Below, one piece after another: positions 1 to 64,000 of a stretch of 64,000 nucleotides of DNA; position 1 is the first letter of the stretch; every line of letters begins with the position of its first letter. Source of the DNA: Gammaproteobacteria bacterium (lineage in GTDB: Bacteria; Pseudomonadota; Gammaproteobacteria; Pseudomonadales; Azotimanducaceae). Below the pieces are notes generated by a model. It made no database searches, was not told the DNA's origin, and saw only the letters and a program-made list of their open reading frames with translations. Made by a program: the position numbers and the translations under genes. The stretch covers positions 1 through 64,000 of the forward strand of contig JAPOVK010000057.1 in the NCBI GenBank assembly GCA_026708185.1. The letters are read 5' to 3'.

Positions 1-1
1 C

Positions 2-181
2 CCGTTCGTGGAGGTGGCCGGGCCGGATGCGGCCGTGCGGCTCGTACGGGCCTGCGGTCGGCTGATCCGCCACGAGGAGGACCGCGGCCGGATCACGCTG
101 CTCGACCGCCGCATCGTGACGGCCCGTTACGGCAGGGCGCTCCTTGACTCGTTACCCCCTTATCGTCTGGATATCACCTAG
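2..181 (+). CDS. dinG: DinG-family ATP-dependent helicase, C-terminal end (partial)
   Basis: Only the last 59 codons are in the window; the gene enters from the left edge and ends at TAG 179-181. The tail reads RACGRLIRHEEDRG, then LLDRRIV and YGRALLDSLPP. This is the usual ending of DinG/YoaA superfamily 2 helicases, where motif VI (the conserved G-R-I/L-I-R element) is followed by a short C-terminal segment. DinG is an iron-sulfur 5'-3' helicase that unwinds R-loops and D-loops. The Fe-S cysteines and Walker motifs lie outside the window, so DinG cannot be told from YoaA. Confidence 0.75.
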   Translation, partial: PFVEVAGPDAAVRLVRACGRLIRHEEDRGRITLLDRRIVTARYGRALLDSLPPYRLDIT

Positions 182-549
182 GCCCAGGCCGCGTCGTACG
201 TGCGGCGTCAAGGAGCTTTGGGACCTGGCGACCCCGGTCCCGGGGCGCGCGCCGGTGATCTACGAGCAGCAGGCCGAAGGCGGACCACGCTCGCGGCCGG
301 GTTCCGACATTCTACCGGGGGTCATCGCCGATCTGTTGCCTGCTGCGGTGGCCGCCCTGCGCGACATCGGTGGTCCCCTCGCTTTCGCGGAAAGGCGGGC
401 ACGCGGCGAGCCTGTGGACCAAAGACTGCCCGCCGCAGTTGGTGGACCGCCTGGGTGGGAGCGACCCCCGAAGGCCGGCGGTTCTCAAGATCCCCGAAAG
501 TCCTCTGAACAAGGCCATCCCTGGCCTTGTTGGCCCGAGCGGCGGCGGC
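182..549. other. Intergenic stretch without a supported gene
   Basis: About 370 bases lie between the dinG stop and the 3' end of the minus-strand hypothetical gene. Open frames cross it on both strands, but their arginine- and proline-rich translations resemble no family and they lack good start contexts. The only structure seen is the hairpin at 508-531. Confidence 0.5.
508..531. terminator. Perfect 10-bp stem-loop, possible terminator
   Basis: AACAAGGCCA (508-517) and TGGCCTTGTT (522-531) are perfect complements around a 4-base loop. The hairpin lies just past the stop of the minus-strand gene at 550, where transcripts from both sides should end. No long T-run follows, so intrinsic termination is only a possibility. 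Confidence 0.35.
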
Positions 550-1179
550 TCAGATCGAGAGTTCGGGGGGGCGCAGTCCGAGGCGGTTGGCCGCTTGCCC
601 CACGATGTAGCCGATGATCTCCGCGGCGTCGGGCGGGACGGACATCCCACTCGCCTCGTGCAGCGCGTTCAGTTCGGCCGCGAAGCGCCGGAGCTGCTCG
701 GCGTTGGCCTGGTCAAGCACGCGGGCGGTGACGCGCATGAGATTCGGGGACACCTGGTACCAGGCGCGGTCGGTCGCCTCGGCGGCCACGTCCTCGATCA
801 TCGCCAGGGCCACGGTCATGTCCGTGTCGACCGCCAGCGAGTGCCACGGCTCGTTGTCGAGGAACTCGGACAGGTGCAGCCGCGTCTCCGCATCGAGGGG
901 GTCCACACCGTCCATCGACACGTCGGCGGCCAGGTCGACCATGATGCAGAAGTCCGCCATGTCCTGTTCGGCGAGGGTGCCGAGCGCCTCCTCCGCGCCC
1001 TCGTTCAGACCGTTTCTCGCCAGGAACTCGATCTCGTCCCGGAGTTCCCGCGCCCGCAGTACGAACGCCTCGTGGTGCGAAGCGTCCTCCGCGTGCGTCT
1101 CGGCAAGCCTTTGGTGGATGTTGTCGCGCCACGTCCAGAAACGTACGAGGTTGCGCGAAGGGTCGCCGGTTTCGGCCAC
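550..1179 (-). CDS. Hypothetical protein, acidic and helical, 209 aa
   Basis: I do not recognise the family. The start is GTG at 1177-1179, with GGAGG five bases upstream on the minus strand, which supports this start. The product is soluble, acidic and probably mostly helical. It opens with a W-x-W-R-D segment near residues 16-20 and has no signal peptide or membrane segment. It is rich in Asp, Glu and Ala without repeats. It sits downstream of uvrB on the same strand with a gap of about 67 bases, so co-transcription is possible, but nothing shows a repair role. Confidence 0.6.
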   Translation of the reverse strand: MAETGDPSRNLVRFWTWRDNIHQRLAETHAEDASHHEAFVLRARELRDEIEFLARNGLNEGAEEALGTLAEQDMADFCIMVDLAADVSMDGVDPLDAETRLHLSEFLDNEPWHSLAVDTDMTVALAMIEDVAAEATDRAWYQVSPNLMRVTARVLDQANAEQLRRFAAELNALHEASGMSVPPDAAEIIGYIVGQAANRLGLRPPELSI

Positions 1180-1246
1180 TGCTGCCTCCGGGTTCGGGTC
1201 CGGGTAGCCTATCAGCTTGCTGCCGCGGGAGGGGTTCCGGCGGGCG

Positions 1247-3262
1247 CTACGAGGCCATCAACTGCCGGTCGCGCAGCGACGCGATCTCGTCGCGCAGGGC
1301 GGCGGCCTCCTCGAACTCGAGGTTGCGGGCCCGCTCGTGCATCTCATCCTCGAGCTTCGCGAGCAGTTTGCCGAGCGCCGCCGGGTCTTCCGGCAGCGCC
1401 TTCTGCCGCTTGCGCTCGGCCTTGCGTCCGCGCGTCTTCGGCATCCCCGGCGCCGCCCGGGCCCCTTCCATGATATCGGGGATCTCCTTGACGATGCCCC
1501 GGGGCGTGATGTTCTGCTCGGCGTTGAAGTCGAGCTGCCTGCGGCGCCGGCGATTGGTCTCGTCGATGGCGGCCTGCATGGAGCCCGTCACCACGTCGGC
1601 GTAGAGGATCGCGCGGCCGTGCAGATGGCGCGCGGCTCGTCCGATGGTCTGGATGAGGGAGCGCTCTGCCCGCAGGAACCCCTCCTTGTCCGCGTCCAGG
1701 ATGGCGACGAGGGAGACTTCGGGCATGTCGAGCCCCTCCCGCAGGAGGTTGATGCCCACGAGCACGTCGAACACCCCGAGGCGCAGGTCGCGCACGATCT
1801 CCATGCGCTCCACCGTGTCGATGTCGGAGTGCAGGTAGCGCACGCGGACCCCGTGTTCATCGAGGTATTCGGTGAGGTCTTCGGCCATTCGCTTGGTCAA
1901 GGTCGTCACCAGGACGCGTTCGCCTGCGGCGACCGTGACGCGGATTTCCTCGAAGAGGTCGTCAACCTGGGTCGATGCCGGCCTTATGTCCACCTGCGGG
2001 TCGACGAGGCCTGTGGGCCGAACCACCTGTTCGACGACGCTGCCGGCGCGATCGCCCTCGTACGGTCCCGGGGTGGCCGAGACAAAGATCATCTGCGGTG
2101 CGAGTCGTTCCCACTCGTCGAATCGCAGCGGCCGGTTGTCGAGTGCGGACGGCAGGCGGAAGCCGTACTCGACCAGCGTCTCCTTGCGGGAGCGGTCGCC
2201 TTTGTACATGCCCCCGAGTTGGGGGACGGTGACGTGCGATTCGTCGACGATAAGCAGCGCGTCCCCTGGCAGATAGTCGAACAGCGTCGGCGGCGGCTGT
2301 CCCGGCTCCCGCCCCGACAGGTAGCGCGAGTAGTTCTCGATGCCGCTGCAGTAGCCGAGTTCGCGGATCATCTCGAGATCGAAGCGCGTGCGCTGCTCCA
2401 GACGCTGCGCCTCGACGAGCTTGTTGGCGTCCTTGAGCACGGCCAAGCGGTCCGCCAGTTCGTCGCGTATCTCGTCGAGGACCGCGAGGATCCGCTCGCG
2501 CGGCGTCACGTAGTGGGTCTTGGGGAAGACGGTGTAGCGCGGCAGCCGGTTGAGAATCTCGCCCGTCAGCGGATCGAACGTGCCGATGTTGTCGATCTCG
2601 TCATCGAACAACTCGACGCGCACCGCCTCCTTCTCCGACTCCGCCGGGAAGATGTCGATGACATCGCCGCGTACCCGGTACGTGCCGCGCTGGAACGCCA
2701 TGTCGTTGCGCGTGTACTGCAACTCCGCCAGGCGGTTCAGGATGTAGCGCTGATCGACCCGGTCGCCCCGGTCGAGGTGCAGCACCATCCGCAGGTAGGA
2801 CTGCGGATCGCCCAGGCCGTAGATCGCGGACACCGAAGCGACGATGACCGTGTCGCGCCGCTCGAGCAGCGCCTTGGTCGCCGACAGGCGCATCTGCTCG
2901 ATGTGCGCGTTCACCGAGGCGTCCTTCTCGATGTACGTATCGGAAGCCGGCACGTAGGCCTCCGGCTGGTAGTAGTCGTAGTAGGAGACGAAGTACTCGA
3001 CGGCGTTACGCGGGAAGAACTCGCGGAACTCCCCGTAGAGCTGGGCCGCGAGGGTTTTGTTCGGCGCGAGCACGAGCGTCGGGCGCTGCACATTCTCGAT
3101 CACGTTCGCGATGGCGAAGGTCTTGCCTGAACCGGTGACCCCGAGCAGCGTCTGATGCGCCAAGCCCGCCTCGATGCCGTCCACCAACCCGGCAATCGCG
3201 GTCGGCTGGTCGCCAGCCGGGCGGTAGTCCGCGACGACCTTGAAGTCGGCTTGCGCTTGCAT
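1247..3262 (-). CDS. uvrB: Excinuclease ABC subunit UvrB
   Basis: This is the damage-verification helicase of nucleotide excision repair, which takes DNA from UvrA and recruits UvrC. The 671-residue length is typical. Walker A GVTGSGKT is at residues 41-48. The tyrosine-rich beta-hairpin that threads the damaged strand ([16 protein letters not shown]) is near 90-105. A DESH box and the helicase motif QTIGRAARH follow. The C-terminal UVR domain that contacts UvrC is intact, around residues 630-665 ([11 protein letters not shown]). The ATG is at 3260-3262. The gene stands between a hypothetical gene and the sodium channel; no SOS box was recognised upstream. Confidence 0.98.
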
Positions 3263-3294
3263 GGCGAGAGTTTACGCCACCGGGCGCCGGCCCG

Positions 3295-4128
3295 TCAGTT
3301 CGGCGAACCTCCACGGAGCGCACCGCCCGAGGGTGAACTGAGGGCCTCGCGCAGCGCCGTCACCTCGCCGCGCAGCAAGGCGATCTCGTCGCGCAGCGTC
3401 GCCGCGTCGGCATGGACGTGCTCCTCCACCTCGGCGGCCTCCTGCTCGTGCTGGGTCTGCATGGCATCGACGATGACACCGATGAACAGGTTGATGACGG
3501 CGAAGCTCGTGATCACGATGAAGGGCACGAAGAAGGCCCACGCGTAGGGATACTCGTCCATCACCGGTCGGACGATCCCCATCGACCAGCTCTCCAGCGT
3601 CATGATCTGGAACAGCGTGTACATGGACTCGCCCACCGACCCGAACCAAGGGGCGAAGGTGCTCCCGAAGAAGCTCGTGGCGATCACCGCCGCGACGTAG
3701 AAGATGATCGCGATCAAGCCGATGATCGGGGCCATGCCCGGGATCGCCAGCACCAGGGCTTGGGTCACGCGGCGCATCTGCGGCACGACGGAGACCAGGC
3801 GCATGATGCGCAGGATGCGCAATGCGCGCAGCACCGAGAACGGGCCGCTGGTCGGTACCAGGGCGATGCCAACCACCAGGAAGTCGAAGACGTTCCACGG
3901 ATCACGGAAAAAGGCCCGGCCCCGACCGTAGAGCTTCGCGGCGATCTCCAGCACGAAGACGGTCAGCACGAACGCGTCGAAGACGGCCAGGGGTTGCCCG
4001 TAGGCCGCCCGAATCGCCGGGGACGTCTCAAGCCCGAGTGTCACGGCGTTGAGAACGATCAGCGCCGTGATGAATGCCTGCGCCCGCTTACCCTCGACCA
4101 ACGTCGCGATCCTGGTCCTCGCGCTCAT
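3295..4128 (-). CDS. Bacterial voltage-gated sodium channel (NaChBac/NaV type)
   Basis: The single-domain ion channel subunit has 277 residues and should assemble as an inner-membrane homotetramer. Six hydrophobic segments are visible. The S4 voltage sensor reads LRALRILRIMRLV with arginines every third residue. The pore loop carries TLESWSM, matching the selectivity filter of NaChBac-like sodium channels. After S6 (INLFIGVIVDAM) comes an acidic and then heptad-like tail, as in the neck and coiled-coil of NaV channels. The frame extends 22 codons further upstream, but the ATG at 4126-4128 has GGGAGGCGGC directly before it and is the better start. It is divergent from the hydrolase at 4186. 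Confidence 0.93.
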   Translation of the reverse strand: MSARTRIATLVEGKRAQAFITALIVLNAVTLGLETSPAIRAAYGQPLAVFDAFVLTVFVLEIAAKLYGRGRAFFRDPWNVFDFLVVGIALVPTSGPFSVLRALRILRIMRLVSVVPQMRRVTQALVLAIPGMAPIIGLIAIIFYVAAVIATSFFGSTFAPWFGSVGESMYTLFQIMTLESWSMGIVRPVMDEYPYAWAFFVPFIVITSFAVINLFIGVIVDAMQTQHEQEAAEVEEHVHADAATLRDEIALLRGEVTALREALSSPSGGALRGGSPN

Positions 4129-4185
4129 GCCGCCTCCCACCTCGAAAAAGCGGCGAACTATACTGCTTGGAGCCAGGAGCCCGTC

Positions 4186-5352
4186 ATGAAGCACAGCGTC
4201 AACCTAGGCAACCGCGTCCTCATCGCGGCAATCCTCGCGATGGCGGCGACATCAACTGCGGCAGGCGAGGACGAACCGCCGCGCGTCGAGGCGGATGGCA
4301 CTGTTCACGTGCCGGCGTTCGATCTTCCCGAGACGGCCTACCTGAGCGACGAGTCGCGCGCGGCGATGAAGCACTTCCGCGAGGTCTACGGCCCCGAATT
4401 CGGCCAGTTCTCGCAGGGCTGCGCCAGCTTCAGCGAGGTGGCCGACGACCCCGCCGCGATGCGCGCGGCCCGGGATTGCGTTGCCGCGGGCTACTACCGC
4501 ACGGCCATCTACAAGGACACCATCGCCAAGCATCCGGTCGAAATCACGAACGAGGAGGTTGCGGGCGTCTACACCGAGGTCTTCGTCCCCAAGGACGGGA
4601 TCGCGGTGTCCAACGAGAACAGAGTCCTGATCAGCATCCACGGCGGCGGGTTCGTTGTCGGCGCTCGCTACTTCAGCCACACCGAGGCCATGCAGGTCGC
4701 ACACATGGGAGGCTACAAGGTGGTCAGCCCGGACTACCGCATGGCACCCGAGTTCACTCACCCGGCCGGCGTCGAGGACGTGATCGCTGTCTACAAGGCG
4801 CTGCTCGAGGACTACAGCGCAGGCAACATCGGCATCTACGGCTGCTCGGCAGGTGCCATGCTCACCGCGCAGACCGTTGCCCACATCCTCAGCAACGACC
4901 TACCCGTCCCCGGCGCGATCGGTCTCTTCTGCGCCGGGATTCCGACAACGGATCGCGACACGCCCGGCGTCTTCAAGATGGGCCGGAGCGAGAGCGCCTT
5001 CCTGGTGTCCGCCATCAACGGCTTCCCGCGGCCGGTCGAGGTGACCGACCCGCCCCAGCCGAGCGGCTACTTCCGGGGAGTCGCCGCGAACGATCCCGTC
5101 GTCGCACCCGGTGACCATGACAACCTGCTGGCCCGGTTTCCGCCCAGTCTGCTCATCAGCGGAACGCGCGACTTCGCCTTGGGCGCCGTCCTCGCCAGTC
5201 ACAACAAGCTCATTCGCCTAGGTGTCGAGGCCGACCTGCACGTCTGGGAGGGCCTCGGCCATGCGACCTTCGCGTTCAACCCTCGCCTGCCGGAGTCGGA
5301 CGAAGTGCACAACGTGATCGTGCGCTTCTTCGACAAGCACCTCGGCCGCTAG
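4186..5352 (+). CDS. Secreted alpha/beta hydrolase, HSL/esterase family
   Basis: The product has 388 residues and begins with an N-terminal signal peptide (LIAAILAMAATSTAAG). The oxyanion-hole motif HGGGF is followed by the nucleophile elbow GCSAG (a G-x-S-x-G form). The late GTRDF and GLGHATF segments supply the acid and histidine of the triad. This arrangement is typical of hormone-sensitive-lipase-like carboxylesterases, which hydrolyse esters; the substrate cannot be told. A cysteine pair before the fold may form a periplasmic disulfide. The ATG at 4186 has CAGGAG just upstream. It ends 8 bases from the convergent quinoprotein gene. Confidence 0.85.
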   Translation: MKHSVNLGNRVLIAAILAMAATSTAAGEDEPPRVEADGTVHVPAFDLPETAYLSDESRAAMKHFREVYGPEFGQFSQGCASFSEVADDPAAMRAARDCVAAGYYRTAIYKDTIAKHPVEITNEEVAGVYTEVFVPKDGIAVSNENRVLISIHGGGFVVGARYFSHTEAMQVAHMGGYKVVSPDYRMAPEFTHPAGVEDVIAVYKALLEDYSAGNIGIYGCSAGAMLTAQTVAHILSNDLPVPGAIGLFCAGIPTTDRDTPGVFKMGRSESAFLVSAINGFPRPVEVTDPPQPSGYFRGVAANDPVVAPGDHDNLLARFPPSLLISGTRDFALGAVLASHNKLIRLGVEADLHVWEGLGHATFAFNPRLPESDEVHNVIVRFFDKHLGR

Positions 5353-5360
5353 GGCGGGGG

Positions 5361-7595
5361 TTACGGCAGCCGAAACGCGGTCAGTCGCCCCGGCTCCAAT
5401 CCCGCCCCGGTGGCAACAACCACGAACTGCCGACCGCCCGCGCGGTAGCCCATGGGCGGTGCCGACATGTGCGTGCCGGGCAGCGCGTGTTCAGCTAGCA
5501 ACGCGCCCGTCGTCTTGTCGAGTACGCGCAGGACGCTGTCGCGCCGCCCGCGGCGATGGCCGTGAAAGATCGCGGTCTTGGTGACCAGCAAACCCGGCGC
5601 GTTCCCGACCACGCCGAGATCCGGCAAGTCGAGCCCTTCGAGCAGCGGATGGTCCACCGGCCCGCGTCCGTTCGCGACCTGCCAGGCGATCTCGCCGGTG
5701 TCCAGGTGGTAGGCCGTGATACTCGACCACGGCGGCTTGACCACCGGCAGGCCGTCGACGTCCACGCCGCTCGGCCGGATGCGGTACGGCTGCCCGAAGC
5801 GCTCCACATCCTGCTCCCGGGCTGTCATCAACAGGGGCATCCGCCGGGAGGCGACGTAGAGCATCCGTGTTTCCGGATCGAACGCGGCGCCACCCCAGTT
5901 GGCACCCCCGCCCCAGCCCGGCACGGCGACGCTGCCCTGGGTCGATGGCGGCAGGAACAGACCGCCCAGTCGGTACGGCGCGAGCTTCTCGCGCGCTTGC
6001 TCGGCGAGTTGCGGCGTCAGGTCGTTCAAGTCGTCGTCGGTCAGCCCCTGCAGCTCGAACGGTGGCGGCCACGTGGGAAACGGCTGCGTCTTCGCGGCCA
6101 CTTCGCCGGCGAGGTCGCTCGGCGGCACCGCGCGGTCTTCCACCGGCCAAAGCGGCTTGCCGGTGACGCGGTCGAGCACATAGAGGAAGCCAATCTTGGT
6201 GACCTGGGCGACGGCCTTAACCGGCTTGCCGTCCACCACGATGTCCGTCACCACCGGCGCGGCCGGCAGGTCGTAGTCCCAAATGTCGTGACGAACGGTC
6301 TGGAAGTGCCAGAGGCGTTCGCCGGTCTTGACGTCGACGGCGACCAGCGAGGTCGAGAAAAGGTTGTCGCCGGGCCGCAGTCCCCCGTAGAAGTGGCTCG
6401 TCGGCGCTGTGAGCGGGAGGTAGGCGATGCCGAGCTCAGGATCGCAGCTCATCATCGACCAGACGTTGGTATTGCCCATCCACTTCCAGGAGTCGGCGCC
6501 CCACGTGTCGTTGCCGAACTCGCTCTCCTGCGGCACCGTTTTGAACGCCCAAAGCTGGCGGCCGGTGTGCACGTCGAAGGCGCGCACATCCCCGAGCGGG
6601 ACGTTGGCGCGCCAATCCGATCCGTCCCGGCTGACGTGGGAGTTGTCGGAGGTCTGGTTGCCGACCAGGAGCGCCTCGCCGCAGACGGCCGGGGCGTAGC
6701 TCCACGACGCGCGTCGACGCGGAATTGGCCGGCGCAGACCCTGGGTCAGGTCGACGCGGCCCGCGTTCGCGCCTTCGCGCTCGCCGAAGCCGGGGACCGG
6801 CTTCCCCGAACTGGCCGACAAGGCGATCAGCCAACCATCGCTCGTGAGCAGCAGGATCCGCCCGCTGTCCGCTTCGTCGTCGCGGTGGTAGGCCAGTCCG
6901 CGAGTCGAGAAGCCGAACATGGCCGGTCGCGGGCCGTCGCCGGTGCCAGGGTCGAAGGTCCACAGGGTCTCGCCGCTCAAGGGATCGACGGCGGCGACAG
7001 CCGAGTACGCCGTACGTACGAACAGCTTGCCTTCCGCCATCAGCGGTGTGACTTTGAAGCCGTCAGGAACCTTGGCGCGCCACGACCGGGCATTCGCAGT
7101 CCGTGGAATATCCTCGTAGCGATAGTTGTCGAATGCCTCCCACGTCCAGGCAACACGCAGGTCGGCCGCGTTCTCCGCCGAAACGTCGGCAAGCGGTGCG
7201 TACTTGTGGGCGCGCAGACCGCCGCCGTAGGCCGGCCAGTCGCCGTGCGAGGTCGAATAGTCGAAGACGCGCTCCGTATCCGCCGCGAGGGGTTTCAGGG
7301 CCGGAACGGCGGAGGCCCCCGGTGTCTGTCCAACGACCGTAGGCTCGGGGCGCACCACCTCCGTTTCGCGCTCCGCAAGCCAGGCGACATCGATGATGTC
7401 GGCACCGCGCCGTTCACGTTCGTCGACGAGCCACTGGCCGCGCTCGCTGTGCCCCTCGCCGCCGCTTGCCGTGATGTGACAGAAGGAGCAATCGGTCGCA
7501 CCGAAGCGAAGCGCCGGTGCCAGGTGCTCGGGGTTCGGCCAAGCGGGCGAGGCGACGCTCGCCACACCCGCGGCGAGCAACCACTTACCACGCAT
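5361..7595 (-). CDS. PQQ-dependent quinoprotein dehydrogenase with a single haem-c motif
   Basis: This 744-residue exported protein opens with a signal peptide. A CSFCH (C-x-x-C-H) haem-c motif is at residues 36-40. A long PQQ-type beta-propeller follows (GDWPAYGGG near 117-125, then repeated W-docking blades such as GETLWTFDPGTG and GERLWHFQT). It should oxidise an alcohol, sugar or polyol in the periplasm and pass electrons through its haem. An N-terminal haem domain is less usual than a C-terminal one. The start overlaps the end of the PhyH gene by 11 bases, so the two are probably translationally coupled. The substrate is unknown. PQQ synthesis genes are not in the window. Confidence 0.85.
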   Translation of the reverse strand: MRGKWLLAAGVASVASPAWPNPEHLAPALRFGATDCSFCHITASGGEGHSERGQWLVDERERRGADIIDVAWLAERETEVVRPEPTVVGQTPGASAVPALKPLAADTERVFDYSTSHGDWPAYGGGLRAHKYAPLADVSAENAADLRVAWTWEAFDNYRYEDIPRTANARSWRAKVPDGFKVTPLMAEGKLFVRTAYSAVAAVDPLSGETLWTFDPGTGDGPRPAMFGFSTRGLAYHRDDEADSGRILLLTSDGWLIALSASSGKPVPGFGEREGANAGRVDLTQGLRRPIPRRRASWSYAPAVCGEALLVGNQTSDNSHVSRDGSDWRANVPLGDVRAFDVHTGRQLWAFKTVPQESEFGNDTWGADSWKWMGNTNVWSMMSCDPELGIAYLPLTAPTSHFYGGLRPGDNLFSTSLVAVDVKTGERLWHFQTVRHDIWDYDLPAAPVVTDIVVDGKPVKAVAQVTKIGFLYVLDRVTGKPLWPVEDRAVPPSDLAGEVAAKTQPFPTWPPPFELQGLTDDDLNDLTPQLAEQAREKLAPYRLGGLFLPPSTQGSVAVPGWGGGANWGGAAFDPETRMLYVASRRMPLLMTAREQDVERFGQPYRIRPSGVDVDGLPVVKPPWSSITAYHLDTGEIAWQVANGRGPVDHPLLEGLDLPDLGVVGNAPGLLVTKTAIFHGHRRGRRDSVLRVLDKTTGALLAEHALPGTHMSAPPMGYRAGGRQFVVVATGAGLEPGRLTAFRLP

Positions 7596-8748
7596 ACTGG
7601 TCGCTGCGGGCTTGCGCTTGCGAGATGCCCTTGCCGCGGGTCAACGACGGATCGAGCCAGGCGTCTATGGCGACCGACTCGTAGCCGAACCCATGGCCGT
7701 CGGCGAGCCGCTCGCGCACCTCGTCCTGGGTCAGCCAATCCCCGACGTAGCGCGCCGGGAAACCGTGGTGGTTGAGTTCGAAGGCGTACACCCGGGCCAG
7801 GCTCTCGCCCTCGTCGTAGTCGCCCACGTAGGTGAGCCAAGGGGTTTCGACCTTGACCGCCTCGCGCATGCCGGCGTGCGCCGAGGCGATGTAGTTGCCG
7901 AGGTCCCAGTCAGGGATCGCCCGTTCGTGGAACGTCGGACCGCCCGGCAACTTGCCGTCGAGCAGCAGGTAGCGGTCGTCGCGCTGAAGCAGGACCCGGG
8001 CCATGGCAATCGGCTTGTCGCTGTGGAATCTGACCGCGTCTCGACCGGCATCGGTGAGCCCGGCGTAGGCGGCGTCCGTGAACTGGTAGTACCCGGTTGC
8101 CGGCGGATAGTGCGCGGCAGCGTATTTGTTAAAGAAGCCGATGCGGTGGTCCTGCGACTGGTTCGGTGCCGCCCGGTGCCAGCAGTGCATGTTCATCAGC
8201 AAGAGGTCGCCGCGCTTGAGTTCAGGATCGACGAACGAGTCGTCGTCGGGCGTCACCGCCGGGTCGATCTCCAGTGCTCGCCCGCCGCGGTCGTGAACGC
8301 GCTCAAGACGATGCGACCCCGGCGAGACGAACAACTGGCCCCGCTTGGCATCGAAGTCCATGAGAGGAACGATGGTGAACAGCCAGTTCATCGACGAGCC
8401 GACCGGCCGCCAGCGCTTGTAGTCGTTGTGCTTGGGGATCGGCGGACCGCCCGGGGTACGGTCGTAGATGACGAATGCGGTGAGGACGGGATCGTCGCCG
8501 AGCAAGGTCCCGGCGGCGTTCAGGATCGCCGGATGGCCGGCCACGAAGCCGAGATCCGGATCGGCCATGCAGCTTTCCGCCAGGGTGTAGCGGCCCGGCG
8601 CGGGATAGGTTCCAGGCAGCGGTCCATGCAAGGGCGGGTGGCGGCGGAACGCGGTGGCGAAACGCTCGATCTCGGCGTCGTCCAGCGCATCGCGGACGAC
8701 CAGGTAGCCATCCCGTGAATAGCGTTCAACGTCCTCGGGTGCGAGCAT
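7585..8748 (-). CDS. Phytanoyl-CoA dioxygenase (PhyH) family Fe(II)/2-oxoglutarate oxygenase
   Basis: The predicted product is a cytosolic hydroxylase of 387 residues. The N-terminal YSRDGYLVVRDAL is the PhyH opening. An H-x-D metal motif (KHNDYKRW) lies about a third of the way in. The distal histidine and arginine are supplied by the CWHRAAPNQSQDHRIGF region. A C-terminal extension of about 140 residues beyond the catalytic core has no family I can name. The frame can begin at a TTG six codons earlier, but the ATG at 8746-8748 has GGGGAG upstream and is preferred. It is co-oriented and overlapping with the quinoprotein gene, suggesting successive oxidation steps on one substrate (inference). 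Confidence 0.85.
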   Translation of the reverse strand: MLAPEDVERYSRDGYLVVRDALDDAEIERFATAFRRHPPLHGPLPGTYPAPGRYTLAESCMADPDLGFVAGHPAILNAAGTLLGDDPVLTAFVIYDRTPGGPPIPKHNDYKRWRPVGSSMNWLFTIVPLMDFDAKRGQLFVSPGSHRLERVHDRGGRALEIDPAVTPDDDSFVDPELKRGDLLLMNMHCWHRAAPNQSQDHRIGFFNKYAAAHYPPATGYYQFTDAAYAGLTDAGRDAVRFHSDKPIAMARVLLQRDDRYLLLDGKLPGGPTFHERAIPDWDLGNYIASAHAGMREAVKVETPWLTYVGDYDEGESLARVYAFELNHHGFPARYVGDWLTQDEVRERLADGHGFGYESVAIDAWLDPSLTRGKGISQAQARSDQYAW

Positions 8749-8805
8749 CCACCATCTCCCCGTCAATCCCCATAGACTTCGACTTTAACCCGAAGCGTCG
8801 GTGGT

Positions 8806-10050
8806 ATGCCCTTGCCGATCTCCAACGCGCGCCGCAACTACGTGCTCGGAATGTTGGTGGCGCTGTACTTCCTGAACTTCGTGGACCGGCAGATCGTCAA
8901 CATCCTCGTCGAGCCCATCAAGGCGGACCTGGGGCTCGCCGATTGGCAACTCGGCGTCATCTCGGGATTTGCGTTCGCGGCCCTCTATGCCACTCTCGGC
9001 ATCCCCATCGCGCGCATGGCCGACCGCGGACGGCGAGTCGACATCATCGCCGGCGCGGTGGCGCTGTGGAGTGCGATGACCGCGGTATGCGGCCTGGCGC
9101 AGAACTTCGTGCAACTTGCACTTGCGCGCCTCGGCGTCGGCGTCGGCGAAGCCGGCCTCACGCCACCGGCGCACGCCATGATCGCGGACCTGTTTCCGGA
9201 GGAACGGCGCGGCACGGCGATCGCCATCTACCAGATGGGCGTTCCCGCCGGCGCGCTGATCGGCCTCATGGCCGGCGGCTTCATCGCCGAACTGTGGGGC
9301 TGGCGCGCGGCATTCCTCGCCGTCGGCTTGCCGGGCATCGCGGTCGCCCTGGTCGTGAGGCTCACCGTGCCGGAGCCCGAGCGAAGTGGCGACGCGGCGC
9401 CCCAGCCCGCGTTCGCCGCATCGCTGGCGGCGTTGTGGCGGATTGCGTCTTTCCGCCACATCACCTTGGCGTTCGCGCTGTCGTCGTTCGCCATCTTCGC
9501 CTTCAACGCCTGGTTTCCCGCTCTGCTCGGCCGCGTGCACGGCTTGAATACCGCCGAGATCGCCGCCTGGGTCGGGCCGATAGGCTTCGTGTCCGGCGTG
9601 CTCGGCAGCTTCTTCGGGGGCTACCTGGGCGACCGGCTCGGCGTCGACGACAAGCGTTGGTACCTGTTCGTCGTGGCGGCGGGCCTGATCGTGTCGATCC
9701 CGCTCTACGTCGTCGTGCTGTTCGCTGGGAACGCCACGGTCACGCTGACCGTCTATTTCGCGCCGAGCTTCCTCGGCGCGTTGGTGATGGGGCCAACCTT
9801 CGCCATGGTCCAGTCCCTCGCGCCGATCCGGCTGCGCGCGATGGCGTCGAGCATCGTCCTGTTCTTCGCGAACATGATCGGCCTCGGTCTCGGGCCGACG
9901 ACGATCGGCGTGGTCTCCGACCTGCTGATGCCACGGCTCGGTCCGGACTCGCTGCGCTGGGCACTCGTGCTCATCCTGCCCGTGCTCGCCTGGTGCGCGG
10001 CGCACTACGTCGCCGCGACACGAACGCTTGCCCACGACTTGGGGCGCTAG
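8806..10050 (+). CDS. MFS transporter, spinster/sugar-phosphate-like
   Basis: The protein has 414 residues and twelve predicted membrane helices in two six-helix halves. The first intracellular loop carries the MFS motif A variant ARMADRGRR. The segment YFLNFVDRQIVNIL in helix 1 and the GEAGLTPPAHAMIADLFP stretch before helix 5 are typical of Spinster-type and related major-facilitator carriers. It should be a proton-coupled inner-membrane transporter of a small organic molecule. It is transcribed away from the PhyH/quinoprotein pair and could import their substrate, but that link rests on position only. Confidence 0.88.
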   Translation: MPLPISNARRNYVLGMLVALYFLNFVDRQIVNILVEPIKADLGLADWQLGVISGFAFAALYATLGIPIARMADRGRRVDIIAGAVALWSAMTAVCGLAQNFVQLALARLGVGVGEAGLTPPAHAMIADLFPEERRGTAIAIYQMGVPAGALIGLMAGGFIAELWGWRAAFLAVGLPGIAVALVVRLTVPEPERSGDAAPQPAFAASLAALWRIASFRHITLAFALSSFAIFAFNAWFPALLGRVHGLNTAEIAAWVGPIGFVSGVLGSFFGGYLGDRLGVDDKRWYLFVVAAGLIVSIPLYVVVLFAGNATVTLTVYFAPSFLGALVMGPTFAMVQSLAPIRLRAMASSIVLFFANMIGLGLGPTTIGVVSDLLMPRLGPDSLRWALVLILPVLAWCAAHYVAATRTLAHDLGR

Positions 10051-10214
10051 TGTGCCGCTCCAAAGACCACCTCGCGTGTCGCTTGTACCGACAGGCGAAG
10101 GACGGGATGCCGGCGTGCTTGTCTTGATGGCGGCACATCCTCGCCTCGCGGTCGGTTTCGCCAGCGGCAAGCGGCGTTCGAGCCGTCAACGTGATTCCGA
10201 GACGGTACGCTAGG

Positions 10215-10670
10215 ATGGCTGGCGAGGCGAAGGCTGCGCTGCGCTACCGGTTCGCTGCAATGCTCTACGACGCGCTGGCTGTCCTCGGCATCTGGATAGC
10301 CACTATCGTGGGACTCGTGACCGTGGTCGGCGATGCTGTGGTGGGCGCCTGGGTGCAGAGCCTCCTGTTCGTGGAACTGTACGCCTACTTCGCCTTCTTT
10401 TGGTGCCGTCGCGGACAGACGCTTGGCATGCTCGCCTGGCGGCTCAAACTCCAGAGCATCGGGCCTTTCCGGCCGACCCAGGCGCTCAGGCGTTTCGTGG
10501 CGGGAGTGGCCAGCTTCCTGACTCTGGGGCTAGGCTTCGCCTGGATGTGGTTCGACCGCGACAAGCTGACTTGGGGTGATCGGTTCTCCGCCAGCGAGGT
10601 GGTCCGCGAGCCACCACGCCAGCGAAAAGCACCCAAGCACGAGGCCGCCAGGGCTGGCAAAGGGGCTTAG
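10215..10670 (+). CDS. RDD family membrane protein
   Basis: This small 151-residue protein has three or four membrane segments. The diagnostic R-x-x-D-D signature appears here as RFAAMLYDAL near the N-terminus. The GQTLGMLAWRLKL element between helices is the second conserved RDD block. RDD proteins are integral membrane proteins; some act as ion antiporters, but most are uncharacterised. The basic C-terminal tail is cytosolic. The ATG at 10215 is chosen over a GTG eight codons earlier because the RDD domain starts close after it; the ribosome site is weak for both. It ends 4 bases from the convergent lptG. Confidence 0.8.
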   Translation: MAGEAKAALRYRFAAMLYDALAVLGIWIATIVGLVTVVGDAVVGAWVQSLLFVELYAYFAFFWCRRGQTLGMLAWRLKLQSIGPFRPTQALRRFVAGVASFLTLGLGFAWMWFDRDKLTWGDRFSASEVVREPPRQRKAPKHEAARAGKGA

Positions 10671-10674
10671 CCCG

Positions 10675-11730
10675 TCACGCCCGCCGGATCAGCACAGCGC
10701 CCGCCAGCCAGCAGACGACGACCGGCGCCAGCATCGCGAGCCAGGGTGGGATCGCGAACACGATGCTGACCGGCCCGAACAGGTCGATCAGGTACTTGAA
10801 GGCGATGCCAACGGCGATGCCAACCGCCAACCGGGCGCCCAGGCCCGCCTCACGCATCGGCCCGACCACGAACGCCAAGGCCAGCAGCACCAGCCCGAGC
10901 ACCGCCACCGGTTGCAGAAGCTTGGCCCAGAACGCGACCTGGTAGCGGGTCGCATCCAGACCCTCGCCGACCAGGTAGTCGATGCGAGAAGCCAGGTCGC
11001 GAAGCGACAGCTTGCCCGGCTCGAACAGCGCCTTGGCGCTGAGCAACGCCGGCGCGGTCCCGCTCTTCCAAGCCATCGCATCGACCCGGCGAACCGAGGT
11101 CGCGCCATCCAGGAACCGCGTCTCGACAACGTCCTCAAGGCGCCAGTGGCCCGTCTCGGCCACGTACTCGGCGGTGTCGGCCCGCCGGCTGGCGACCAGT
11201 CGCCCGTCCCGGACCACGAACTGGCGGATGCCGATCAACGCCCCGTCGCCCGCGTACCCGTCCACGCTGGTGATGACCTCGCCGTCGCGATACCACGTGG
11301 TCGAATCGATGGCGCCGCTCGCGCCACCCCGCGCGACCCGCAGCTTCAGGGTGTTGGCAGCGTCCTCGGCAGCGGAAGCAACGAACTCGCCTAAGGCCAC
11401 GTTGCCGAACAGCACGACAAGCGCGGCTACGGCGGTACTCGCGAACAACCGGCCGAGTGAGACGCCAACGCTGCGCAGAACGGTCAATTCCGCGTTGCTG
11501 GCAAGTACGCCCAAGCCCACGAGGGCACCGATGAAGACGCCGTACGGCACGATCTCGTAGAGCCGTCGCGGCGTGCTGTAGAGGACGTAGAGCAGCGCAT
11601 GCGGCTCGGTGTAACCCGGTGTGATGTCGCTCAACTCGTCGACGACTGTGAACAGCGTCACCACCGTCAGCAGACAGATCAGCACGACGCCGATCGATCG
11701 CCACACGGTGGCCACAAGATAGCGATCCAT
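10675..11730 (-). CDS. lptG: LPS export ABC transporter permease LptG
   Basis: LptG is one of two inner-membrane permeases of the LptB2FG complex, which extracts LPS from the inner membrane and feeds it to LptC-A-DE. The N-terminal DRYLVATVWRSI helix, the coupling-helix region SNAELTVLRSVGVSLGRL, a periplasmic beta-jellyroll domain in the middle, and three C-terminal helices match the YjgQ family. The length of 351 residues is usual. It follows lptF with a gap of 20 bases. An in-frame GTG at 11746-11748 is an alternative start that would almost touch the lptF stop. Confidence 0.95.
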   Translation of the reverse strand: MDRYLVATVWRSIGVVLICLLTVVTLFTVVDELSDITPGYTEPHALLYVLYSTPRRLYEIVPYGVFIGALVGLGVLASNAELTVLRSVGVSLGRLFASTAVAALVVLFGNVALGEFVASAAEDAANTLKLRVARGGASGAIDSTTWYRDGEVITSVDGYAGDGALIGIRQFVVRDGRLVASRRADTAEYVAETGHWRLEDVVETRFLDGATSVRRVDAMAWKSGTAPALLSAKALFEPGKLSLRDLASRIDYLVGEGLDATRYQVAFWAKLLQPVAVLGLVLLALAFVVGPMREAGLGARLAVGIAVGIAFKYLIDLFGPVSIVFAIPPWLAMLAPVVVCWLAGAVLIRRA

Positions 11731-11750
11731 CTGTCCGCCGTAGGTCACCG

Positions 11751-12797
11751 TCAGCGCCCCCGGGCAACCAGCCACGCCCCCGTCGCGAGGAATATCACGT
11801 GCAAAGGCCACAGCCCGGGCATCGTGCCGAGCAATCCGTCGGCGACGAAATCCCGCGCGAAGACGAGCAGCAGGTAGTAGACGGCGAACAGGCCCACGCC
11901 CGGCAACAGGCGCGAGAAGCGCCCCGCGCGCGGAGCCGGTCTCGCCACCCCGACCGCGAGGACAACCGAAACGAGGCACATCAGCGGAAACGCGGCGCGC
12001 CACTGCCACTCGGCGGCTTGCCTGGGATCGTCAAGTGCGAGTTCACCACTCGCCGTGCGCCGCGCATCGTCCAGCGGTACGGGCGGCGCACGATCGATGC
12101 GCTGGCTCAGGCGGGCAAACTCGACCACCCGGTACGGCGACTCTCCAGGCACGCCTTCGTAGCGCAGCCCGTCGCTGAGCTCGAGGAATCGGCCCGACTC
12201 CGACGCGCGGTGCTGCTGCGCCGTGTCGGCCCACACCGTGACGCTGACCGGCCCGTCGCGTTCCGCCATGAACACGTCCTCGAGGCGGTTGGCGTCACGA
12301 TCCACGGCGCGTGCATAGGTCGTTCGCCGGCCTTCGCCGTAGACGTGGAACGCGCCCGCGATGACCGCATCCAGCTCGCTGTCCACGAGCTGTTCGAGGG
12401 ACAGATCCGCGTACAGGCGACGCGCTTCCGGGGTCACGACGAAGGACAGCGCGGCGACGACTACGGCGACCGGCGCGGCGCTCGCAAGCAGCCACAACAG
12501 CATGCGCCGTGGCCGCACGCCACCTGCCACCAGCACCACGTGCTCCTGCTCGGCGTGCAGCCGGGAGAAGGTCAGGAGCAGCGCCAGGTACAGCGCGAAC
12601 GGCACGGTGACCTGCACGAACTCCGGCACGCGGAAGGCCACCAGCAGCCAGAGTGCCTCGGCCGTGAAGCGACCGGTGGCGGCTTCCTGGAGGAAGCCGA
12701 TGAACCGTCCGCCTAGACCCACGGCTAGCAAGAGGCCCAAGAGTCCGGCGAAAACGGTTAGCCACTCGCGGCTTACGTAGCGAAAGGCAACGCCCAA
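11751..12797 (-). CDS. lptF: LPS export ABC transporter permease LptF
   Basis: This is the partner permease of LptG. The 348-residue protein has the N-terminal FRYVSREWLTVF helix, the cytosolic coupling segment FSRLHAEQEHVVLVAGGVRPRRML, a periplasmic jellyroll domain and C-terminal helices ending in LPLHVIFL-type sequence, as in the YjgP family. The start is a TTG at 12795-12797 with GGAG five to six bases upstream. No in-frame ATG exists near the expected N-terminus, so TTG is likely genuine. It is the first gene of lptF-lptG and is divergent from pepA, an arrangement common in gammaproteobacteria. Confidence 0.95.
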   Translation of the reverse strand: MGVAFRYVSREWLTVFAGLLGLLLAVGLGGRFIGFLQEAATGRFTAEALWLLVAFRVPEFVQVTVPFALYLALLLTFSRLHAEQEHVVLVAGGVRPRRMLLWLLASAAPVAVVVAALSFVVTPEARRLYADLSLEQLVDSELDAVIAGAFHVYGEGRRTTYARAVDRDANRLEDVFMAERDGPVSVTVWADTAQQHRASESGRFLELSDGLRYEGVPGESPYRVVEFARLSQRIDRAPPVPLDDARRTASGELALDDPRQAAEWQWRAAFPLMCLVSVVLAVGVARPAPRAGRFSRLLPGVGLFAVYYLLLVFARDFVADGLLGTMPGLWPLHVIFLATGAWLVARGR

Positions 12798-13017
12798 GAA
12801 CGCTCCGCGGGAACCACCATGGCCGCACCCTAACAGGATGTGCCAAGCGTTGGGTCGGTAAGCACGACGGCACGGATCCTTGCCCGTTCGGCCATCACGA
12901 CATCTTTGCGAAACCCGTTAGAATGCGGCAGCGAGGCAGGCGCCCCACCGAACGGCCAAGGCCGTTAAGCTCAAGCCGCGTTCAAGAACACTAGGACTCC
13001 CCGCCCTCGCGAAAGCC

Positions 13018-14457
13018 ATGAAATTCACCGTCAAGACCGGGACTCCGCCGGACATCGCCACCGACTGTCTTGTCGTTCCACGCGGCAAGGCCCACACCAT
13101 CGCCGAGAAACTCGGCGTCGAAGAGCAGGTCCTGCTCGCCCTCGAGACCACCCGGAACGAAACCGGCGAGGTCACCAAGCTGGCGCTCAACGGTCGCCCT
13201 TCACGTCTCCTCGTGGTCGGCAAGGCGCAGGCCACTAGCGCGGCCGACTACCGAAAGGACATGGCCGCCACCGCCAAGGCCCTGGCCGACCTCGACGTGG
13301 CCGACGCGACTCTCTGCGTGGGCGACTTCGAAGTCCGTGACCTCGGGGCCTACCGCAAGGTGCGGCTCGCACTCGACGCCGTCTCCGTCGCCAGCTACCG
13401 ATTCGACGCGTACAAGTCCAAGAAGCCGAAGCCGCGCAAGCTGAGGCGCGTCGGGGTGGTCGGCATCAACCGGGTCGAGGCGCGACGCGCGACCCGCGAT
13501 GCACAGGCACTGCTCGAGGGTATGGAGCTCGCCAAGGATCTCGGCAACCAGCCACCCAACGTCTGCGATCCGGCCTTCGTGGCCGAGGCCGCACAGGCGC
13601 TCGCGGGCGACAAGGTCCGGGTGGACGTGATCGACGAGGCGCAGATGGCCGAGTTGGGCATGGGCGCCTTCCTTTCCGTGACGCAAGGCACCCGGAAACC
13701 AGCGAAGCTCATCAGTGTGCACTACCGTGGCGGTGCTGCCGATGCCGCGCCGACGGTACTGATCGGCAAGGGCATCACCTTCGACACCGGCGGCACGAAC
13801 ATGAAGGGGTTCGCCGGCATGGCGGACATGAAATTCGACATGTGCGGCGCCGCCAGCGTGCTCGGCGTCGCGAAGGCCGTGATCGCAGCCGAGTTGCCGA
13901 TCAACGTCGTGGCGATGGTCGCCGCCGCCGAGAACATGCCCGGCGGCGCCGCATCCCGGCCAAGCGACATCGTCACGACCATGTCCGGCCAGACCGTGGA
14001 AATCCAGAACACCGATGCAGAGGGCCGTTTGGTGCTCTGCGATGCGATGACCTATGCCGAACGCTTCACACCCCGCGCGGTGGTGGACATCGCAACTCTC
14101 ACCGGTGCCCAGGTCACCGCGCTCGGCCACCACGCCAGCGCCCTCTATGCCAATGACGACGCCCTCGCCGCGGCATTGTCCGAGGCGGGCGAACGCAGTG
14201 CCGATCGCATGTGGCGAATGCCCCTCTGGGACGAGTACCAGGCCCAACTGAAGAGCAACTTCGCCGACATGAAGAACATCGGCGGCAGCGCGGCGGGCTC
14301 CATCACGGCCGCCTGTTTCCTGTCGCGATTCGCCAAGGCCTTCCCCTGGGCCCACCTCGACATCGCCGGTACGGCCTTCGGCCAAGGCCGCTCGTCCGGG
14401 CGGCCGACACCGGCACTGTTCGAGTACCTCCTGGCCGTAGGCGCGAACGGCGGATGA
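13018..14457 (+). CDS. pepA: Leucyl aminopeptidase (M17)
   Basis: This cytosolic, hexameric dizinc aminopeptidase also doubles as a DNA-binding factor in Xer recombination in Escherichia coli. The 479-residue product has the N-terminal macro-like domain and the C-terminal M17 catalytic domain. The metal-binding and catalytic lysine lies in GKGITFDTGG (Lys near 251), followed by ADMKFDMCGAASVLG. The family signature NTDAEGR is at 331-337. The start ATG is at 13018. The stop overlaps the holC start by four bases (ATGA), so translation is coupled. The order pepA-holC-valS is standard for gammaproteobacteria. Confidence 0.97.
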   Translation: MKFTVKTGTPPDIATDCLVVPRGKAHTIAEKLGVEEQVLLALETTRNETGEVTKLALNGRPSRLLVVGKAQATSAADYRKDMAATAKALADLDVADATLCVGDFEVRDLGAYRKVRLALDAVSVASYRFDAYKSKKPKPRKLRRVGVVGINRVEARRATRDAQALLEGMELAKDLGNQPPNVCDPAFVAEAAQALAGDKVRVDVIDEAQMAELGMGAFLSVTQGTRKPAKLISVHYRGGAADAAPTVLIGKGITFDTGGTNMKGFAGMADMKFDMCGAASVLGVAKAVIAAELPINVVAMVAAAENMPGGAASRPSDIVTTMSGQTVEIQNTDAEGRLVLCDAMTYAERFTPRAVVDIATLTGAQVTALGHHASALYANDDALAAALSEAGERSADRMWRMPLWDEYQAQLKSNFADMKNIGGSAAGSITAACFLSRFAKAFPWAHLDIAGTAFGQGRSSGRPTPALFEYLLAVGANGG

Positions 14458-14894
14458 CGCGCGTCGACTTCTACATCCTGCCCGACGTCGACGAGATCGC
14501 CCGCCACCGGTTCACTTCGAGACTCGCGGCCCGAGCGGTCGCTGCGGGCAACCGCGTATACGTGCGCGCCGAACCTGGCGCGGTCGAGCCGCTCGACGAG
14601 TTGATGTGGGACTACCCGCCCGCCCAGTTTCTGCCGCACGCGCCATCAGGTCGCACGGATGGCGAGCGCGGCGGCATCACGCCGCCGGTCACGATCGGCA
14701 GCGACGCCGACGAACCGGACGGGGGCGACATGATGATCAACCTCGCTCCCGACATACCGGCGTTCCTGGCACGCTTCGAACGCGTGGCGGAGGTCGTCCT
14801 CGCCCCACAGCGCGCCACCGGCCGGGCCAAGTACCGCCAGTACCGGGATCGCGGGTACCGATTGTTCCACCACGAACTGGACGACTGGGAGTAA
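14454..14894 (+). CDS. holC: DNA polymerase III chi subunit
   Basis: Chi joins psi in the clamp-loader complex and binds the C-terminal tail of SSB, linking the replisome to coated template. The 146-residue protein starts MTRVDFYIL, has a conserved core around RVYVRAEP and LDELMWDYPPAQFLPH, and ends in a helix with a RATGRAKYRQYRDRGY segment. A charged insertion of about 20 residues (near 70-90) precedes the DMMINLAPD element. The start is the ATG that overlaps the pepA stop; valS follows 44 bases later. Confidence 0.93.
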   Translation: MTRVDFYILPDVDEIARHRFTSRLAARAVAAGNRVYVRAEPGAVEPLDELMWDYPPAQFLPHAPSGRTDGERGGITPPVTIGSDADEPDGGDMMINLAPDIPAFLARFERVAEVVLAPQRATGRAKYRQYRDRGYRLFHHELDDWE

Positions 14895-14938
14895 TCCGAT
14901 CGCGCTGGGCGGGGCTTTAGTTCCCGGCCGCTATCGCC

Positions 14939-17713
14939 ATGAGTATTGAGGGCACCTTCAACCCCCAGGCCATCGAACGCGACCTGTACGCCGAGTGGGA
15001 GCAGGCGGGCTATTTCGCGCCGAGTGGCAACGGGACACCCTACTGCATCGCGATCCCGCCGCCGAACGTGACCGACCGTCTGCACCTCGGCCACGCCTTC
15101 CAGCACACGCTCATGGACGCGCTGATCCGCTATCAGCGCATGAACGGTCGCCGCGCCCTGTGGCAGACCGGAACCGACCACGCCCAGATCGCGACCCAGA
15201 TGGTGGTCGAGCGCCAATTGCTCGCCGAAGGCATCCGTCGCGAGGAGCTTGGCCGCGACGGCTTCATCGACCGGGTCTGGGCATGGAAGCACACCACCGG
15301 CACCAACATCTCGGACCAGATCCGGCGCTTGGGCTCGTCCGTCGACTGGGAACGCGAGCGCTTCACCATGGACGAAGGCTTCTCGCGGGCGGTGTTCGAG
15401 GTCTTCGTCCGCCTGCACGACGAGGGCCTGATCTACCGCGGCAAGCGGCTCGTCAACTGGGACCCCGAACTCGCGACCTCCATCTCGGACCTCGAGGTGG
15501 AGAACATCGAAGAGGATGGCCATCTCTGGCACATCCGCTACCCGTTGGCGGACGGTGCCCGCACCGAGGACGGAAGGGACTACCTGGTGGTGGCCACCAC
15601 GCGACCGGAGACCATGCTCGGCGACACCGCCGTCGCCGTCAATCCGGGCGATCCGCGCTTCGCCGGCATCGTCGGCGCCGAAGTGGACCTGCCGCTCGTA
15701 GGCCGCCGCATCCCCGTGATCGCCGACGACTACGTGGATCCCGAATTCGGCTCCGGCTGCCTGAAGATCACGCCGGCCCACGACTTCAACGACTACGCCG
15801 TGGGCGCGCGGCACGACCTGCCGCTCGTCAACATCTTCACTGCGGAAGCGAGCCTCAACGACAATGCGCCTGCCCCCTACCAGGGGCTGGATCGTTTCAG
15901 TGCCCGCGACAGGGTCGTGGCCGACCTCGAGGCCGCCGGCCTCGTCGAACGCGTCGAGGCGCACACGCTGACCGTGCCGCGCGGCGACCGCTCCGGCGCT
16001 ATCGTCGAGCCATGGCTGACCGACCAGTGGTTCGTGAAGATCGCGCCGCTTGCCGAACCGGCCATCCGCGCCGTCGAGGACGGCGACGTGGAGTTCGTAC
16101 CCCGGCAGTACGAGAACATCTACTTCGCGTGGATGCGCAACATCGAGGACTGGTGCATCAGCCGCCAGCAATGGTGGGGCCACCGAATCCCCGCCTGGTA
16201 CGACGCCGAGGGCAACGTCTACGTCGGCCGCAGCGAAGCGGAGGCGCGCGCCAAAAGCGGTCTGGACGAGACCACGGCGCTGCGCCAGGACGACGACGTG
16301 CTCGACACCTGGTTCTCCTCGGCCCTATGGACCTTCGGAACCCTGGGCTGGCCCGACAAGACGCCGGCCCTCGAGGAGTTCCATCCCACGGACGTGCTGG
16401 TGACCGGCTACGACATCATCTTCTTCTGGGTCGCCCGGATGATCATGATGACCCTCAAGTTCACCGGCGAAGTCCCGTTCCACAAGGTCTACATCCACGG
16501 CATGGTGCGCGACGCGGAAGGCGTCAAGATGTCCAAGACCAAGGGCAACGGCCTCGACCCGCTCGACATCGTCGAAGGCATATCGCTCCCGGGGCTCATC
16601 GCCAAGCGGACCGCCAACATGACGCAGCCGCAGATGGCAGCGGCCGTCGAAGCCCGCACGCGCCGCGAGTATCCGCAGGGCATCGAGGCCTACGGGACGG
16701 ACGCGTTGCGCTTCGCGTTCTGCGCGATGGCCTCCCGGGGCCGCGACCTCGCCTTCGACCTGAACCGGATCGCGGGCTATAGGAACTTCTGCAATAAGCT
16801 CTGGAACGCGGCGAAGTTCGTACTCATGCACGCCGGCGACGCCACCCCCGACGTGCCCACACCGAACGAACTCGGCCCCGCCGACCGTTGGATTCGTTCA
16901 CGCGGCAGTCGGCTGATCGCCACCGCCCATCGGGCGATTGCCGACTACCGCTTCGACCGCTATGCCAATGCGCTCTACGAGTTCGCCTGGCACGAGTACT
17001 GCGACTGGTACCTCGAACTCACCAAGCCCGTGCTGTTCGACAGCGAGGCCCCCGCCGCCCGACTGCAGGCCACTCGGCACACGCTTCGCGCCGTGCTGGA
17101 CACGCTGCTCCGCCTGGCCCACCCGATCGTGCCGTTCATCACCGAGACGCTGATGCGCGACTTGGCACCGGCAAGCGGGACGATCATGCACCAGCCCTTC
17201 CCGATCGCGGCGGACTACCCCGAGGACGCCGAGGCCGAGGCGGCGGTCGACTGGCTGCAGGGCGTTGTGACCGCCGTGCGCAACATCCGCGGCGAAATGA
17301 ACGTGAGCCCGGCGAAGGAAGTCGACCTGCTCCTGCAGGGCGGCGACCCTCGGGAGCGCGGCCTGCTTGCCGAGACGGAGTCGCTGCTCCGCCGACTGGC
17401 CAAGGTCGGTCGGGTCTCCTGGCTCGACGACGACGCGGAGCCGCCGCCGTCGTCGGTCCAGGTCGCGGGCGTTCTCAAGGTGATGGTGCCGATGGCCGGC
17501 CTGATCGACGCCGAGGCCGAGTCGCGGCGCGTGGCCAAGGAGATCGACAAGCTCATCACCGAACTCGAGCGGGTCGACGCCAAGCTCGCCAACGAGAACT
17601 TCCTCGCCAAGGCGCCCGCGCCCGTGGTGGCGAAGGAACGTGACAAGGGGAATGCGTTGCGCGCACAGTTGCGGGTGCTGGACCAGCAACTCACCGACCT
17701 CAAGGAGCTTTGA
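14939..17713 (+). CDS. valS: Valyl-tRNA synthetase
   Basis: This class I synthetase charges tRNA-Val. It has 924 residues, in the normal range. The ATP-binding HIGH motif is HLGH at residues 49-52. The KMSKS loop is KMSKTK at about 530-535. The editing (CP1) domain lies between them, including [15 protein letters not shown]. An anticodon-binding helical domain and a C-terminal coiled coil ([23 protein letters not shown]) complete it. It is the third gene of the pepA-holC-valS row. Confidence 0.98.
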
Positions 17714-17739
17714 ACTCACCACGCGACGAGGAATGCGGG

Positions 17740-18681
17740 ATGAACGATGAACTGCGGGTGTTCGCCGGACGATCCAACCCCGAACTGACCGACGCGATCT
17801 GCGACTGCCTCTACATCCGCCGCAGCAGCCTGACGTTGTCGCGGTTCTCCAACGACAACCTGTCGGTGCAGATCGACGAGAACGTCCGCGAGCGCGACGT
17901 CTTCGTCGTGCAGGCGCTGACGGAACCCGCGAGCGACCACATCCTCGAGCTCTTGATCACGCTGGACGCCCTGCGCAGCGCCTCGGCCCGCCGCATCACC
18001 GCCGTGATCCCCTACTTCTCCTACGCGCGGTCCGACAAGAAGGACGCGCCGCGGATCTCCATCGCGGGGCGCCTCATCGCGGACCTCTTGAAAACGGCCG
18101 GCGCAAATCGGGTCCTGACGATGGACCTGCACGCCGAGCAGGTACACGGCTTCTTCTCCATCCCGGTGGACCACCTCACCGCCATCCCCATCATCGCCGA
18201 CTACCTCCAGGACACCTGCGACATGGACAACGCCGTCGTGGTGGCCACGGACGCGGGCGGCGCCAAGCGCGCGGGCAAGTTCGCAGCCCGCGTCGGCCTG
18301 CCGCTCGCGATCATCGACAAGCGGCGGGTGAGCGACACCGAGGTGCGCCAAGGCCATGTCGTCGGCGACGTGCGCGAGCGCGACGCGATCATCTTCGAGG
18401 ACGAGGTCGCGACCGGCGGCACCTTGGTCGAGACGGCCCGCACCCTCGAGCGCGCCGGCGCGAAGCGCGTATTTGCCGGTGCGACCCACGGTGTGCTGGT
18501 CGGCAACGCCACCGAGAAGTTGGCGGCGTCGCCGATCGAGTCGCTGACGGTAACGAACACGGTGAGCGTCCCCGACGAGAAACGCGCCGGCAACGTCAAC
18601 GTCCTGTCGGTGGCGCAGTTGATGGCCGAGGCCATCCGCCGCATCCACACCGGGGAAAGCGTGGGGGCATTGTTCGCCTAA
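17740..18681 (+). CDS. prs: Ribose-phosphate pyrophosphokinase, atypical PRPP loop
   Basis: The enzyme makes PRPP from ribose 5-phosphate and ATP. The 313-residue product has the tandem phosphoribosyltransferase folds of the family. The flexible-loop YFSYARSDKKDAPRISIAGRLIADLL and the TMDLHAEQVHGFF block (divalent-cation site) are clear. The PRPP-binding loop reads FEDEVATGGT, where most enzymes have DDMIDTGGT, so the second acidic pair is partly replaced. The frame opens at a TTG ten codons upstream, but the ATG at 17740 with GAGGAATGCGGG before it fits the family start. It follows valS by 26 bases. Confidence 0.92.
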   Translation: MNDELRVFAGRSNPELTDAICDCLYIRRSSLTLSRFSNDNLSVQIDENVRERDVFVVQALTEPASDHILELLITLDALRSASARRITAVIPYFSYARSDKKDAPRISIAGRLIADLLKTAGANRVLTMDLHAEQVHGFFSIPVDHLTAIPIIADYLQDTCDMDNAVVVATDAGGAKRAGKFAARVGLPLAIIDKRRVSDTEVRQGHVVGDVRERDAIIFEDEVATGGTLVETARTLERAGAKRVFAGATHGVLVGNATEKLAASPIESLTVTNTVSVPDEKRAGNVNVLSVAQLMAEAIRRIHTGESVGALFA

Positions 18682-18697
18682 GCGGCGGCTAGATGCG

Positions 18698-20092
18698 GTG
18701 AGGAAACACTGGGCGGCCGCCCTGATAGGCATCTCGGCCGGACTGATGTCGAATGCGGCCGTCGGGGTGTCGTTCGAGAGCTTCGCCATCGAAGCGGGAA
18801 CGTTCCGGGCGGCAGAGGTCCTGCGACTATCCCAGGACGGCAGGTCCACCCTTGTACTCGTTGGAGAGGACGAGGACGCAGAGCGGCGTTTCGCGATCCA
18901 TGTTCTCGACCGGGCCGGCTGGCGGAACGTGCACGAGGCTGGATTACCGCAGGACGCCCTGTTCGTCGACATCCTGGCGACTGGCGACACCGACCAACTC
19001 GTCGTATTCGATGGTCGCCAACTCTTCCGACTCGGCCCACCCGAATGGGACGCGGAACCCTTGGCCATCGATCCGCTGCCCACCATCTACCGCGGCGAAA
19101 CCAGCGGCGTAGCCATCGTGGATGTGGCCCGGGACGTGAACGGCGACGGCCGGGACGACATCGTCCTGCCGAACTTCGACGGTCTGTGGATCGTCCTCCA
19201 GGACGAATCCGACGGGTTCGTCGAGCCGGTAAAGATCCCCGTCGCACCCACGATGGATTCGAGCCTGTCGGTCACCTACGTCGTCGCGCCGGTCTACCCC
19301 TTCGACTTCGACGGCGACGGGCGCGGGGACCTCGGCGTGCACCACGACAGCCGGTTCAAGGTGTTCAAGGACGCCATGGTCGAGACCGCCGACGCGATGT
19401 TGCCGACCAGCTTGTCGGGCGACGACGAGGGCCCGGTGCGGGTCTTGGACGATGTCGGTGATTTCAACGGCGACGGGGTCGCCGACCTGTCCGTCTCGAC
19501 GACGGACACGGAAGAGGACCTCTTCGCCGCAAGCTCCGCCACCGAGTTCTACTTCGGGGAGCATCGCGACGGGCGCCTCTCGTTCCGGGACGAGGCGGAC
19601 GCGATCCTGCAAACAGGGGCATTCGGCGACGTCGAGATGACTGATGTGAATGGGGACGGGCTAATGGACGCCGTCGTCGTCGCTGGCAGTTTCAGCGTTC
19701 GCAAGCTGATCTCGGCCTTGGTCACGCGATCCATGACGGTGGAGATCCAGATCTACTACATGGGGGCGGAAGGATTCGCCGGCGAACCGGACGTGACCAG
19801 GAAGATCAAGGTGAGCGAAGACCGGAGCCCGTTCGGATTCGGCGACGTGAACGGCGATGGCCTGACGGACTTCGTGCAGCGGACCGACGACGGGTTGGCC
19901 GTCTACCTCGGCGAGCGCACCGACGCCCGCCTGGCCAAGCGGGCCGAAGAGTTCGACCTGAAACTGCCGTTCGAAGGGCGCAACCCGTCCCGGGTCGAGG
20001 CCGTGGACCTCGACGGCGATGGTCGGGACGACTTCCTGCTCCGCTACGGCAACCAGGAGTACGGCGGCGTCGGGGTGGTGATGAGTCGGTAG
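18698..20092 (+). CDS. Secreted FG-GAP/VCBS-repeat protein
   Basis: This 464-residue exported protein has a GTG start and a signal peptide (WAAALIGISAGLMSNAAVG). At least six calcium-binding loops of the D-x-N/D-G-D-G-x-x-D type are present: near residues 146, 203 and 255, and three more in the C-terminal half (DVNGDGLMD, DVNGDGLTD, DLDGDGRDD). This is the FG-GAP/VCBS pattern of beta-propellers that fold on calcium in the periplasm or outside the cell. No enzymatic motif is visible. It starts 16 bases after prs, but its function is clearly unrelated. A binding or adhesion role is a guess. Confidence 0.82.
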   Translation: MRKHWAAALIGISAGLMSNAAVGVSFESFAIEAGTFRAAEVLRLSQDGRSTLVLVGEDEDAERRFAIHVLDRAGWRNVHEAGLPQDALFVDILATGDTDQLVVFDGRQLFRLGPPEWDAEPLAIDPLPTIYRGETSGVAIVDVARDVNGDGRDDIVLPNFDGLWIVLQDESDGFVEPVKIPVAPTMDSSLSVTYVVAPVYPFDFDGDGRGDLGVHHDSRFKVFKDAMVETADAMLPTSLSGDDEGPVRVLDDVGDFNGDGVADLSVSTTDTEEDLFAASSATEFYFGEHRDGRLSFRDEADAILQTGAFGDVEMTDVNGDGLMDAVVVAGSFSVRKLISALVTRSMTVEIQIYYMGAEGFAGEPDVTRKIKVSEDRSPFGFGDVNGDGLTDFVQRTDDGLAVYLGERTDARLAKRAEEFDLKLPFEGRNPSRVEAVDLDGDGRDDFLLRYGNQEYGGVGVVMSR

Positions 20093-20150
20093 AAGCGCGC
20101 TGGTCCCCCAGAGGATTGCGCTGTTTCGACACAATTGCCTGCGTGCCACA

Positions 20151-21344
20151 GTGGCAGAGTTCGGGACCATGCGCCCGGGAGCAAAAACGCCGCCAGCAGG
20201 ACCGAGTCGAGCCCGAACGTCCGCGACCTGGGACGTGATCGTCGTAGGCGCGGGATTCGCTGGGCTCGCCTGCGCCAAGCGAGCCGCCGAGCGCGGGCTG
20301 TCGGTGCTCGTCGTCGATCAGCAGTCCTCGCCGGGCCAGCACGTCCACACCACGGGCATCCTCGTCAAGGAAGCCCAGGCCGAATGGGCAGCGCCCCCCG
20401 CGCTGGTGCGCGAGATTCGGCGCGTCCGTCTCTACGCGCCCAGTCACCGCCACGTGGAGTTATACCGTGACGGCTACCACTTCCTAGCCACCCGCACAGC
20501 GGCGCTCTTGGCGTTCCTTGCCGACCAGGCACGCCGCGCCGGCGCCGAGGTCCGGTTCGGTAGCCCGTTCACGGCGGCGACGACGGAGAACGGAACCGTC
20601 GCCCTGGCCGGACAGGATGCCACTTGCCGTTTCCTGGTGGGTGCGGACGGAGTGCATTCCCGCGTGGCGCGGGCGATGGGGCTCGACCGAAACACGCGTC
20701 TACTCAAGGGCGTCGAGCGCGAGTATGAACCGGCTGACAGCGATGGCGACTGCCTGCACTGTTTCGTGGACGGCCAACGGGCGCCCGGCTACATCGGCTG
20801 GGTCGTTCCGGGCGTCGGCGTCACCCAGGTCGGCCTCGCCGTCAACGACTCGCAAAAACCCGACCTCACAAGTTTCGTCGAACACATCGACGCTCGTTTC
20901 GGCTTCAGTAGACGGCGCGTGCTAGCCAAACGAGGCGGCATGATTCCCGTCAACGGGCTGCTCAAGACGCTGCATGATGACCGCGTCCTGCTCATCGGCG
21001 ATGCGGCCGGCATGGTGTCGCCGCTGACGGCCGGCGGAATCCACTTGAGCTACCGCTTCGGCAAGGTGGCGGCCGACGCCATCGCCGACTACCTCGACCG
21101 AGGCGAAACGCACCCAGGCGAGGTGGTGAAGGCCACCTACGACGCCCCGCGATGGAAGCACTATGCGCGATGGTGCTACGACAATCTCCCCGTGGCGGCG
21201 TGCATGGAGCTCGGACTGCGCTCCGGGGGCCTATTCGCGCGAGGTGCGGGCAAGGTGTTCTTCGGTCGTTACGCGCCGACGAGAACCGCCTGCGCGGGTT
21301 CGACCGACGGACTGCCGGTTGAAGGCCGTAAGGGCCTTGGGTGA
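20151..21344 (+). CDS. FAD-dependent oxidoreductase, geranylgeranyl-reductase-like
   Basis: The protein is about 397 residues from a GTG at 20151; an ATG at 20169 is equally possible. The FAD Rossmann motif GAGFAGLACAKRA lies near residues 33-45. A second dinucleotide-contact motif, GDAAGMVSPLTAGGIHLSYRFG, is typical of the geranylgeranyl reductase/halogenase-like flavoprotein group. Members reduce isoprenoid double bonds or hydroxylate aromatics; the substrate is not clear here. The N-terminal 25 residues are low-complexity and may not be translated. The DUF3500 lipoprotein gene begins 19 bases downstream. Confidence 0.8.
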   Translation: MAEFGTMRPGAKTPPAGPSRARTSATWDVIVVGAGFAGLACAKRAAERGLSVLVVDQQSSPGQHVHTTGILVKEAQAEWAAPPALVREIRRVRLYAPSHRHVELYRDGYHFLATRTAALLAFLADQARRAGAEVRFGSPFTAATTENGTVALAGQDATCRFLVGADGVHSRVARAMGLDRNTRLLKGVEREYEPADSDGDCLHCFVDGQRAPGYIGWVVPGVGVTQVGLAVNDSQKPDLTSFVEHIDARFGFSRRRVLAKRGGMIPVNGLLKTLHDDRVLLIGDAAGMVSPLTAGGIHLSYRFGKVAADAIADYLDRGETHPGEVVKATYDAPRWKHYARWCYDNLPVAACMELGLRSGGLFARGAGKVFFGRYAPTRTACAGSTDGLPVEGRKGLG

Positions 21345-21363
21345 GACCCCTCGGAGACTACCT

Positions 21364-22428
21364 ATGAGAACAGCGCGATGGTTGCTCGCAACCGTCACCC
21401 TCGCCTCCTTGGCCGGTTGCGGCCCGCAGGATGATGGGCACACCACACAGGAAGCCCTCGTGCCGCTGCCGGCCTTCGCTTCCCCTTTCGGTACCCCGGG
21501 CGGCCAAGCCACCTACGATGCCGCGTTGGCGTTCCGGGCCACGCTGTCGGAACAACAGGCCAACCGTCTCATCCTGCCGATCGATAGCCCGTTGCGGCGG
21601 AACTGGTCCAACCTGCCGGACGGCGCCATCGACTTCGAGCGCAACGGCCTGCGCCTCGGCGGCCTTCAGGCCGATCAGGTGGCGGCCCTTTTCAGATTTC
21701 TAGCTGCCGGCCTCGGTGAGTACGGCTACGACACGGTTGCGCAGATCGTCACCGCCGAGGCCGTATTGTCGGACTCGTTCCTCGCCCTCTTCGACGGCCT
21801 GTCCGCGACAAACTACCGGCTCGCCTTCTTCGGGGAACCCACGACCGACGGCCCGTGGGGTTGGCAATTCGGCGGCCACCACCTCGCGATCAACGCGAGC
21901 CTCGACCGCGGCCGCATCGTCAGCCTGTCGCCGACCCACGTCGGTATCGAGCCCGCCCACTTCGAATTCGCGGGCCACCGATATGCGCCCCTCGAGGACG
22001 AGTTGGACGACGCCCGCGCCCTGATGCGGGCGCTGCCAGCGGATGCGCGAGCCCGGGTGCTCGTGGCCGACCGGCCCCGCGACGTCTACACCGGGCCCGG
22101 CAAGGACGGCACGATCCCGGCGCCGGAAGGCGGCTCCGTCGCCGATTGGCCAGAGGAAGCCCGGGGCATGCTGCTCGACGTCGCCTCCCACTGGCTCCGG
22201 CTCCAGCCCGAGGAGAACGCCCTGGACCGCCTCACGGCCATAGAGGCCGCTTTGGGCGACACGCGCTTCTCCTGGCACGGTCCGCTCGACGGCGACGGCG
22301 AGGTCTACTACCGCATACAGGGGCCAGCGCTCATCGTGGAGTTCTCGGCCCGGATCGACAGCGCCGACGGCGGCCACTATCACACCATCTACCGCGACCC
22401 GACCAACGAGTACGGCGGCGCACTGTAG
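21364..22428 (+). CDS. DUF3500 lipoprotein
   Basis: The 354-residue lipoprotein has the signal ATVTLASLAGC, with the lipidated cysteine near residue 19. The C-terminal block HGPLDGDGEVYYRIQGP followed by HYHTIYRDPTNEYGG is the conserved end of DUF3500 proteins. The HLAINASL segment in the middle matches their conserved core. The family is widespread in marine and soil bacteria and has no known function; the conserved histidines suggest metal binding (inference). The start ATG at 21364 follows the flavoprotein gene after 19 bases, so the two are likely one transcript. Confidence 0.85.
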   Translation: MRTARWLLATVTLASLAGCGPQDDGHTTQEALVPLPAFASPFGTPGGQATYDAALAFRATLSEQQANRLILPIDSPLRRNWSNLPDGAIDFERNGLRLGGLQADQVAALFRFLAAGLGEYGYDTVAQIVTAEAVLSDSFLALFDGLSATNYRLAFFGEPTTDGPWGWQFGGHHLAINASLDRGRIVSLSPTHVGIEPAHFEFAGHRYAPLEDELDDARALMRALPADARARVLVADRPRDVYTGPGKDGTIPAPEGGSVADWPEEARGMLLDVASHWLRLQPEENALDRLTAIEAALGDTRFSWHGPLDGDGEVYYRIQGPALIVEFSARIDSADGGHYHTIYRDPTNEYGGAL

Positions 22429-22484
22429 CACTGGGCCTGCCAACGTCGCCCCGTACTCTCCCTCGCACCCTACAATCCGCTGCA

Positions 22485-23063
22485 ATGATCCAAGGACCCG
22501 ACACCGCCTCCAGCGGGCCATCGGCAATGCTGATCGCCTTCGGCGGCCTGCCGGCCGTGGGAAAGTCAGCTCTTTCCACGGCGCTGGCGCGACGGATCCG
22601 GGCAGTTCATCTACGCATCGACACTATCGAGCAGGCCATGCGGAACGCCGGTTTCACCGTGTCCGGGCCGGAGGGATACCTCGCGGCGCGCGATCTTGCC
22701 GAGGACAATCTCCGCATAGGCCACACCGTGGTCGTCGACTCGGTCAATCCGTTGACGATCACTCGTGACTATTGGCGCGAGACTGCGGCGGCCATGGAGG
22801 TGGAACTGGTGGAGATCGAGGTGCTGTGCAGCGACAAGTGCGAGCATCGCCGACGGGTCGACTCGCGCCATGCCGATATTCGCGGCCTGGCGCTCCCGAC
22901 CTGGCAACAGATCCTAGACCGACGCTACGAGCCGTGGCCGACCGCCCATGTCATCGACACCGCCGGAATCTCCCTAGAAGAAAGCGTGTCGCGGGCCGAG
23001 GCGATCGTCCACACGGCTCAGGCCGCTGGAGACGGATCGACCGCGCAAGGGCGCTGGCGGTAG
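22485..23063 (+). CDS. P-loop kinase-like ATPase (AAA_33/zeta-like)
   Basis: This 192-residue small nucleotide-binding protein has Walker A GGLPAVGKS at about residues 20-28 and a conserved RIDTIEQAMRNAG segment. The VVVDSVNP element and the CEHRRRVDSR stretch supply the lid arginines. These are features of small kinase-like P-loop proteins related to gluconate or zeta-toxin kinases; the substrate is unknown. The ATG at 22485 is used; an internal ATG at 22527 lies right before the P-loop and could be the true start. The 3' end overlaps the convergent DUF2087 gene by 46 bases. Confidence 0.78.
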   Translation: MIQGPDTASSGPSAMLIAFGGLPAVGKSALSTALARRIRAVHLRIDTIEQAMRNAGFTVSGPEGYLAARDLAEDNLRIGHTVVVDSVNPLTITRDYWRETAAAMEVELVEIEVLCSDKCEHRRRVDSRHADIRGLALPTWQQILDRRYEPWPTAHVIDTAGISLEESVSRAEAIVHTAQAAGDGSTAQGRWR

Positions 23064-23482
23064 GCCTTCTTGCGCGCTTCGCGCGCGCGCACGATCTCGC
23101 CGATGATCGCGCCCGCGTCGATCTCCACCGCACCGTCGCCCAGGATCGCTGCCACGCGTCCGGAATTGAGGTAGTAACGCGAGCCGTCCCTGGTCCGCTT
23201 GAGGAACCCGAGGTCCACCATCCGCCGACGCAGCGTGACGTGGTCGATCGTCGCACGCACGGACTCCAGCCAGGCCGCCAGGACGTCATTGACTTCGCGC
23301 TCCGCATACGGCCGTTGCCGCACGAGACCGCCGGTCGCCACGGCAAGCACGGCGTCCCGAACACGCGGATTGGTAGGCAGCGCCTGGAGCGCACCCGTCT
23401 GAAGCAGGTTCCGCAACACCGTCTCGATGTCCCCGGGGGTTGGCCGACTCTTCTGCAAGGTGGTTCCCGATCCGTCCGACAT
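23018..23482 (-). CDS. DUF2087 protein
   Basis: The product has 154 residues from the ATG at 23480-23482; the frame stays open 24 codons further upstream, and neither start has a strong ribosome site. The stretch PYAEREVNDVL, then DHVTLRRRMVDLGFLKRTRDGSRYY, is the diagnostic core of DUF2087. This is a small winged-helix-like domain found alone or attached to ArsR/MarR-type regulators. A nucleic-acid-binding role is plausible but unproven. The conserved block ends near residue 110, followed by a short helical tail. It overlaps the 3' end of the kinase-like gene on the other strand. Confidence 0.75.
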   Translation of the reverse strand: MSDGSGTTLQKSRPTPGDIETVLRNLLQTGALQALPTNPRVRDAVLAVATGGLVRQRPYAEREVNDVLAAWLESVRATIDHVTLRRRMVDLGFLKRTRDGSRYYLNSGRVAAILGDGAVEIDAGAIIGEIVRAREARKKAYRQRPCAVDPSPAA

Positions 23483-23573
23483 GGCAATGGTATCGTCCGG
23501 CGCGAACGCAGTTGGGCAACGCCTCGGCCCACTGGCCCGGCTGTGTCTTCCCACCTAGCTGAGACGTTCACAG

Positions 23574-24227
23574 ATGCTGACAGTCGCGTGCTACTCGATC
23601 TACCACTCACCCAATGCCTATCTCGGCGTTCTCACGGCTGAGCGGGCATTGTCGGGCTTGCCCGTCACATTGGAGCGGCACCCAATCGCGATCCCGCATT
23701 CGAGGGGTGTCCGCGTAGCCGACCTGGTGGGCGGCAGCGAACCAGCGCGCAAGAGCGACTACCACCGAGAAGATTGCGAACGGTGGGCACGACGACACGA
23801 CATCGAGCTCCACTGGTTGACCCCGGGTGTTTTCGAAGAGCGCGCCATGCGCTGGCGAGCCTCCCCGAACGACCGCGAAGAGCTACCCGCGCGTGCGTAC
23901 TACGCGGCGATTGGCACCGGGCGCGAGCATGCCCTGTACCGTGGCTCATTCCACGCAGCCTGGGTTGAGCGACAGGATGTCAACGAGGAGGCAGTCGTGC
24001 GACGGGCCGTCTCTGCGGCAGGCCTGGACGCCGACCGGTTGTTGTCCTCGGCCTCGGGTGAAGGGCCACGGCGAATGTTGGCAGCGTCCCTTGAGGCTTT
24101 CGATAACGCCGGATGCCCCGGCGTGCCGACTTGGGTGGTCAATGGGGAACGGTTCTGGGGCAAGGACCGCGTCGAGTGGCTCGTGGCTCGGGTTAGGGAG
24201 TTGCTGGGAAACCCCTCACAGACTTGA
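23574..24227 (+). CDS. DsbA-like / 2-hydroxychromene-2-carboxylate isomerase family protein
   Basis: The 217-residue cytosolic thioredoxin-fold protein starts at the ATG at 23574. The N-terminal HSPNAYLGVL element replaces a redox C-x-x-C with a serine-proline motif, as in HCCA isomerases, which are kappa-class glutathione-transferase relatives. A long helical insertion follows, and the late cis-proline segment GVPTWVVNGERFWGKDRVEWL is the family hallmark. Such enzymes isomerise aromatic intermediates with glutathione, or act in poorly known conjugation reactions. No aromatic degradation genes are next to it. It is divergent from the DUF2087 gene. Confidence 0.8.
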   Translation: MLTVACYSIYHSPNAYLGVLTAERALSGLPVTLERHPIAIPHSRGVRVADLVGGSEPARKSDYHREDCERWARRHDIELHWLTPGVFEERAMRWRASPNDREELPARAYYAAIGTGREHALYRGSFHAAWVERQDVNEEAVVRRAVSAAGLDADRLLSSASGEGPRRMLAASLEAFDNAGCPGVPTWVVNGERFWGKDRVEWLVARVRELLGNPSQT

Positions 24228-24304
24228 GCACGCGTCCGTCGGACCCGCACTCCGTCAATCTCTGGCGCATTGGGCTAAAACGGCTTGCGTGGACGCGTCC
24301 GACT

Positions 24305-24544
24305 CTACGCGACCCCGCATGAGCCGCCACACGATCCCCCACCGTCGAATCCTGCTTCCGGGCCGATGGTGTCGCCGGTCGATTGCGGGTCGCTTCCATC
24401 TTCCGCGTCCGGCTCCTCGCCACCCGACGCGACGATCGGCGTAGCCGCAAAAGGCGCTATGCCACCATCGCCGTGTCCCCGCCCGCGTGTCCCGCGCCCC
24501 ATCGAATCAGGTCGACCGAACAAGCGACTCAGCCATCCCGGCAT
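24305..24544 (-). CDS. Small glycine-rich hypothetical protein, 79 aa
   Basis: The peptide starts MPGWLSRLFGR and ends in a glycine- and cysteine-rich tail (DGGGSCGGSCG). The upstream sequence carries AAGGA about ten bases before the ATG. A short amphipathic W/F N-terminus followed by an acidic middle and a Gly/Cys tail recalls small uncharacterised proteins common in proteobacteria. It has no further domain. It lies about 77 bases downstream of the decayed ABC exporter on the same strand. A chance frame in GC-rich DNA cannot be ruled out. Confidence 0.5.
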   Translation of the reverse strand: MPGWLSRLFGRPDSMGRGTRGRGHGDGGIAPFAATPIVASGGEEPDAEDGSDPQSTGDTIGPEAGFDGGGSCGGSCGVA

Positions 24545-24621
24545 ATCGAACCATCCTTCGCCACGTCGTAGCTGAGCCTAGAGCGGGCACGGGCGGTCTG
24601 CAAGGTCGTCGCTCAGGCCTC

Positions 24622-25891
24622 CTACTGGCGGTAAGCGCTGATCAGCCGACGGTAGACGGCCTCGGTCCGGTCCAGCTCCGCATGGGTACCTTCGGAAACG
24701 ATGCGCCCGTCCGCCATCACGACGATCCGGTCCGCGCGGTGGACCGTGCGCAGGCGGTGAGCGATGGTCAGCACGGTGGCCGACTGTGCGAGCGTCTCGA
24801 GTGCCTGCTCATCGGCACGTTCGCTCTGTGTATCAAGGGCGCTGGTGGCCTCGTCGAGGAGATACACGCACGGACGTGTCAGGATGGCGCGCGCGAGGCT
24901 GATGCGCTGCTTCTGCCCGCCCGAGAGCCGATTGCCCACCTCGCCCAGACCCGTGTCGTAACCCTTCGGGAGCGCGGCGACAAGTCGTGGGCATGAGCCT
25001 CGCGTGCAGCCTCCTCGATCGCCGCCTTGGATGCGTCGCGCACACCGTAGGCGATGTTGTCCGCCACGGTGCCGGAGACGAGGTACTCGGCCTGGGGCAC
25101 GAAGCCGAACTGCTCGCGCCAGGCCGCGACGGCATAGCGGTGCGCTTCGACACCGTTCGCCGAAATCCGGCCGGTCGTCTCTTCGACGAGCCGGAGGAGC
25201 ACTTTGAACAGCGTCGATTTGCCGGAGCCCGACGCACCGACGAAGGCGATGCGCGTGTTCGGCTCGATCACGAGATCGATGCCTGCCAAGGCGTCCTCCT
25301 CCCGGTGTCCGCTTCGGCCTGTTGCGTACGCTCTCCCCGACGTCCGAGAACGGGCAGGACGAGCAGCATGGGCGCCGCCAGGACGACAAGGCCGATGACC
25401 ACGGCCGCGGTCAGGAGCGGGCTTACGTAGATCGCGGCGGCAATGCCGCCGACAAGCATGATCGCGGTCACGAAAACGCCCGGAAGCTGCCCGCCCAGGA
25501 AATCGCCCAGGGCGACCGTGTCCGCGATGATGCGCGTCTGCAGTTCGCCGCTCGACTCCTCGTCGACCAGTTGCTCCCCATGGCCCAGCACCCTGGCGAA
25601 CACTTCCCGGCGCACGTTGCGCACGATGTGCGCGCCTACCCAACTCATCGTGTACGAGTGACAGAAACCTGCCACGGCCTGCACGGCGATGATTGCGACG
25701 ATGATCAAGAGGAAGCCCGCCAGCGCTTCGAGGCGCTCCGGGTCCGCCAGCACGTCGTCCAGGCGCGCGTTGATGATGAGGCCCACGGACAAGCTGATCC
25801 CCGCCGACACCATGCTGGTGACGTAGCCGAGGACGAGCAGCCAGCGATAGCGGTAGATGTACGGCCAGAAGACTTCGAAGAAGGCGCGCAA
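24622..25891 (-). pseudogene. ABC exporter (MsbA-like half transporter), decayed
   Basis: Homology continues through three reading frames. The first 190-odd codons from the ATG at 25891 give an exporter transmembrane domain with four clear helices. Near 25290-25310 the frame changes, and the sequence jumps from the middle of the transmembrane domain (RTQQAEADTG) straight to EEDALAGIDLVIEP at the start of the ATPase domain. About 150-170 residues usual in this family are missing there. Walker A GASGSGKST follows. A second frame change near 24983 (one base lost within the DLVAALPKGYD element) precedes an otherwise intact signature LSGGQKQR and Walker B. Two lesions of different kinds argue for real decay. 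Confidence 0.85.
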
Positions 25892-26076
25892 GGGCGGCGG
25901 CCGCTGAGGGGCTCTAGCCGATTATAAGGGTGGTCTCCGAGGACGGTGTGCGCCGCCCCGCGTGCGGACTTCTCGCCCGCATCGAGCCTCTCACAGGGCT
26001 GAATGCGGGCGGGAATGTCTGAGACCGTCCGTCATGTGATCTCCCGAATGGCAAGAACCTATGATGGATCACATAT

Positions 26077-26114
26077 TTGAGCGTATGTCTGATATGTCAT
26101 AATAGATAGGACAT
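26077..26114 (+). promoter_or_regulatory. Candidate hipBA promoter and operator
   Basis: This AT-rich patch lies upstream of hipB. TTGAGC at 26077-26082 and CATAAT at 26098-26103 resemble -35 and -10 elements, with a short 15-base spacer. Within and around the -10 lie TATGTC at 26084-26089 and 26093-26098, and the inverse GACAT at 26110-26114. These form direct and inverted half-sites suitable for an XRE-type antitoxin dimer. HipB proteins autorepress from such overlapping operators. The assignment is by pattern only. Confidence 0.4.
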
Positions 26115-26134
26115 CCCGGAAGACTCTGTGTGCA

Positions 26135-26446
26135 ATGGCAAGACGCCCCGCCCACACGTGGAACGAGAAGCTCAGGCGAGCACGCTTGGAACGAAACCTC
26201 CCCCAACACGAGGTTGCTCGTCGCGTTGGGCTCCCGCAAAGCCACATCTCGAAGATCGAGAATGGACACGTCGACCCTGGTCTCTCGACCGCCATCGAAC
26301 TCGCTCGGGCGCTCGGGTTCGAACCGGTGCTTGTACCGCGCGCACGGCTACCTGCGGTCGAGGGACTACTGCGGACAGACCGCGAGGGAGGCCAACGCTC
26401 TGCCGTGGAAGCGTTGACCGGCATCCCTGGAGATGACCCGCCGTGA
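26135..26446 (+). CDS. hipB: HipB-type antitoxin, XRE helix-turn-helix
   Basis: The 103-residue DNA-binding protein carries the HTH at residues 11-65 (WNEKLRRARLERNLPQHEVA, then VGLPQSHISKIENG). It should bind and silence the HipA kinase next door and repress its own promoter. A C-terminal tail of about 40 residues beyond the HTH probably contacts the toxin. The stop codon overlaps the hipA GTG by four bases, the usual coupling of such modules. Confidence 0.88.
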   Translation: MARRPAHTWNEKLRRARLERNLPQHEVARRVGLPQSHISKIENGHVDPGLSTAIELARALGFEPVLVPRARLPAVEGLLRTDREGGQRSAVEALTGIPGDDPP

Positions 26447-27666
26447 TCGCCGATGAACTGTCGGTGCGGCTCGGAGACGTCTTGGTGGCGACGATCGTGC
26501 GCTTCGACGACGACCGGATCCTCCTCGCCTTCGACCGAGCCTACATCGACGACAGCGACCGTCCCACCTTAGGCCTGGCCTTCAACGACGAGCACGGCGG
26601 CATCGTCACGGACCAGCGTCCAACACGCCGGCGTGCGCCCCCGTACTTCGCGAACCTTCTCCCGGAAGGTCACCTCCGCCGCTACATTGCTGCCCGCGCG
26701 GAAGTCAACGAGACACGCGACTTCCCGCTGCTACGGCTGCTCGGAGGCGATCTTCCCGGCGCCGTGGTCCTCGTCGGTGAGCGCGAACCGGCAGGCGACC
26801 CGACCGGAACCGAAGACCAGTTGACGGCCGATGCACCCCTGCGATTCTCGCTCGCCGGGGTACAGCTCAAGTTCTCGGCGCTCGCAGAGGCCGCTGGTGG
26901 CCTCACCGTGCCCGCGCACGGTCAAGGTGGCGATTGGATCGTCAAGCTGCCGTCCGTGGCGTACCCAGGCGTGCCGGAGAACGAGTTCGCCATCATGAGC
27001 CTCGCTCGCGCGGTCGGCATCGACACCCCTGATGTCGAGCTGGTGCCCGTGCGGGCGATCCAGGGGTTGCCGCAGGATGCCCTGCTCGGCGAACTCGCCG
27101 ACGCCAACGCCCTCGCCGTACGCCGTTTCGACCGCTCGGCCGCCGGTCGCGTCCACACCGAGGACTTCGCCCAGGTGTTCAACCAGTATCCGGAACGCAA
27201 GTACGAACGCGTGAGCTATGCCAACATCGGTGCGGTGCTCGCCGCGTTCTCGGACCACCATGACGTCGACCAGTTCGCACGTCGGCTGGCCTTCAGCGCA
27301 CTCGTAGGCAATGCCGACATGCACCTGAAGAACTGGTCGCTGATCTACAGCGACGGCAGAACACCCGAGCTCGCACCGGCCTACGACCTGCTCTCGACCA
27401 CCGCGTACCTCGCCGACGACCGCATGGCGCTGACGCTCGGCCGTACGAAACGCTGGGATCAACTCGCGGTCGAGGATTTCCGCCGCTTGGCCTGGGCCAT
27501 GGCCGTCCCGGTAGCCGCCATGGTCGAACCCGCACTCGAGACCGTCGAGCGCTTCCGCACGATCTGGCCGATGCACGCACGGCAACTCGGCATCAGCGAA
27601 ACTGTCGCCGCAGCGGTTGAGCGCCAATCCAAAACGGTGCCGCTGGTCTCGCAAGCACGGGCCTGA
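26443..27666 (+). CDS. hipA: HipA-family serine/threonine kinase toxin
   Basis: The protein has 407 residues. The N-terminal HipA domain (LSVRLGDVLVATI, RRAPPYFANLLPEGHLRRYIA) precedes the kinase-like C-terminal domain. It includes the G-rich segment RFSLAGVQLKFSAL, the catalytic-loop form GNADMHLKNWSLIY and the magnesium-loop LAPAYDLLST. Escherichia coli HipA phosphorylates glutamyl-tRNA synthetase and induces dormancy; here only the family is certain. The GTG start overlaps the hipB stop. All catalytic motifs look intact, so the module is probably functional. Confidence 0.9.
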   Translation: MIADELSVRLGDVLVATIVRFDDDRILLAFDRAYIDDSDRPTLGLAFNDEHGGIVTDQRPTRRRAPPYFANLLPEGHLRRYIAARAEVNETRDFPLLRLLGGDLPGAVVLVGEREPAGDPTGTEDQLTADAPLRFSLAGVQLKFSALAEAAGGLTVPAHGQGGDWIVKLPSVAYPGVPENEFAIMSLARAVGIDTPDVELVPVRAIQGLPQDALLGELADANALAVRRFDRSAAGRVHTEDFAQVFNQYPERKYERVSYANIGAVLAAFSDHHDVDQFARRLAFSALVGNADMHLKNWSLIYSDGRTPELAPAYDLLSTTAYLADDRMALTLGRTKRWDQLAVEDFRRLAWAMAVPVAAMVEPALETVERFRTIWPMHARQLGISETVAAAVERQSKTVPLVSQARA

Positions 27667-27755
27667 TTTGCCTCGTGATCCTAGAGGACGCTGAACGCTT
27701 CCATGCAACAAACACCCGTCGTGTTGTCTGGCGGTCAGCGCCGCCTCGCCGCCGG

Positions 27756-27778
27756 GAGAATTCGCGCAGCGAATTCTC
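27756..27778. repeat. Perfect EcoRI-type palindromic hairpin
   Basis: GAGAATTCGC (27756-27765) and GCGAATTCTC (27769-27778) form a perfect 10-bp stem with a GCA loop. It lies between the hipA stop and the 3' end of the convergent Calx-beta gene, so it could end transcripts from either side. There is no T-run. The rest of 27667-27904 holds nothing recognisable. Confidence 0.6.
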
Positions 27779-27904
27779 GGGGCGACCGCGTCTTGCATGC
27801 GACACCTCTCTCTCGTGGGAACTTAGAGGGGGAACGAAGGCAATGCTACGGTCCGGAAGGACTCCGGGAAAGACATCGCCTCGCCTATCGCCGCTCGCGG
27901 ATCG

Positions 27905-28810
27905 TCACCAGCGCCGGTGCGACGAACGCAGGTGCCGGCCTGCCGTCGTGCTGGATTCATCGACCAGCGGCGTGAAGCGCGCGGACTCGTCGGCGTCGTC
28001 CTCGTCACCCCGATGCGCAGTCAGCCGCACCGTCCACGTAAAGTCCGGGGCACACGCCGGGATGCGCCAGTGATCCGGCACGTCCGTTAGCGTGTAGTCG
28101 ACACCCCGCGAGGCGCTGCCGCCGGTCGCAAGCCGCACGCGGATCGGGAACGGCACCACGCAGGTCCGCGCCGCCGGCGGCTTCCCGTTGGCGCGAAGGA
28201 TGCGCGCGGTCAGTTCCACTTCGCTGGTCTCCCCTTCTGCAATCTCGTCCGGGCCGGCAACCAGTTCGAGACCCCAAGCGTCCGTGTCCCGAATCGAGAC
28301 CTCGACGCCGTCCCCCGCGTCGGAAACCCAGCCGACGCCGTCCATGATCGACAGCGTGACCGTGAACGTCTCTGTTTCCTCGACCATGATGTCGTCGAGG
28401 ATCGTCACTATGCCCGACTTCCTCGCGATCCAGCCCCGACCGAAGGTAGTGCCCACCGAACGGTAACGTCCGGCGAAGACGCTTCGTCGCTTAGCCGGCA
28501 CCCGGTCGCGCGCAAAGTCCGAATGCTCGAAGCTCACCAACTGGTCTAGGTGACGGTAGTCGTATGACGCCTCCGCCCAGTCTCCAGCCGAGACTACGCG
28601 CACGACAAGCACGTGCCCTCGCGCTGCCGGGCCGCGCCGTTTCGTGGTCGCCGCCACCGTCCAGGCAACCGTACCGCCTTCCAGCACCGTCGGCGAGTCG
28701 ACTGACAAACTCACCCGTCCCCGCGGATCGACGACGCCATCCTCCGCGGCCACCACCGCCGCCATGGCTACGGCCAGCCAACCGAACCGCTGTGCACTGC
28801 GACTCACCAT
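27905..28810 (-). CDS. Secreted protein with Calx-beta-like domains
   Basis: The product has 301 residues with an N-terminal signal peptide (RFGWLAVAMAAVVAAED). Two beta-sandwich units are seen. The first, around residues 30-170, has VSLSVDSPTVLEGGTVAWTV and VTILDDIMVEETETFTVTL. The second, from about 180, has PDEIAEGETSEVELTARIL. The VEETETF and EIAEGETSEV strands are typical of Calx-beta, a calcium-binding extracellular domain. The C-terminal residues (SSTTAGRHLRSSHRRW) are basic and unlike the rest, so the end may be frameshifted or eroded. The function is unknown; adhesion or surface exposure is a guess. Confidence 0.68.
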   Translation of the reverse strand: MVSRSAQRFGWLAVAMAAVVAAEDGVVDPRGRVSLSVDSPTVLEGGTVAWTVAATTKRRGPAARGHVLVVRVVSAGDWAEASYDYRHLDQLVSFEHSDFARDRVPAKRRSVFAGRYRSVGTTFGRGWIARKSGIVTILDDIMVEETETFTVTLSIMDGVGWVSDAGDGVEVSIRDTDAWGLELVAGPDEIAEGETSEVELTARILRANGKPPAARTCVVPFPIRVRLATGGSASRGVDYTLTDVPDHWRIPACAPDFTWTVRLTAHRGDEDDADESARFTPLVDESSTTAGRHLRSSHRRW

Positions 28811-28940
28811 CCGTTTCGCGCCGAGCCGGTCAGTGGACCATAGCTCATCGTCTCCGGAGTTGGCGCTGGTGCGTTACCGTCCACTCTCGGGACGGCAGCG
28901 CATACGACGAGCAATCAGAGAAGCTGTCGAGCTGTTCGGC

Positions 28941-29357
28941 CTAATGCTCAGTCAGCAGATTGTCGACCGGTTCTCGGCCTCTCCACCGGTACGCTCGGAA
29001 ATCGCGAACATCGGTCGAGAGAATGCGCGCGGTCCCTAGCTCGTCGGCGGCCAGGACCAAGGACGCGTCAGCCAAATCCATCGGCAGGTCCTCGGACTTC
29101 ACCATCAATGCGCGTATCTCGGGCACGCGACCCACCCCGATTTCATACACATCCACGTTCGCTTCAACCTGCTCCAGGAATCGCCGTTCCGAGGTCGAGC
29201 CGAGCCTTGCTAGCAGCAGGTGGCACGTCTCGGTCATCACGGGCCAAGTGGTGACGAGTTGCTCGTCGAGCCCACGGGTGACCCCAACCGCAGCTTCGTG
29301 CCAACGGTCCCTGCGGTTGGCCAACGCCAGCCAGTATCCGGTGTCAGCCAGTACCAT
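28941..29357 (-). CDS. VapC-like PIN-domain ribonuclease toxin
   Basis: The 138-residue PIN domain opens with MVLADTGYWLALANRRDRWH, carrying the first catalytic aspartate. The middle acidic residue lies in MTETCHLLL. The C-terminal acidic pair is in MDLADASLVLAADE and ILSTDVRDF. Such toxins cut RNA, commonly tRNA or rRNA. It overlaps by 14 bases the small upstream gene that should be its antitoxin. All catalytic acidic residues expected of the family are visible. Confidence 0.87.
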   Translation of the reverse strand: MVLADTGYWLALANRRDRWHEAAVGVTRGLDEQLVTTWPVMTETCHLLLARLGSTSERRFLEQVEANVDVYEIGVGRVPEIRALMVKSEDLPMDLADASLVLAADELGTARILSTDVRDFRAYRWRGREPVDNLLTEH

Positions 29358-29547
29358 GCTTGCGGTCGAGTTCGTCGGTCAGACGACGCTTGTAGTCCGT
29401 TGCAAGATCCGCCGGACCTGCAGCACAACCGATGAAACTGCTCGACAGCAAGGACTTGAGGCGCGCCTTCGCCTCCCCGACCTGCTCGCTGTGGACGGAA
29501 CGTCCACAGCCCTCAAACAGGACGGTCGGCCGTCTCTGGGCTGACAT
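29344..29547 (-). CDS. Putative short antitoxin of the PIN module
   Basis: This 67-residue protein has an ATG at 29545-29547, inside the last codons of the upstream oxidoreductase gene. The middle segment VGEAKARLKSLLSS resembles the N-terminal helix of Phd/YefM antitoxins. The end, DLATDYKRRLTDELDRKHG, resembles the toxin-binding tail of other PIN antitoxins. The part that normally lies between them is missing, so this may be an internally deleted or degenerate antitoxin. Position and overlap with the toxin support the pairing more than sequence does. Confidence 0.55.
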   Translation of the reverse strand: MSAQRRPTVLFEGCGRSVHSEQVGEAKARLKSLLSSSFIGCAAGPADLATDYKRRLTDELDRKHGTG

Positions 29548-30505
29548 TCATGGCGATCTTGCCAAACGTCTCGTTGCTCGCGATCAACTCGTGCGCCGCC
29601 CCCGCGTCCTCGACGTCGAACTCGCGCTCGACGACCGCCTTGATCGTCCCTTCCTCGATCAACGGCCAAACCCGGTCCTTTAGTGCATCAAGCACCAACG
29701 CCTTCGCCGCAATCGTCCGTGCCCGCAGCGTCGACCCGATCACGCGCAATCGCCGCGTCATCATCATCCCCAGCGGCAACTCGGCGCGTGAGCCGCCAAG
29801 CAACCCGATCACCACCAACCGCCCGTCCAGGTTCAGGCTGGCCAGATTGTCGACGAGGTAGCTACCGCCCACCGGGTCGAGGATCACATCGGCCCCCTTC
29901 CCCTGGGTCCATTCGGACACCGCGTCCACGAACCCGCCCTCATGCCGGTTCACACCGCCGTCCGCCCCAAGATCGACGCACCGCGCCACCTTCTCGTCGG
30001 AGCCGACGGTGACGAACGTCGGGTTGCCGAATGCCTTGCACATCTGGATCGCCGCCGTGCCGACGCCGCTCGCGCCGGCGTGCAGTACCGCGCGCTCGCC
30101 CCGCACCATCCCCGCCTCCATGAACAGGTTCAGGTAGGCGGTGGCGAAAACCTCCGGAATCGACGCGGCTTCGGCGAACGTGAGTCCGGCTGGCTTGGGA
30201 AGCACCTGTCCGGCCGGAACGGCGACGGTCTCCGCGTAGCCGCCGCCGGCCAACAGGGCACAGACCTCGTCGCCCTCCTTGACGCGGCTGACGCCCTCGC
30301 CGACGGCCTTGACGACGCCGGCGCATTCGAGGCCGAGGATCGGACTCGCGCCGGGTGGAGGGGGGTAGCCGCCGGCCCGTTGCGCAAGATCGGCGCGGTT
30401 CACCGCCGTGGCATGGTTCTCGATCAAGACAAGGCCGGGGCCGAGCGCGGGTTCCTCCGCCTCGCCCCAGACCAAATCGCCGTTCTCTACCAGGATTGCG
30501 CGCAT
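29513..30505 (-). CDS. NAD(P)H:quinone oxidoreductase, zinc-free MDR family
   Basis: The 330-residue medium-chain reductase starts MRAILVEN, with AAGGAGG upstream of the ATG at 30503-30505, an excellent ribosome site. The cofactor loop is HAGASGVGTAAIQ. The N-terminal GroES-like domain lacks the cysteine cluster for structural zinc. The sequence fits the PIG3/QOR branch, which reduces quinones with NADPH. It is 8 bases behind hisF, so it is part of the hisH-hisF transcript, though a functional link to histidine is unlikely. Confidence 0.9.
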   Translation of the reverse strand: MRAILVENGDLVWGEAEEPALGPGLVLIENHATAVNRADLAQRAGGYPPPPGASPILGLECAGVVKAVGEGVSRVKEGDEVCALLAGGGYAETVAVPAGQVLPKPAGLTFAEAASIPEVFATAYLNLFMEAGMVRGERAVLHAGASGVGTAAIQMCKAFGNPTFVTVGSDEKVARCVDLGADGGVNRHEGGFVDAVSEWTQGKGADVILDPVGGSYLVDNLASLNLDGRLVVIGLLGGSRAELPLGMMMTRRLRVIGSTLRARTIAAKALVLDALKDRVWPLIEEGTIKAVVEREFDVEDAGAAHELIASNETFGKIAMNVSPETADRPV

Positions 30506-30513
30506 GGACCTCC

Positions 30514-31293
30514 TTACCAGGACATGCGGACCTTGACGCCGCGTTCGTGCAGGTAACGCTTGAGGCCGGATACCGTGTAGTCGCCGTAGTGCACCATCGA
30601 CGCCACCAGGGCGGCATCCGCCTTCCCCTCGGTCAGGACGTCGTGCAGGTGCCCCGGTTCGCCCGCCCCACCAGACGCGATCACGGGAATCCGCACGGCC
30701 TCGGAGAGCATCCGCGTCAGCTTCAGTTCGTAGCCCTCGCGGGTGCCGTCGGCGTCGATGGAGTTGACGACCAGTTCGCCGGCGCCCAGCCTCTCGCCCT
30801 CCAGCGCCCACGCCAGGGCGTCCATGGCCATTGGCTTGCGGCCGCCGTCGACGACGATCTCGTAGCCGGACGGCATCTCCCCTGCAGCCGCGACCTGGCG
30901 GATGTCCATGGAGAGCACCACGTTCTGGTTGCCGATGGCGTTTGCACACTCCGCGATCAGCGCGGGCCGCCGCACCGCGGCCGAGTTGACGTTGATCTTC
31001 TCCGCGCCAGCCAAGCGCAGGTCGGTCGCGTCGGCGACCGACGCCACGCCGCCGCCCACGGACAACGGTATGAACACCTGCTCGGCGACGGCTTCCACCA
31101 CGTCGAGGATGATCTTGCGGCGGTCGCTGGATGCCGTGATGTCGTAGAACACCAGTTCGTCGAGGCCGTCGAGGTAGTACTCCCGTGCCTTGGCGACCGG
31201 GTCGCCGATGTTTCGTGTGTTGACGAACCTGATGCTCTTCGCGAGGTGACCGTCGCGCACGTCCAGGCAGGCGATAACGCGCTTGCTAAGCAT
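30514..31293 (-). CDS. hisF: Imidazole glycerol phosphate synthase cyclase subunit HisF
   Basis: HisF uses the ammonia made by HisH to form IGP and AICAR in histidine synthesis. The 259-residue TIM barrel has [12 protein letters not shown] at the N-terminus with the catalytic aspartate. FYDITASSD follows at strand 2 and [12 protein letters not shown] at strand 5 with the second catalytic aspartate. [10 protein letters not shown] and [10 protein letters not shown] hold the phosphate-binding loops. It overlaps hisH by 8 bases. The hairpin-strand residues are normal for a biosynthetic enzyme, not for the sugar-modifying WbuZ relatives. Confidence 0.93.
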
Positions 31294-31915
31294 GGCCGTC
31301 CCACGCGCCGAAGCGTTCGAGAAGCTTGAGGCCCACGCGGCCGCTCTTCTCCGGGTGGAACTGGGTCGCCACGTAGTTGTCGCGTCCCAACGCCGAGCAG
31401 AACTCGCCCTCGTAGGTGGAGACGGCGAGCACGTCCTCGATCCGGGCCGGAACAGGGCGGTAGGCGTGGACGAAGTAGAACTCGTCGTCGCCTGCGATGT
31501 CGGCCAGCACGGGGTGGGGCTTGACGACGCGGACGGCGTTCCAGCCCATGTGCGGCACCTTGAGCGTCGGGTCGTTCAGGCGGAAGCGGCGCACTTTCCC
31601 GGGCACGAGGCCGAGCGTCTGTGTGTCGTTCTCCTCGGAGTGTTCGAGCGAGATCTGCAGGCCGAGGCAGATGCCGAGGATGGGCTTGCCCCCGCGGTAC
31701 GCGTCCACCAACGCTTCGCCGATTCCGCTGCAGCGCAGGCTGCGCATGGCGCTGCCGGCCGCCCCGACGCCCGGGAAGATGATTCGGTCGGCTGCGCGCA
31801 CGACTTGAGGATCGCTCGAGATCTCGGCGTCGAGGCCGACCTCCCGGCAGGCGCGACGGACGCTCATCAGGTTTCCAGCGTCGTAGTCGACGATCGCGAC
31901 GGGCGGTGCGGGCAT
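31286..31915 (-). CDS. hisH: Imidazole glycerol phosphate synthase glutaminase subunit HisH
   Basis: HisH hydrolyses glutamine and channels ammonia into HisF. The 209-residue class I glutamine amidotransferase has the oxyanion strand [10 protein letters not shown], the nucleophile elbow GICLGLQ (Cys near 85) and the C-terminal His-Glu dyad in TQFHPEKSG. The ATG at 31913-31915 is used; the frame extends 17 codons upstream without family similarity. No other his genes occur in the window. Confidence 0.94.
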
Positions 31916-31960
31916 GCGGTGTAGTCTGCCGACAGCGTGACGGATGCGCACTGTAACGCC

Positions 31961-32016
31961 ACGCAAGGAACAGCCGCCAGAGGGAGTATGCGACCGACGG
32001 TGGCTGTTCCTTACGT
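31961..32016. repeat. 18-bp near-perfect inverted repeat
   Basis: The arms 31961-31978 and 31999-32016 match in 16 of 18 positions as inverted copies (AAGGAACAGCC against GGCTGTTCCTT at the core), with a 20-base loop. It lies in the 252-base gap between the divergent hisH and the TSUP permease gene. It could be an operator, an attenuator-type stem, or an end remnant of a small mobile element. No copies elsewhere in the window were noticed. Confidence 0.6.
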
Positions 32017-32167
32017 GGTCGGCGTGGCCTTGGGCCGGAGTCGGCGCGCCGCAGGCGGCCGTTCCGGCGCACAGCGTCAGCGAAGCGCCGGGCCGGCCCT
32101 GGGGCGCCTATGCGCCGCGGGCAAGTCGGTTACGGTTCGCCGCTTGCTGCGGACGCTAGAGGCCCGG

Positions 32168-32917
32168 ATGACCCCGTCGATCGTTCTCATAGCCGTCCTC
32201 GCCACCGCCGTGCTGTCCGGCGTGCTCGGTATGGCGGGCGGGATGGTCCTGATGGCCGTGCTGGTGACCGTATCGCCGGTCGCCACGGCCATGGTCGTCC
32301 ATGGCATAGCACAAGCCACCTCCAACGGCGCACGCGTGTGGTTCCTGCGTCGGCACGTGATGTGGAACGTGCTGCCGCCTTACCTGATCGGCGGCGCCCT
32401 TGCCACGGGCCTGTTCGTGGCGGTGGCCTTTGTCCCGGAACCGGGGCTGGTCTTGATTCTGGTCGGCGCGTCGCCGTGGCTGGCGCGCCTGGTGCCGTTC
32501 CTGCACGGGTTGGACATCCGCGAGCGCGGGACCAGCGTGGCATGTGGCGCGACGGTCACCGCCGCACAGTTGCTCGCTGGCGCTTCGGGGCCCTTGCTGG
32601 ATGCTTTCTACCTGGGCACCGACACGGATCGTCGCCAGATCGTCGCGACCAAGGCGGTCACGCAGACCGTCGGGCACGTCGTGAAGATCGTGTACTACGG
32701 CGTCATCGTCGGTCGCTTGGCGGGCGCGGCGGTCGAGCCCGTCGCGGGGTGGTTGATCACCGGGATCGTCCTACTCGCGATCTTGGGGGCACGGATCGGG
32801 ACGGCGGTGCTGGAGCGATTGGATACCGAGCGGTTCCGGCGCATCACCACGGTGGCGGTGCTGTCGCTCGGGGCGGTGTGCGTGATCAAAGGCGTCTCCG
32901 ACCTCTGGATCGACTGA
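32168..32917 (+). CDS. TSUP/TauE-SafE family membrane permease
   Basis: The 249-residue protein has about seven or eight predicted membrane helices. The N-terminal repeat motif, around LSGVLGMAGGMVLMAVL, is the G-x-G-G-G-like element of TauE/SafE sulfite and sulfonate exporters. The VTAAQLLAGASGPLLDAFYL segment is the second-half counterpart. The ATG at 32168 has GAGG upstream; the open frame continues 77 codons further, but that part is arginine-rich and has no membrane or family character. The transported anion is unknown. Confidence 0.82.
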   Translation: MTPSIVLIAVLATAVLSGVLGMAGGMVLMAVLVTVSPVATAMVVHGIAQATSNGARVWFLRRHVMWNVLPPYLIGGALATGLFVAVAFVPEPGLVLILVGASPWLARLVPFLHGLDIRERGTSVACGATVTAAQLLAGASGPLLDAFYLGTDTDRRQIVATKAVTQTVGHVVKIVYYGVIVGRLAGAAVEPVAGWLITGIVLLAILGARIGTAVLERLDTERFRRITTVAVLSLGAVCVIKGVSDLWID

Positions 32918-33308
32918 ATGCCGAGCTTTCGTCTGATCTGTGGATCGAAGAGCATCTCGTCTGCGGCGTCAAATCGTACACTTATGTGTTTAAAATCATT
33001 ATGTTGACTGCAATCTTCAGGCGTGCTTTGCTTGATGCACCGCGTATCGCTGCGAACGGCTGAGCGGGCGGCCATCGAAGTCTTGGACTGCTAGTGAGTG
33101 CGATGAACATAGCCACCGAACAGGAAGGCGCTCAACCACTACCGACAGGGCGTCGGGTGGGTTCGCGGCGGCGTCGGGACAATGTCCTACGAACGTCGGG
33201 CAGATGTCTTACGTTGCGACGGGCGAGTGTCTCTAACGCTTGGGGTTTCCGGTTGCTCATGCTTCCCGCCGACATCCCAGCCGAGAACCGATATGGTAGG
33301 TTCCGACC
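32918..33308. other. Non-coding stretch with an AT-rich patch and mobile-element traces
   Basis: No gene is supported between the TSUP gene and the first Uma2 copy. Bases around 32965-33010 are much richer in A and T than their surroundings (runs such as TGTTTAAAATCATTATG). The three imperfect tandem repeats at 33172-33240 follow. Both suggest inserted, decayed DNA. Confidence 0.5.
33172..33240. repeat. Three imperfect 22-23-bp tandem repeats
   Basis: Units start at 33172, 33194 and 33217, each beginning CGTCGGG or CGACGGG and continuing into an ATGTCCTACG-like half. Their spacing of 22 then 23 bases fits repeated protein-binding sites, as at the ends of some insertion sequences that carry several terminal repeats. 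No transposase gene is adjacent, so an orphan end is the simplest reading. They could also be operator sites for the Uma2 pair. Confidence 0.5.
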
Positions 33309-34087
33309 ATGCAAGTGACCTCCCCCAACGGTCAACCGCTCGCCCCGCAAAAGCGCACTGCGCCGCCCCCGCCGTTGTCCGTCATTCACGCCGAAGCGCT
33401 GTACCGACCGCGGCCGCCGGTCGGCTATGACGACGACGGCTATCCCTTCGAAGACAGCAAGGTGGCGCAGAGCTCCAGGCACGACACCGTCCTGGCCGAT
33501 TTCAGGGTCGCGGCCTTTGCGCTGGTGGTCGACCAGCCGGACACCATGGTTCACCGCAACCTCCTGATCCTCTTCGAGCAGGGCAATCCGCGCGCGGCGG
33601 TCGAGCCGGACGTGACGGTGTCGCACGGTGTCGGCCGACACGACAGGAAATCCTACAAGCTCTGGGTCGAGGGCAAGCCGCCGGATCTCGTCATCGAAGG
33701 ACTCTCGGAGAGCACCTGGCCTCGAGACGTCGAGGTCAAGCCGGCGCTGTACCGCGATCTAGGGGTTGGCGAGTTCTGGCAATTCGATCCCATCGGGCGG
33801 ACACCGAATCCACTCTCCGCGGCTATCGCTTGAGCGGGGGTGTCTACAGGCCGATCACGCCGAGCCCGTCCGGCGCTTACCGGAGCGGGGTGTTGAACGC
33901 CGAGTTCTCCTACGACCGCGAAGAAATGCACATCGTCGATCTGCGTACCGGGGAGCAGGTGGAGCCTCTGCACAAGACCCGGCGCCAGCTCCGCGAGGAG
34001 GCGCGCGGACGCCGCGAGGCTGAGGCGCGCATCGCCGAACTCGAAGCGCGCTTGAGCTCGCAGCAGCGGGGAGACGCACACCGATGA
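33309..34087 (+). pseudogene. Uma2-family endonuclease, frameshifted first copy
   Basis: Homology to the intact neighbour at 34084 runs over the whole length but in two frames. The first runs from the ATG at 33309 to a stop at 33831-33833. It covers the nuclease core (LSVIHAEALYRPRPPVGYDD, VEPDVTVSHGV, VKPALYRDLGVGEFWQFDP). Near 33814-33820 a base is lost relative to the neighbour, and the rest (GYRLSGGVYRPI to the coiled-coil tail) continues in another frame to 34087. If translated only to the early stop, the 174-residue product would keep the PD-(D/E)xK core, so residual function is possible. Confidence 0.8.
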
Positions 34088-34857
34088 AGCAAGCCCGCCG
34101 TCAAGCGCGTGTGCCGTTGTCCGTCATTCACACCGAAGCGTTGTACCGACCGCGACCGCCGGTCGGCTATGACGACGAAGGCTATCCCTGCGAAGACAGC
34201 AAGATCTGCGAGAGCAGCGCGCATGACAACGTCCTGACCTACTTCAGGTCGGTGGTCCCCGTGCTGCTGGACGAGCAGCCGGACGCCATCGTGCACAGCA
34301 ACCTGCTGATGCTCTTCGAGGAAGGCAATCCGCGCGCCACCGCCGAAGCCGACGTAATCGTGTCGTTCGGCGTCGGCCGACACGACAGGGACTCCTACAA
34401 ATTCTGGGTGGAGGGCAAGCCGCCGGACCTTGCGATCGAAGGACTGTCGGAGAAGACCTGGCGTCGAGATCTCATCGTCAAGCCCGCCTTGTACCGCGAC
34501 CTGGGGATCCGCGAGTTCTGGCAACTCGACCCGATGGGACGGACACCGAACCCGATCTTGGGCTACCGCCTGAGCCGGGGCGACTACAGACCGATCCGCC
34601 CGAACGCGGCCGGTGCCTATCGCAGTGCGGTCTTGAACGCCGAACTGACCTACGACGGCGAGGAGATGCGCATCTTCGACTTGCGTGACGGGGAACACAT
34701 CCCGCCACTCCACGAAATGCTGCGGCAGATCGACAAAGAACGGCAGGCGCGCGCCGACGCATTGCGGAGGGATTCGCAACGCAGGGCCTACGAGGCGCGG
34801 ATCGCCGAATTGGAAGCCCAATTACGCGCTCTCGGCGCGCGCACCGATTTGAACTGA
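34084..34857 (+). CDS. Uma2-family endonuclease (DUF820), intact copy
   Basis: The 257-residue protein has a PD-(D/E)xK-type fold. AEADVIVSFGV supplies the acidic metal residue. The PPDLAIEGLSEKTWRRDLIVKPALYRDLGIREFWQLDP block is the conserved Uma2 core, with the catalytic lysine in VKPALY. A coiled-coil tail of about 55 residues (KERQARADALRRDSQRRAYE) ends the protein. Uma2 proteins are abundant in cyanobacteria and often occur in multiple copies; their biological role is unclear. The ATG overlaps the end of the broken copy, and the stop shares a base with the next gene. Confidence 0.85.
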   Translation: MKQARRQARVPLSVIHTEALYRPRPPVGYDDEGYPCEDSKICESSAHDNVLTYFRSVVPVLLDEQPDAIVHSNLLMLFEEGNPRATAEADVIVSFGVGRHDRDSYKFWVEGKPPDLAIEGLSEKTWRRDLIVKPALYRDLGIREFWQLDPMGRTPNPILGYRLSRGDYRPIRPNAAGAYRSAVLNAELTYDGEEMRIFDLRDGEHIPPLHEMLRQIDKERQARADALRRDSQRRAYEARIAELEAQLRALGARTDLN

Positions 34858-35951
34858 TGTCCGACCTGCACTTCCCACGGCGTGCCGACTGGCTCCACCG
34901 ATCACCGGAGGACCTCGGCTTCGACCCCGACGACCTCGCGCGCGCCTGCAACTTCGCCGTGTCCTCGGAGATCGACTGGCCGACGGACGTGAGCGCCATG
35001 GTCGCCGCCGAAGATCCGCCGCCGTACAACGAGATCATCGGTCCGACCAAGCCGCGCGGCGAGGCAACCGGCGTGGTGGTCAAGGACGGCTACGTCGCGA
35101 CCACCTGGGGCACGCCGACTCGCGTGGACATGACCTTCAGCGCCACCAAGAGCTACTTGGCCACCTGCGCCGGGCTCGCGCTGGATCGGGGTTTGATCGC
35201 GGACGTCGACGAGCCCGTGGTCGACAGCGTCCCCGGGGACTGGTTCGCCAGTGCGCACAACCGCCAGATCACGTGGCGGCACCTGCTGCAGCAGACCAGC
35301 GAATGGTCGGGCACGTTGTTCGGCATCCCCGACACCGTGGACCACAACCGTTCCGTCGGGCGACGACCGGAGGGTCCGCGCAAGGGCGAGCCGCGCCGGC
35401 TGCGCACGCCGGGGACGTTCTGGGAATACAACGATGTGCGGGTCAACGCTCTCGGCCTGGCGGCGCTGTACGTGTGGGGAGAGCCTCTCCTGGGCGTCTT
35501 GCGACGCGACGTGATGGACCCGATCGGTGCGACGGACACGTGGGAGTGGCACCCGTACCGCAACGCCTATGTGGAAATCGCCGGCAGGTCGTTACCCTCG
35601 GTGCCCGGCGGTGGACACTGGGGCGGCGGGCTGTGGATCAGTGCGTACGACCATGCTCGGTTCGGGCTGCTCATGCTCGCCCGCGGACGCTGGCACGGTA
35701 CGCAGATCCTGTCGCCCGAGTGGATCGATGCGGCGTTGACGCCTTGTGAGCAGAACCCGCGCTACGGCTTCATGTGGTGGCTGAACCCGGAGCGCAAACC
35801 CTGGTCCGCCGCATCCGAGAACGCCTTCGCCGCGATCGGCGCGGGCGGCAACTTGGTGTTCGTCTCCCCCGAGCACAACCTCGTCGTCGTCACGCGCTGG
35901 GCCGGCGACCCGAACGGCGTGGTCGAGCGGGTCATCAACGCGCTGCGCTGA
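34857..35951 (+). CDS. Serine hydrolase, beta-lactamase class C fold
   Basis: The 364-residue protein has the nucleophile motif S-x-x-K in FSATKSYL, preceded by VVVKDGYVATTWG. The Y-x-N-like motif is EYNDVRVN, and a late GAGGNLVFV segment takes the place of the K-T-G strand. The LLQQTSEW element is typical of the esterase/DD-peptidase-like branch. There is no signal peptide, so it is probably cytosolic and an esterase or amidohydrolase, not a resistance enzyme. The ATG sits in the TGATG overlap with the Uma2 stop, so translation is coupled. Confidence 0.85.
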   Translation: MSDLHFPRRADWLHRSPEDLGFDPDDLARACNFAVSSEIDWPTDVSAMVAAEDPPPYNEIIGPTKPRGEATGVVVKDGYVATTWGTPTRVDMTFSATKSYLATCAGLALDRGLIADVDEPVVDSVPGDWFASAHNRQITWRHLLQQTSEWSGTLFGIPDTVDHNRSVGRRPEGPRKGEPRRLRTPGTFWEYNDVRVNALGLAALYVWGEPLLGVLRRDVMDPIGATDTWEWHPYRNAYVEIAGRSLPSVPGGGHWGGGLWISAYDHARFGLLMLARGRWHGTQILSPEWIDAALTPCEQNPRYGFMWWLNPERKPWSAASENAFAAIGAGGNLVFVSPEHNLVVVTRWAGDPNGVVERVINALR

Positions 35952-35955
35952 CCTG

Positions 35956-36025
35956 GGTGCGCGGGCCTCCCGGCCCGCAACCTTCGTCTCATTCAACGGG
36001 ATGCGGGCGTGGACGCCCGCGCACC
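35956..36025. repeat. 70-bp two-hairpin element with perfect terminal inverted repeats
   Basis: GGTGCGCGGGC at 35956-35966 is the exact inverse of GCCCGCGCACC at 36015-36025. Inside, GCGGGCC/GGCCCGC (35961-35978) and GCGGGCGT/ACGCCCGC (36003-36020) form two strong hairpins. The arrangement is like REP/BIME units. It lies between convergent genes and could block transcription from both. A half-size relative is at 44777-44796. Confidence 0.75.
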
Positions 36026-36052
36026 GCCTAGACGCCTTGAGAGCGCCGAACG

Positions 36053-36151
36053 TTGACACTTGAATCAAGTTCTGTGACACCGGCGGGAGAACGCGTAGCG
36101 TCGAACCGCTTGCGGTTCGCCTCGATTCGCGTCGCGCGAGCGACGCGCCTA
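36053..36151. repeat. Dispersed hairpin repeat, copy A
   Basis: The element starts TTGACACTTG, has TTCTGTGACAC soon after, and then a stem CGAACCGC/GCGGTTCG followed by CCTCGATTCGCG and a second stem, ending CGCCTAC. The same order of blocks occurs at 57590-57705. The last three bases are the stop codon of the minus-strand carboxylase gene. Its place between convergent genes suggests a transcription-ending role or a preferred insertion site. Confidence 0.7.
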
Positions 36152-39100
36152 CTCGCTAACCGGGCGGACGACGAATAGCAGGTCGCCGCCGTTGACCTGC
36201 TGGCCGGTGGGGACGTTGACCCGCCGCACCTCGAACCGGCTGTCCCCGTCGTAGAGCGGGGGCTGGCCAGGCGTGTTGAAGTCAAGAAGGCGCACCGGGG
36301 TGAAGATCTTGAACGCTTCCAGTTGGCACAGCGTCGTATCGACGCCGACCCGATCGCCAACCGAGACGTACGGCGGCTCGGTGGGGGACGGCGTGCCGTA
36401 GAAGATGCCAGTGGACGGGGCGACCACCTTGAGTTCGTCGCTGTCTTCGATGGTGATGGCATCGAGGCCGATGCCAGCATCGTCGTCGCCCGCCGCATCG
36501 GCGATCTCGGCGATGAGTTCGGCGGCGTCGAGGCGCGTCAGGAACTCCGGCAGGTAGCCCGTATCGTAGTCGCCGCGTAGGAACACCTCGTCACGCAGGA
36601 TGCGCTTGACCAGGGCGACGTTGGTGGAGATGCCCTGGATGCGGACGCGGTCCAAGTAGTCGGCAAGTTTCTCGGCCGTGGTGGCCCGGTCCGGTCCACG
36701 CGCGATGACCTGCGCGATCATGCTGTCGTAGTAGGGAGAGACGAATTTCCCCTCGGCCGCCGCTGCGATGACGTCGATGCCCTCCTCCTGCGGGAACTCG
36801 CACTCGCGGATCTCGCCCGGGCTCGGCTGGAACGACAGCCCCGTTGCCGACTCGACCAGGCGCTCGGCGTTGACGCGCGCCTCGATCGCATAGCCGTCGT
36901 CACCAACGGCAAGCTCCTCGATGCTCTGCCCGGCGGCGATCCGCAACTGCTCGCCGACGATGTCGACCCCGGAGACCCACTCGGTGACCGGGTGTTCGAC
37001 CTGCAGACGCGTGTTCATCTCCATGAAGTAGACGGCGCCAGCGTCGAGGTCGTAGATGAACTCGACCGTGCCGGCGCCGACGTAGCTGACGGCGTCGGCT
37101 AGCGCCGCGGCATGCTTGCGGACATCGGCATCGAGTTCGTCCGGCAGCATCGTGGAGCCGGACTCCTCGATCACCTTTTGCTTGTCGCGCTGCACGCTGC
37201 AGTCGCGCAAGCCGAGGACCTGCGTATGTCCATGCCGGTCACGGAGGATCTGTACCTCGATGTGGCGCAGCGAAGTGACGTAGCGTTCGAGGTAGACATC
37301 GCCGTTGCCGAACGCCGCACGCGCCTCCACCGAAACACGATGAAAGGCCTCGTGGAAGTCGTCGGGCCGCTCCACGACTTCGATGCCCTTGCCGCCCCCG
37401 CCGTGCACGGCCTTGATGAGTACGGGGTAGCCGATCTCCGTTGCCGACTCGGCCGCGCGGTCCCCGTCGGTGAGGATGCCATGACTCCCTGGCACGACAG
37501 GCACGGCGTTCGCCAGCGCCGTGGTGATGGCGTTCGACTTGTTGCCCATGGTCTCCATGCTGGACACCGGCGGTCCGACGAAGTTGACGCCGCGGCTGCG
37601 CACCAGTTCGGCGAACTGGGCGTTCTCGGACAGAAAGCCGATCCCCGGATGCAGCGCGTCAACGTTCTCGAGCTCGGCGATCCGGACCACCGAGGCGGCA
37701 TTCAGGTAGCTCTCGTCCGGGGTATTGCCGCCGATGCCGACCAGGTTGTCCGCATCGGTGAGCATGTCCGCCGGCACCGATTCCATGTCGGGGTCCGACT
37801 GGACGAGCACCACCGAGACGCCGTGGCGCTGGGCCACGCGCACAAGCTTGGTCGCCGTGCAGCCGCGGGCATGGACGAGCATCTTCTGGACCGGCCGGAA
37901 GAGTTCGCTCTCGCTCACGGTCTTACGCGGCGCCTCGGCCTGTGGGCCGACGTCGTGGGCGCCCTCCATGACCCGATTGACGACGTCCTCCACGGTCTCC
38001 GTCGGCACCGGGATGTCGGGGTCGATTCGGCGCAGGTCGTCGTCGAGGTCGGGCAGGAACGGGTGCCTGACGAAGCCCTGCATGGCGCCGTCGACACCCG
38101 AAAGGTAGTTGGCGATGTGCGAATCCGACGGCAGGTAGCTCGACACGACGATCTGCCCCGCGAACGGCATGCTCGCGCCGGAGAAGTAGCAGGTCTGCAC
38201 CAGCGGATGGGTGACGAAGCTCGCCTGCGCGCCGCCCGTGCAGTCGCCGAAGCCGAATACGATCACCGGCAGGTCGAAGTCTCGCACGAAGCGGGTCAGG
38301 CGGTCGTTGATGGCCGCCATGGAAAAGAGCGCCCCGGCACCCTCCATGGTCTGCATGCCGCCGGAGGAGATGAAGCAGATCACCGGCAGCCGCTCCTCGG
38401 CGCAGGCCACCAGGAGCTTGCAGAACTTCTCCGCGCTCGCCATGTCGAAGGCCCCCGCCTTGAAGGCGGTGTTGGAGATCACGACCCCTGCGCGCAAGCC
38501 GTCCTGACCGTTCTTGAAGCGGCCGATGCCCGTGACCACACCGCACGGCGGCGTACCTTTCTGGATCGCGCCCTCGATCGACACGCGCAGACCCGGGAAG
38601 CGGTGCGGATCGGAACTGATGAGGTCGGCGTCGCGCTCCTCGAAATCGTCGAAGAACCGCGCGATGAAGGCCTCAAAGCCGGTCACGTTGCGCCGCTTGT
38701 AGCCTTGCAGCACGTCGCGGATCAGCAGATCGCGGTAGGCCTGGATCAGGCGGTTCCAGAAGTCCTTGCGCCGCCCGATGCTTCGCGGCGCGATGCGGCC
38801 GTCGTAGCGGCGGCCGTCCCATTCCGCCTGCAGATAGGACGTGAGCAGCCGTTCGAAGAGGAACGTCACGACCACGAACAGGGTGTCCGAGATGTGCGAG
38901 GAAGCGTTCTTCTTCCACTCCTCCACGGCGCGGAAGAAGCGCGCCGAACGCGGCTGGGCGGACGTGCGCTGGTACCAGTCGAAGAACTGGCTGCGCAGGC
39001 GCGCCGTCGCGTCTTCGCCGCTGCCGTTGCCGGCCTGCGCAAGCGCTGCCTCGATCAACCCCTTAAGGGATTCCCGGGACAGGGCACGACTGGACTCGGC

Positions 39101-41029
39101 CTCCCGGGCGATGGACGCGAGGTTGGCGACGATGTGGTCGTAGACGGCGTCGAAGAGGAGCAGGTTCTCGCACTCCTTCGCGAAGTCGTCGCGCAGTTCG
39201 TCGTGGAGGACGACGTCGAGGACGGTCATGTCCGCCAGCGGAGGGTCGCCGCCGGCTTGGACGTGTTCGAAGGCCGTCGGAAAGCGGTCCTCGATGATCA
39301 GGCGATTCGCCACGATGGTGGACGACTGCCCGTTCACCGCTTGGCGCGTCGTCGGCGACAGCGCGGTCTGCGAGCGCAGGTCGCCGGCCAGCGCACCCTC
39401 GGTCATCGCCACGTTCAGTTCTGTCGCGAGTTGCTCGCGCAGATAGGCGTCCGATTTGTCGCCGACGTCGCCGAAGAGCTTCATGCCCTCGTGGCTGAAG
39501 CGCTGGCGGAGTGCCAGGCCGAGCTCGGCATCGCCGCGCAACGCCGCAATCAGGCCGCGCGGTTCCGCCAACTCGGCAACACCGAACAGGTGGCGCGCAT
39601 CCGCGACGTTCTCGGTGAAGCCCTTGAGAGCGCGGAAGTTGCCCGCGGCGTCGATCTTCCATCGGTTGTAGAGATACATGCCGACGGTGGCCACGAGGCC
39701 TGTGCGCGCGTCCTCGAAATTCTTCTGCGGCTCGCCGAGGAAGAACTGGGCGAAGCGACCTCGGGCGGCGTTGACGGCCTCTTTCGCGTCGCTGGCGCGA
39801 CGCGCCTTTTCGACGTAGTTCTTCCAGGCGCGGGCCACGGTGTCGTCGTAGATCACCTTGTCGGGATCCTGCAGCCAGCTTAAGAACGTCTGCCGACGCT
39901 CCCGGTCGGTGCGGGCATCGAGTTCGCCCCGTGGCAGTTCCTGTTCCGCAAGCCGGCCGTAGGCTCGCGTGGTGGTCGCCTTGATCCGCCAACGCACGCG
40001 CAGGTAGCGCAGGTAGCGGTAGGCGACCCCGAAGACGTTCAGGTACTCCGTGGGGTTGCGGGTGAGTTTCAGACCGGCGCTCGCTTGCACCTTGCGCAGG
40101 CGCTCGGACGGGTCGAGGTAGCGCAGGAGGCTGCGCTTGTAGTGGTCAAGGATGTACGGGTTCTCGGCGACGAAGCGCTTGGTGGTTTCCTCGACATGCT
40201 GGATGCCGGAGACGATGGCCTCGGCCAGGTTCTTGACATCCTCGCCCGGCACGTAGTCGATGACCGCGTCGATGTTGCCCTGGACCTTGAGTTCGAACGG
40301 CGACAGGCCCACCTGCTTGGCGCACTGCTGCCAAGACAGGTTCAGGCGGCGCGCGATACTTGCCAAACCCTTCGGCTGGATGGTGCTGAAGACGCCGTCG
40401 CGCACGGACAGGATGAGATTGCTGGCGGCGAGCGGGATCGCGCCGCCGGAGTAGCCGAGGCCGTAGACGATGCCGAGATTCGGCACGTCGGTATTGGACA
40501 TCTCGGCGATGAGTCGAGAAATACTGTGTGACTGGTTGTTCTTATTGGCGATTTCATCGCCCGCCGCCCCGGGCGTGTCCATCAGGCTGACGATCGGCAG
40601 GGACCGGTTGGCGAACTCCTCGATGCACGCCGCCGCCTTCAGGTGATGTTCCGGCATCCACTCGCCGGTGCGCACGCCCCGGTTCTGGGCGATGAACCCC
40701 ACCCGGCGTTGGTCGCCGTCGAAGTCCATCACGACGATCGCCGAGTAGAACGGGCCGTCCCGGTCTTCCTTCTCGAGGGTGCCGAGGCGCCGGATTACGT
40801 CCGGTGCGGGGACTCGCTTCGGATCCTCGGCGCCGGTGACCACCGCCTCGATGTACGAGTCGATGTCCATGTTGTCGAGGAGTTCGGCCTGGCGGCGCAC
40901 CTCCTCGTCCGGCACCATGCCGCGCAGGGGCGGATCGAAGTGCTGCTCCTCGTCGGGCAGCAACGAAGTGTCCCGAGCATAGGTCTCGGCGATCATGAAG
41001 AGATCGTCGGGTGCTGCCGCCTTGTCCAT
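36149..41029 (-). CDS. Giant single-chain biotin-dependent acyl-CoA carboxylase (CT-BC-BCCP)
   Basis: The protein has 1,626 residues from the ATG at 41027-41029 (a TTG two codons earlier is also open). Domains in order: a carboxyltransferase-alpha-like domain (about 95-290, SLMDTPGAAGDE and GLGYSGGAIPLA); a 500-residue helical region of unknown family; a carboxyltransferase-beta-like domain (about 815-1000, ISSGGMQTMEGAGALFSM, FGFGDCTGGAQASF); a biotin carboxylase (about 1040-1505, glycine loop HGGGGKGIEV, signature EMNTRLQVEH); and a biotinyl domain (about 1535-1625). The expected biotin lysine is in EAFKIF, not the usual A-M-K-M. It probably carboxylates acetyl-CoA to malonyl-CoA, given fabY nearby, but another acyl-CoA is possible. 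Confidence 0.88.
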   Translation of the reverse strand: MDKAAAPDDLFMIAETYARDTSLLPDEEQHFDPPLRGMVPDEEVRRQAELLDNMDIDSYIEAVVTGAEDPKRVPAPDVIRRLGTLEKEDRDGPFYSAIVVMDFDGDQRRVGFIAQNRGVRTGEWMPEHHLKAAACIEEFANRSLPIVSLMDTPGAAGDEIANKNNQSHSISRLIAEMSNTDVPNLGIVYGLGYSGGAIPLAASNLILSVRDGVFSTIQPKGLASIARRLNLSWQQCAKQVGLSPFELKVQGNIDAVIDYVPGEDVKNLAEAIVSGIQHVEETTKRFVAENPYILDHYKRSLLRYLDPSERLRKVQASAGLKLTRNPTEYLNVFGVAYRYLRYLRVRWRIKATTTRAYGRLAEQELPRGELDARTDRERRQTFLSWLQDPDKVIYDDTVARAWKNYVEKARRASDAKEAVNAARGRFAQFFLGEPQKNFEDARTGLVATVGMYLYNRWKIDAAGNFRALKGFTENVADARHLFGVAELAEPRGLIAALRGDAELGLALRQRFSHEGMKLFGDVGDKSDAYLREQLATELNVAMTEGALAGDLRSQTALSPTTRQAVNGQSSTIVANRLIIEDRFPTAFEHVQAGGDPPLADMTVLDVVLHDELRDDFAKECENLLLFDAVYDHIVANLASIAREAESSRALSRESLKGLIEAALAQAGNGSGEDATARLRSQFFDWYQRTSAQPRSARFFRAVEEWKKNASSHISDTLFVVVTFLFERLLTSYLQAEWDGRRYDGRIAPRSIGRRKDFWNRLIQAYRDLLIRDVLQGYKRRNVTGFEAFIARFFDDFEERDADLISSDPHRFPGLRVSIEGAIQKGTPPCGVVTGIGRFKNGQDGLRAGVVISNTAFKAGAFDMASAEKFCKLLVACAEERLPVICFISSGGMQTMEGAGALFSMAAINDRLTRFVRDFDLPVIVFGFGDCTGGAQASFVTHPLVQTCYFSGASMPFAGQIVVSSYLPSDSHIANYLSGVDGAMQGFVRHPFLPDLDDDLRRIDPDIPVPTETVEDVVNRVMEGAHDVGPQAEAPRKTVSESELFRPVQKMLVHARGCTATKLVRVAQRHGVSVVLVQSDPDMESVPADMLTDADNLVGIGGNTPDESYLNAASVVRIAELENVDALHPGIGFLSENAQFAELVRSRGVNFVGPPVSSMETMGNKSNAITTALANAVPVVPGSHGILTDGDRAAESATEIGYPVLIKAVHGGGGKGIEVVERPDDFHEAFHRVSVEARAAFGNGDVYLERYVTSLRHIEVQILRDRHGHTQVLGLRDCSVQRDKQKVIEESGSTMLPDELDADVRKHAAALADAVSYVGAGTVEFIYDLDAGAVYFMEMNTRLQVEHPVTEWVSGVDIVGEQLRIAAGQSIEELAVGDDGYAIEARVNAERLVESATGLSFQPSPGEIRECEFPQEEGIDVIAAAAEGKFVSPYYDSMIAQVIARGPDRATTAEKLADYLDRVRIQGISTNVALVKRILRDEVFLRGDYDTGYLPEFLTRLDAAELIAEIADAAGDDDAGIGLDAITIEDSDELKVVAPSTGIFYGTPSPTEPPYVSVGDRVGVDTTLCQLEAFKIFTPVRLLDFNTPGQPPLYDGDSRFEVRRVNVPTGQQVNGGDLLFVVRPVSE

Positions 41030-41106
41030 CAGCAAGAGTCCTAGGCTGCGCGATGCAGCCTTAGCGGGTACCCTCGGCGGTGCGAGTCATCGAGTCCATG
41101 CGTAAA

Positions 41107-41135
41107 TCCGTCGCACGCTCAAGCAGTTATATAAT
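41107..41135 (+). promoter_or_regulatory. Candidate promoter of moaB
   Basis: TATAAT at 41130-41135 is a perfect -10 hexamer in an AT-rich patch otherwise rare here. The region 17 bases upstream (41107-41112) is a poor -35, so activation or an alternative start may be needed. It lies 80 bases before moaB and opposite to the carboxylase gene. Confidence 0.4.
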
Positions 41136-41215
41136 GCTCATACCGAACCATTCCACAAACGCGGAATGAAATCCATAGCCGTTTGACCGGAGCGCAACCG
41201 CAGCGTTCGCCGCCC

Positions 41216-41728
41216 ATGAGCCACCTGTCCCTCGCCATCGCCGTGCTCACCGTTTCCGACACCCGGGGGCCGGACGAGGACACGTCGGGCGACCTGCTCG
41301 TCGAGCGATTGACGGGTGCCGGCCACCGTCTCGCAGAGCGGCGTATCGTCACGGACGACGTCTACGCGATCCGCGCGATCGTGAGCGCGTGGATCGCCGA
41401 TGCCGGCGTGCAGGCGGTCTTGACCACCGGCGGCACGGGCTTCACCGGTCGTGACAGCACGCCGGAGGCGTTGTTGCCGCTCTTCGACAAGACCATCGAC
41501 GGATTCGGCGAACTCTTCCGGCAGGTCTCGTTCGACGAGATCGGCAGTTCCACCATCCAGTCGCGCGCCGTCGGCGGACTCGCGAACGGCACGCTCGTCT
41601 TCGCGATGCCAGGCTCGACGGGCGCCTGCCGAACGGCTTGGGACAAGATCTTGCGAAATCAGTTGGATGCGGACTTCAAGCCGTGTAATTTCGCCGAACT
41701 GCTGCCGCGGTTCCGCGAACACGCCTGA
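41216..41728 (+). CDS. moaB: Molybdenum cofactor biosynthesis protein MoaB
   Basis: This 170-residue member of the MoaB/Mog fold adenylates molybdopterin before molybdenum insertion. VLTVSDTRGPDEDTSG is the N-terminal block. VLTTGGTGFTGRDSTPEAL is the substrate-binding glycine loop. VFAMPGSTGACRTAWDKIL is the C-terminal signature with the second glycine-rich turn. The ATG at 41216 fits the family; an upstream in-frame TTG adds eleven unrelated residues. No molybdoenzyme gene is adjacent. Confidence 0.93.
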   Translation: MSHLSLAIAVLTVSDTRGPDEDTSGDLLVERLTGAGHRLAERRIVTDDVYAIRAIVSAWIADAGVQAVLTTGGTGFTGRDSTPEALLPLFDKTIDGFGELFRQVSFDEIGSSTIQSRAVGGLANGTLVFAMPGSTGACRTAWDKILRNQLDADFKPCNFAELLPRFREHA

Positions 41729-41758
41729 GAACACCCCACCCCTCTCCAAGGAGACCCC

Positions 41759-42904
41759 ATGACCCACGCCTACGTCCTCGGTGCCAAGCGCACGCCGATC
41801 GGCAGTTTCCAGGGTGCGCTCGCGCGCTCCACAGCGCCCGAACTCGGCGCGCATGCCATCCGCGCCGCGATCGAGCACGCGGGGGTCGACGGCGACGCCG
41901 TCGACGAGGTGTTCATGGGCAACGTGGTCAGTGCAGGCGTCCGCCAGGCGCCCGCTCGCCAAGCCATGCGCGAAGCCGGCCTTCCCGACGCCATCGGGGC
42001 GACCACGGTGAACAAGGTGTGTGGATCCGGCATGAAGGCGGCCATGTTGGCGACCGACCTCATCCGTGCAGGCAGCGCCGAGTGCGTGGTTGCCGGAGGC
42101 ATGGAGAGCATGACCAATGCGCCCTACCTCGTCCAGAAAGCCCGCGCCGGCTTGCGCATGGGGCACGGCGAACTCGCGGACTCGATGTTCACCGACGGCC
42201 TCGAGGACGCCGAGACGGGCGGCTCCATGGGGAGCTTCGCGCAAGACACCGCGGATGAGCACCAGCTTACGCGCGCTGCCATGGACGACTTCGCCATTCG
42301 CTCCGTCACCAAGGCCCTGGCAGCCATGGAAAGCGGCATGCTCGACGCCGAGATCAGCCCCTTCGGGGACGTCACCGAAGACGAGCAGCCGCGACGCTCC
42401 AAGATCGACCGGATTCCGAGCCTGCGGCCGGCGTTCAAAAGGGACGGCACGATCACCGCCGCGAACGCGAGTTCGATCTCCGACGGCGCTTCCGCGCTGG
42501 TCATCGCCGGCGAAGACGCAGCGGCCCGTGCCAAGCCGCTCGCGCGCATCGTCGCCCACGCCACCCACTCGATCCATCCCGCAGCCTTCACGGTCGCGCC
42601 CGCCGGCGCGATCGCCAAGGTGCTCGACCGTGCGGGCTGGTCGAAGGACGATGTCGACGTCTTCGAGATCAACGAAGCGTTCGCCTGCGTGCCGATGATG
42701 GCGATCGACGAACTCGGCCTCGACGCCGACAAGGTGAACCTCTACGGCGGGGCCTGCGCCCAGGGCCACCCCATTGGTTCCACCGGCGCGCGACTGATCG
42801 TCACGTTGACGCACGCCCTCGGCGCCACCGGCGGCAGACGCGGCGTCGCCTCGCTGTGCATCGGTGGCGGCGAGGCCACCGCCATCGCGCTCGAACGGCT
42901 CTAG
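41759..42904 (+). CDS. Acetyl-CoA C-acetyltransferase (thiolase)
   Basis: The 381-residue thiolase II-type enzyme condenses or cleaves acyl-CoA. The nucleophilic cysteine is in NKVCGSGMKA (Cys88). FEINEAFA is at the middle of the second half. GGACAQGHPIGSTGAR carries the catalytic histidine near 337, and the base cysteine is in LCIGGGEATA near 367. AAGGAG lies before the ATG at 41759. It is the second gene of moaB-thiolase-fabY; the gap to fabY is 21 bases. Ketone-body-like, PHB or short-chain fatty-acid roles are all open. Confidence 0.95.
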   Translation: MTHAYVLGAKRTPIGSFQGALARSTAPELGAHAIRAAIEHAGVDGDAVDEVFMGNVVSAGVRQAPARQAMREAGLPDAIGATTVNKVCGSGMKAAMLATDLIRAGSAECVVAGGMESMTNAPYLVQKARAGLRMGHGELADSMFTDGLEDAETGGSMGSFAQDTADEHQLTRAAMDDFAIRSVTKALAAMESGMLDAEISPFGDVTEDEQPRRSKIDRIPSLRPAFKRDGTITAANASSISDGASALVIAGEDAAARAKPLARIVAHATHSIHPAAFTVAPAGAIAKVLDRAGWSKDDVDVFEINEAFACVPMMAIDELGLDADKVNLYGGACAQGHPIGSTGARLIVTLTHALGATGGRRGVASLCIGGGEATAIALERL

Positions 42905-42925
42905 GGCGGGCGCGAGGTAACCACG

Positions 42926-44770
42926 ATGGGGGCGCCGCTACCGATCATCGTCGGCTTCGGCGGGGTCAACCCCGCGGGCCGAGTGTCCTTCCACCACGCG
43001 TACCGGCGCACCGTGATCGACGCGATGGACCAAGTATCGGCCGACGACACCTACGCCAGCCTCGCAACGCTGATGAACGTCGAAGGCGACTCGCGCGACG
43101 AGGCGCTACGTCAGCACATGCGCGATCACACCCTGATACGACGCATCGAGTGTTTCGACCCCGAGCGCATCCGCTGGCAGCGCGCCGCACACCTGACGCC
43201 GGTGGACGACGACGGCACTTTGAGCTTCACCTTGCGTGCCCGGGAAGTCCCCGACGAGCTGCCTGACGGCTGGACGACGGTCAGGCGCGAGGACGGCCGG
43301 GTCGAAGTCACGACGCGACGCACGGCCGTGCTCATTCCCGACAGACGCGTGTCCCGCGTGACGTCTGCGGGCCAGGCGCCGTCGGGCTTCGAACCGGGCC
43401 GGTTGTATGCGGCCCGCAGCCACCCGCGCGGGCTGCAACTGTCTGTATACGGCGCCTCCGACGCGGTGCAGTCGGTGGGGATTCCCTGGGACGAGCTGCG
43501 CCGTCACGTCGGCCCCGACCAGTTCGCGGCGTACGCCGGCAGTGCGATGGGCCAACTCGACAACAACAGCAACGGCGGCATGATGCAGGCACCTCTGATG
43601 GGCCGCCGGCCAACGTCGAAACAGGCCGCACTGGGCCTGTGCGAGATGCCGATCGATTTCGTCAACGCGTACGTCATCGGCAGCGTCGGCGCCACGGGCG
43701 GCGTGATCGGCGCCTGCGCGACGTTCCTCTACAACCTGCGCAACGCCGTCCACGATATCCGCGCGGGACGCTGCCGTGTCGCCGTCATCGGCGGTTCGGA
43801 GGCCCCCATCCTGCCCGAGGTCGTCGAGGCTTACCGCACCATGGGCGCGCTCGCCGAGGACGAGGCCCTGATGGCCATCGACGGCAGCGCCGCGGTGGAC
43901 AACCGCCGTGCATGCCGGCCGTTCGCCGAGAACTGCGGGTTCACGCTTGCCGAGGCCGGCGTCTACATGGTGCTGACGGACGATGCGCTCGCAGTCGAAC
44001 TCGGCGCGGACATCCACGGCGCGGTGGCGGACGTCTTCGTCAACGCCGACGGTTTCAAGAAATCGATCCCTGGCCCCGGCGTCGGCAACTACGTCACGGT
44101 CGCCAAGGCACTCGGCCTCGGGCGCGCGATTCTCGGCGAGGAAGCCGTGCGGCAGCGGTCGTACGTACACGCCCACGGCACCGGCACGCCGCAGAACCGC
44201 GTGACCGAGTCGCACATCCTGAACGAGATGGCGAAGACCTTCGGCATCGAACGCTGGAACGTCGCCGCCGTCAAGGCCTACCTCGGACACACGCTGGCCC
44301 CCGCGTCCGGCGATCAGACCACGTCCGCCCTCGGCACCTGGAAATACGGATGGATTCCGGGAATCGCCACGATCGACGAGCCGGCCGATGATGTCCACCA
44401 CAGCCATTTGCGGATCGCCCCGGAACACATCGAGGTGGACCCCGCTGCCGTCGACATGGCCCTGGTGAACTCCAAGGGCTTTGGCGGCAACAACGCCACC
44501 GGGCTACTCCTAGCACCCCACGTGGCCCGCGAGATCATGGCCGCTCGCCACGGCAAGGCCGCGATGACCAAGCACGCGACCCGCAACGAAGGCGTACGGA
44601 CCACCGCGCTCGACTACGACGCAGCCGCGACGCGCGGGGATGCCGAGACGATCTACCGCTACGGCGAAGGGGTACTCGAAGGCACGGATCTCGAGATCAC
44701 CGCCGACGGCATTCGCGTGCCCGGCCACGACGCTTTGGTTTCGCTGGATTTGGACAACCCCTTCGCTTGA
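42926..44770 (+). CDS. fabY: Beta-ketoacyl-ACP synthase FabY
   Basis: FabY starts fatty-acid synthesis by joining acetyl-CoA to malonyl-ACP in organisms such as Pseudomonas aeruginosa that rely little on FabH. The 614-residue length fits FabY and is longer than FabB/F. The catalytic cysteine is in GVIGACATFLYN (Cys264). The two histidines are in HGTGTPQNRVTES (His417) and AVKAYLGHTLAP (His455). The N-terminus IIVGFGGVNPAGR and the large insertion around residues 100-180 are characteristic of this branch. It follows the thiolase closely and is opposite to the carboxylase. Confidence 0.88.
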   Translation: MGAPLPIIVGFGGVNPAGRVSFHHAYRRTVIDAMDQVSADDTYASLATLMNVEGDSRDEALRQHMRDHTLIRRIECFDPERIRWQRAAHLTPVDDDGTLSFTLRAREVPDELPDGWTTVRREDGRVEVTTRRTAVLIPDRRVSRVTSAGQAPSGFEPGRLYAARSHPRGLQLSVYGASDAVQSVGIPWDELRRHVGPDQFAAYAGSAMGQLDNNSNGGMMQAPLMGRRPTSKQAALGLCEMPIDFVNAYVIGSVGATGGVIGACATFLYNLRNAVHDIRAGRCRVAVIGGSEAPILPEVVEAYRTMGALAEDEALMAIDGSAAVDNRRACRPFAENCGFTLAEAGVYMVLTDDALAVELGADIHGAVADVFVNADGFKKSIPGPGVGNYVTVAKALGLGRAILGEEAVRQRSYVHAHGTGTPQNRVTESHILNEMAKTFGIERWNVAAVKAYLGHTLAPASGDQTTSALGTWKYGWIPGIATIDEPADDVHHSHLRIAPEHIEVDPAAVDMALVNSKGFGGNNATGLLLAPHVAREIMAARHGKAAMTKHATRNEGVRTTALDYDAAATRGDAETIYRYGEGVLEGTDLEITADGIRVPGHDALVSLDLDNPFA

Positions 44771-44776
44771 CGCCAC

Positions 44777-44796
44777 GGTGCGCGGGCCTCCCGCGC
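44777..44796. repeat. Half copy of the GGTGCGCGGGC hairpin repeat, possible terminator
   Basis: GGTGCGCGGGCCTCCCG is identical to the start of the 35956 element. GCGCGGG (44780-44786) pairs with CCCGCGC (44790-44796) around a CCT loop. It begins 6 bases after the fabY stop, so it may end that transcript. No T-run follows. Confidence 0.55.
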
Positions 44797-44879
44797 GAGC
44801 ATTCCGTCCCCCGCTGGGCCGGCTGTGGCGCGCGTGTGCCAGAATTGGTGGCTGGCCAGCCCCCAAGGATCTCAAACGC

Positions 44880-46334
44880 ATGTTCTCGACCTCGACACCA
44901 CATCGAATCACGGCGCTCGCGCTGATCGCACTGATACCGGTCGCCGCCGCGAGCGCCGCCGAGCCCACGCCGTTGGCCGACCCGATCGCCACGACCATCG
45001 AAAAGGGCGACATCCGCGTGGCCGTGGTGCCCTTCGCGCGGGCACCGATGACTACCGATCCGGCCCAGCCGGTCGGCACGAACAAGGCCCACGCCCGGAT
45101 CCAGTACTTGAAGCCGATCCCCGACGGGTCGGGTCGCGTCATGTTCAGCGACGTGCGCGGACTGCTGTACGTCGCGTCGTCCGACGGTAGTTCGGTGCGC
45201 ACATATCTCGATTTGCGGACGCGCGACGTCGACTTCTTCAATGTGGCCTTTCCCAACGAGTCGGGCCTCTTGGGCTTCGCATTCCATCCCGACTTCGCGG
45301 ACGCTGGCAAGCCCGGCTTCGGCAAGCTCTACGTCGGTTTCAGCGGCGCCAAGAAAGCCGTGGGCGATGCGCCGGCCAACCCACTGATGACCTACATCAG
45401 CGGCCACCAGGAGAGCGTGATCAGCGAGTGGACCACGGCCGACCCGAGTGCCGACGTCTTCGAAGGCACCATGCGCGAACTTCTACGCGTGCCGCAGTTC
45501 TCGCCGACGCACAACGTCGGAACGCTGGCCTTTAACCCGACCGCCGGGGAGGGCTCGTCGGACTACGGCATGCTCTACGCATGCCTAGGCGATGGCGGCG
45601 GCGCCAACGACCCGCATGAGCATGGGCAGAACCCGAAAACTCTGCTCGGCACGATCATCCGCATCGATCCCTTGGGCGGCCAAGGCGAAGCGGCCTACGG
45701 CATTCCGGGAGACAACCCCTTCCTAGGCAACTCCGACGCCGCCCCGGAGGTCTGGGCGTACGGCCTGCGTCACGCGCAGCATTTCTCGTGGGGGCCGGAC
45801 GGTCGCCTCTACATCAACGACATCGGCCAGGACCAGGTCGAAGAGGTCAACCTGGGCATCGCTGGCGCCAACTACGGCTGGCGGATCCGCGAGGGAACGT
45901 TCGCCACCGCCTACGGCCTCGGCACGATGCGGATCGGCCAGGTCTACCCGCTGCCCGAGGACGACGGGCCGTTCGTCTATCCCGTGGCGCAGTACGACCA
46001 CGGCGAGGGCTACGCGATCGGCAGCGGCTACGTCTACCAAGGCGACGCCATCGACGCCCTCAAGGGCAAGTACGTGTTCGCCGACATCACGCTCGGCCGG
46101 CTTTTCCTCATCGACACCGACGGCCTCGAGCCCGGCAACCCGGCCGACATCGAGGAACTCAGGCTTGTCTTCGACGGCGAAGAACGCGACCTGCTCGAGG
46201 TTGCCGGGTTCGACAACACCTACCATGGCGACATGCGCGCCGACCTGCGCCTCGGGATCGATGCCGACGGTGAGATCTACCTGTTGACCAAGGGCGACGG
46301 CTGGGTGCGCAAACTGGTGGCAGCAGCGGACTGA
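44880..46334 (+). CDS. PQQ-dependent sugar dehydrogenase (GSDH/Asd family)
   Basis: The exported protein has 484 residues with a signal peptide ending around ALIPVAAASAAE. The six-bladed propeller shows the features of soluble PQQ glucose/aldose dehydrogenases. LLGFAFHPDF lies before the catalytic histidine. LYACLGDGGGANDPHEHGQNP is the calcium and PQQ loop, WAYGLRHAQHFSW supplies the basic PQQ contacts, and GANYGWRIREG is near the end. It oxidises a sugar in the periplasm. It is the second quinoprotein in the window and has no haem motif. It is convergent with kdsB, 10 bases apart. Confidence 0.85.
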   Translation: MFSTSTPHRITALALIALIPVAAASAAEPTPLADPIATTIEKGDIRVAVVPFARAPMTTDPAQPVGTNKAHARIQYLKPIPDGSGRVMFSDVRGLLYVASSDGSSVRTYLDLRTRDVDFFNVAFPNESGLLGFAFHPDFADAGKPGFGKLYVGFSGAKKAVGDAPANPLMTYISGHQESVISEWTTADPSADVFEGTMRELLRVPQFSPTHNVGTLAFNPTAGEGSSDYGMLYACLGDGGGANDPHEHGQNPKTLLGTIIRIDPLGGQGEAAYGIPGDNPFLGNSDAAPEVWAYGLRHAQHFSWGPDGRLYINDIGQDQVEEVNLGIAGANYGWRIREGTFATAYGLGTMRIGQVYPLPEDDGPFVYPVAQYDHGEGYAIGSGYVYQGDAIDALKGKYVFADITLGRLFLIDTDGLEPGNPADIEELRLVFDGEERDLLEVAGFDNTYHGDMRADLRLGIDADGEIYLLTKGDGWVRKLVAAAD

Positions 46335-46344
46335 CGCCGTCCGG

Positions 46345-47112
46345 TCAGTCCCCGGTAGCAAGCATGGTCCGAACGCGAGCGGCGTCCGCCTCCGTATCGA
46401 CGCCGCCCGGCACCGGCGCCGCCGCCTCGGCTACGGCGATGGCGCGGTCGTGGTCGAGCAGGCGCAGTTGCTCCAGGGCTTCGGTCTCCTCCGAAGGGCT
46501 GGGTGGCCAATGGACGAACTCGCGGAGCGCCGCCACGCGGAAGGCGTAGATGCCGATGTGGCGTTTCCAACCGGTGCCCACGTTGGCAATGTCCGGCACG
46601 TCACTGGCGCTGAAGCCGTCCCGCCACCACGGTATCGGCGCCCGCGAGAAGTAGAGCGCCCGGCCAGCACGGTTGACGACAACCTTGACGATGTTCGGGT
46701 CGAACACGTCCTCGCCGCGGGTGATGGGTTCGTAGAGGGTCGCGACGCCGCACGAACCGTCGCGCAGGAGCCCGGCCACCTGGTCGATCACCGTCGGTGG
46801 GATGAGCGGTTCGTCGCCCTGCACATTGACGACGACGTCGTCGTCGGCCCAGCCTTGGAGTTCGACGACTTCCATGACCCGGTCGGAGCCCGTCGGATGG
46901 TCGTCCCGTGTCATCACGGCGGCCGCAGGTGTGGTAGCGAGGGCGTCGAGCACGCGGGCGTCGTCGGTAGCAACCACGACGTTCTCCGCCGACGACGCCA
47001 AGGCGCGTTCCGCGACGCGCACGACCATCGCCTTCCCAGCGATGTCCAGGAGCGGTTTGCCGGGCAGGCGCGTCGACGCGAAGCGCGCCGGTATGACGAC
47101 CGAGAAGCGCAC
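46345..47112 (-). CDS. kdsB: CMP-KDO synthetase (3-deoxy-manno-octulosonate cytidylyltransferase)
   Basis: KdsB activates KDO with CTP for transfer to lipid A. The 255-residue product has the N-terminal nucleotide loop VVIPARFASTRLPGKPLLDI, then VVATDD and NVQGDEPLIPP with the metal-binding aspartate. YFSRAPIPWWRDG and HIGIYAFR complete the family pattern. It lies 9 bases behind the msbA-lpxK gene, so it is the last gene of the exbB-exbD-msbA/lpxK-kdsB operon. The small Trm112-like gene found here in some relatives is absent. Confidence 0.96.
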   Translation of the reverse strand: MRFSVVIPARFASTRLPGKPLLDIAGKAMVVRVAERALASSAENVVVATDDARVLDALATTPAAAVMTRDDHPTGSDRVMEVVELQGWADDDVVVNVQGDEPLIPPTVIDQVAGLLRDGSCGVATLYEPITRGEDVFDPNIVKVVVNRAGRALYFSRAPIPWWRDGFSASDVPDIANVGTGWKRHIGIYAFRVAALREFVHWPPSPSEETEALEQLRLLDHDRAIAVAEAAAPVPGGVDTEADAARVRTMLATGD

Positions 47113-47121
47113 GCTTACCGG

Positions 47122-50022
47122 CTACCGGCTCTCGATCCGGCGAAAAACACCGCGCTCGGCGAGAAGCTCCTCAAGGAAGTCGTCTACAGGTTCTGCGAAG
47201 CCCACGTCGATCTCGAGGTACCAGCAATGGCTGATCGCCGAGGCGTCGAACGTCTTCAGCTTCTCACCATCCTTTTCCGTCACAACAACGACCTGACCGT
47301 CGCCGGCGACGGCCACGTCTTCGCCGGAGAACACGTGGTGGTCCGGGAACCCCCGCACGGTCGCGTCCAAGCCGATTGCGTCCAAGGTCTCCTGGAACCG
47401 TCTCGGGTTGCCAATGCCGGCGATCGCGACCACAGAATCGAAGCGCGTCACGAAGTCGCCGGGCTCGATACGCTCGCCGCTCGCCAGATTCACGAAAGCC
47501 GTCGCCTGGGCTGCCATCACGGCCTCCCGCTCCACAAGGCCGCAAGCCGCGCCATTGGCGACCACCCAATGGCAGTCGCGCAGTCGCGACACCGGTTCGC
47601 GCAATGGCCCCGCGGGCAGGCAAAGCCCGTTGCCGACCCCGCGTGCGCCATCGACCACGGCGATCTCCACGTCGCGCCGCAAGGCGTAGTGCTGCAAACC
47701 GTCGTCCGCCACAACCACGTCTACGTCGGCGGTTCCGAGCAGTTGCCGCACGGCCCGCGGGCGATCCGGATCGACCACCACGGGGCAGCCGGCGCGACGG
47801 GCGATCATGCCGGCTTCGTCGCCGCACTGGGTCGCTGGCGTCGTCGCGTCGACGACGAGCGGATAGGAAGCGCGACCGCCGTAGCCGCGAGACACCACAC
47901 CGACGGCTAGGCCGCGATTCTTGAGCCAACGGGCGAGCCAGATCACCAGTGGTGTCTTGCCGGTACCGCCTGCGGTCACGTTACCGACGACGATCACCGG
48001 CACCGGGGCCTCCCAGGCCTTGGCTCGGCCGGTGAGGAAGCGCCGCCGGCGGCGCCGAGCGAACCACGCGAACAAAGCGGCGAGGGGGGTGAGTAGCCGT
48101 GGCCAGAACCGATCGCCGTACCAAGCGTCGACGAGACCTCCGAAACGCGCCGTCGCAGTCGGCAGCGTCACCGGCACCCGGCGCGGCTTTGCCGGCGGCG
48201 GCGGGCCACCGCCGTTGTCGAACTGGGACCGGTAGAGATCGGCGTAGACGCCGCCGGCCGCCATCAAGTCCTCGTGCGTCCCGGTCTCGGTGACAGCGCC
48301 ATCCTCGACAACGGCGATTACGTCGGCTTTTTCCACGGTGGACAGGCGATGTGCGATCAGGATCGTCGTGCGGCCGCGCATGACCTCTTCCAGCGCGGCT
48401 TGCACGTGGCGTTCCGAGTGTGCGTCCAGCGACGAGGTGGCCTCATCGAGAATCAGCACGGGCGCGTCCTTAAGCAGTGCCCGCGCGATGGCGACGCGTT
48501 GCCGCTGCCCTCCCGACAGCAGGACACCGTCGTCGCCCACCACGGTGTCGAGCCCGCGCGGCATGGCGCGGATGAACTCATCGGCGTGGGCGCGCCGCGC
48601 CGCTGTGGCGATGGCGTCGCGGCCCGCGCCGGCGAGCCCGCCGTAGGCGATGTTGCTGGCAAGCGTGTCGTTGAACAACGTGACGTCCTGCGACACCAGC
48701 GCGATCTGGCGGCGCAGACTGGCGAGGCGGTATTCACCGAGAGGCTTGCCGTCAAGCAGGATTCGGCCGCTCGTCGGCTCGTAGAACCGTGCGATCAGAC
48801 TCGCCAGCGTCGATTTGCCGGCCCCGGACTTCCCCACCAAGGCGACGGTCTGGCCGGCGCGGATCGTGAAGGAGACATCGTCGAGCACCGCCGGACGCGA
48901 CGGGTCGTAGGCGAAGGAGACGTGCTCGAAGGTGATGTCGCCCGCCACACGGTCCACCTCGACGTTGCCCGCATCCGCCTCCGCCGGCGCGTCGAGTTGC
49001 TCGAAGATCTCCGTCGCCGCGGCCAGCCCCCGTTGCAGACGCGCGTTGACGTCGGAGAGTTTCTTGATGGGATTGGCGAGCATGGCGGCGAAACCGAGAT
49101 AGGCGGCCAGGTCGCCGGGCGACATGCCGCCACCGATGTCGGGCCGGAAGATGAGCCCAACGAGCACGGCCAGCGCAGCCGCGACGATGCACTGGATCAC
49201 TTGCGCGCTGCTCGCCTTGGTGGTCGTCATCTTCAGGTTCTGACGCCGATTACGCTCGCTGGCCGCGCCGAACCGGTCTCGTTCGTAGGACTCGCCCTGG
49301 AAGATCTTGACTTCACGGTAGCCCGCGACCGCCTCCGCGGCGACGTGGGTCACATCGCCCATGGATCCCTGGATGCGTGTACTCAAACGCCTGAAGCGTC
49401 GCGCCGCGTAGCGCACGATCAACCCCACGAGAGGCGCGACCGCGAGGAAGATCAACGTCAGCAACCAGTTGTAGAAGAACATGGCACCTAGGAAGACGAT
49501 CACCTTGAGGACGTCGGAGATCACGATCTTGAGGGCATCCGTGGTGGTGTCGCGCAACTGCGCCGTCGTGAACGTGAGCCTGGAAACCAGCCGCCCGCGC
49601 GCGCTCTCGTCGTAGAACTTGCTCGGCATCAGCAGCAGGCACTCGAACAGCTGCGCACGGATGACGTGGATCGCGCGGAAGGAGATGCGCGCCAGCGTGT
49701 ATTCGCCCAGCACGGCACCGGAGGCGCGGACGAGGGCGAGGCTGAGCATCGCCACCGGGAACTGCCAGATGTAGGCCGGATTGGGGGACGCGACGGCATC
49801 GATGATCTCGCCGAAGACCCTCACGAATCCCATCTCGCCGACCGCCGTCAGCAGGAATCCCAGCAACGCCAGCAAGAACCATCCGAGTTGGTCGGTCACG
49901 TAGCCGAACAGGCGTCGGTAGGTCTGCCAGTCGCCGGTGGCGCGTACGGGCGGAGGGCCGTCGCCGTCGTCGGTCGAATACGCTTCCGGTGGCGTCGGGC
50001 GCTCAGTCTCCGCCATCGCCAT
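47122..50022 (-). CDS. msbA-lpxK: MsbA-LpxK fusion: lipid A flippase joined to tetraacyldisaccharide 4'-kinase
   Basis: One uninterrupted frame of 966 residues encodes two lipid A proteins. Residues 1-600 are MsbA: six membrane helices, Walker A LVGKSGAGKST (396-405), signature LLSGGQRQR (501-508), Walker B VLILDEATSSLD. Residues 602-616 are a glycine-, proline- and basic-rich linker (FDNGGGPPPPAKPRR). From about 628 comes LpxK: its N-terminal helix (WPRLLTPLAALFAWF), the kinase P-loop GNVTAGGTGKT (680-690), VSRGYGGRA and DDGLQHYALRRD. LpxK phosphorylates the lipid A precursor at the inner membrane; MsbA then flips the core lipid. A GTG inside the linker could allow separate LpxK synthesis, but no strong ribosome site precedes it. 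Confidence 0.93.
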   Translation of the reverse strand: MAMAETERPTPPEAYSTDDGDGPPPVRATGDWQTYRRLFGYVTDQLGWFLLALLGFLLTAVGEMGFVRVFGEIIDAVASPNPAYIWQFPVAMLSLALVRASGAVLGEYTLARISFRAIHVIRAQLFECLLLMPSKFYDESARGRLVSRLTFTTAQLRDTTTDALKIVISDVLKVIVFLGAMFFYNWLLTLIFLAVAPLVGLIVRYAARRFRRLSTRIQGSMGDVTHVAAEAVAGYREVKIFQGESYERDRFGAASERNRRQNLKMTTTKASSAQVIQCIVAAALAVLVGLIFRPDIGGGMSPGDLAAYLGFAAMLANPIKKLSDVNARLQRGLAAATEIFEQLDAPAEADAGNVEVDRVAGDITFEHVSFAYDPSRPAVLDDVSFTIRAGQTVALVGKSGAGKSTLASLIARFYEPTSGRILLDGKPLGEYRLASLRRQIALVSQDVTLFNDTLASNIAYGGLAGAGRDAIATAARRAHADEFIRAMPRGLDTVVGDDGVLLSGGQRQRVAIARALLKDAPVLILDEATSSLDAHSERHVQAALEEVMRGRTTILIAHRLSTVEKADVIAVVEDGAVTETGTHEDLMAAGGVYADLYRSQFDNGGGPPPPAKPRRVPVTLPTATARFGGLVDAWYGDRFWPRLLTPLAALFAWFARRRRRRFLTGRAKAWEAPVPVIVVGNVTAGGTGKTPLVIWLARWLKNRGLAVGVVSRGYGGRASYPLVVDATTPATQCGDEAGMIARRAGCPVVVDPDRPRAVRQLLGTADVDVVVADDGLQHYALRRDVEIAVVDGARGVGNGLCLPAGPLREPVSRLRDCHWVVANGAACGLVEREAVMAAQATAFVNLASGERIEPGDFVTRFDSVVAIAGIGNPRRFQETLDAIGLDATVRGFPDHHVFSGEDVAVAGDGQVVVVTEKDGEKLKTFDASAISHCWYLEIDVGFAEPVDDFLEELLAERGVFRRIESR

Positions 50023-50500
50023 CCTCCACCGCTTTCTTGCGAGGGGCAGTGCCCCGGCCCGCCTCTTCGCGGCGGAGGCGCTCCCCGGCTGAGGGCTCGC
50101 GTTCCGTCAGGATGCGGACCTCGGTCAAGCCGCTGCGGCCCGCGGCATCGAGCACGCGCACCACGGCATCGTGGCGGGCCGCGGCGTCGGCCGCGACCAC
50201 CACGCGCTCGCCCGACGCCCTCTCCAGCGCATCGGCCACAGTGCCGACCTGGCCGTCGGGGAGCCGTTGGTCGTTGACCGCGACCATGCCCACGGCGTCG
50301 ACTCGCACCATGATCTCGGCCGCGGCGATTTCACGGGGCGCGCCTTGGCCGTCGGGGAGTTCGACGGCCAGTACCGACTCGCGCTTGAACGTCGTCGACA
50401 CCATGAAGAAGATCAGCAACAGGAATACGACGTCGATCAGCGGGGTCAGTTCGACCGTACTGGCGCCGCGACCCGGGCGGCGGCGACGTCTGAACATCAC
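50003..50500 (-). CDS. exbD: ExbD/TolR-type proton channel accessory subunit
   Basis: The protein has 165 residues. A single N-terminal helix carries the conserved aspartate in ELTPLIDVVFLLLIFFMVSTTF, and a periplasmic domain follows. A charged, basic tail after residue 140 ends in EDGDGGD. ExbD works with ExbB to convert the proton gradient into mechanical work for a TonB- or TolA-like partner. In this gene order (comEC, exbB, exbD, msbA) the pair is conserved in gammaproteobacteria, with an uncertain role. It overlaps exbB by four bases and msbA-lpxK by twenty. Confidence 0.92.
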   Translation of the reverse strand: MMFRRRRRPGRGASTVELTPLIDVVFLLLIFFMVSTTFKRESVLAVELPDGQGAPREIAAAEIMVRVDAVGMVAVNDQRLPDGQVGTVADALERASGERVVVAADAAARHDAVVRVLDAAGRSGLTEVRILTEREPSAGERLRREEAGRGTAPRKKAVEDGDGGD

Positions 50501-51102
50501 GACTGCGGCTCCGGATGCAGGAGATCCGCGAAACGCGTGGCCTGATGCTCCATCGCCACCGTGAGATCGTCGACCTTGCGCAGCAGGTAGCGGTGAAACA
50601 TGAGCGCCGGGATCGCCACCGTCAACCCTGCGGCCGTGGTCACCAGCGCTTCGGAAATGCCCCCCGCCAACACCGTCACCTCCGCAGCTTGGTCGCGCAT
50701 CAGCGCGGAGAAGACACGGATCATGCCGATCACAGTGCCCAAGAGGCCCATCAACGGGCTGATCGAGGCGATCGTGCCGAGCGCGGTCAGATAACGTTCG
50801 AGGTCGTGCACGACCGCACCGGCCGCGTCCTCCATGGCTTCGCGCATGGCGTCACGGCCCCTCGCGGCGTTGTCGAAACCAGCAAGCAGGATACGACCCA
50901 GTGCGCTCGCGGTGCACAGCGAACGCGCGTGGGCCATATCGTCGCCACGCACCGCACCAGCGACGTCGGCCAACAGGTGTGACGGCACGATGCGAGCGCG
51001 GCGCAGTGACCAGGCGCGCTCGATGCAGATCGCCAGCGCGACTACGCTGGCCAACGCCAGCGGCACCATGAGCCAACCGCCAGCTTGGAGGAAGTCGACC
51101 AT
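50497..51102 (-). CDS. exbB: ExbB/TolQ-type proton channel subunit
   Basis: The 201-residue protein has three predicted membrane helices: MVDFLQAGGWLMVPLALASVVALAI at the N-terminus, and IASISPLMGLLGTVIGMI and GGISEALVTTAAGLTVAIPALMF later. The latter two hold the conserved G-T-V-x-G-M and T-T-A-G-L-x-V-A-I-P blocks of MotA/TolQ/ExbB channels. It is the first gene of the minus-strand operon, upstream of exbD. Confidence 0.94.
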   Translation of the reverse strand: MVDFLQAGGWLMVPLALASVVALAICIERAWSLRRARIVPSHLLADVAGAVRGDDMAHARSLCTASALGRILLAGFDNAARGRDAMREAMEDAAGAVVHDLERYLTALGTIASISPLMGLLGTVIGMIRVFSALMRDQAAEVTVLAGGISEALVTTAAGLTVAIPALMFHRYLLRKVDDLTVAMEHQATRFADLLHPEPQS

Positions 51103-51240
51103 GTCTCACGACCCCCGCATGGTGGTTTCGCTGTACCGTAGCACGTCCGCATGATCGGCGGCTCAAGGCCGTTAGGGCTTGCCGCGAGCGCGTGAACTCA
51201 GCCAGACTTCCTTTGCTGTTCCAACGTTGACGGTCACCGC

Positions 51241-52005
51241 ATGGGACAAGGAGGCTTGGCCATCAGACCACCGACCCGACGCCTGCTGCCTCTATCCGCC
51301 GTCGCGTTTATCGGCGCCGCGTCCGCAGTTACCAACCCGGCGCTCGACGGCGCAAAGCTGACGGAGCAGACCAGTACCTATCGGATGACGGTCGAGCTCC
51401 CCGACGGAACCGTCGACATGACCGCCAGCACGTCGTGGTCCCGTGCCAACCGCGACGGACAGGATGTCTGGCTCGTGCACCTTGTCAACGACTCTTCGCT
51501 CGGCCGCATGGTCGAAGACATCTATTTGAGGCGCGACGACTTGCGCCCATTGCACCGGACCGTGGAACAGGCCGGCGTGCGGCTTGCGATGGACTACACC
51601 GACGGCGCCGTGCAAGGCCAAGCGTCGTTCCCCGACGGCCAGGACGTGCCGATCGACATCCCCTTGAGTGCGCCGGCCATCGGTCATATGGAGAGCGCGC
51701 TGGCCGTCTTGCCGTTGTCACCAGGTTTCACCGTCGAACTCACCACGTTCGAACCGACCATGCAGATGGAACGACGTTGGCGGGTGGTCGTCACGCGGAC
51801 CGAGACCACAGCGACCCCGGCCGGCACGTTCGACACCTACCGCCTGGAAATCAACGACCCGGAGTCCAAGGGAGCCCCGGGCCTCTACTGGGTCACCCGG
51901 TCTCCACCGCACCACATGGTGCAAAGCCGAACGACGTTGCCCGACACATTCGGCGGGGGCGAGGTCAACGTCATGCTGGACGGCGTCGAAACGCCGACAC
52001 CGTAG
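51241..52005 (+). CDS. Exported DUF3108-like protein
   Basis: The 254-residue protein has a hydrophobic N-terminal stretch (LLPLSAVAFIGAASAVT) that looks like a signal peptide or anchor. Two similar beta-rich halves follow (YRMTVELPDGTVDMTAS and FTVELTTFEPTMQMERR). The RVVVTRTETTATPAGTFDTYRLEI segment resembles DUF3108 outer-membrane-associated proteins. The function is unknown. It lies between exbB and clpB, which are on the other strand. The first 12 residues may be untranslated. Confidence 0.65.
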   Translation: MGQGGLAIRPPTRRLLPLSAVAFIGAASAVTNPALDGAKLTEQTSTYRMTVELPDGTVDMTASTSWSRANRDGQDVWLVHLVNDSSLGRMVEDIYLRRDDLRPLHRTVEQAGVRLAMDYTDGAVQGQASFPDGQDVPIDIPLSAPAIGHMESALAVLPLSPGFTVELTTFEPTMQMERRWRVVVTRTETTATPAGTFDTYRLEINDPESKGAPGLYWVTRSPPHHMVQSRTTLPDTFGGGEVNVMLDGVETPTP

Positions 52006-52020
52006 GCACGCTTCCCCGCG

Positions 52021-54594
52021 TCAGTTGGCGCTACCGAACCGCATGCCGTCGCCGTCGTAGCTGACGGCGATGCTCTGTCCCGGCGCGAACCGGCCCTCGA
52101 GCAACGCGGTGGACAACGGATTCTCCAAGGCGTGCTGGATGGCACGCTTCAAGGGGCGTGCGCCGAACACCGGGTCGTAGCCCTGCTCGACCAGCGCCGC
52201 CATGGCCTGATCGTCCACGATCAGGCCGAGATCCTGGTCGGCCAGGCGCGCTCGCAGTCGGGCCAACTGAATCTCCGCGATCGCCGCCATGTTGTCCTTC
52301 TTGAGCGACTCGAAGACCACCACGTCGTCGATGCGGTTGACGAACTCGGGCCGGAACGAGCGGCTGACCACGTCCATCACGGCATCGCGGATATCCGTGT
52401 CCAACCCCTCGCTGGCAAGCGCCTGAATCGCGTCCGAGCCGAGGTTGGAGGTCATGACCAGCACCGTGTTGCGGAAGTCCACAGTGCGCCCATGGCCATC
52501 GGTCAGCCGACCATCCTCGAGCACCTGCAGCAGGATGTTGAAGACGTCCGCGTGTGCCTTCTCGATCTCGTCCAAGAGAATGAGCGAGTACGGTCGGCGG
52601 CGCACGCGTTCGGTCAACTGGCCACCTTCCTCGTAGCCGACGTAACCCGGCGGTGCGCCGATCAGCCTCGCGACGGCGTGCTTCTCCATGTACTCCGACA
52701 TGTCGACGCGCACCATGGCGTCCTCGCTGTCGAACAGCGCCTCGGCAAGCGCCCGGCACAGCTCCGTCTTGCCGACACCTGTCGGTCCCAGGAACAGGAA
52801 GCTGCCGTTTGGCCGATTGGGATCCGCCAGACCGGCTCGAGCCCGCCGGACCGCCAGAGCCACCGCGTTGACGGCCTCGTCCTGGCCGACGACGCGCCGG
52901 TGCAGTTCCTCCTCGAGCTTGAGCAGCCGGTCGCGCTCGCCGTCGAGCATGCGGCTGACCGGCACGCCGGTCCAGTTGGAGACGACCTCGGCGACCTCCG
53001 CATCGGTCACCCGGTTGCGTAGCAGGACGTTGCCCTTGGCGTCGCGTTCCTGGGCCTCGGCGAGTTGGCGCTCCAAGGCGGGAATATGGCCGTTCTGGAG
53101 TTCCGCCATCTTGGCCAGGTCGCCCGTCCGACGGGCCGCTTCAAACTCCAGGCGTGCGGCATCCAGGGACTCCTTGACCCGCTGCGCGCCGTTGACGCTA
53201 GCCTTTTCGCTCGTCCAGATCTCGTCCAAATCGGCGAACTCTCGTTCCAGGTCCGCGATGGTCCCCTCGAGGCCGGCACGGCGCTTCTCGCTCGCCTCGT
53301 CGGTCTCGCCCTTGAGGGCCTCGAGTTCGATCTTGCGCTGGATCAGGTGCCGTTCGAGACGGTCCATGCTCTCCGGCTTGGAGTCCATCTCCATGCGGAT
53401 TCGGCTGGCGGCCTCGTCGATCAGATCGATGGCCTTGTCCGGCAACTGGCGACCGGTGATGTAGCGATGCGACAACCGAGCCGCCGCGACGATGGCGGGG
53501 TCCGTGATGTCGACGGCATGGTGCAACTCGTAGCGTTCCTTCAAGCCGCGGAGGATCGCGATCGTGCTTTCCACGTTGGGCTCGTCCACCAGCACCTGCT
53601 GGAAGCGGCGCTCGAGGGCCGCGTCCTTTTCGATGTTCTGGCGATACTCGTCGAGGGTCGTGGCGCCCACGCAGTGCAGCTCGCCGCGGGCCAGCGCGGG
53701 CTTGAGCATGTTGCCGGCGTCCATCGCGCCCTCGGCCTTGCCGGCACCGACCACCGTGTGCAGTTCGTCGATGAACAGGATGACGTTGCCTTCCTGCTTG
53801 GCGAGTTCGTTGAGCACGGCCTTCAGACGCTCCTCGAACTCGCCGCGGAACTTGGCCCCCGCGATCAGCGCCCCCATGTCGAGGGCGAGGATGCGCTTGT
53901 TCTTGAGGCCCTCCGGAACCTCGCCGTTCAGGATCCGCTGCGCCAAACCTTCGACGATGGCGGTCTTGCCGACGCCCGGCTCGCCGATGAGAACGGGGTT
54001 GTTCTTGGTGCGCCGCTGCAACACCTGCACGGTCCGGCGAATCTCGTCGTCCCGCCCGATCACCGGATCGAGCTTGCCGGCCTCGGCGCGCGCGGTGAGA
54101 TCGACCGTGTAGCGGTCGAGCGCCTGGCGGTTGTCCTCGGCATTGGCGTCGCGGACGGACTCGCCGCCGCGGGCCGCATCGACCGCGGCATCGAATCGGC
54201 TGGCGTCGAACCCGGCCTTGCCAAGCGCGTCGCCGGCCGGGCCTCGCGTGCCAGCCATGGCGGCCACCACCAGCTCGGTCGAGATGTACTGGTCGCCGCG
54301 CCGCTGCGCCTCGCGGTCCGCCAGGTTCAGCAGGCGCACGAGCTCCGGCGACAGGGCGACCTGCCCGTCCGGCTTGCCGACCCGAGGGAGATCGTCGAGC
54401 CGGCTTTCGACGCTACCCGAGAGAGCGGCCAAATCGACGCCGGCGGACTGCAGCAGGGCGTTCGTGCCGCCATCATCGAGCAACGCTGCCAAGAGGTGCA
54501 GCGGCTCCACCGCGGGCTGGTCACGACCAACGGCAACCGATTGCGCCGCCGCGATGGCGGCCTGCAGCTTGGTGGTCAACCGTTCGAGTTGCAT
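52021..54594 (-). CDS. clpB: ClpB disaggregase
   Basis: ClpB pulls proteins out of aggregates with DnaK. The 857-residue product has the N-terminal Clp_N repeats, then AAA-1 with Walker A GEPGVGKT and the pore loop [10 protein letters not shown]. The middle coiled-coil propeller (residues about 410-530) is characteristic of ClpB and absent in ClpA/C. AAA-2 has Walker A GPTGVGKT, pore tyrosine in [10 protein letters not shown], and the sensor-2 [10 protein letters not shown]. The ATG at 54592-54594 is standard. A sigma-32-like promoter lies just upstream. Confidence 0.98.
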
Positions 54595-54646
54595 GGCGTT
54601 GGTCCTCGGGTGTCTTCAAAACAGCCAACACTGGCTCTTCGGCATA

Positions 54647-54673
54647 AGTGCGGGCGCCGCACGTCTTTTCAAC
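54647..54673 (-). promoter_or_regulatory. Candidate sigma-32 heat-shock promoter of clpB
   Basis: On the minus strand, GTTGAAA (54667-54673) is followed after 12 bases by CCCGCACT (54647-54654). This agrees well with the heat-shock pattern C-TTGAAA, 11-16 bases, CCCCAT-T. It lies 53 bases before the clpB ATG, just past the comEC stop, so clpB need not depend on the comEC transcript. Confidence 0.55.
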
Positions 54674-54680
54674 GCTCGCG

Positions 54681-56996
54681 TCATTGGTGACAGTCCGCCA
54701 ATCGCCGGCTGAGGGCCGAAGGCCGGCGCCAAGGCCCGGCCGGGAGCTTCCGCCAGTACGGCGTCGGCCGGCAGCGCACCGTGTCCACGACATCGGGTCG
54801 GATACTGCGCCACCGCACCGCGCCGGACACGGCGGTGGACACGATGTACGCGCCTGTGGAGCGATAGCGTTCGACGACGGCGGCATGAGGGTGACCGAAG
54901 TGACTGTCCCAACCCGCGCCGATCACAGCGAAAGCCGGCCGCGTCATGCCCAGCAACGCCTGGGACGACGAGGTCGCACTGCCGTGGTGGGGGACCAGGA
55001 GCAGGTCCACGCGCGGCAGGTCCAGTGCCAGCTCCGCAGCACCCTCCACATCCCCCGCCAGTAGCACACGCTCACCGTTCGTCTCGATGAGCAGAACGCA
55101 CGAGGCGTCGTTTCCCTCGAACGTCCGTGTCCTCGGCGGCCACACGACGCGGAACCGGACGTCGTCCCATTGCCACGTCATCCCCGCAGCGCACGGTTGC
55201 GTCGCGACCCCCGGCACGGGCTCGCCGGCCAGTACGGACACCGCTTCGATGCCTGCCAACACCGACTCGGCACCCCCGACGTGATCGAGGTCGCTGTGGC
55301 TCAGGACGAGCAGGTCGACCTGATCGAGCCCGCGGCCGTGCAACGCCGGCAGCACGACGCCCGAACCCGCGTCGCCACCGGTCAGAAACGCCGGACCGGC
55401 GTCGTAGACCATCGTATGACTGTGGGTCCGAACCACAACCGACGTGCCCTGCCCGACGTCAAGGACTTCGACCTCCACGTGTCCGAGCGGCGTCTCCGGC
55501 GGGCCGAGCACGGGCCAAACCAACACCAGAACGACCACCGACCCAAGACCGGCCTTTGCGAGCCTCGATACCGGCAGCAGGCACACCGCCGCGGCCGCTC
55601 CCCCCGCAAACAGCCACGGCGAGCCCGTGGCGATGTAGATCGGTCGCAGACGATCCGCCAGGCGCAGGATCTCATCGCACCACGAGACACAGAAGTCCGC
55701 AGCCGTCAGCAGCAACTCGCCGAGCGGCAACCCGATCAGCACCGTGCCGGCCAGGGCCAGCGGCACCGTGAACACCGTCACCAAGGGAACTGCCGCCAGG
55801 TTCACCAGCACGCCCAAGGGGTGAACCAGGCCGATGATCGCGATGACCAAAGGTGCGAACACAAGGGCCATGGCCAACTGGGCCTTGAGCGCGGAGAGGA
55901 GCCAGGAATCTCGTCGGCTCCTAGGCGCGAAGAAGCCCAGCAGGACCGCGACCGCGCCGAACGACAGCCAGAAGCCGGGGACGAGCGGGGCCATGGGATC
56001 CACCAGCAGGACCACCACAGCTGCGTAGCTGAACGCACCCACGGCCGAGGCCGACCGGCCACTGACGAGCGCCAGCATGCCCGCCGTGGACATGGTGAAG
56101 GCGCGCACAAGGGACAGCCCCGCCCCGGCGAGAAGGACGTAGCCCGCACCGCACAGCAACCCGCCGGCGACCGCGACCGGCTTGGAGCGCACGCCCAGAA
56201 GGAAGGCCACGCCGCGTCCGAAAAGGAAGCCGAATGCGGTGACGACACCGACATGCAGCCCCGAGATGACCAACAGGTGCATCGTCGTCGTGCGCCGGTA
56301 GCGTTCGAGGTCGGCTCGCGGAATCGCCGCCGAGTCGCCGAGCGTCAGTGCGGCGAGGACGCCTGGGTTGACCAGCGGAAGGGCCCCGAGCCCGTCGCGC
56401 AAGCGCTCGCGTAACCGGTCCAGCATGGCGGCGGGGCCCGTGGCGTCGCCGTCGGGCCGCCCGACGGTCACGTAACCAGTGGCGATGGTCCGTTGGCGCA
56501 CATGCCAGCGGCCGGCGTCGAAGCCGTGCTCGTTGGCAGCGGCACTCGGCGGTCGCAGGCGAGCACGGAGCGACCAGTTTTCGCCGCCGCGAAGCCCTGG
56601 ACCGCCAAGCCACACCAGCCGCAAGCGGCCTTCCTGCACGCAGGCGGGGACGGATGGGCCACCAACTAGGAACTCGAAGCGGTCCGCCGGCGCAGCATCC
56701 GTGCCGGGATCCGATCGGGTCGGCAAGCCAGCCACGCGCCCGGCGATTTCAACATCGCCGCACGCGGCGTCGATCGGGGCGTGGAGGGCATCTGCGACGT
56801 TCCAGCCGGTCCAACCCAGTCCGAGCGCCGCGACAGCCACCAAGCGGAGGTGGCGGGCAGGCAACGCCAGGCCGCCGCCAATCAGCCAATAGGGCCACAG
56901 CGGCTGCGCCCAAGGCAGCCAGTGCGCGAGCACCGCGCAAGCCGAGAACACCAAAGCCCAAAGTCGGATGTCCTTTTGATCCAACATGCCCGGCAT
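54681..56996 (-). CDS. comEC: DNA uptake channel ComEC/Rec2
   Basis: ComEC forms the inner-membrane channel for transforming DNA. The 771-residue protein has an N-terminal DUF4131 region with helices and an OB-like fold. The competence domain follows (HLLVISGLHVGVVTAFGFLFGRG, then RAFTMSTAGMLALVSGR). A C-terminal metallo-beta-lactamase domain has LDVGQGTSVVVRTHSHTMVYDAG and HSDLDHVGG. The frame extends 40 codons upstream, but the ATGs at 56994-56996 and 56985-56987 start just before the first helix; the former is used. It is divergent from DUF2062. Pilus and other uptake genes are not in view. Confidence 0.93.
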   Translation of the reverse strand: MPGMLDQKDIRLWALVFSACAVLAHWLPWAQPLWPYWLIGGGLALPARHLRLVAVAALGLGWTGWNVADALHAPIDAACGDVEIAGRVAGLPTRSDPGTDAAPADRFEFLVGGPSVPACVQEGRLRLVWLGGPGLRGGENWSLRARLRPPSAAANEHGFDAGRWHVRQRTIATGYVTVGRPDGDATGPAAMLDRLRERLRDGLGALPLVNPGVLAALTLGDSAAIPRADLERYRRTTTMHLLVISGLHVGVVTAFGFLFGRGVAFLLGVRSKPVAVAGGLLCGAGYVLLAGAGLSLVRAFTMSTAGMLALVSGRSASAVGAFSYAAVVVLLVDPMAPLVPGFWLSFGAVAVLLGFFAPRSRRDSWLLSALKAQLAMALVFAPLVIAIIGLVHPLGVLVNLAAVPLVTVFTVPLALAGTVLIGLPLGELLLTAADFCVSWCDEILRLADRLRPIYIATGSPWLFAGGAAAAVCLLPVSRLAKAGLGSVVVLVLVWPVLGPPETPLGHVEVEVLDVGQGTSVVVRTHSHTMVYDAGPAFLTGGDAGSGVVLPALHGRGLDQVDLLVLSHSDLDHVGGAESVLAGIEAVSVLAGEPVPGVATQPCAAGMTWQWDDVRFRVVWPPRTRTFEGNDASCVLLIETNGERVLLAGDVEGAAELALDLPRVDLLLVPHHGSATSSSQALLGMTRPAFAVIGAGWDSHFGHPHAAVVERYRSTGAYIVSTAVSGAVRWRSIRPDVVDTVRCRPTPYWRKLPAGPWRRPSALSRRLADCHQ

Positions 56997-57011
56997 AATG
57001 CGTGCCTTCGG

Positions 57012-57593
57012 ATGCCAATCCGCGTGGCGAACGCCGTGCCTCGAAAGTGGATTCGCAAGTATCTGCCGACCCAGGAGTGGATTCGTCGGCAGAACTCTCT
57101 CGGGCCTGTAAGACATCGGCTACTTGAGCCCGAACTGTGGCACCTGCACCGCCGTTCGGTCGGCGGCGCCTTCTTCATCGGCTTGTTTTGCGCCTTCGTA
57201 CCGGTGCCGACGCAGATGCTCCTCGCCGCGCTGCTCGCGGTCCTCGCGCGCTGCAATCTGCCAATCTCGGTGTCGCTGGTCTGGATCACCAACCCGCTGA
57301 CCTTCGCCCCCATGTTCTTCTTCGCCTACAAGCTCGGCGCGTGGCTGCTCGGCGTCGAAACCCAGGACGTCGAGTGGGTACTGTCCTGGTCGTGGGTCGG
57401 GGAGACCTTGGTGGCGATCTGGTGGCCACTGATCGTCGGTTGCCTGGTGTGCGGCTGGGTTGCCGGCCTCACCGGCGCGGTCGTCTCGCGCACGCTATGG
57501 CGGCTGCACGTGGTCCGCCGTTGGCAGCAACGTCGCGCACGACGCAAGGCCGCTGCGAGCGCAAGAGCCCGAGCGAACGGGACCCGTACCTGA
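57012..57593 (+). CDS. DUF2062 membrane protein
   Basis: The 193-residue protein begins VPRKWIRKYLPTQEWI, then LWHLHRRSVGGAFFIGLFCAFVPVPTQM, and LVWITNPLTFAPMFFFAYKLGAWLLG. This is the full DUF2062 signature, in which proline-rich helix breaks and N-P motifs recur. Two to three membrane helices and a basic C-terminal tail are seen. The function is not established. The ATG at 57012 is used; a GTG at 57036 coincides with the domain start and is equally possible. It is divergent from comEC with nearly abutting starts. Confidence 0.88.
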   Translation: MPIRVANAVPRKWIRKYLPTQEWIRRQNSLGPVRHRLLEPELWHLHRRSVGGAFFIGLFCAFVPVPTQMLLAALLAVLARCNLPISVSLVWITNPLTFAPMFFFAYKLGAWLLGVETQDVEWVLSWSWVGETLVAIWWPLIVGCLVCGWVAGLTGAVVSRTLWRLHVVRRWQQRRARRKAAASARARANGTRT

Positions 57594-57705
57594 CACTTGG
57601 ACGGATTCTGACACTAGGCGAGTCGCCTCGCGGCGACCCGATCGAGAACGTGGAGCATCGAACCGCCTGCGGTTCGCCTCGATTCGCGCCCGAAGGGCGT
57701 GCCTA
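57590..57705. repeat. Dispersed hairpin repeat, copy B
   Basis: The blocks match copy A at 36053-36151: TGACACTTGG and TTCTGACAC, a GAGAACG element, the stem CGAACCGCC/GCGGTTCG, CCTCGATTCGCG, then CGCCC/GGGCG and GCCTAC. It has an extra stem GTCGCC/GGCGAC inside. Its right end provides the TAG of the lolC gene, just as copy A does for the carboxylase gene. It sits between convergent genes. Confidence 0.7.
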
Positions 57706-58899
57706 CGCCGCGTGCAGTGCGGTCGCCGGATTCTCGCTGACGACGCGCAACGCCGGTGCGAGCACCGCGACGGTCGATAGCCCCAGCGACAGCAGCGCAA
57801 TCACGCCGAGGTCGGCCAGGCGCACGTCGGAAGGCACTTCCGAAAACCACGTATCCTCGATGATACTCGCGCCCACCAGGTCCAGCAGGGACGCTAGTGG
57901 CCCGGCGTTGACCGCGACCACCACGCCGACGAGGAGCCCGACGGCCACGCCGATGAAGGCCACCGCGAATCCTTGCAGGTAGAAGACAGTGACCAGCAGT
58001 CCGCGCGACGCCCCCATCGTCGCGAGCATGGCCACATCGCCGCGTTTGTCGTTGACCAGCATCGCCTGGCCCGAGACGATGTTGAAGGCGGCGATGGCGA
58101 CTATCAGGGCCAGCAGCGCGAACATGATGCCCTTCTCGATCTGCACGGCGCGAAACAGTTCTCCGTAGTCGTCGGTCCAGAACCGCGCCGTCGCTCCCGG
58201 ACCCAGCGCCGTGGCAATGGCCGGTGCAAGCGTCGGCGCCTCGAACGGATCGGCAAACCCGAGTCGCAGGCCGTCGGCGCCGGCCCGCGTCAAGCCGCGA
58301 CTCACGATCTCGTCGTGGCGGACGATGCCCAAGCCCGCATCGGGGTCAGCGCCGATCTCGAACGTGCCCGCCAACTCGAACCGCTCGACCCGGGGACGCA
58401 CGCCCGCTTCGCCAGGCAACGTGATCACGAGGGTGACCGGGTCACCGACGTCGAGGCGCTTAGCCGCCGCCAGCGGCGCGCCGAGAAGAATGCCGGCCGG
58501 GATGGCCGCCAGCGCGGACTTCGCCTCGTCGCCGATCGCCGCCAAGTGCTGCAGACCTTCCGCATCGAGACCCGCGAGCGCGATGAAGTGCACCGTGCCG
58601 CCAGCGGCCAGCATGGCCTCGCCTTCGAAGAAACGGCTCACGTGATCGACCCCTGGCACGCCGCGCAACGCATCGAGCCGGCTCGGTTGTCCGCTCTGCG
58701 ACTCGACGATGGCATGGGGCACGATGCTCAAGATCCGGCCCGTGATCTCCCGGTCGAATCCGTTCATGACGCTGACCACCACGGTCAGCGTCATCACCCC
58801 GAGCGCGAGGCCGCCGAACGACACCCAGTTGATCAGCGTGGCGTAGCCGTGGCTGCGCGCGAACAGGTAGCGGCGCGCGACCATGAGCGACGTTCGCAC
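57703..58899 (-). CDS. lolC: Lipoprotein-releasing ABC transporter permease LolC/E type
   Basis: LolC/LolE with LolD extract lipoproteins from the inner membrane for LolA. The roughly 398-residue permease has the N-terminal helix WVSFGGLALGVMTLTVVVSVMNGFDREITGRIL, a large periplasmic domain, and the C-terminal three-helix FtsX unit with GVIALLSLGLSTVAVLAPALRV. The start is uncertain: a GTG at 58897-58899 and an ATG at 58882-58884 are both reasonable; the former is listed. It lies directly behind lolD. The stop is formed by the hairpin repeat. Confidence 0.9.
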   Translation of the reverse strand: MRTSLMVARRYLFARSHGYATLINWVSFGGLALGVMTLTVVVSVMNGFDREITGRILSIVPHAIVESQSGQPSRLDALRGVPGVDHVSRFFEGEAMLAAGGTVHFIALAGLDAEGLQHLAAIGDEAKSALAAIPAGILLGAPLAAAKRLDVGDPVTLVITLPGEAGVRPRVERFELAGTFEIGADPDAGLGIVRHDEIVSRGLTRAGADGLRLGFADPFEAPTLAPAIATALGPGATARFWTDDYGELFRAVQIEKGIMFALLALIVAIAAFNIVSGQAMLVNDKRGDVAMLATMGASRGLLVTVFYLQGFAVAFIGVAVGLLVGVVVAVNAGPLASLLDLVGASIIEDTWFSEVPSDVRLADLGVIALLSLGLSTVAVLAPALRVVSENPATALHAA

Positions 58900-58918
58900 G
58901 ACCCCCAAAGCGACCCGG

Positions 58919-59668
58919 CTATCCACGTTGCGTGCGAGGGGCAGGCCCCTCGCGCTCCCGGGCTGAGGACTCAAGGCCACGCGTCTCGAGTCTGCCGTCG
59001 GCGAGCACGACCGTGCGATCCACGCGGGCCGCGATCGCAGGATCGTGGGTGACGATCACGAACGCCGTGCCCGTCGTGGGTCCCATCTCGGCCATGGTCG
59101 CCATCACGTCCTCCGCGCTGTCGCGGTCCAGGCTGCCGGTCGGTTCGTCGGCCAACACGATGGCCGGCGCGGCAGCGAGCGCCCTGGCCACCGCAACCCG
59201 CTGGCGTTCGCCGCCGGACAACTGGTGCGGGCGATGGTCCAGCCGCGCGCCGAGACGTACGCTCATCAGCAGGTCTCGGGCACGTGCCGCGGCGGTCGAG
59301 AACTTGGCGCCGCCGACGAGAAGCGGCATGGCCACGTTCTCGAGAGCGGAGAACTCCGGCAGAAGGTGATGGAACTGATAGACGAAACCCATGCGCGCGT
59401 TGCGGATTCGGGCCCGCGTCCCGGGCGATGCGGCGGAGATGCATTGGCCCATGACCTCGACGCGGCCCGAGTCGGGGTCGGCGAGCCCGGCCAACACGTG
59501 CAGCAGCGTGCTTTTGCCCGCGCCGGAACGCCCAACGATGCCGACGCGTTCGCCCTGCGCCACTTCGATGTCGATATCCCGCAGCACTTCCAGTCGACGA
59601 TCGCCCTGGACGTATGCCTTGGTGACACCGCGGGCTTGCAGCGCGGGAAAGTCGCCGTTGTCACTCAT
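58919..59668 (-). CDS. lolD: Lipoprotein-releasing ABC transporter ATPase LolD
   Basis: The 249-residue ATPase powers the two Lol permeases. It has Walker A GRSGAGKST, Q-loop VYQFHHLLPEFSALENVAMPLL, signature LSGGERQR, Walker B ADEPTGSLD and the H-switch VTHDP. The FHHLLPEFSALENV element is typical of LolD as opposed to other MacB-like ATPases. The C-terminal tail (SSAREREGPAPRTQRG) is longer than usual. It overlaps the upstream permease gene by 8 bases. Confidence 0.96.
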   Translation of the reverse strand: MSDNGDFPALQARGVTKAYVQGDRRLEVLRDIDIEVAQGERVGIVGRSGAGKSTLLHVLAGLADPDSGRVEVMGQCISAASPGTRARIRNARMGFVYQFHHLLPEFSALENVAMPLLVGGAKFSTAAARARDLLMSVRLGARLDHRPHQLSGGERQRVAVARALAAAPAIVLADEPTGSLDRDSAEDVMATMAEMGPTTGTAFVIVTHDPAIAARVDRTVVLADGRLETRGLESSAREREGPAPRTQRG

Positions 59669-60887
59669 GGCGCAACACCTCGGCCGGGTTCAGGTGGGCA
59701 ACGCGCCACGCAGGCAGCAAGGTGGCCAGCAGGCACAGCGCCAGCGCCGTCCCGACCACGCGCGCGACATCGTCGACGGCGAACGCGACCGGCAGCGTCG
59801 TGATCAGGTACTCGCCCATCAACGGCACACCGAGGACCGCTTCGAGCCACGGGAAGCCCGCCTCGGCGATCACGCCGAGGACCAGGCCGCCGCCGACGCC
59901 TATGGCGACGCCGATGCCGGCGATGACCAGCCCCAGCACTGCAAAGGAGGTAACCGTCATGCTCAAGGGACTGCCCATCGTGCGCAGCATGGCGATGTCG
60001 CCGCGCCGCTCGTTGACCACCATCACCAAGCTCGACACCAGGTTGAATGCCGCCACGGCGATCAGCAACGACAGGAGCAGAAACAGCATGTTCTTGGTGA
60101 CACCGATCGCGTTGTAGAGGTTGCCGAGCGAGGAGAACCAGCTATGTCCGCGGACGCGGTGGGCACCGAGCACGCGAGTCACCCGGGAGCGCACCGCATC
60201 TGCCTGCAAGGGATCGTTACCTGCCACATGCAGGCCGTGCACGGCATCGCCGAGCCGGAACAGTCGGCCGGCATCCTCTCGCGCCAGGTACGCGATCGCC
60301 CGGTCGAGTTGCGAGCCGGTGTTGACGAGTCCCGCAACCTTCAGCCTTTTCTGGCGCGCAAACGTGCCAAGAGGCGTCACCGTGGCCTCGGGCAGAACGG
60401 CGGTCACGGAATCACCGACCCAGACACCCAGGCGGCTAGCCAGACCCACGCCCAGCACCACGTTGAAACGTCCGGCTGCGAGTGGTTCGGCGAGCTCGGC
60501 GAAGTCGAACACCCTCGAAACGCCGGCATAGCTCCCGGGGTCCACGCCCACGAGGTTTACGCCAGCCACGCGCGTCGGCGTGGCCAACAGGGCACCGCCC
60601 TCCACCACCGCGGCGACCCCGGCGACGCCATCGACGCCCGCGACCAACGTCTCGGCGTGGCGAAAGTCGTGCAGAGGTGCGTGACCCGTCACCGTGACAT
60701 GGGGAACGATCGCGAGCACACGGTCGTTCATCTCGCGCTCGAAGCCGGCGACGATGCCCTGCACGAACAACAGCACGGCCACCGAGATCGCCAAGCCCGC
60801 CAGCGACAGCACGCTGACAAAGGAGATGAAGCTCGCGCGTGAATGCGCATAGCGCAGGCCGATGTTCACGGCCAACGGTCGAAACAA
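59661..60887 (-). CDS. lolE: Lipoprotein-releasing ABC transporter permease LolE type
   Basis: The 408-residue second Lol permease begins LFRPLAVNIGLRYAHSRAS. It has the membrane helix SFVSVLSLAGLAISVAVLLFVQ, then GFEREMNDRVLAIVPH, the periplasmic domain, and the C-terminal FtsX unit ending LLPAWRVAHLNPAEVLRHE. The start is the TTG at 60885-60887, with AAGGAG eight bases before it. This decides against the earlier GTG of the open frame, which lacks such a site. LolC and LolE types are hard to separate; the names follow order only. Confidence 0.9.
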   Translation of the reverse strand: MFRPLAVNIGLRYAHSRASFISFVSVLSLAGLAISVAVLLFVQGIVAGFEREMNDRVLAIVPHVTVTGHAPLHDFRHAETLVAGVDGVAGVAAVVEGGALLATPTRVAGVNLVGVDPGSYAGVSRVFDFAELAEPLAAGRFNVVLGVGLASRLGVWVGDSVTAVLPEATVTPLGTFARQKRLKVAGLVNTGSQLDRAIAYLAREDAGRLFRLGDAVHGLHVAGNDPLQADAVRSRVTRVLGAHRVRGHSWFSSLGNLYNAIGVTKNMLFLLLSLLIAVAAFNLVSSLVMVVNERRGDIAMLRTMGSPLSMTVTSFAVLGLVIAGIGVAIGVGGGLVLGVIAEAGFPWLEAVLGVPLMGEYLITTLPVAFAVDDVARVVGTALALCLLATLLPAWRVAHLNPAEVLRHE

Positions 60888-61000
60888 GGGATGGGCTCCT
60901 TGCGGCTGGGGCTTCGTCTTCGTAGGGCGTCGGCATCCTTGCACCTGTGGGGAGTTTTCGCAACGCGCGCCTGACGCTCAGGGCGATGGGCCAACCCGGC

Positions 61001-62014
61001 TCAAAGGTCCGCCATGGCCTCGGAACGAAGCGTCTCGAACCCCTCGTCCGTGCGCACGATGAACAACGCCGCCAAGCCAGCGTCGTCGGCGAAACGCCTA
61101 CCGTCGCGTTCGCCGAGCACCATCAACGCGGTGGCGTAAGCGTCCGCCGAGCGCGCCGACTCGGCCACAACCGTGACCGACGCAAGCCGATGGCGAACGG
61201 GACGGCCCGACCGCGGGTCGATGATGTGCGCGTCGCGCCTGCCGTCGCGTTCGGTGTATTGACGGTAGTCGCCGGACGTGGCCAGGCCAGCATCGCGCAG
61301 CCTGATCGGCCCTTCGAGTTGGCCGCGGCCCGATGGCGAGTCGATGCCAACTCGCCATGGCCCGCCCGAAGGCGCGGGGCCTGCGGCGCGAATCTCACCG
61401 CCGAATTCCACCAGGAAGGCCCGGCAGCCGGCCGCTCGAAGCACGTCTGCCAAGCGATCAACCGCGTGCCCCTTGGCGATCGCCGAGAGGTCTATCGACA
61501 GGGCGCGGTCCTTGGCCAGCGCCGGCGGGGCTAGCCGGTAACGCAGGTGGTGATGGCCGACCGACAGAAGGGCTGTGCGGATCGCGGTGTCGTCGGGCTT
61601 GTCCTGGCTCGCCGAAGCGCCGAAGCCCCACAACGCCACCAGCGGCGCGACGGTTGGATCGAGTGCCCCACCCGTCTCTTCGGCCACCGTCTTGGCAGCC
61701 GCGACGACCTCCACCAACTCCCGCGACACGGGCACCCACTCGCCCACCGGGCCGCGATTGAAACGCATCAGTTCCGATGCCTCGTCATAGGTCGACATGC
61801 GCGTATCGATGCGCGCGAGCAAGGCGGCCACCGCGGCGTTCGGGATCCGATCCGGGCAGTTCGCGGTAATCGCGTAGGTCGTACCCATCGCCGAGCCCGT
61901 GACCACTTCGTAGGCGCAACCGGACAGGATCACGAGACCGGCGAGCGGTCGCGCCAGGGCCCCGGCCAACTTGCGGATCGCTGCCCGCGCCGACAAACTT
62001 ACGCTGCGACTCAT
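61001..62014 (-). CDS. apbE: FAD:protein FMN transferase (ApbE)
   Basis: ApbE attaches FMN to threonine in flavoproteins such as RNF/NQR subunits. The 337-residue lipoprotein has the lipobox LVILSGC. The N-terminal motif is GSAMGTTYAI. The catalytic core shows SIDLSAIAKGHAVDRLADVL and GGEIRAAG. The metal-binding end has DAHIIDPRSGRPV and SADAYATALMVLG. The ATG at 62012-62014 has GGAG nearby. It is divergent from the enoyl-CoA hydratase, and no NQR/RNF genes are in the window. Confidence 0.93.
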   Translation of the reverse strand: MSRSVSLSARAAIRKLAGALARPLAGLVILSGCAYEVVTGSAMGTTYAITANCPDRIPNAAVAALLARIDTRMSTYDEASELMRFNRGPVGEWVPVSRELVEVVAAAKTVAEETGGALDPTVAPLVALWGFGASASQDKPDDTAIRTALLSVGHHHLRYRLAPPALAKDRALSIDLSAIAKGHAVDRLADVLRAAGCRAFLVEFGGEIRAAGPAPSGGPWRVGIDSPSGRGQLEGPIRLRDAGLATSGDYRQYTERDGRRDAHIIDPRSGRPVRHRLASVTVVAESARSADAYATALMVLGERDGRRFADDAGLAALFIVRTDEGFETLRSEAMADL

Positions 62015-62050
62015 TGCTCCGAACCCAACACCACTCGAGGGAAGCCTCCC

Positions 62051-62821
62051 ATGCTCGAATTCTGCAAGGTCGACAAGACCGACCACATTATGACCGTCAC
62101 GCTGAACCGGCCGGAACGCCTCAACGCGCTGCACCCGCCGGCCAATGCCGAGCTCGGCGAGGTCTTCGACGACTTCGCCAACGACGACGACATGTGGGTC
62201 GCCATCATGACCGGCGAAGGCCGGGGCTTCAGTGCGGGCAACGACCTGCGCCACCAGGCGGAAGGCGGCGTGCGGGTGCCGACGCCACGGGGTTTCGGCG
62301 GGCTGACTTCGCGGTTCGACCTGACCAAGCCGGTCTACGCGGCGGTCAACGGCGTGGCCATGGGCGGTGGTTTCGAAATCGCCTTGGCGTGCGACGTCAT
62401 CATCGCCTCCGAGAACGCGGTCTTCGCCTTGCCGGAGCCGAAGGTCGGCCTTGCAGCACTCGCGGGCGGCCTGCAACGCCTGCCGCGCCAGATCGGCTCG
62501 AAGCGCGCGCTCGGCATGATCCTGACCGGTCGTCACGTGTCCGCCCAGGAAGGCTACGAACTGGGCTTCGTCAACGCCGTGGTGCCCCACGACAAGCTCC
62601 TGGAAGAGACCCATCGCTGGGTGCAGATGACCCTCGAATGCGCGCCGCTGTCCATTCGCGCAAGCAAGGACGTGGTCTACCGCAGCCTGAGCATGGGCTC
62701 GCTGGAGGAGTCGATGGCGGTCCGCTACGACTCCGTGGCTGCGCTGTCGAGCAGCCAGGACTTCATCGAGGGGCCGCGCGCGTTCTCCGAGAAGCGGCCG
62801 CCGCGCTGGCAAGGAAGATAG
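62051..62821 (+). CDS. Enoyl-CoA hydratase/isomerase family protein
   Basis: The 256-residue crotonase hydrates or isomerises acyl-CoA double bonds. The oxyanion segment GEGRGFSAGNDLRHQ and the second loop VNGVAMGGGFEIALACDVIIAS are normal. The catalytic glutamate position is in LPEPKVGLAALAGGLQRLPRQ, where the first E is present. The AAGGLQRLP element (A-G-G-L) is common in the short-chain 3-hydroxyacyl-CoA and bile-acid-like branches. The start ATG at 62051 follows GGGAAGCCTCCC. The substrate is unknown. Confidence 0.9.
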   Translation: MLEFCKVDKTDHIMTVTLNRPERLNALHPPANAELGEVFDDFANDDDMWVAIMTGEGRGFSAGNDLRHQAEGGVRVPTPRGFGGLTSRFDLTKPVYAAVNGVAMGGGFEIALACDVIIASENAVFALPEPKVGLAALAGGLQRLPRQIGSKRALGMILTGRHVSAQEGYELGFVNAVVPHDKLLEETHRWVQMTLECAPLSIRASKDVVYRSLSMGSLEESMAVRYDSVAALSSSQDFIEGPRAFSEKRPPRWQGR

Positions 62822-62863
62822 CTTAAGGCCTAGCCCGCTAACGCGTCCCCTGCGGCGGGTAGT

Positions 62864-63505
62864 GTGGCGGCCCACGTCCCGTACCGCGCCACCTGGCTGA
62901 ACGCCCGGGTGTTGCTGGTCAACGCGCTGGCGTTCTGCGGCGGGTTCTCGATCATGTCCCTGGAACTTCTCGGCGGTCGCATTCTGGCGCCGTGGTTCGG
63001 TGGCAGCATCTATGTCTGGGGCAGCATCATCACGGTGTTCATGCTGGCCCTGTCGCTCGGCTACCTGATTGGCGGCCGACTGTCGTTGCGCGCACCCACG
63101 CTCGCCAAGTTCGGCGGCATCCTCACCGTCGCTGCCGTGATCCTCTACCCCACGGTCCATCTAGCCGAGCCCACAATGGTGTGGGTCTTCGAACGTATTG
63201 AGGATCCGCGCTACGGCAGCCTCGTCGCATCGCTCATGCTGTTCGTTGCGCCAACCGTCGTGCTAGGCGCCATCTCGCCGTACTCCGTTCGACTCCTGGT
63301 GCGCCAGCGCGAGGAGTCGGGCAAGGTCGCGGGCACCCTGTATTTCGTGTCCACCCTCGGCAGCGCTCTCGGGACGCTGGCGACGAGCTTCTATTTCGTG
63401 CTCTGGTTCGAGATCGACACCATCGTCACGTGCCTGGCGGGACTGTTGCTTGGGCTCGGCGCCCTAGCGGTTGCGGTCGGTGTCAATACGGAGGCCCCCG
63501 CGTGA
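62864..63505 (+). CDS. Membrane half of a split fused-MFS/spermidine-synthase-like protein
   Basis: The 213-residue integral membrane protein has about six or seven helices. The N-terminal MSLELLGGRILAPWFGGSIYVWGSIITVFMLALSLGYLIGGRLS matches the MFS-like membrane domain that normally precedes a spermidine-synthase-like domain. ISPYSVRLLVRQREESGKVAGTLYFVSTLGSALGTL is the second conserved block. The GTG at 62864 is used. Its stop overlaps the GTG of the next gene by four bases, so the two halves are one translation unit. Confidence 0.8.
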   Translation: MAAHVPYRATWLNARVLLVNALAFCGGFSIMSLELLGGRILAPWFGGSIYVWGSIITVFMLALSLGYLIGGRLSLRAPTLAKFGGILTVAAVILYPTVHLAEPTMVWVFERIEDPRYGSLVASLMLFVAPTVVLGAISPYSVRLLVRQREESGKVAGTLYFVSTLGSALGTLATSFYFVLWFEIDTIVTCLAGLLLGLGALAVAVGVNTEAPA

Positions 63506-64000
63506 TCCGGTGGCGACGCCTTGTACTGGCCGCCGCATTGGCGTCTGCGCTTCCGGCGGCGTCGGCTGTCGACGTACTGCACCGGGAACGTTCCCTCTAC
63601 CAGACCATCCTGATCACTGAGGATCGCAATCGGATCTGCATGCAGTTCTCGGTCCGCGAGCAGCAGCGCAACCAGTCCTGCTTCAACCCTCGGCGGCCGA
63701 AGCGGATGGTGTTCACCTATACGCGCATGATGATGGGTGCCCTGCTGCTCGAGCCCGAACCCGTCAACGTGCTGATCGCGGGCCTCGGCGGCGGCACGTT
63801 GCCCACCGCGCTACACGACCTGCTGCCCGAGGCGCACATCGATACCGTGGAGATCGACCCGGCGGTGGTCGCCGCCGCGCGCAGGTACTTCGGCTTTGCG
63901 ACCGGCGAGCGCCAAGTGGTGCATGTGCGCGATGCGCGCGTTTTCATCAAGCGTGCGGTCACGGACGACGTGCGCTACGACCTGGTCATGCTCGATGCAT
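63502..64000 (+). CDS. Exported spermidine-synthase-like protein (partial)
   Basis: 166 codons are in the window; the gene runs off the right edge. It starts with a GTG overlapping the previous stop. A signal-like N-terminus (LVLAAALASALPAASAVD) is followed by the SAM-binding Rossmann elements of spermidine synthases: VLIAGLGGGTLPTALHDLLPEAHIDTVEIDPAVVAAAR and RVFIKRAVTDDVRYDLVMLDA. The export signal is odd, because polyamine synthesis is cytosolic. It may work on a periplasmic or membrane-associated substrate. Confidence 0.78.
   Translation, partial: MIRWRRLVLAAALASALPAASAVDVLHRERSLYQTILITEDRNRICMQFSVREQQRNQSCFNPRRPKRMVFTYTRMMMGALLLEPEPVNVLIAGLGGGTLPTALHDLLPEAHIDTVEIDPAVVAAARRYFGFATGERQVVHVRDARVFIKRAVTDDVRYDLVMLDA

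Follow-up and report, generated by a model that had tools for sequence, protein, structure and literature searches.

Does a single open reading frame of a gammaproteobacterial genome encode the lipid A flippase MsbA and the 4'-kinase LpxK as one protein, and if so, what could keep the two together? We addressed this question for a window of 64,000 nucleotides, the whole stretch of DNA analysed here, and for related loci in several samples of genomes. In the window, one frame holds a whole MsbA and, behind it, a whole LpxK, and the fusion is real. With a probability of roughly two in three, and judging from sequence comparison, we read its product as a genuine two-enzyme protein, i.e. an MsbA flippase that would carry an LpxK 4'-kinase on its C-terminal side via a flexible linker.

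The fused frame and its parts

The initial annotation had described an in-frame MsbA-LpxK fusion of 966 residues, and this description is borne out: the frame is open, both families score above cut-off, and relatives are fused as well (Table 1). The NCBIfam model MsbA_lipidA (TIGR02203) matches residues 34-602 with 679.3 bits (curated cut-off 602), while the narrower MsbA model NF008381 is not reached by this half (573 vs 867). Pfam's LpxK match extends over residues 642-953 (E = 5.9e-100; 335 bits vs a cut-off of 27), and the NCBIfam lpxK model (TIGR00682) covers residues 650-929 with 233 bits (curated cut-off 92). A search for a second LpxK gene across the window's own genome found none; the fusion is its sole LpxK locus.

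Table 1. Coordinates of the fusion gene, its parts and its neighbours in the window.
Feature	Residues	Position	Strand	Remark
exbB/tolQ-like gene		50497..51102	minus	4-base overlap with exbD
exbD/tolR-like gene		50003..50500	minus	upstream, 20-base overlap with fusion gene
msbA::lpxK fusion gene	966 aa	47122..50022	minus	ATG start, 966 codons, without internal stop
MsbA half	1-602	48217..50022	minus	TIGR02203 match 34-602
ABC_membrane domain (Pfam) of MsbA half	50-318	49069-49875	minus
ABC_tran domain (Pfam) of MsbA half	380-530	48433-48885	minus
MsbA Walker A GKSGAGKST	397-405	48808..48834	minus	alignment
Linker	603-632	48127..48216	minus	605-624 predicted disordered
LpxK half	633-966	47125..48126	minus	Pfam match 47164-48099
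Predicted helix near LpxK start	640-663	48034..48105	minus	AlphaFold2 model
LpxK P-loop GNVTAGGTGKT	680-690	47953..47985	minus	alignment
kdsB (CMP-Kdo synthetase)		46345..47112	minus	9 bases downstream of fusion gene

The motifs of both halves had been called intact, and indeed the catalytic positions tested are invariant or nearly so in the 56 fused rows of our alignment. For MsbA, the Walker A lysine, the LSGGQ serine, the Walker B glutamate and the H-loop histidine are invariant in 56 of 56 rows. At the LpxK positions K689, D735, D773, D774 and H895, between 54 and 56 rows keep the residue; the exceptions are one X at K689, one locus without D773 and H895 (L017), and two loci with Glu for D735 (L021, L169). 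MsbA position R148 (E. coli numbering), which we take to have a role in the transporter, is a serine in the window. The interior lipid A site retains its basic residues, with an arginine and a lysine at E. coli R78 and K299 (the site positions being numbered on an Enterobacter MsbA); PMC9701195 reports that R78A,K299A disrupts this site. All of the LpxK motifs P-loop, GDE, DDGLQH and FPDH are present in the window protein. Alignment to LpxK of A. aeolicus places the catalytic residues at K689, T690, D735, E736, D773, D774 and H895, which we infer to match K51, T52, D99, E100, D138, D139 and H261 of that enzyme; the roles of the latter are described in PMC6286764.

One fused relative departs from this pattern. 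The LpxK half of locus L017 (genome G018; frame 1456-4530, minus strand) is devoid of the first Asp and the His of DDGLQH, of the Asp and His of FPDH, and of the SRGYGG motif, still scores as LpxK and is the only LpxK match in that genome. Its sequence suggests that an inactive kinase is possibly kept within the fusion; with several catalytic residues absent, it is hard to see the kinase half as required in this genome.

The linker comprises about 30 residues, between the end of MsbA (602) and the start of LpxK (633). Its earlier characterization as a 15-residue proline- and glycine-rich segment fits roughly the first half only: the length is about twice that, and the composition is not kept in many relatives. 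Over 57 fused loci, linker length ranges from 23 to 51 residues and the sequence differs, while the frame remains open throughout. The closest relative found, G007, has both proteins in one open frame with 90% identity; dN/dS between G000 and G007 is 0.10 in MsbA, 0.38 in the linker (just 30 codons) and 0.11 in LpxK. Hence, the linker behaves like translated sequence that is weakly constrained.

An AlphaFold2 model was computed from 45 fused sequences and nine of LpxK alone, 54 in total. Its mean pLDDT is 89.3, with both halves confident and residues 605-624 below 50; at a pTM of 0.63, it does not settle how LpxK sits against MsbA. The MsbA half matches in fold the MsbA structures of P. aeruginosa and E. 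coli. The 50 fold matches listed are all ABC exporters, so that support for the LpxK fold comes from the sequence, which is related to that of A. aeolicus LpxK. In the model, the helix near the LpxK start perhaps equals the amphipathic helix of A. aeolicus LpxK, which is membrane-associating according to PMC6286764.

The fusion gene is part of a tightly packed operon, exbB-exbD-msbA::lpxK-kdsB. Directly upstream, exbB and exbD matches occur in 25 of 32 other fused loci checked; two of the 32 start within the fusion gene itself. A kdsB match is level with the frame's downstream end, or past it, in 31 of the 32. Further along the window, a DUF3108 protein (51241-52005, plus) lies on the strand opposite to the operon, and a 614-aa beta-ketoacyl synthase-like protein (42926-44770, plus) stays under the curated cut-offs of every NCBIfam model matched.

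Distribution among genomes

Other fusions were sought, as had been suggested initially, and many were found among relatives. Our first sample consists of 38 genomes. MsbA and LpxK share one frame in all 25 sampled members of the window's family (f1), a count which includes the window's own genome and G009, cut by a contig end. The 13 genomes from other families of the order yielded no stop-free full-length match to the fusion; the LpxK frame measures 326-387 aa in nine of them, and G028 from family f5 gives a full-length match with a single TAA.

In a larger sample of the window's family, LpxK was detected in 134 of 149 genomes, and for 105 of these 134 the open frame around it reaches 900 aa or more. 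The remaining 29 comprise 14 unfused genomes and 15 in which the frame is cut or interrupted; the DNA was read for 19 of the 29, and the other ten were judged to be cut by position and frame length. Seven of the unfused genomes belong to genus g8 and five to g577, the other two being G956 and G1053. Only an msbA fragment is present in G960 (g577), and no msbA within the stretch of G1053. In four of the 19 genomes read, a contig end cuts the locus; three of them show the fusion, and G1036 is cut within LpxK. The fused gene of G982 (L188) is interrupted in MsbA by a single in-frame TAG, close to where the nucleotide-binding domain begins, and represents either a pseudogene or a sequence error.

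The fusion is still more prevalent in the order of G495, which we take as SAR86 because G495 and G389 group in the tree with records titled SAR86. LpxK scores above cut-off in 71 of 81 genomes of this order, and 70 of the 71 matches lie in frames of 913-966 aa; the last one appears to be cut by a contig end. In two genomes of the order without LpxK, G1142 and G1139, MsbA was matched in a frame of 557 aa and one of 546 aa, respectively. Hence, the premise that the two genes are separate in gammaproteobacteria generally does not stand, since the fusion prevails among the SAR86 matches and in the window's family.

Beyond these groups, the fusion occurs as isolated cases in further families of the class. 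At least 24 of the best 80 named loci by similarity of the LpxK half are fused, including all 11 titled SAR86, in a set that is biased towards fusions. An even sample of the class (369 genomes) contains at least 11 fused genomes, namely ten stop-free full-length matches (G000, G389, G279, G495, G300, G260, G573, G478, G408 and G393, with G279 tentative), whose DNA was read in every case, and G245, and a sample of the phylum (398 genomes) gives, as a lower bound, a stop-free full-length match in G000 and G300 only. Class and phylum counts are minimum values, since a match with one stop could still be a fusion and only some of these were read: the fusion-profile search reads through stops and also counts the stop at the match end, so that zero stops are safe and one is ambiguous. 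G245 is an example, with one stop by the profile, yet an LpxK frame of 913 aa. Counts for f1 and SAR86 therefore use LpxK frame lengths from stop to stop; left out are extra matches below cut-off (G013, G1137, G1165) and the second of two pieces in G1033. Frame length also pointed to fusions in G125 (968 aa) and G578 (950 aa), which were rejected since msbA is read in a different phase from that frame. In family f9, no LpxK match was obtained in five of six sampled genomes (G032, G135, G162, G186, G208), four of which are at least 97% complete.

Origin and retention of the fusion

A FastTree phylogeny of the joined MsbA and LpxK segments, with 121 rows (55 fused, 66 separate), requires at least eight changes between the fused and the separate state, seven of them forced by starred branches; shuffled labels give a mean of about 40. 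A quick search with 61 rows results in six changes, four of them forced. These trees exclude short pieces, duplicate entries and any locus whose stretch holds no msbA, and with their root unplaced the changes stand for gain or loss of the fusion alike. For two groups named after inspection of the tree, topology tests rejected the fused f1 proteins as a sole clade (p-AU 9e-10), and did not reject f1 plus SAR86 as one clade (p-AU 0.645). The former result implies a loss or a second gain of the fusion inside f1. The fusion has come or gone several times, and a single old fusion in the ancestor of f1 and SAR86 is possible.

Genomes with separate genes differ in how these are placed. In G028 (f5) and in G1001, G1016 and G1049 (g8), msbA and lpxK share the same phase and only one stop codon divides them; in G106, the other f5 genome read, and in G984, G1031 and G1060 (g8) they are out of phase, and in G956 and the g577 genomes with both genes the open frames overlap out of phase. 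Loss of one stop codon, the origin proposed in the initial annotation, is plausible and the simplest route to the fusion, but the out-of-phase pairs oppose it as a general rule. The seven g8 genomes (L173-L179) have separate genes and are nested among fused relatives; four are in phase, three of these with a single stop between the genes, and three are out of phase. They are apparent fissions. As 14 of 134 f1 genomes are unfused, some of them nested among fused ones, the join is dispensable.

What is more challenging is to explain why the fusion is retained. One explanation, to which we give slightly less than an even chance, is neutral: close and sometimes in-phase genes lose the stop by chance, the join is tolerated without any functional coupling, and it persists since undoing it needs both a new stop and a new start. 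This account concerns retention and is compatible with a two-enzyme protein. Besides the four single-stop neighbours named above, many single-stop in-phase loci in other families are in line with it (these loci having been fetched because the profile spanned both genes), as are the weak constraint and variable length of the linker and the loss or regain within f1. The high retention in SAR86 and in the window's family, however, speaks against pure chance, and so do the additional isolated cases with eight changes on the larger tree, and the unfused, out-of-phase pairs of G106, G984, G1031 and G1060. Furthermore, at the adjoining junctions exbD and msbA overlap and lpxK and kdsB often lie a few bases apart, yet neither exbD nor kdsB is joined onto the fusion frame in any of the 32 loci checked. 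In sum, selection and chance have nearly equal odds as the reason why the join persists.

We regard it as unlikely that two proteins are made from the fused gene, either because LpxK is also started within the frame or because the linker is cut by a protease. The linker region or the first 20 LpxK codons contain an ATG in 24 of 57 fused loci, and an ATG, GTG or TTG in 53 of 57; the predicted disorder of the linker could open it to proteolysis. However, an ATG with an upstream Shine-Dalgarno-like sequence is found in just one of the 57 loci, and any such start in six, the window having none. This argument is weakened by the fact that Shine-Dalgarno sequences are not required in all bacteria. 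An internal LpxK start was nevertheless rejected as a candidate, as no consistent signal emerged from the 57 loci. A translation start in the linker had been named as evidence against a single chain; the linker of the window has no ATG, and its two GTG codons are without a Shine-Dalgarno-like sequence.

An artefact of assembly or a frameshift that joins two genes is next to impossible and was rejected: although draft assemblies make up most of the data, the window included, and G279 has ambiguous bases in linker and P-loop, the same fusion recurs in many independent assemblies, including the one-contig genomes G012 and G013, with linkers that vary while the frame stays open.

Proposed function and comparison with known systems

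The initial annotation had treated LpxK and MsbA as two successive steps, which they are not. Between LpxK and MsbA, the pathway runs through WaaA, late acylation and the addition of core sugars (PMC6286764 and PMC3087551), and other contigs of the window's genome contain one WaaA-type and two LpxL/LpxM-type genes, the second acyltransferase match being weaker (60 bits). The proposed channelling of the LpxK product to MsbA is rejected as stated, since it would skip these intervening steps. A ratio of 1:1 between the chains follows from the fusion itself. According to PMC6286764, MsbA is less active on early intermediates, E. coli can survive when lipid IVA is what it exports, and no step after LpxK is absolutely required; on the last two points, a link between LpxK and export is not absurd.

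Returning to the two-enzyme protein, we hypothesize the following sequence of events. The stop of msbA was probably lost in the packed operon, giving one chain in which LpxK would be tethered behind the C-terminal nucleotide-binding domain of MsbA, with both activities presumably kept. Dimerization of MsbA would result in a 2:2 assembly, with an LpxK unit next to each of the two nucleotide-binding domains on the cytoplasmic side, where LpxK acts at the membrane surface in any case. The gain, if any, could be a fixed 1:1 dose and the co-localisation of kinase and exporter, which we prefer to a direct hand-over because Kdo transfer and late acylation intervene. Dose and location make up the conservative reading, and coupling the bold one. 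The latter would be a selected hub that links LpxK, as the last indispensable step of lipid A synthesis, to export. In such a hub, the tethered kinase would supply the MsbA dimer with lipid A or sense it there, and its output would control the flippase; alternatively, SAR86-type cells would directly export a lipid A that is under-decorated. We consider this reading improbable.

That the flippase has repeatedly been joined to a kinase from several steps further up the pathway is a hint that the cytoplasmic enzymes of lipid A synthesis are located close to MsbA. Such proximity is hard to test with separate proteins, and a natural single chain offers a direct handle. In addition, one essential gene may be hidden inside another in annotation. 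Open-access titles and abstract openings, among the matches listed, report no natural MsbA-LpxK fusion, and the main text of PMC4921024 mentions neither lpxK, msbA, lipopolysaccharide nor lipid A.

The gene order resembles that of E. coli, whose ycaI-msbA-lpxK-ycaQ operon likewise has msbA followed by lpxK, with co-dependent expression (PMC10328246). MsbA and LpxK of E. coli are two separate proteins, whereas the window encodes one chain. Compared with known MsbA (TIGR02203; PDB 9bd6, 5tv4, 3b5y), the window protein shares the whole transporter and the ABC motifs (residues ~30-602) but bears a kinase at its C-terminus. Compared with known LpxK (TIGR00682; PDB 4ehx, 4lkv), it shares the complete kinase with its P-loop, GDE, DDGLQH and FPDH motifs, but this LpxK has no evident start of its own and is tethered to a transporter. 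The LpxC/FabZ fusion involves other proteins, neither of them a transporter. Described from Bacteroidetes, Chlorobi and Verrucomicrobia (PMC3087551), it likewise joins neighbouring genes, one of them from the lipid A pathway. Both halves of the window's protein are textbook proteins; it is their fused architecture that the listed titles and abstract openings do not report.
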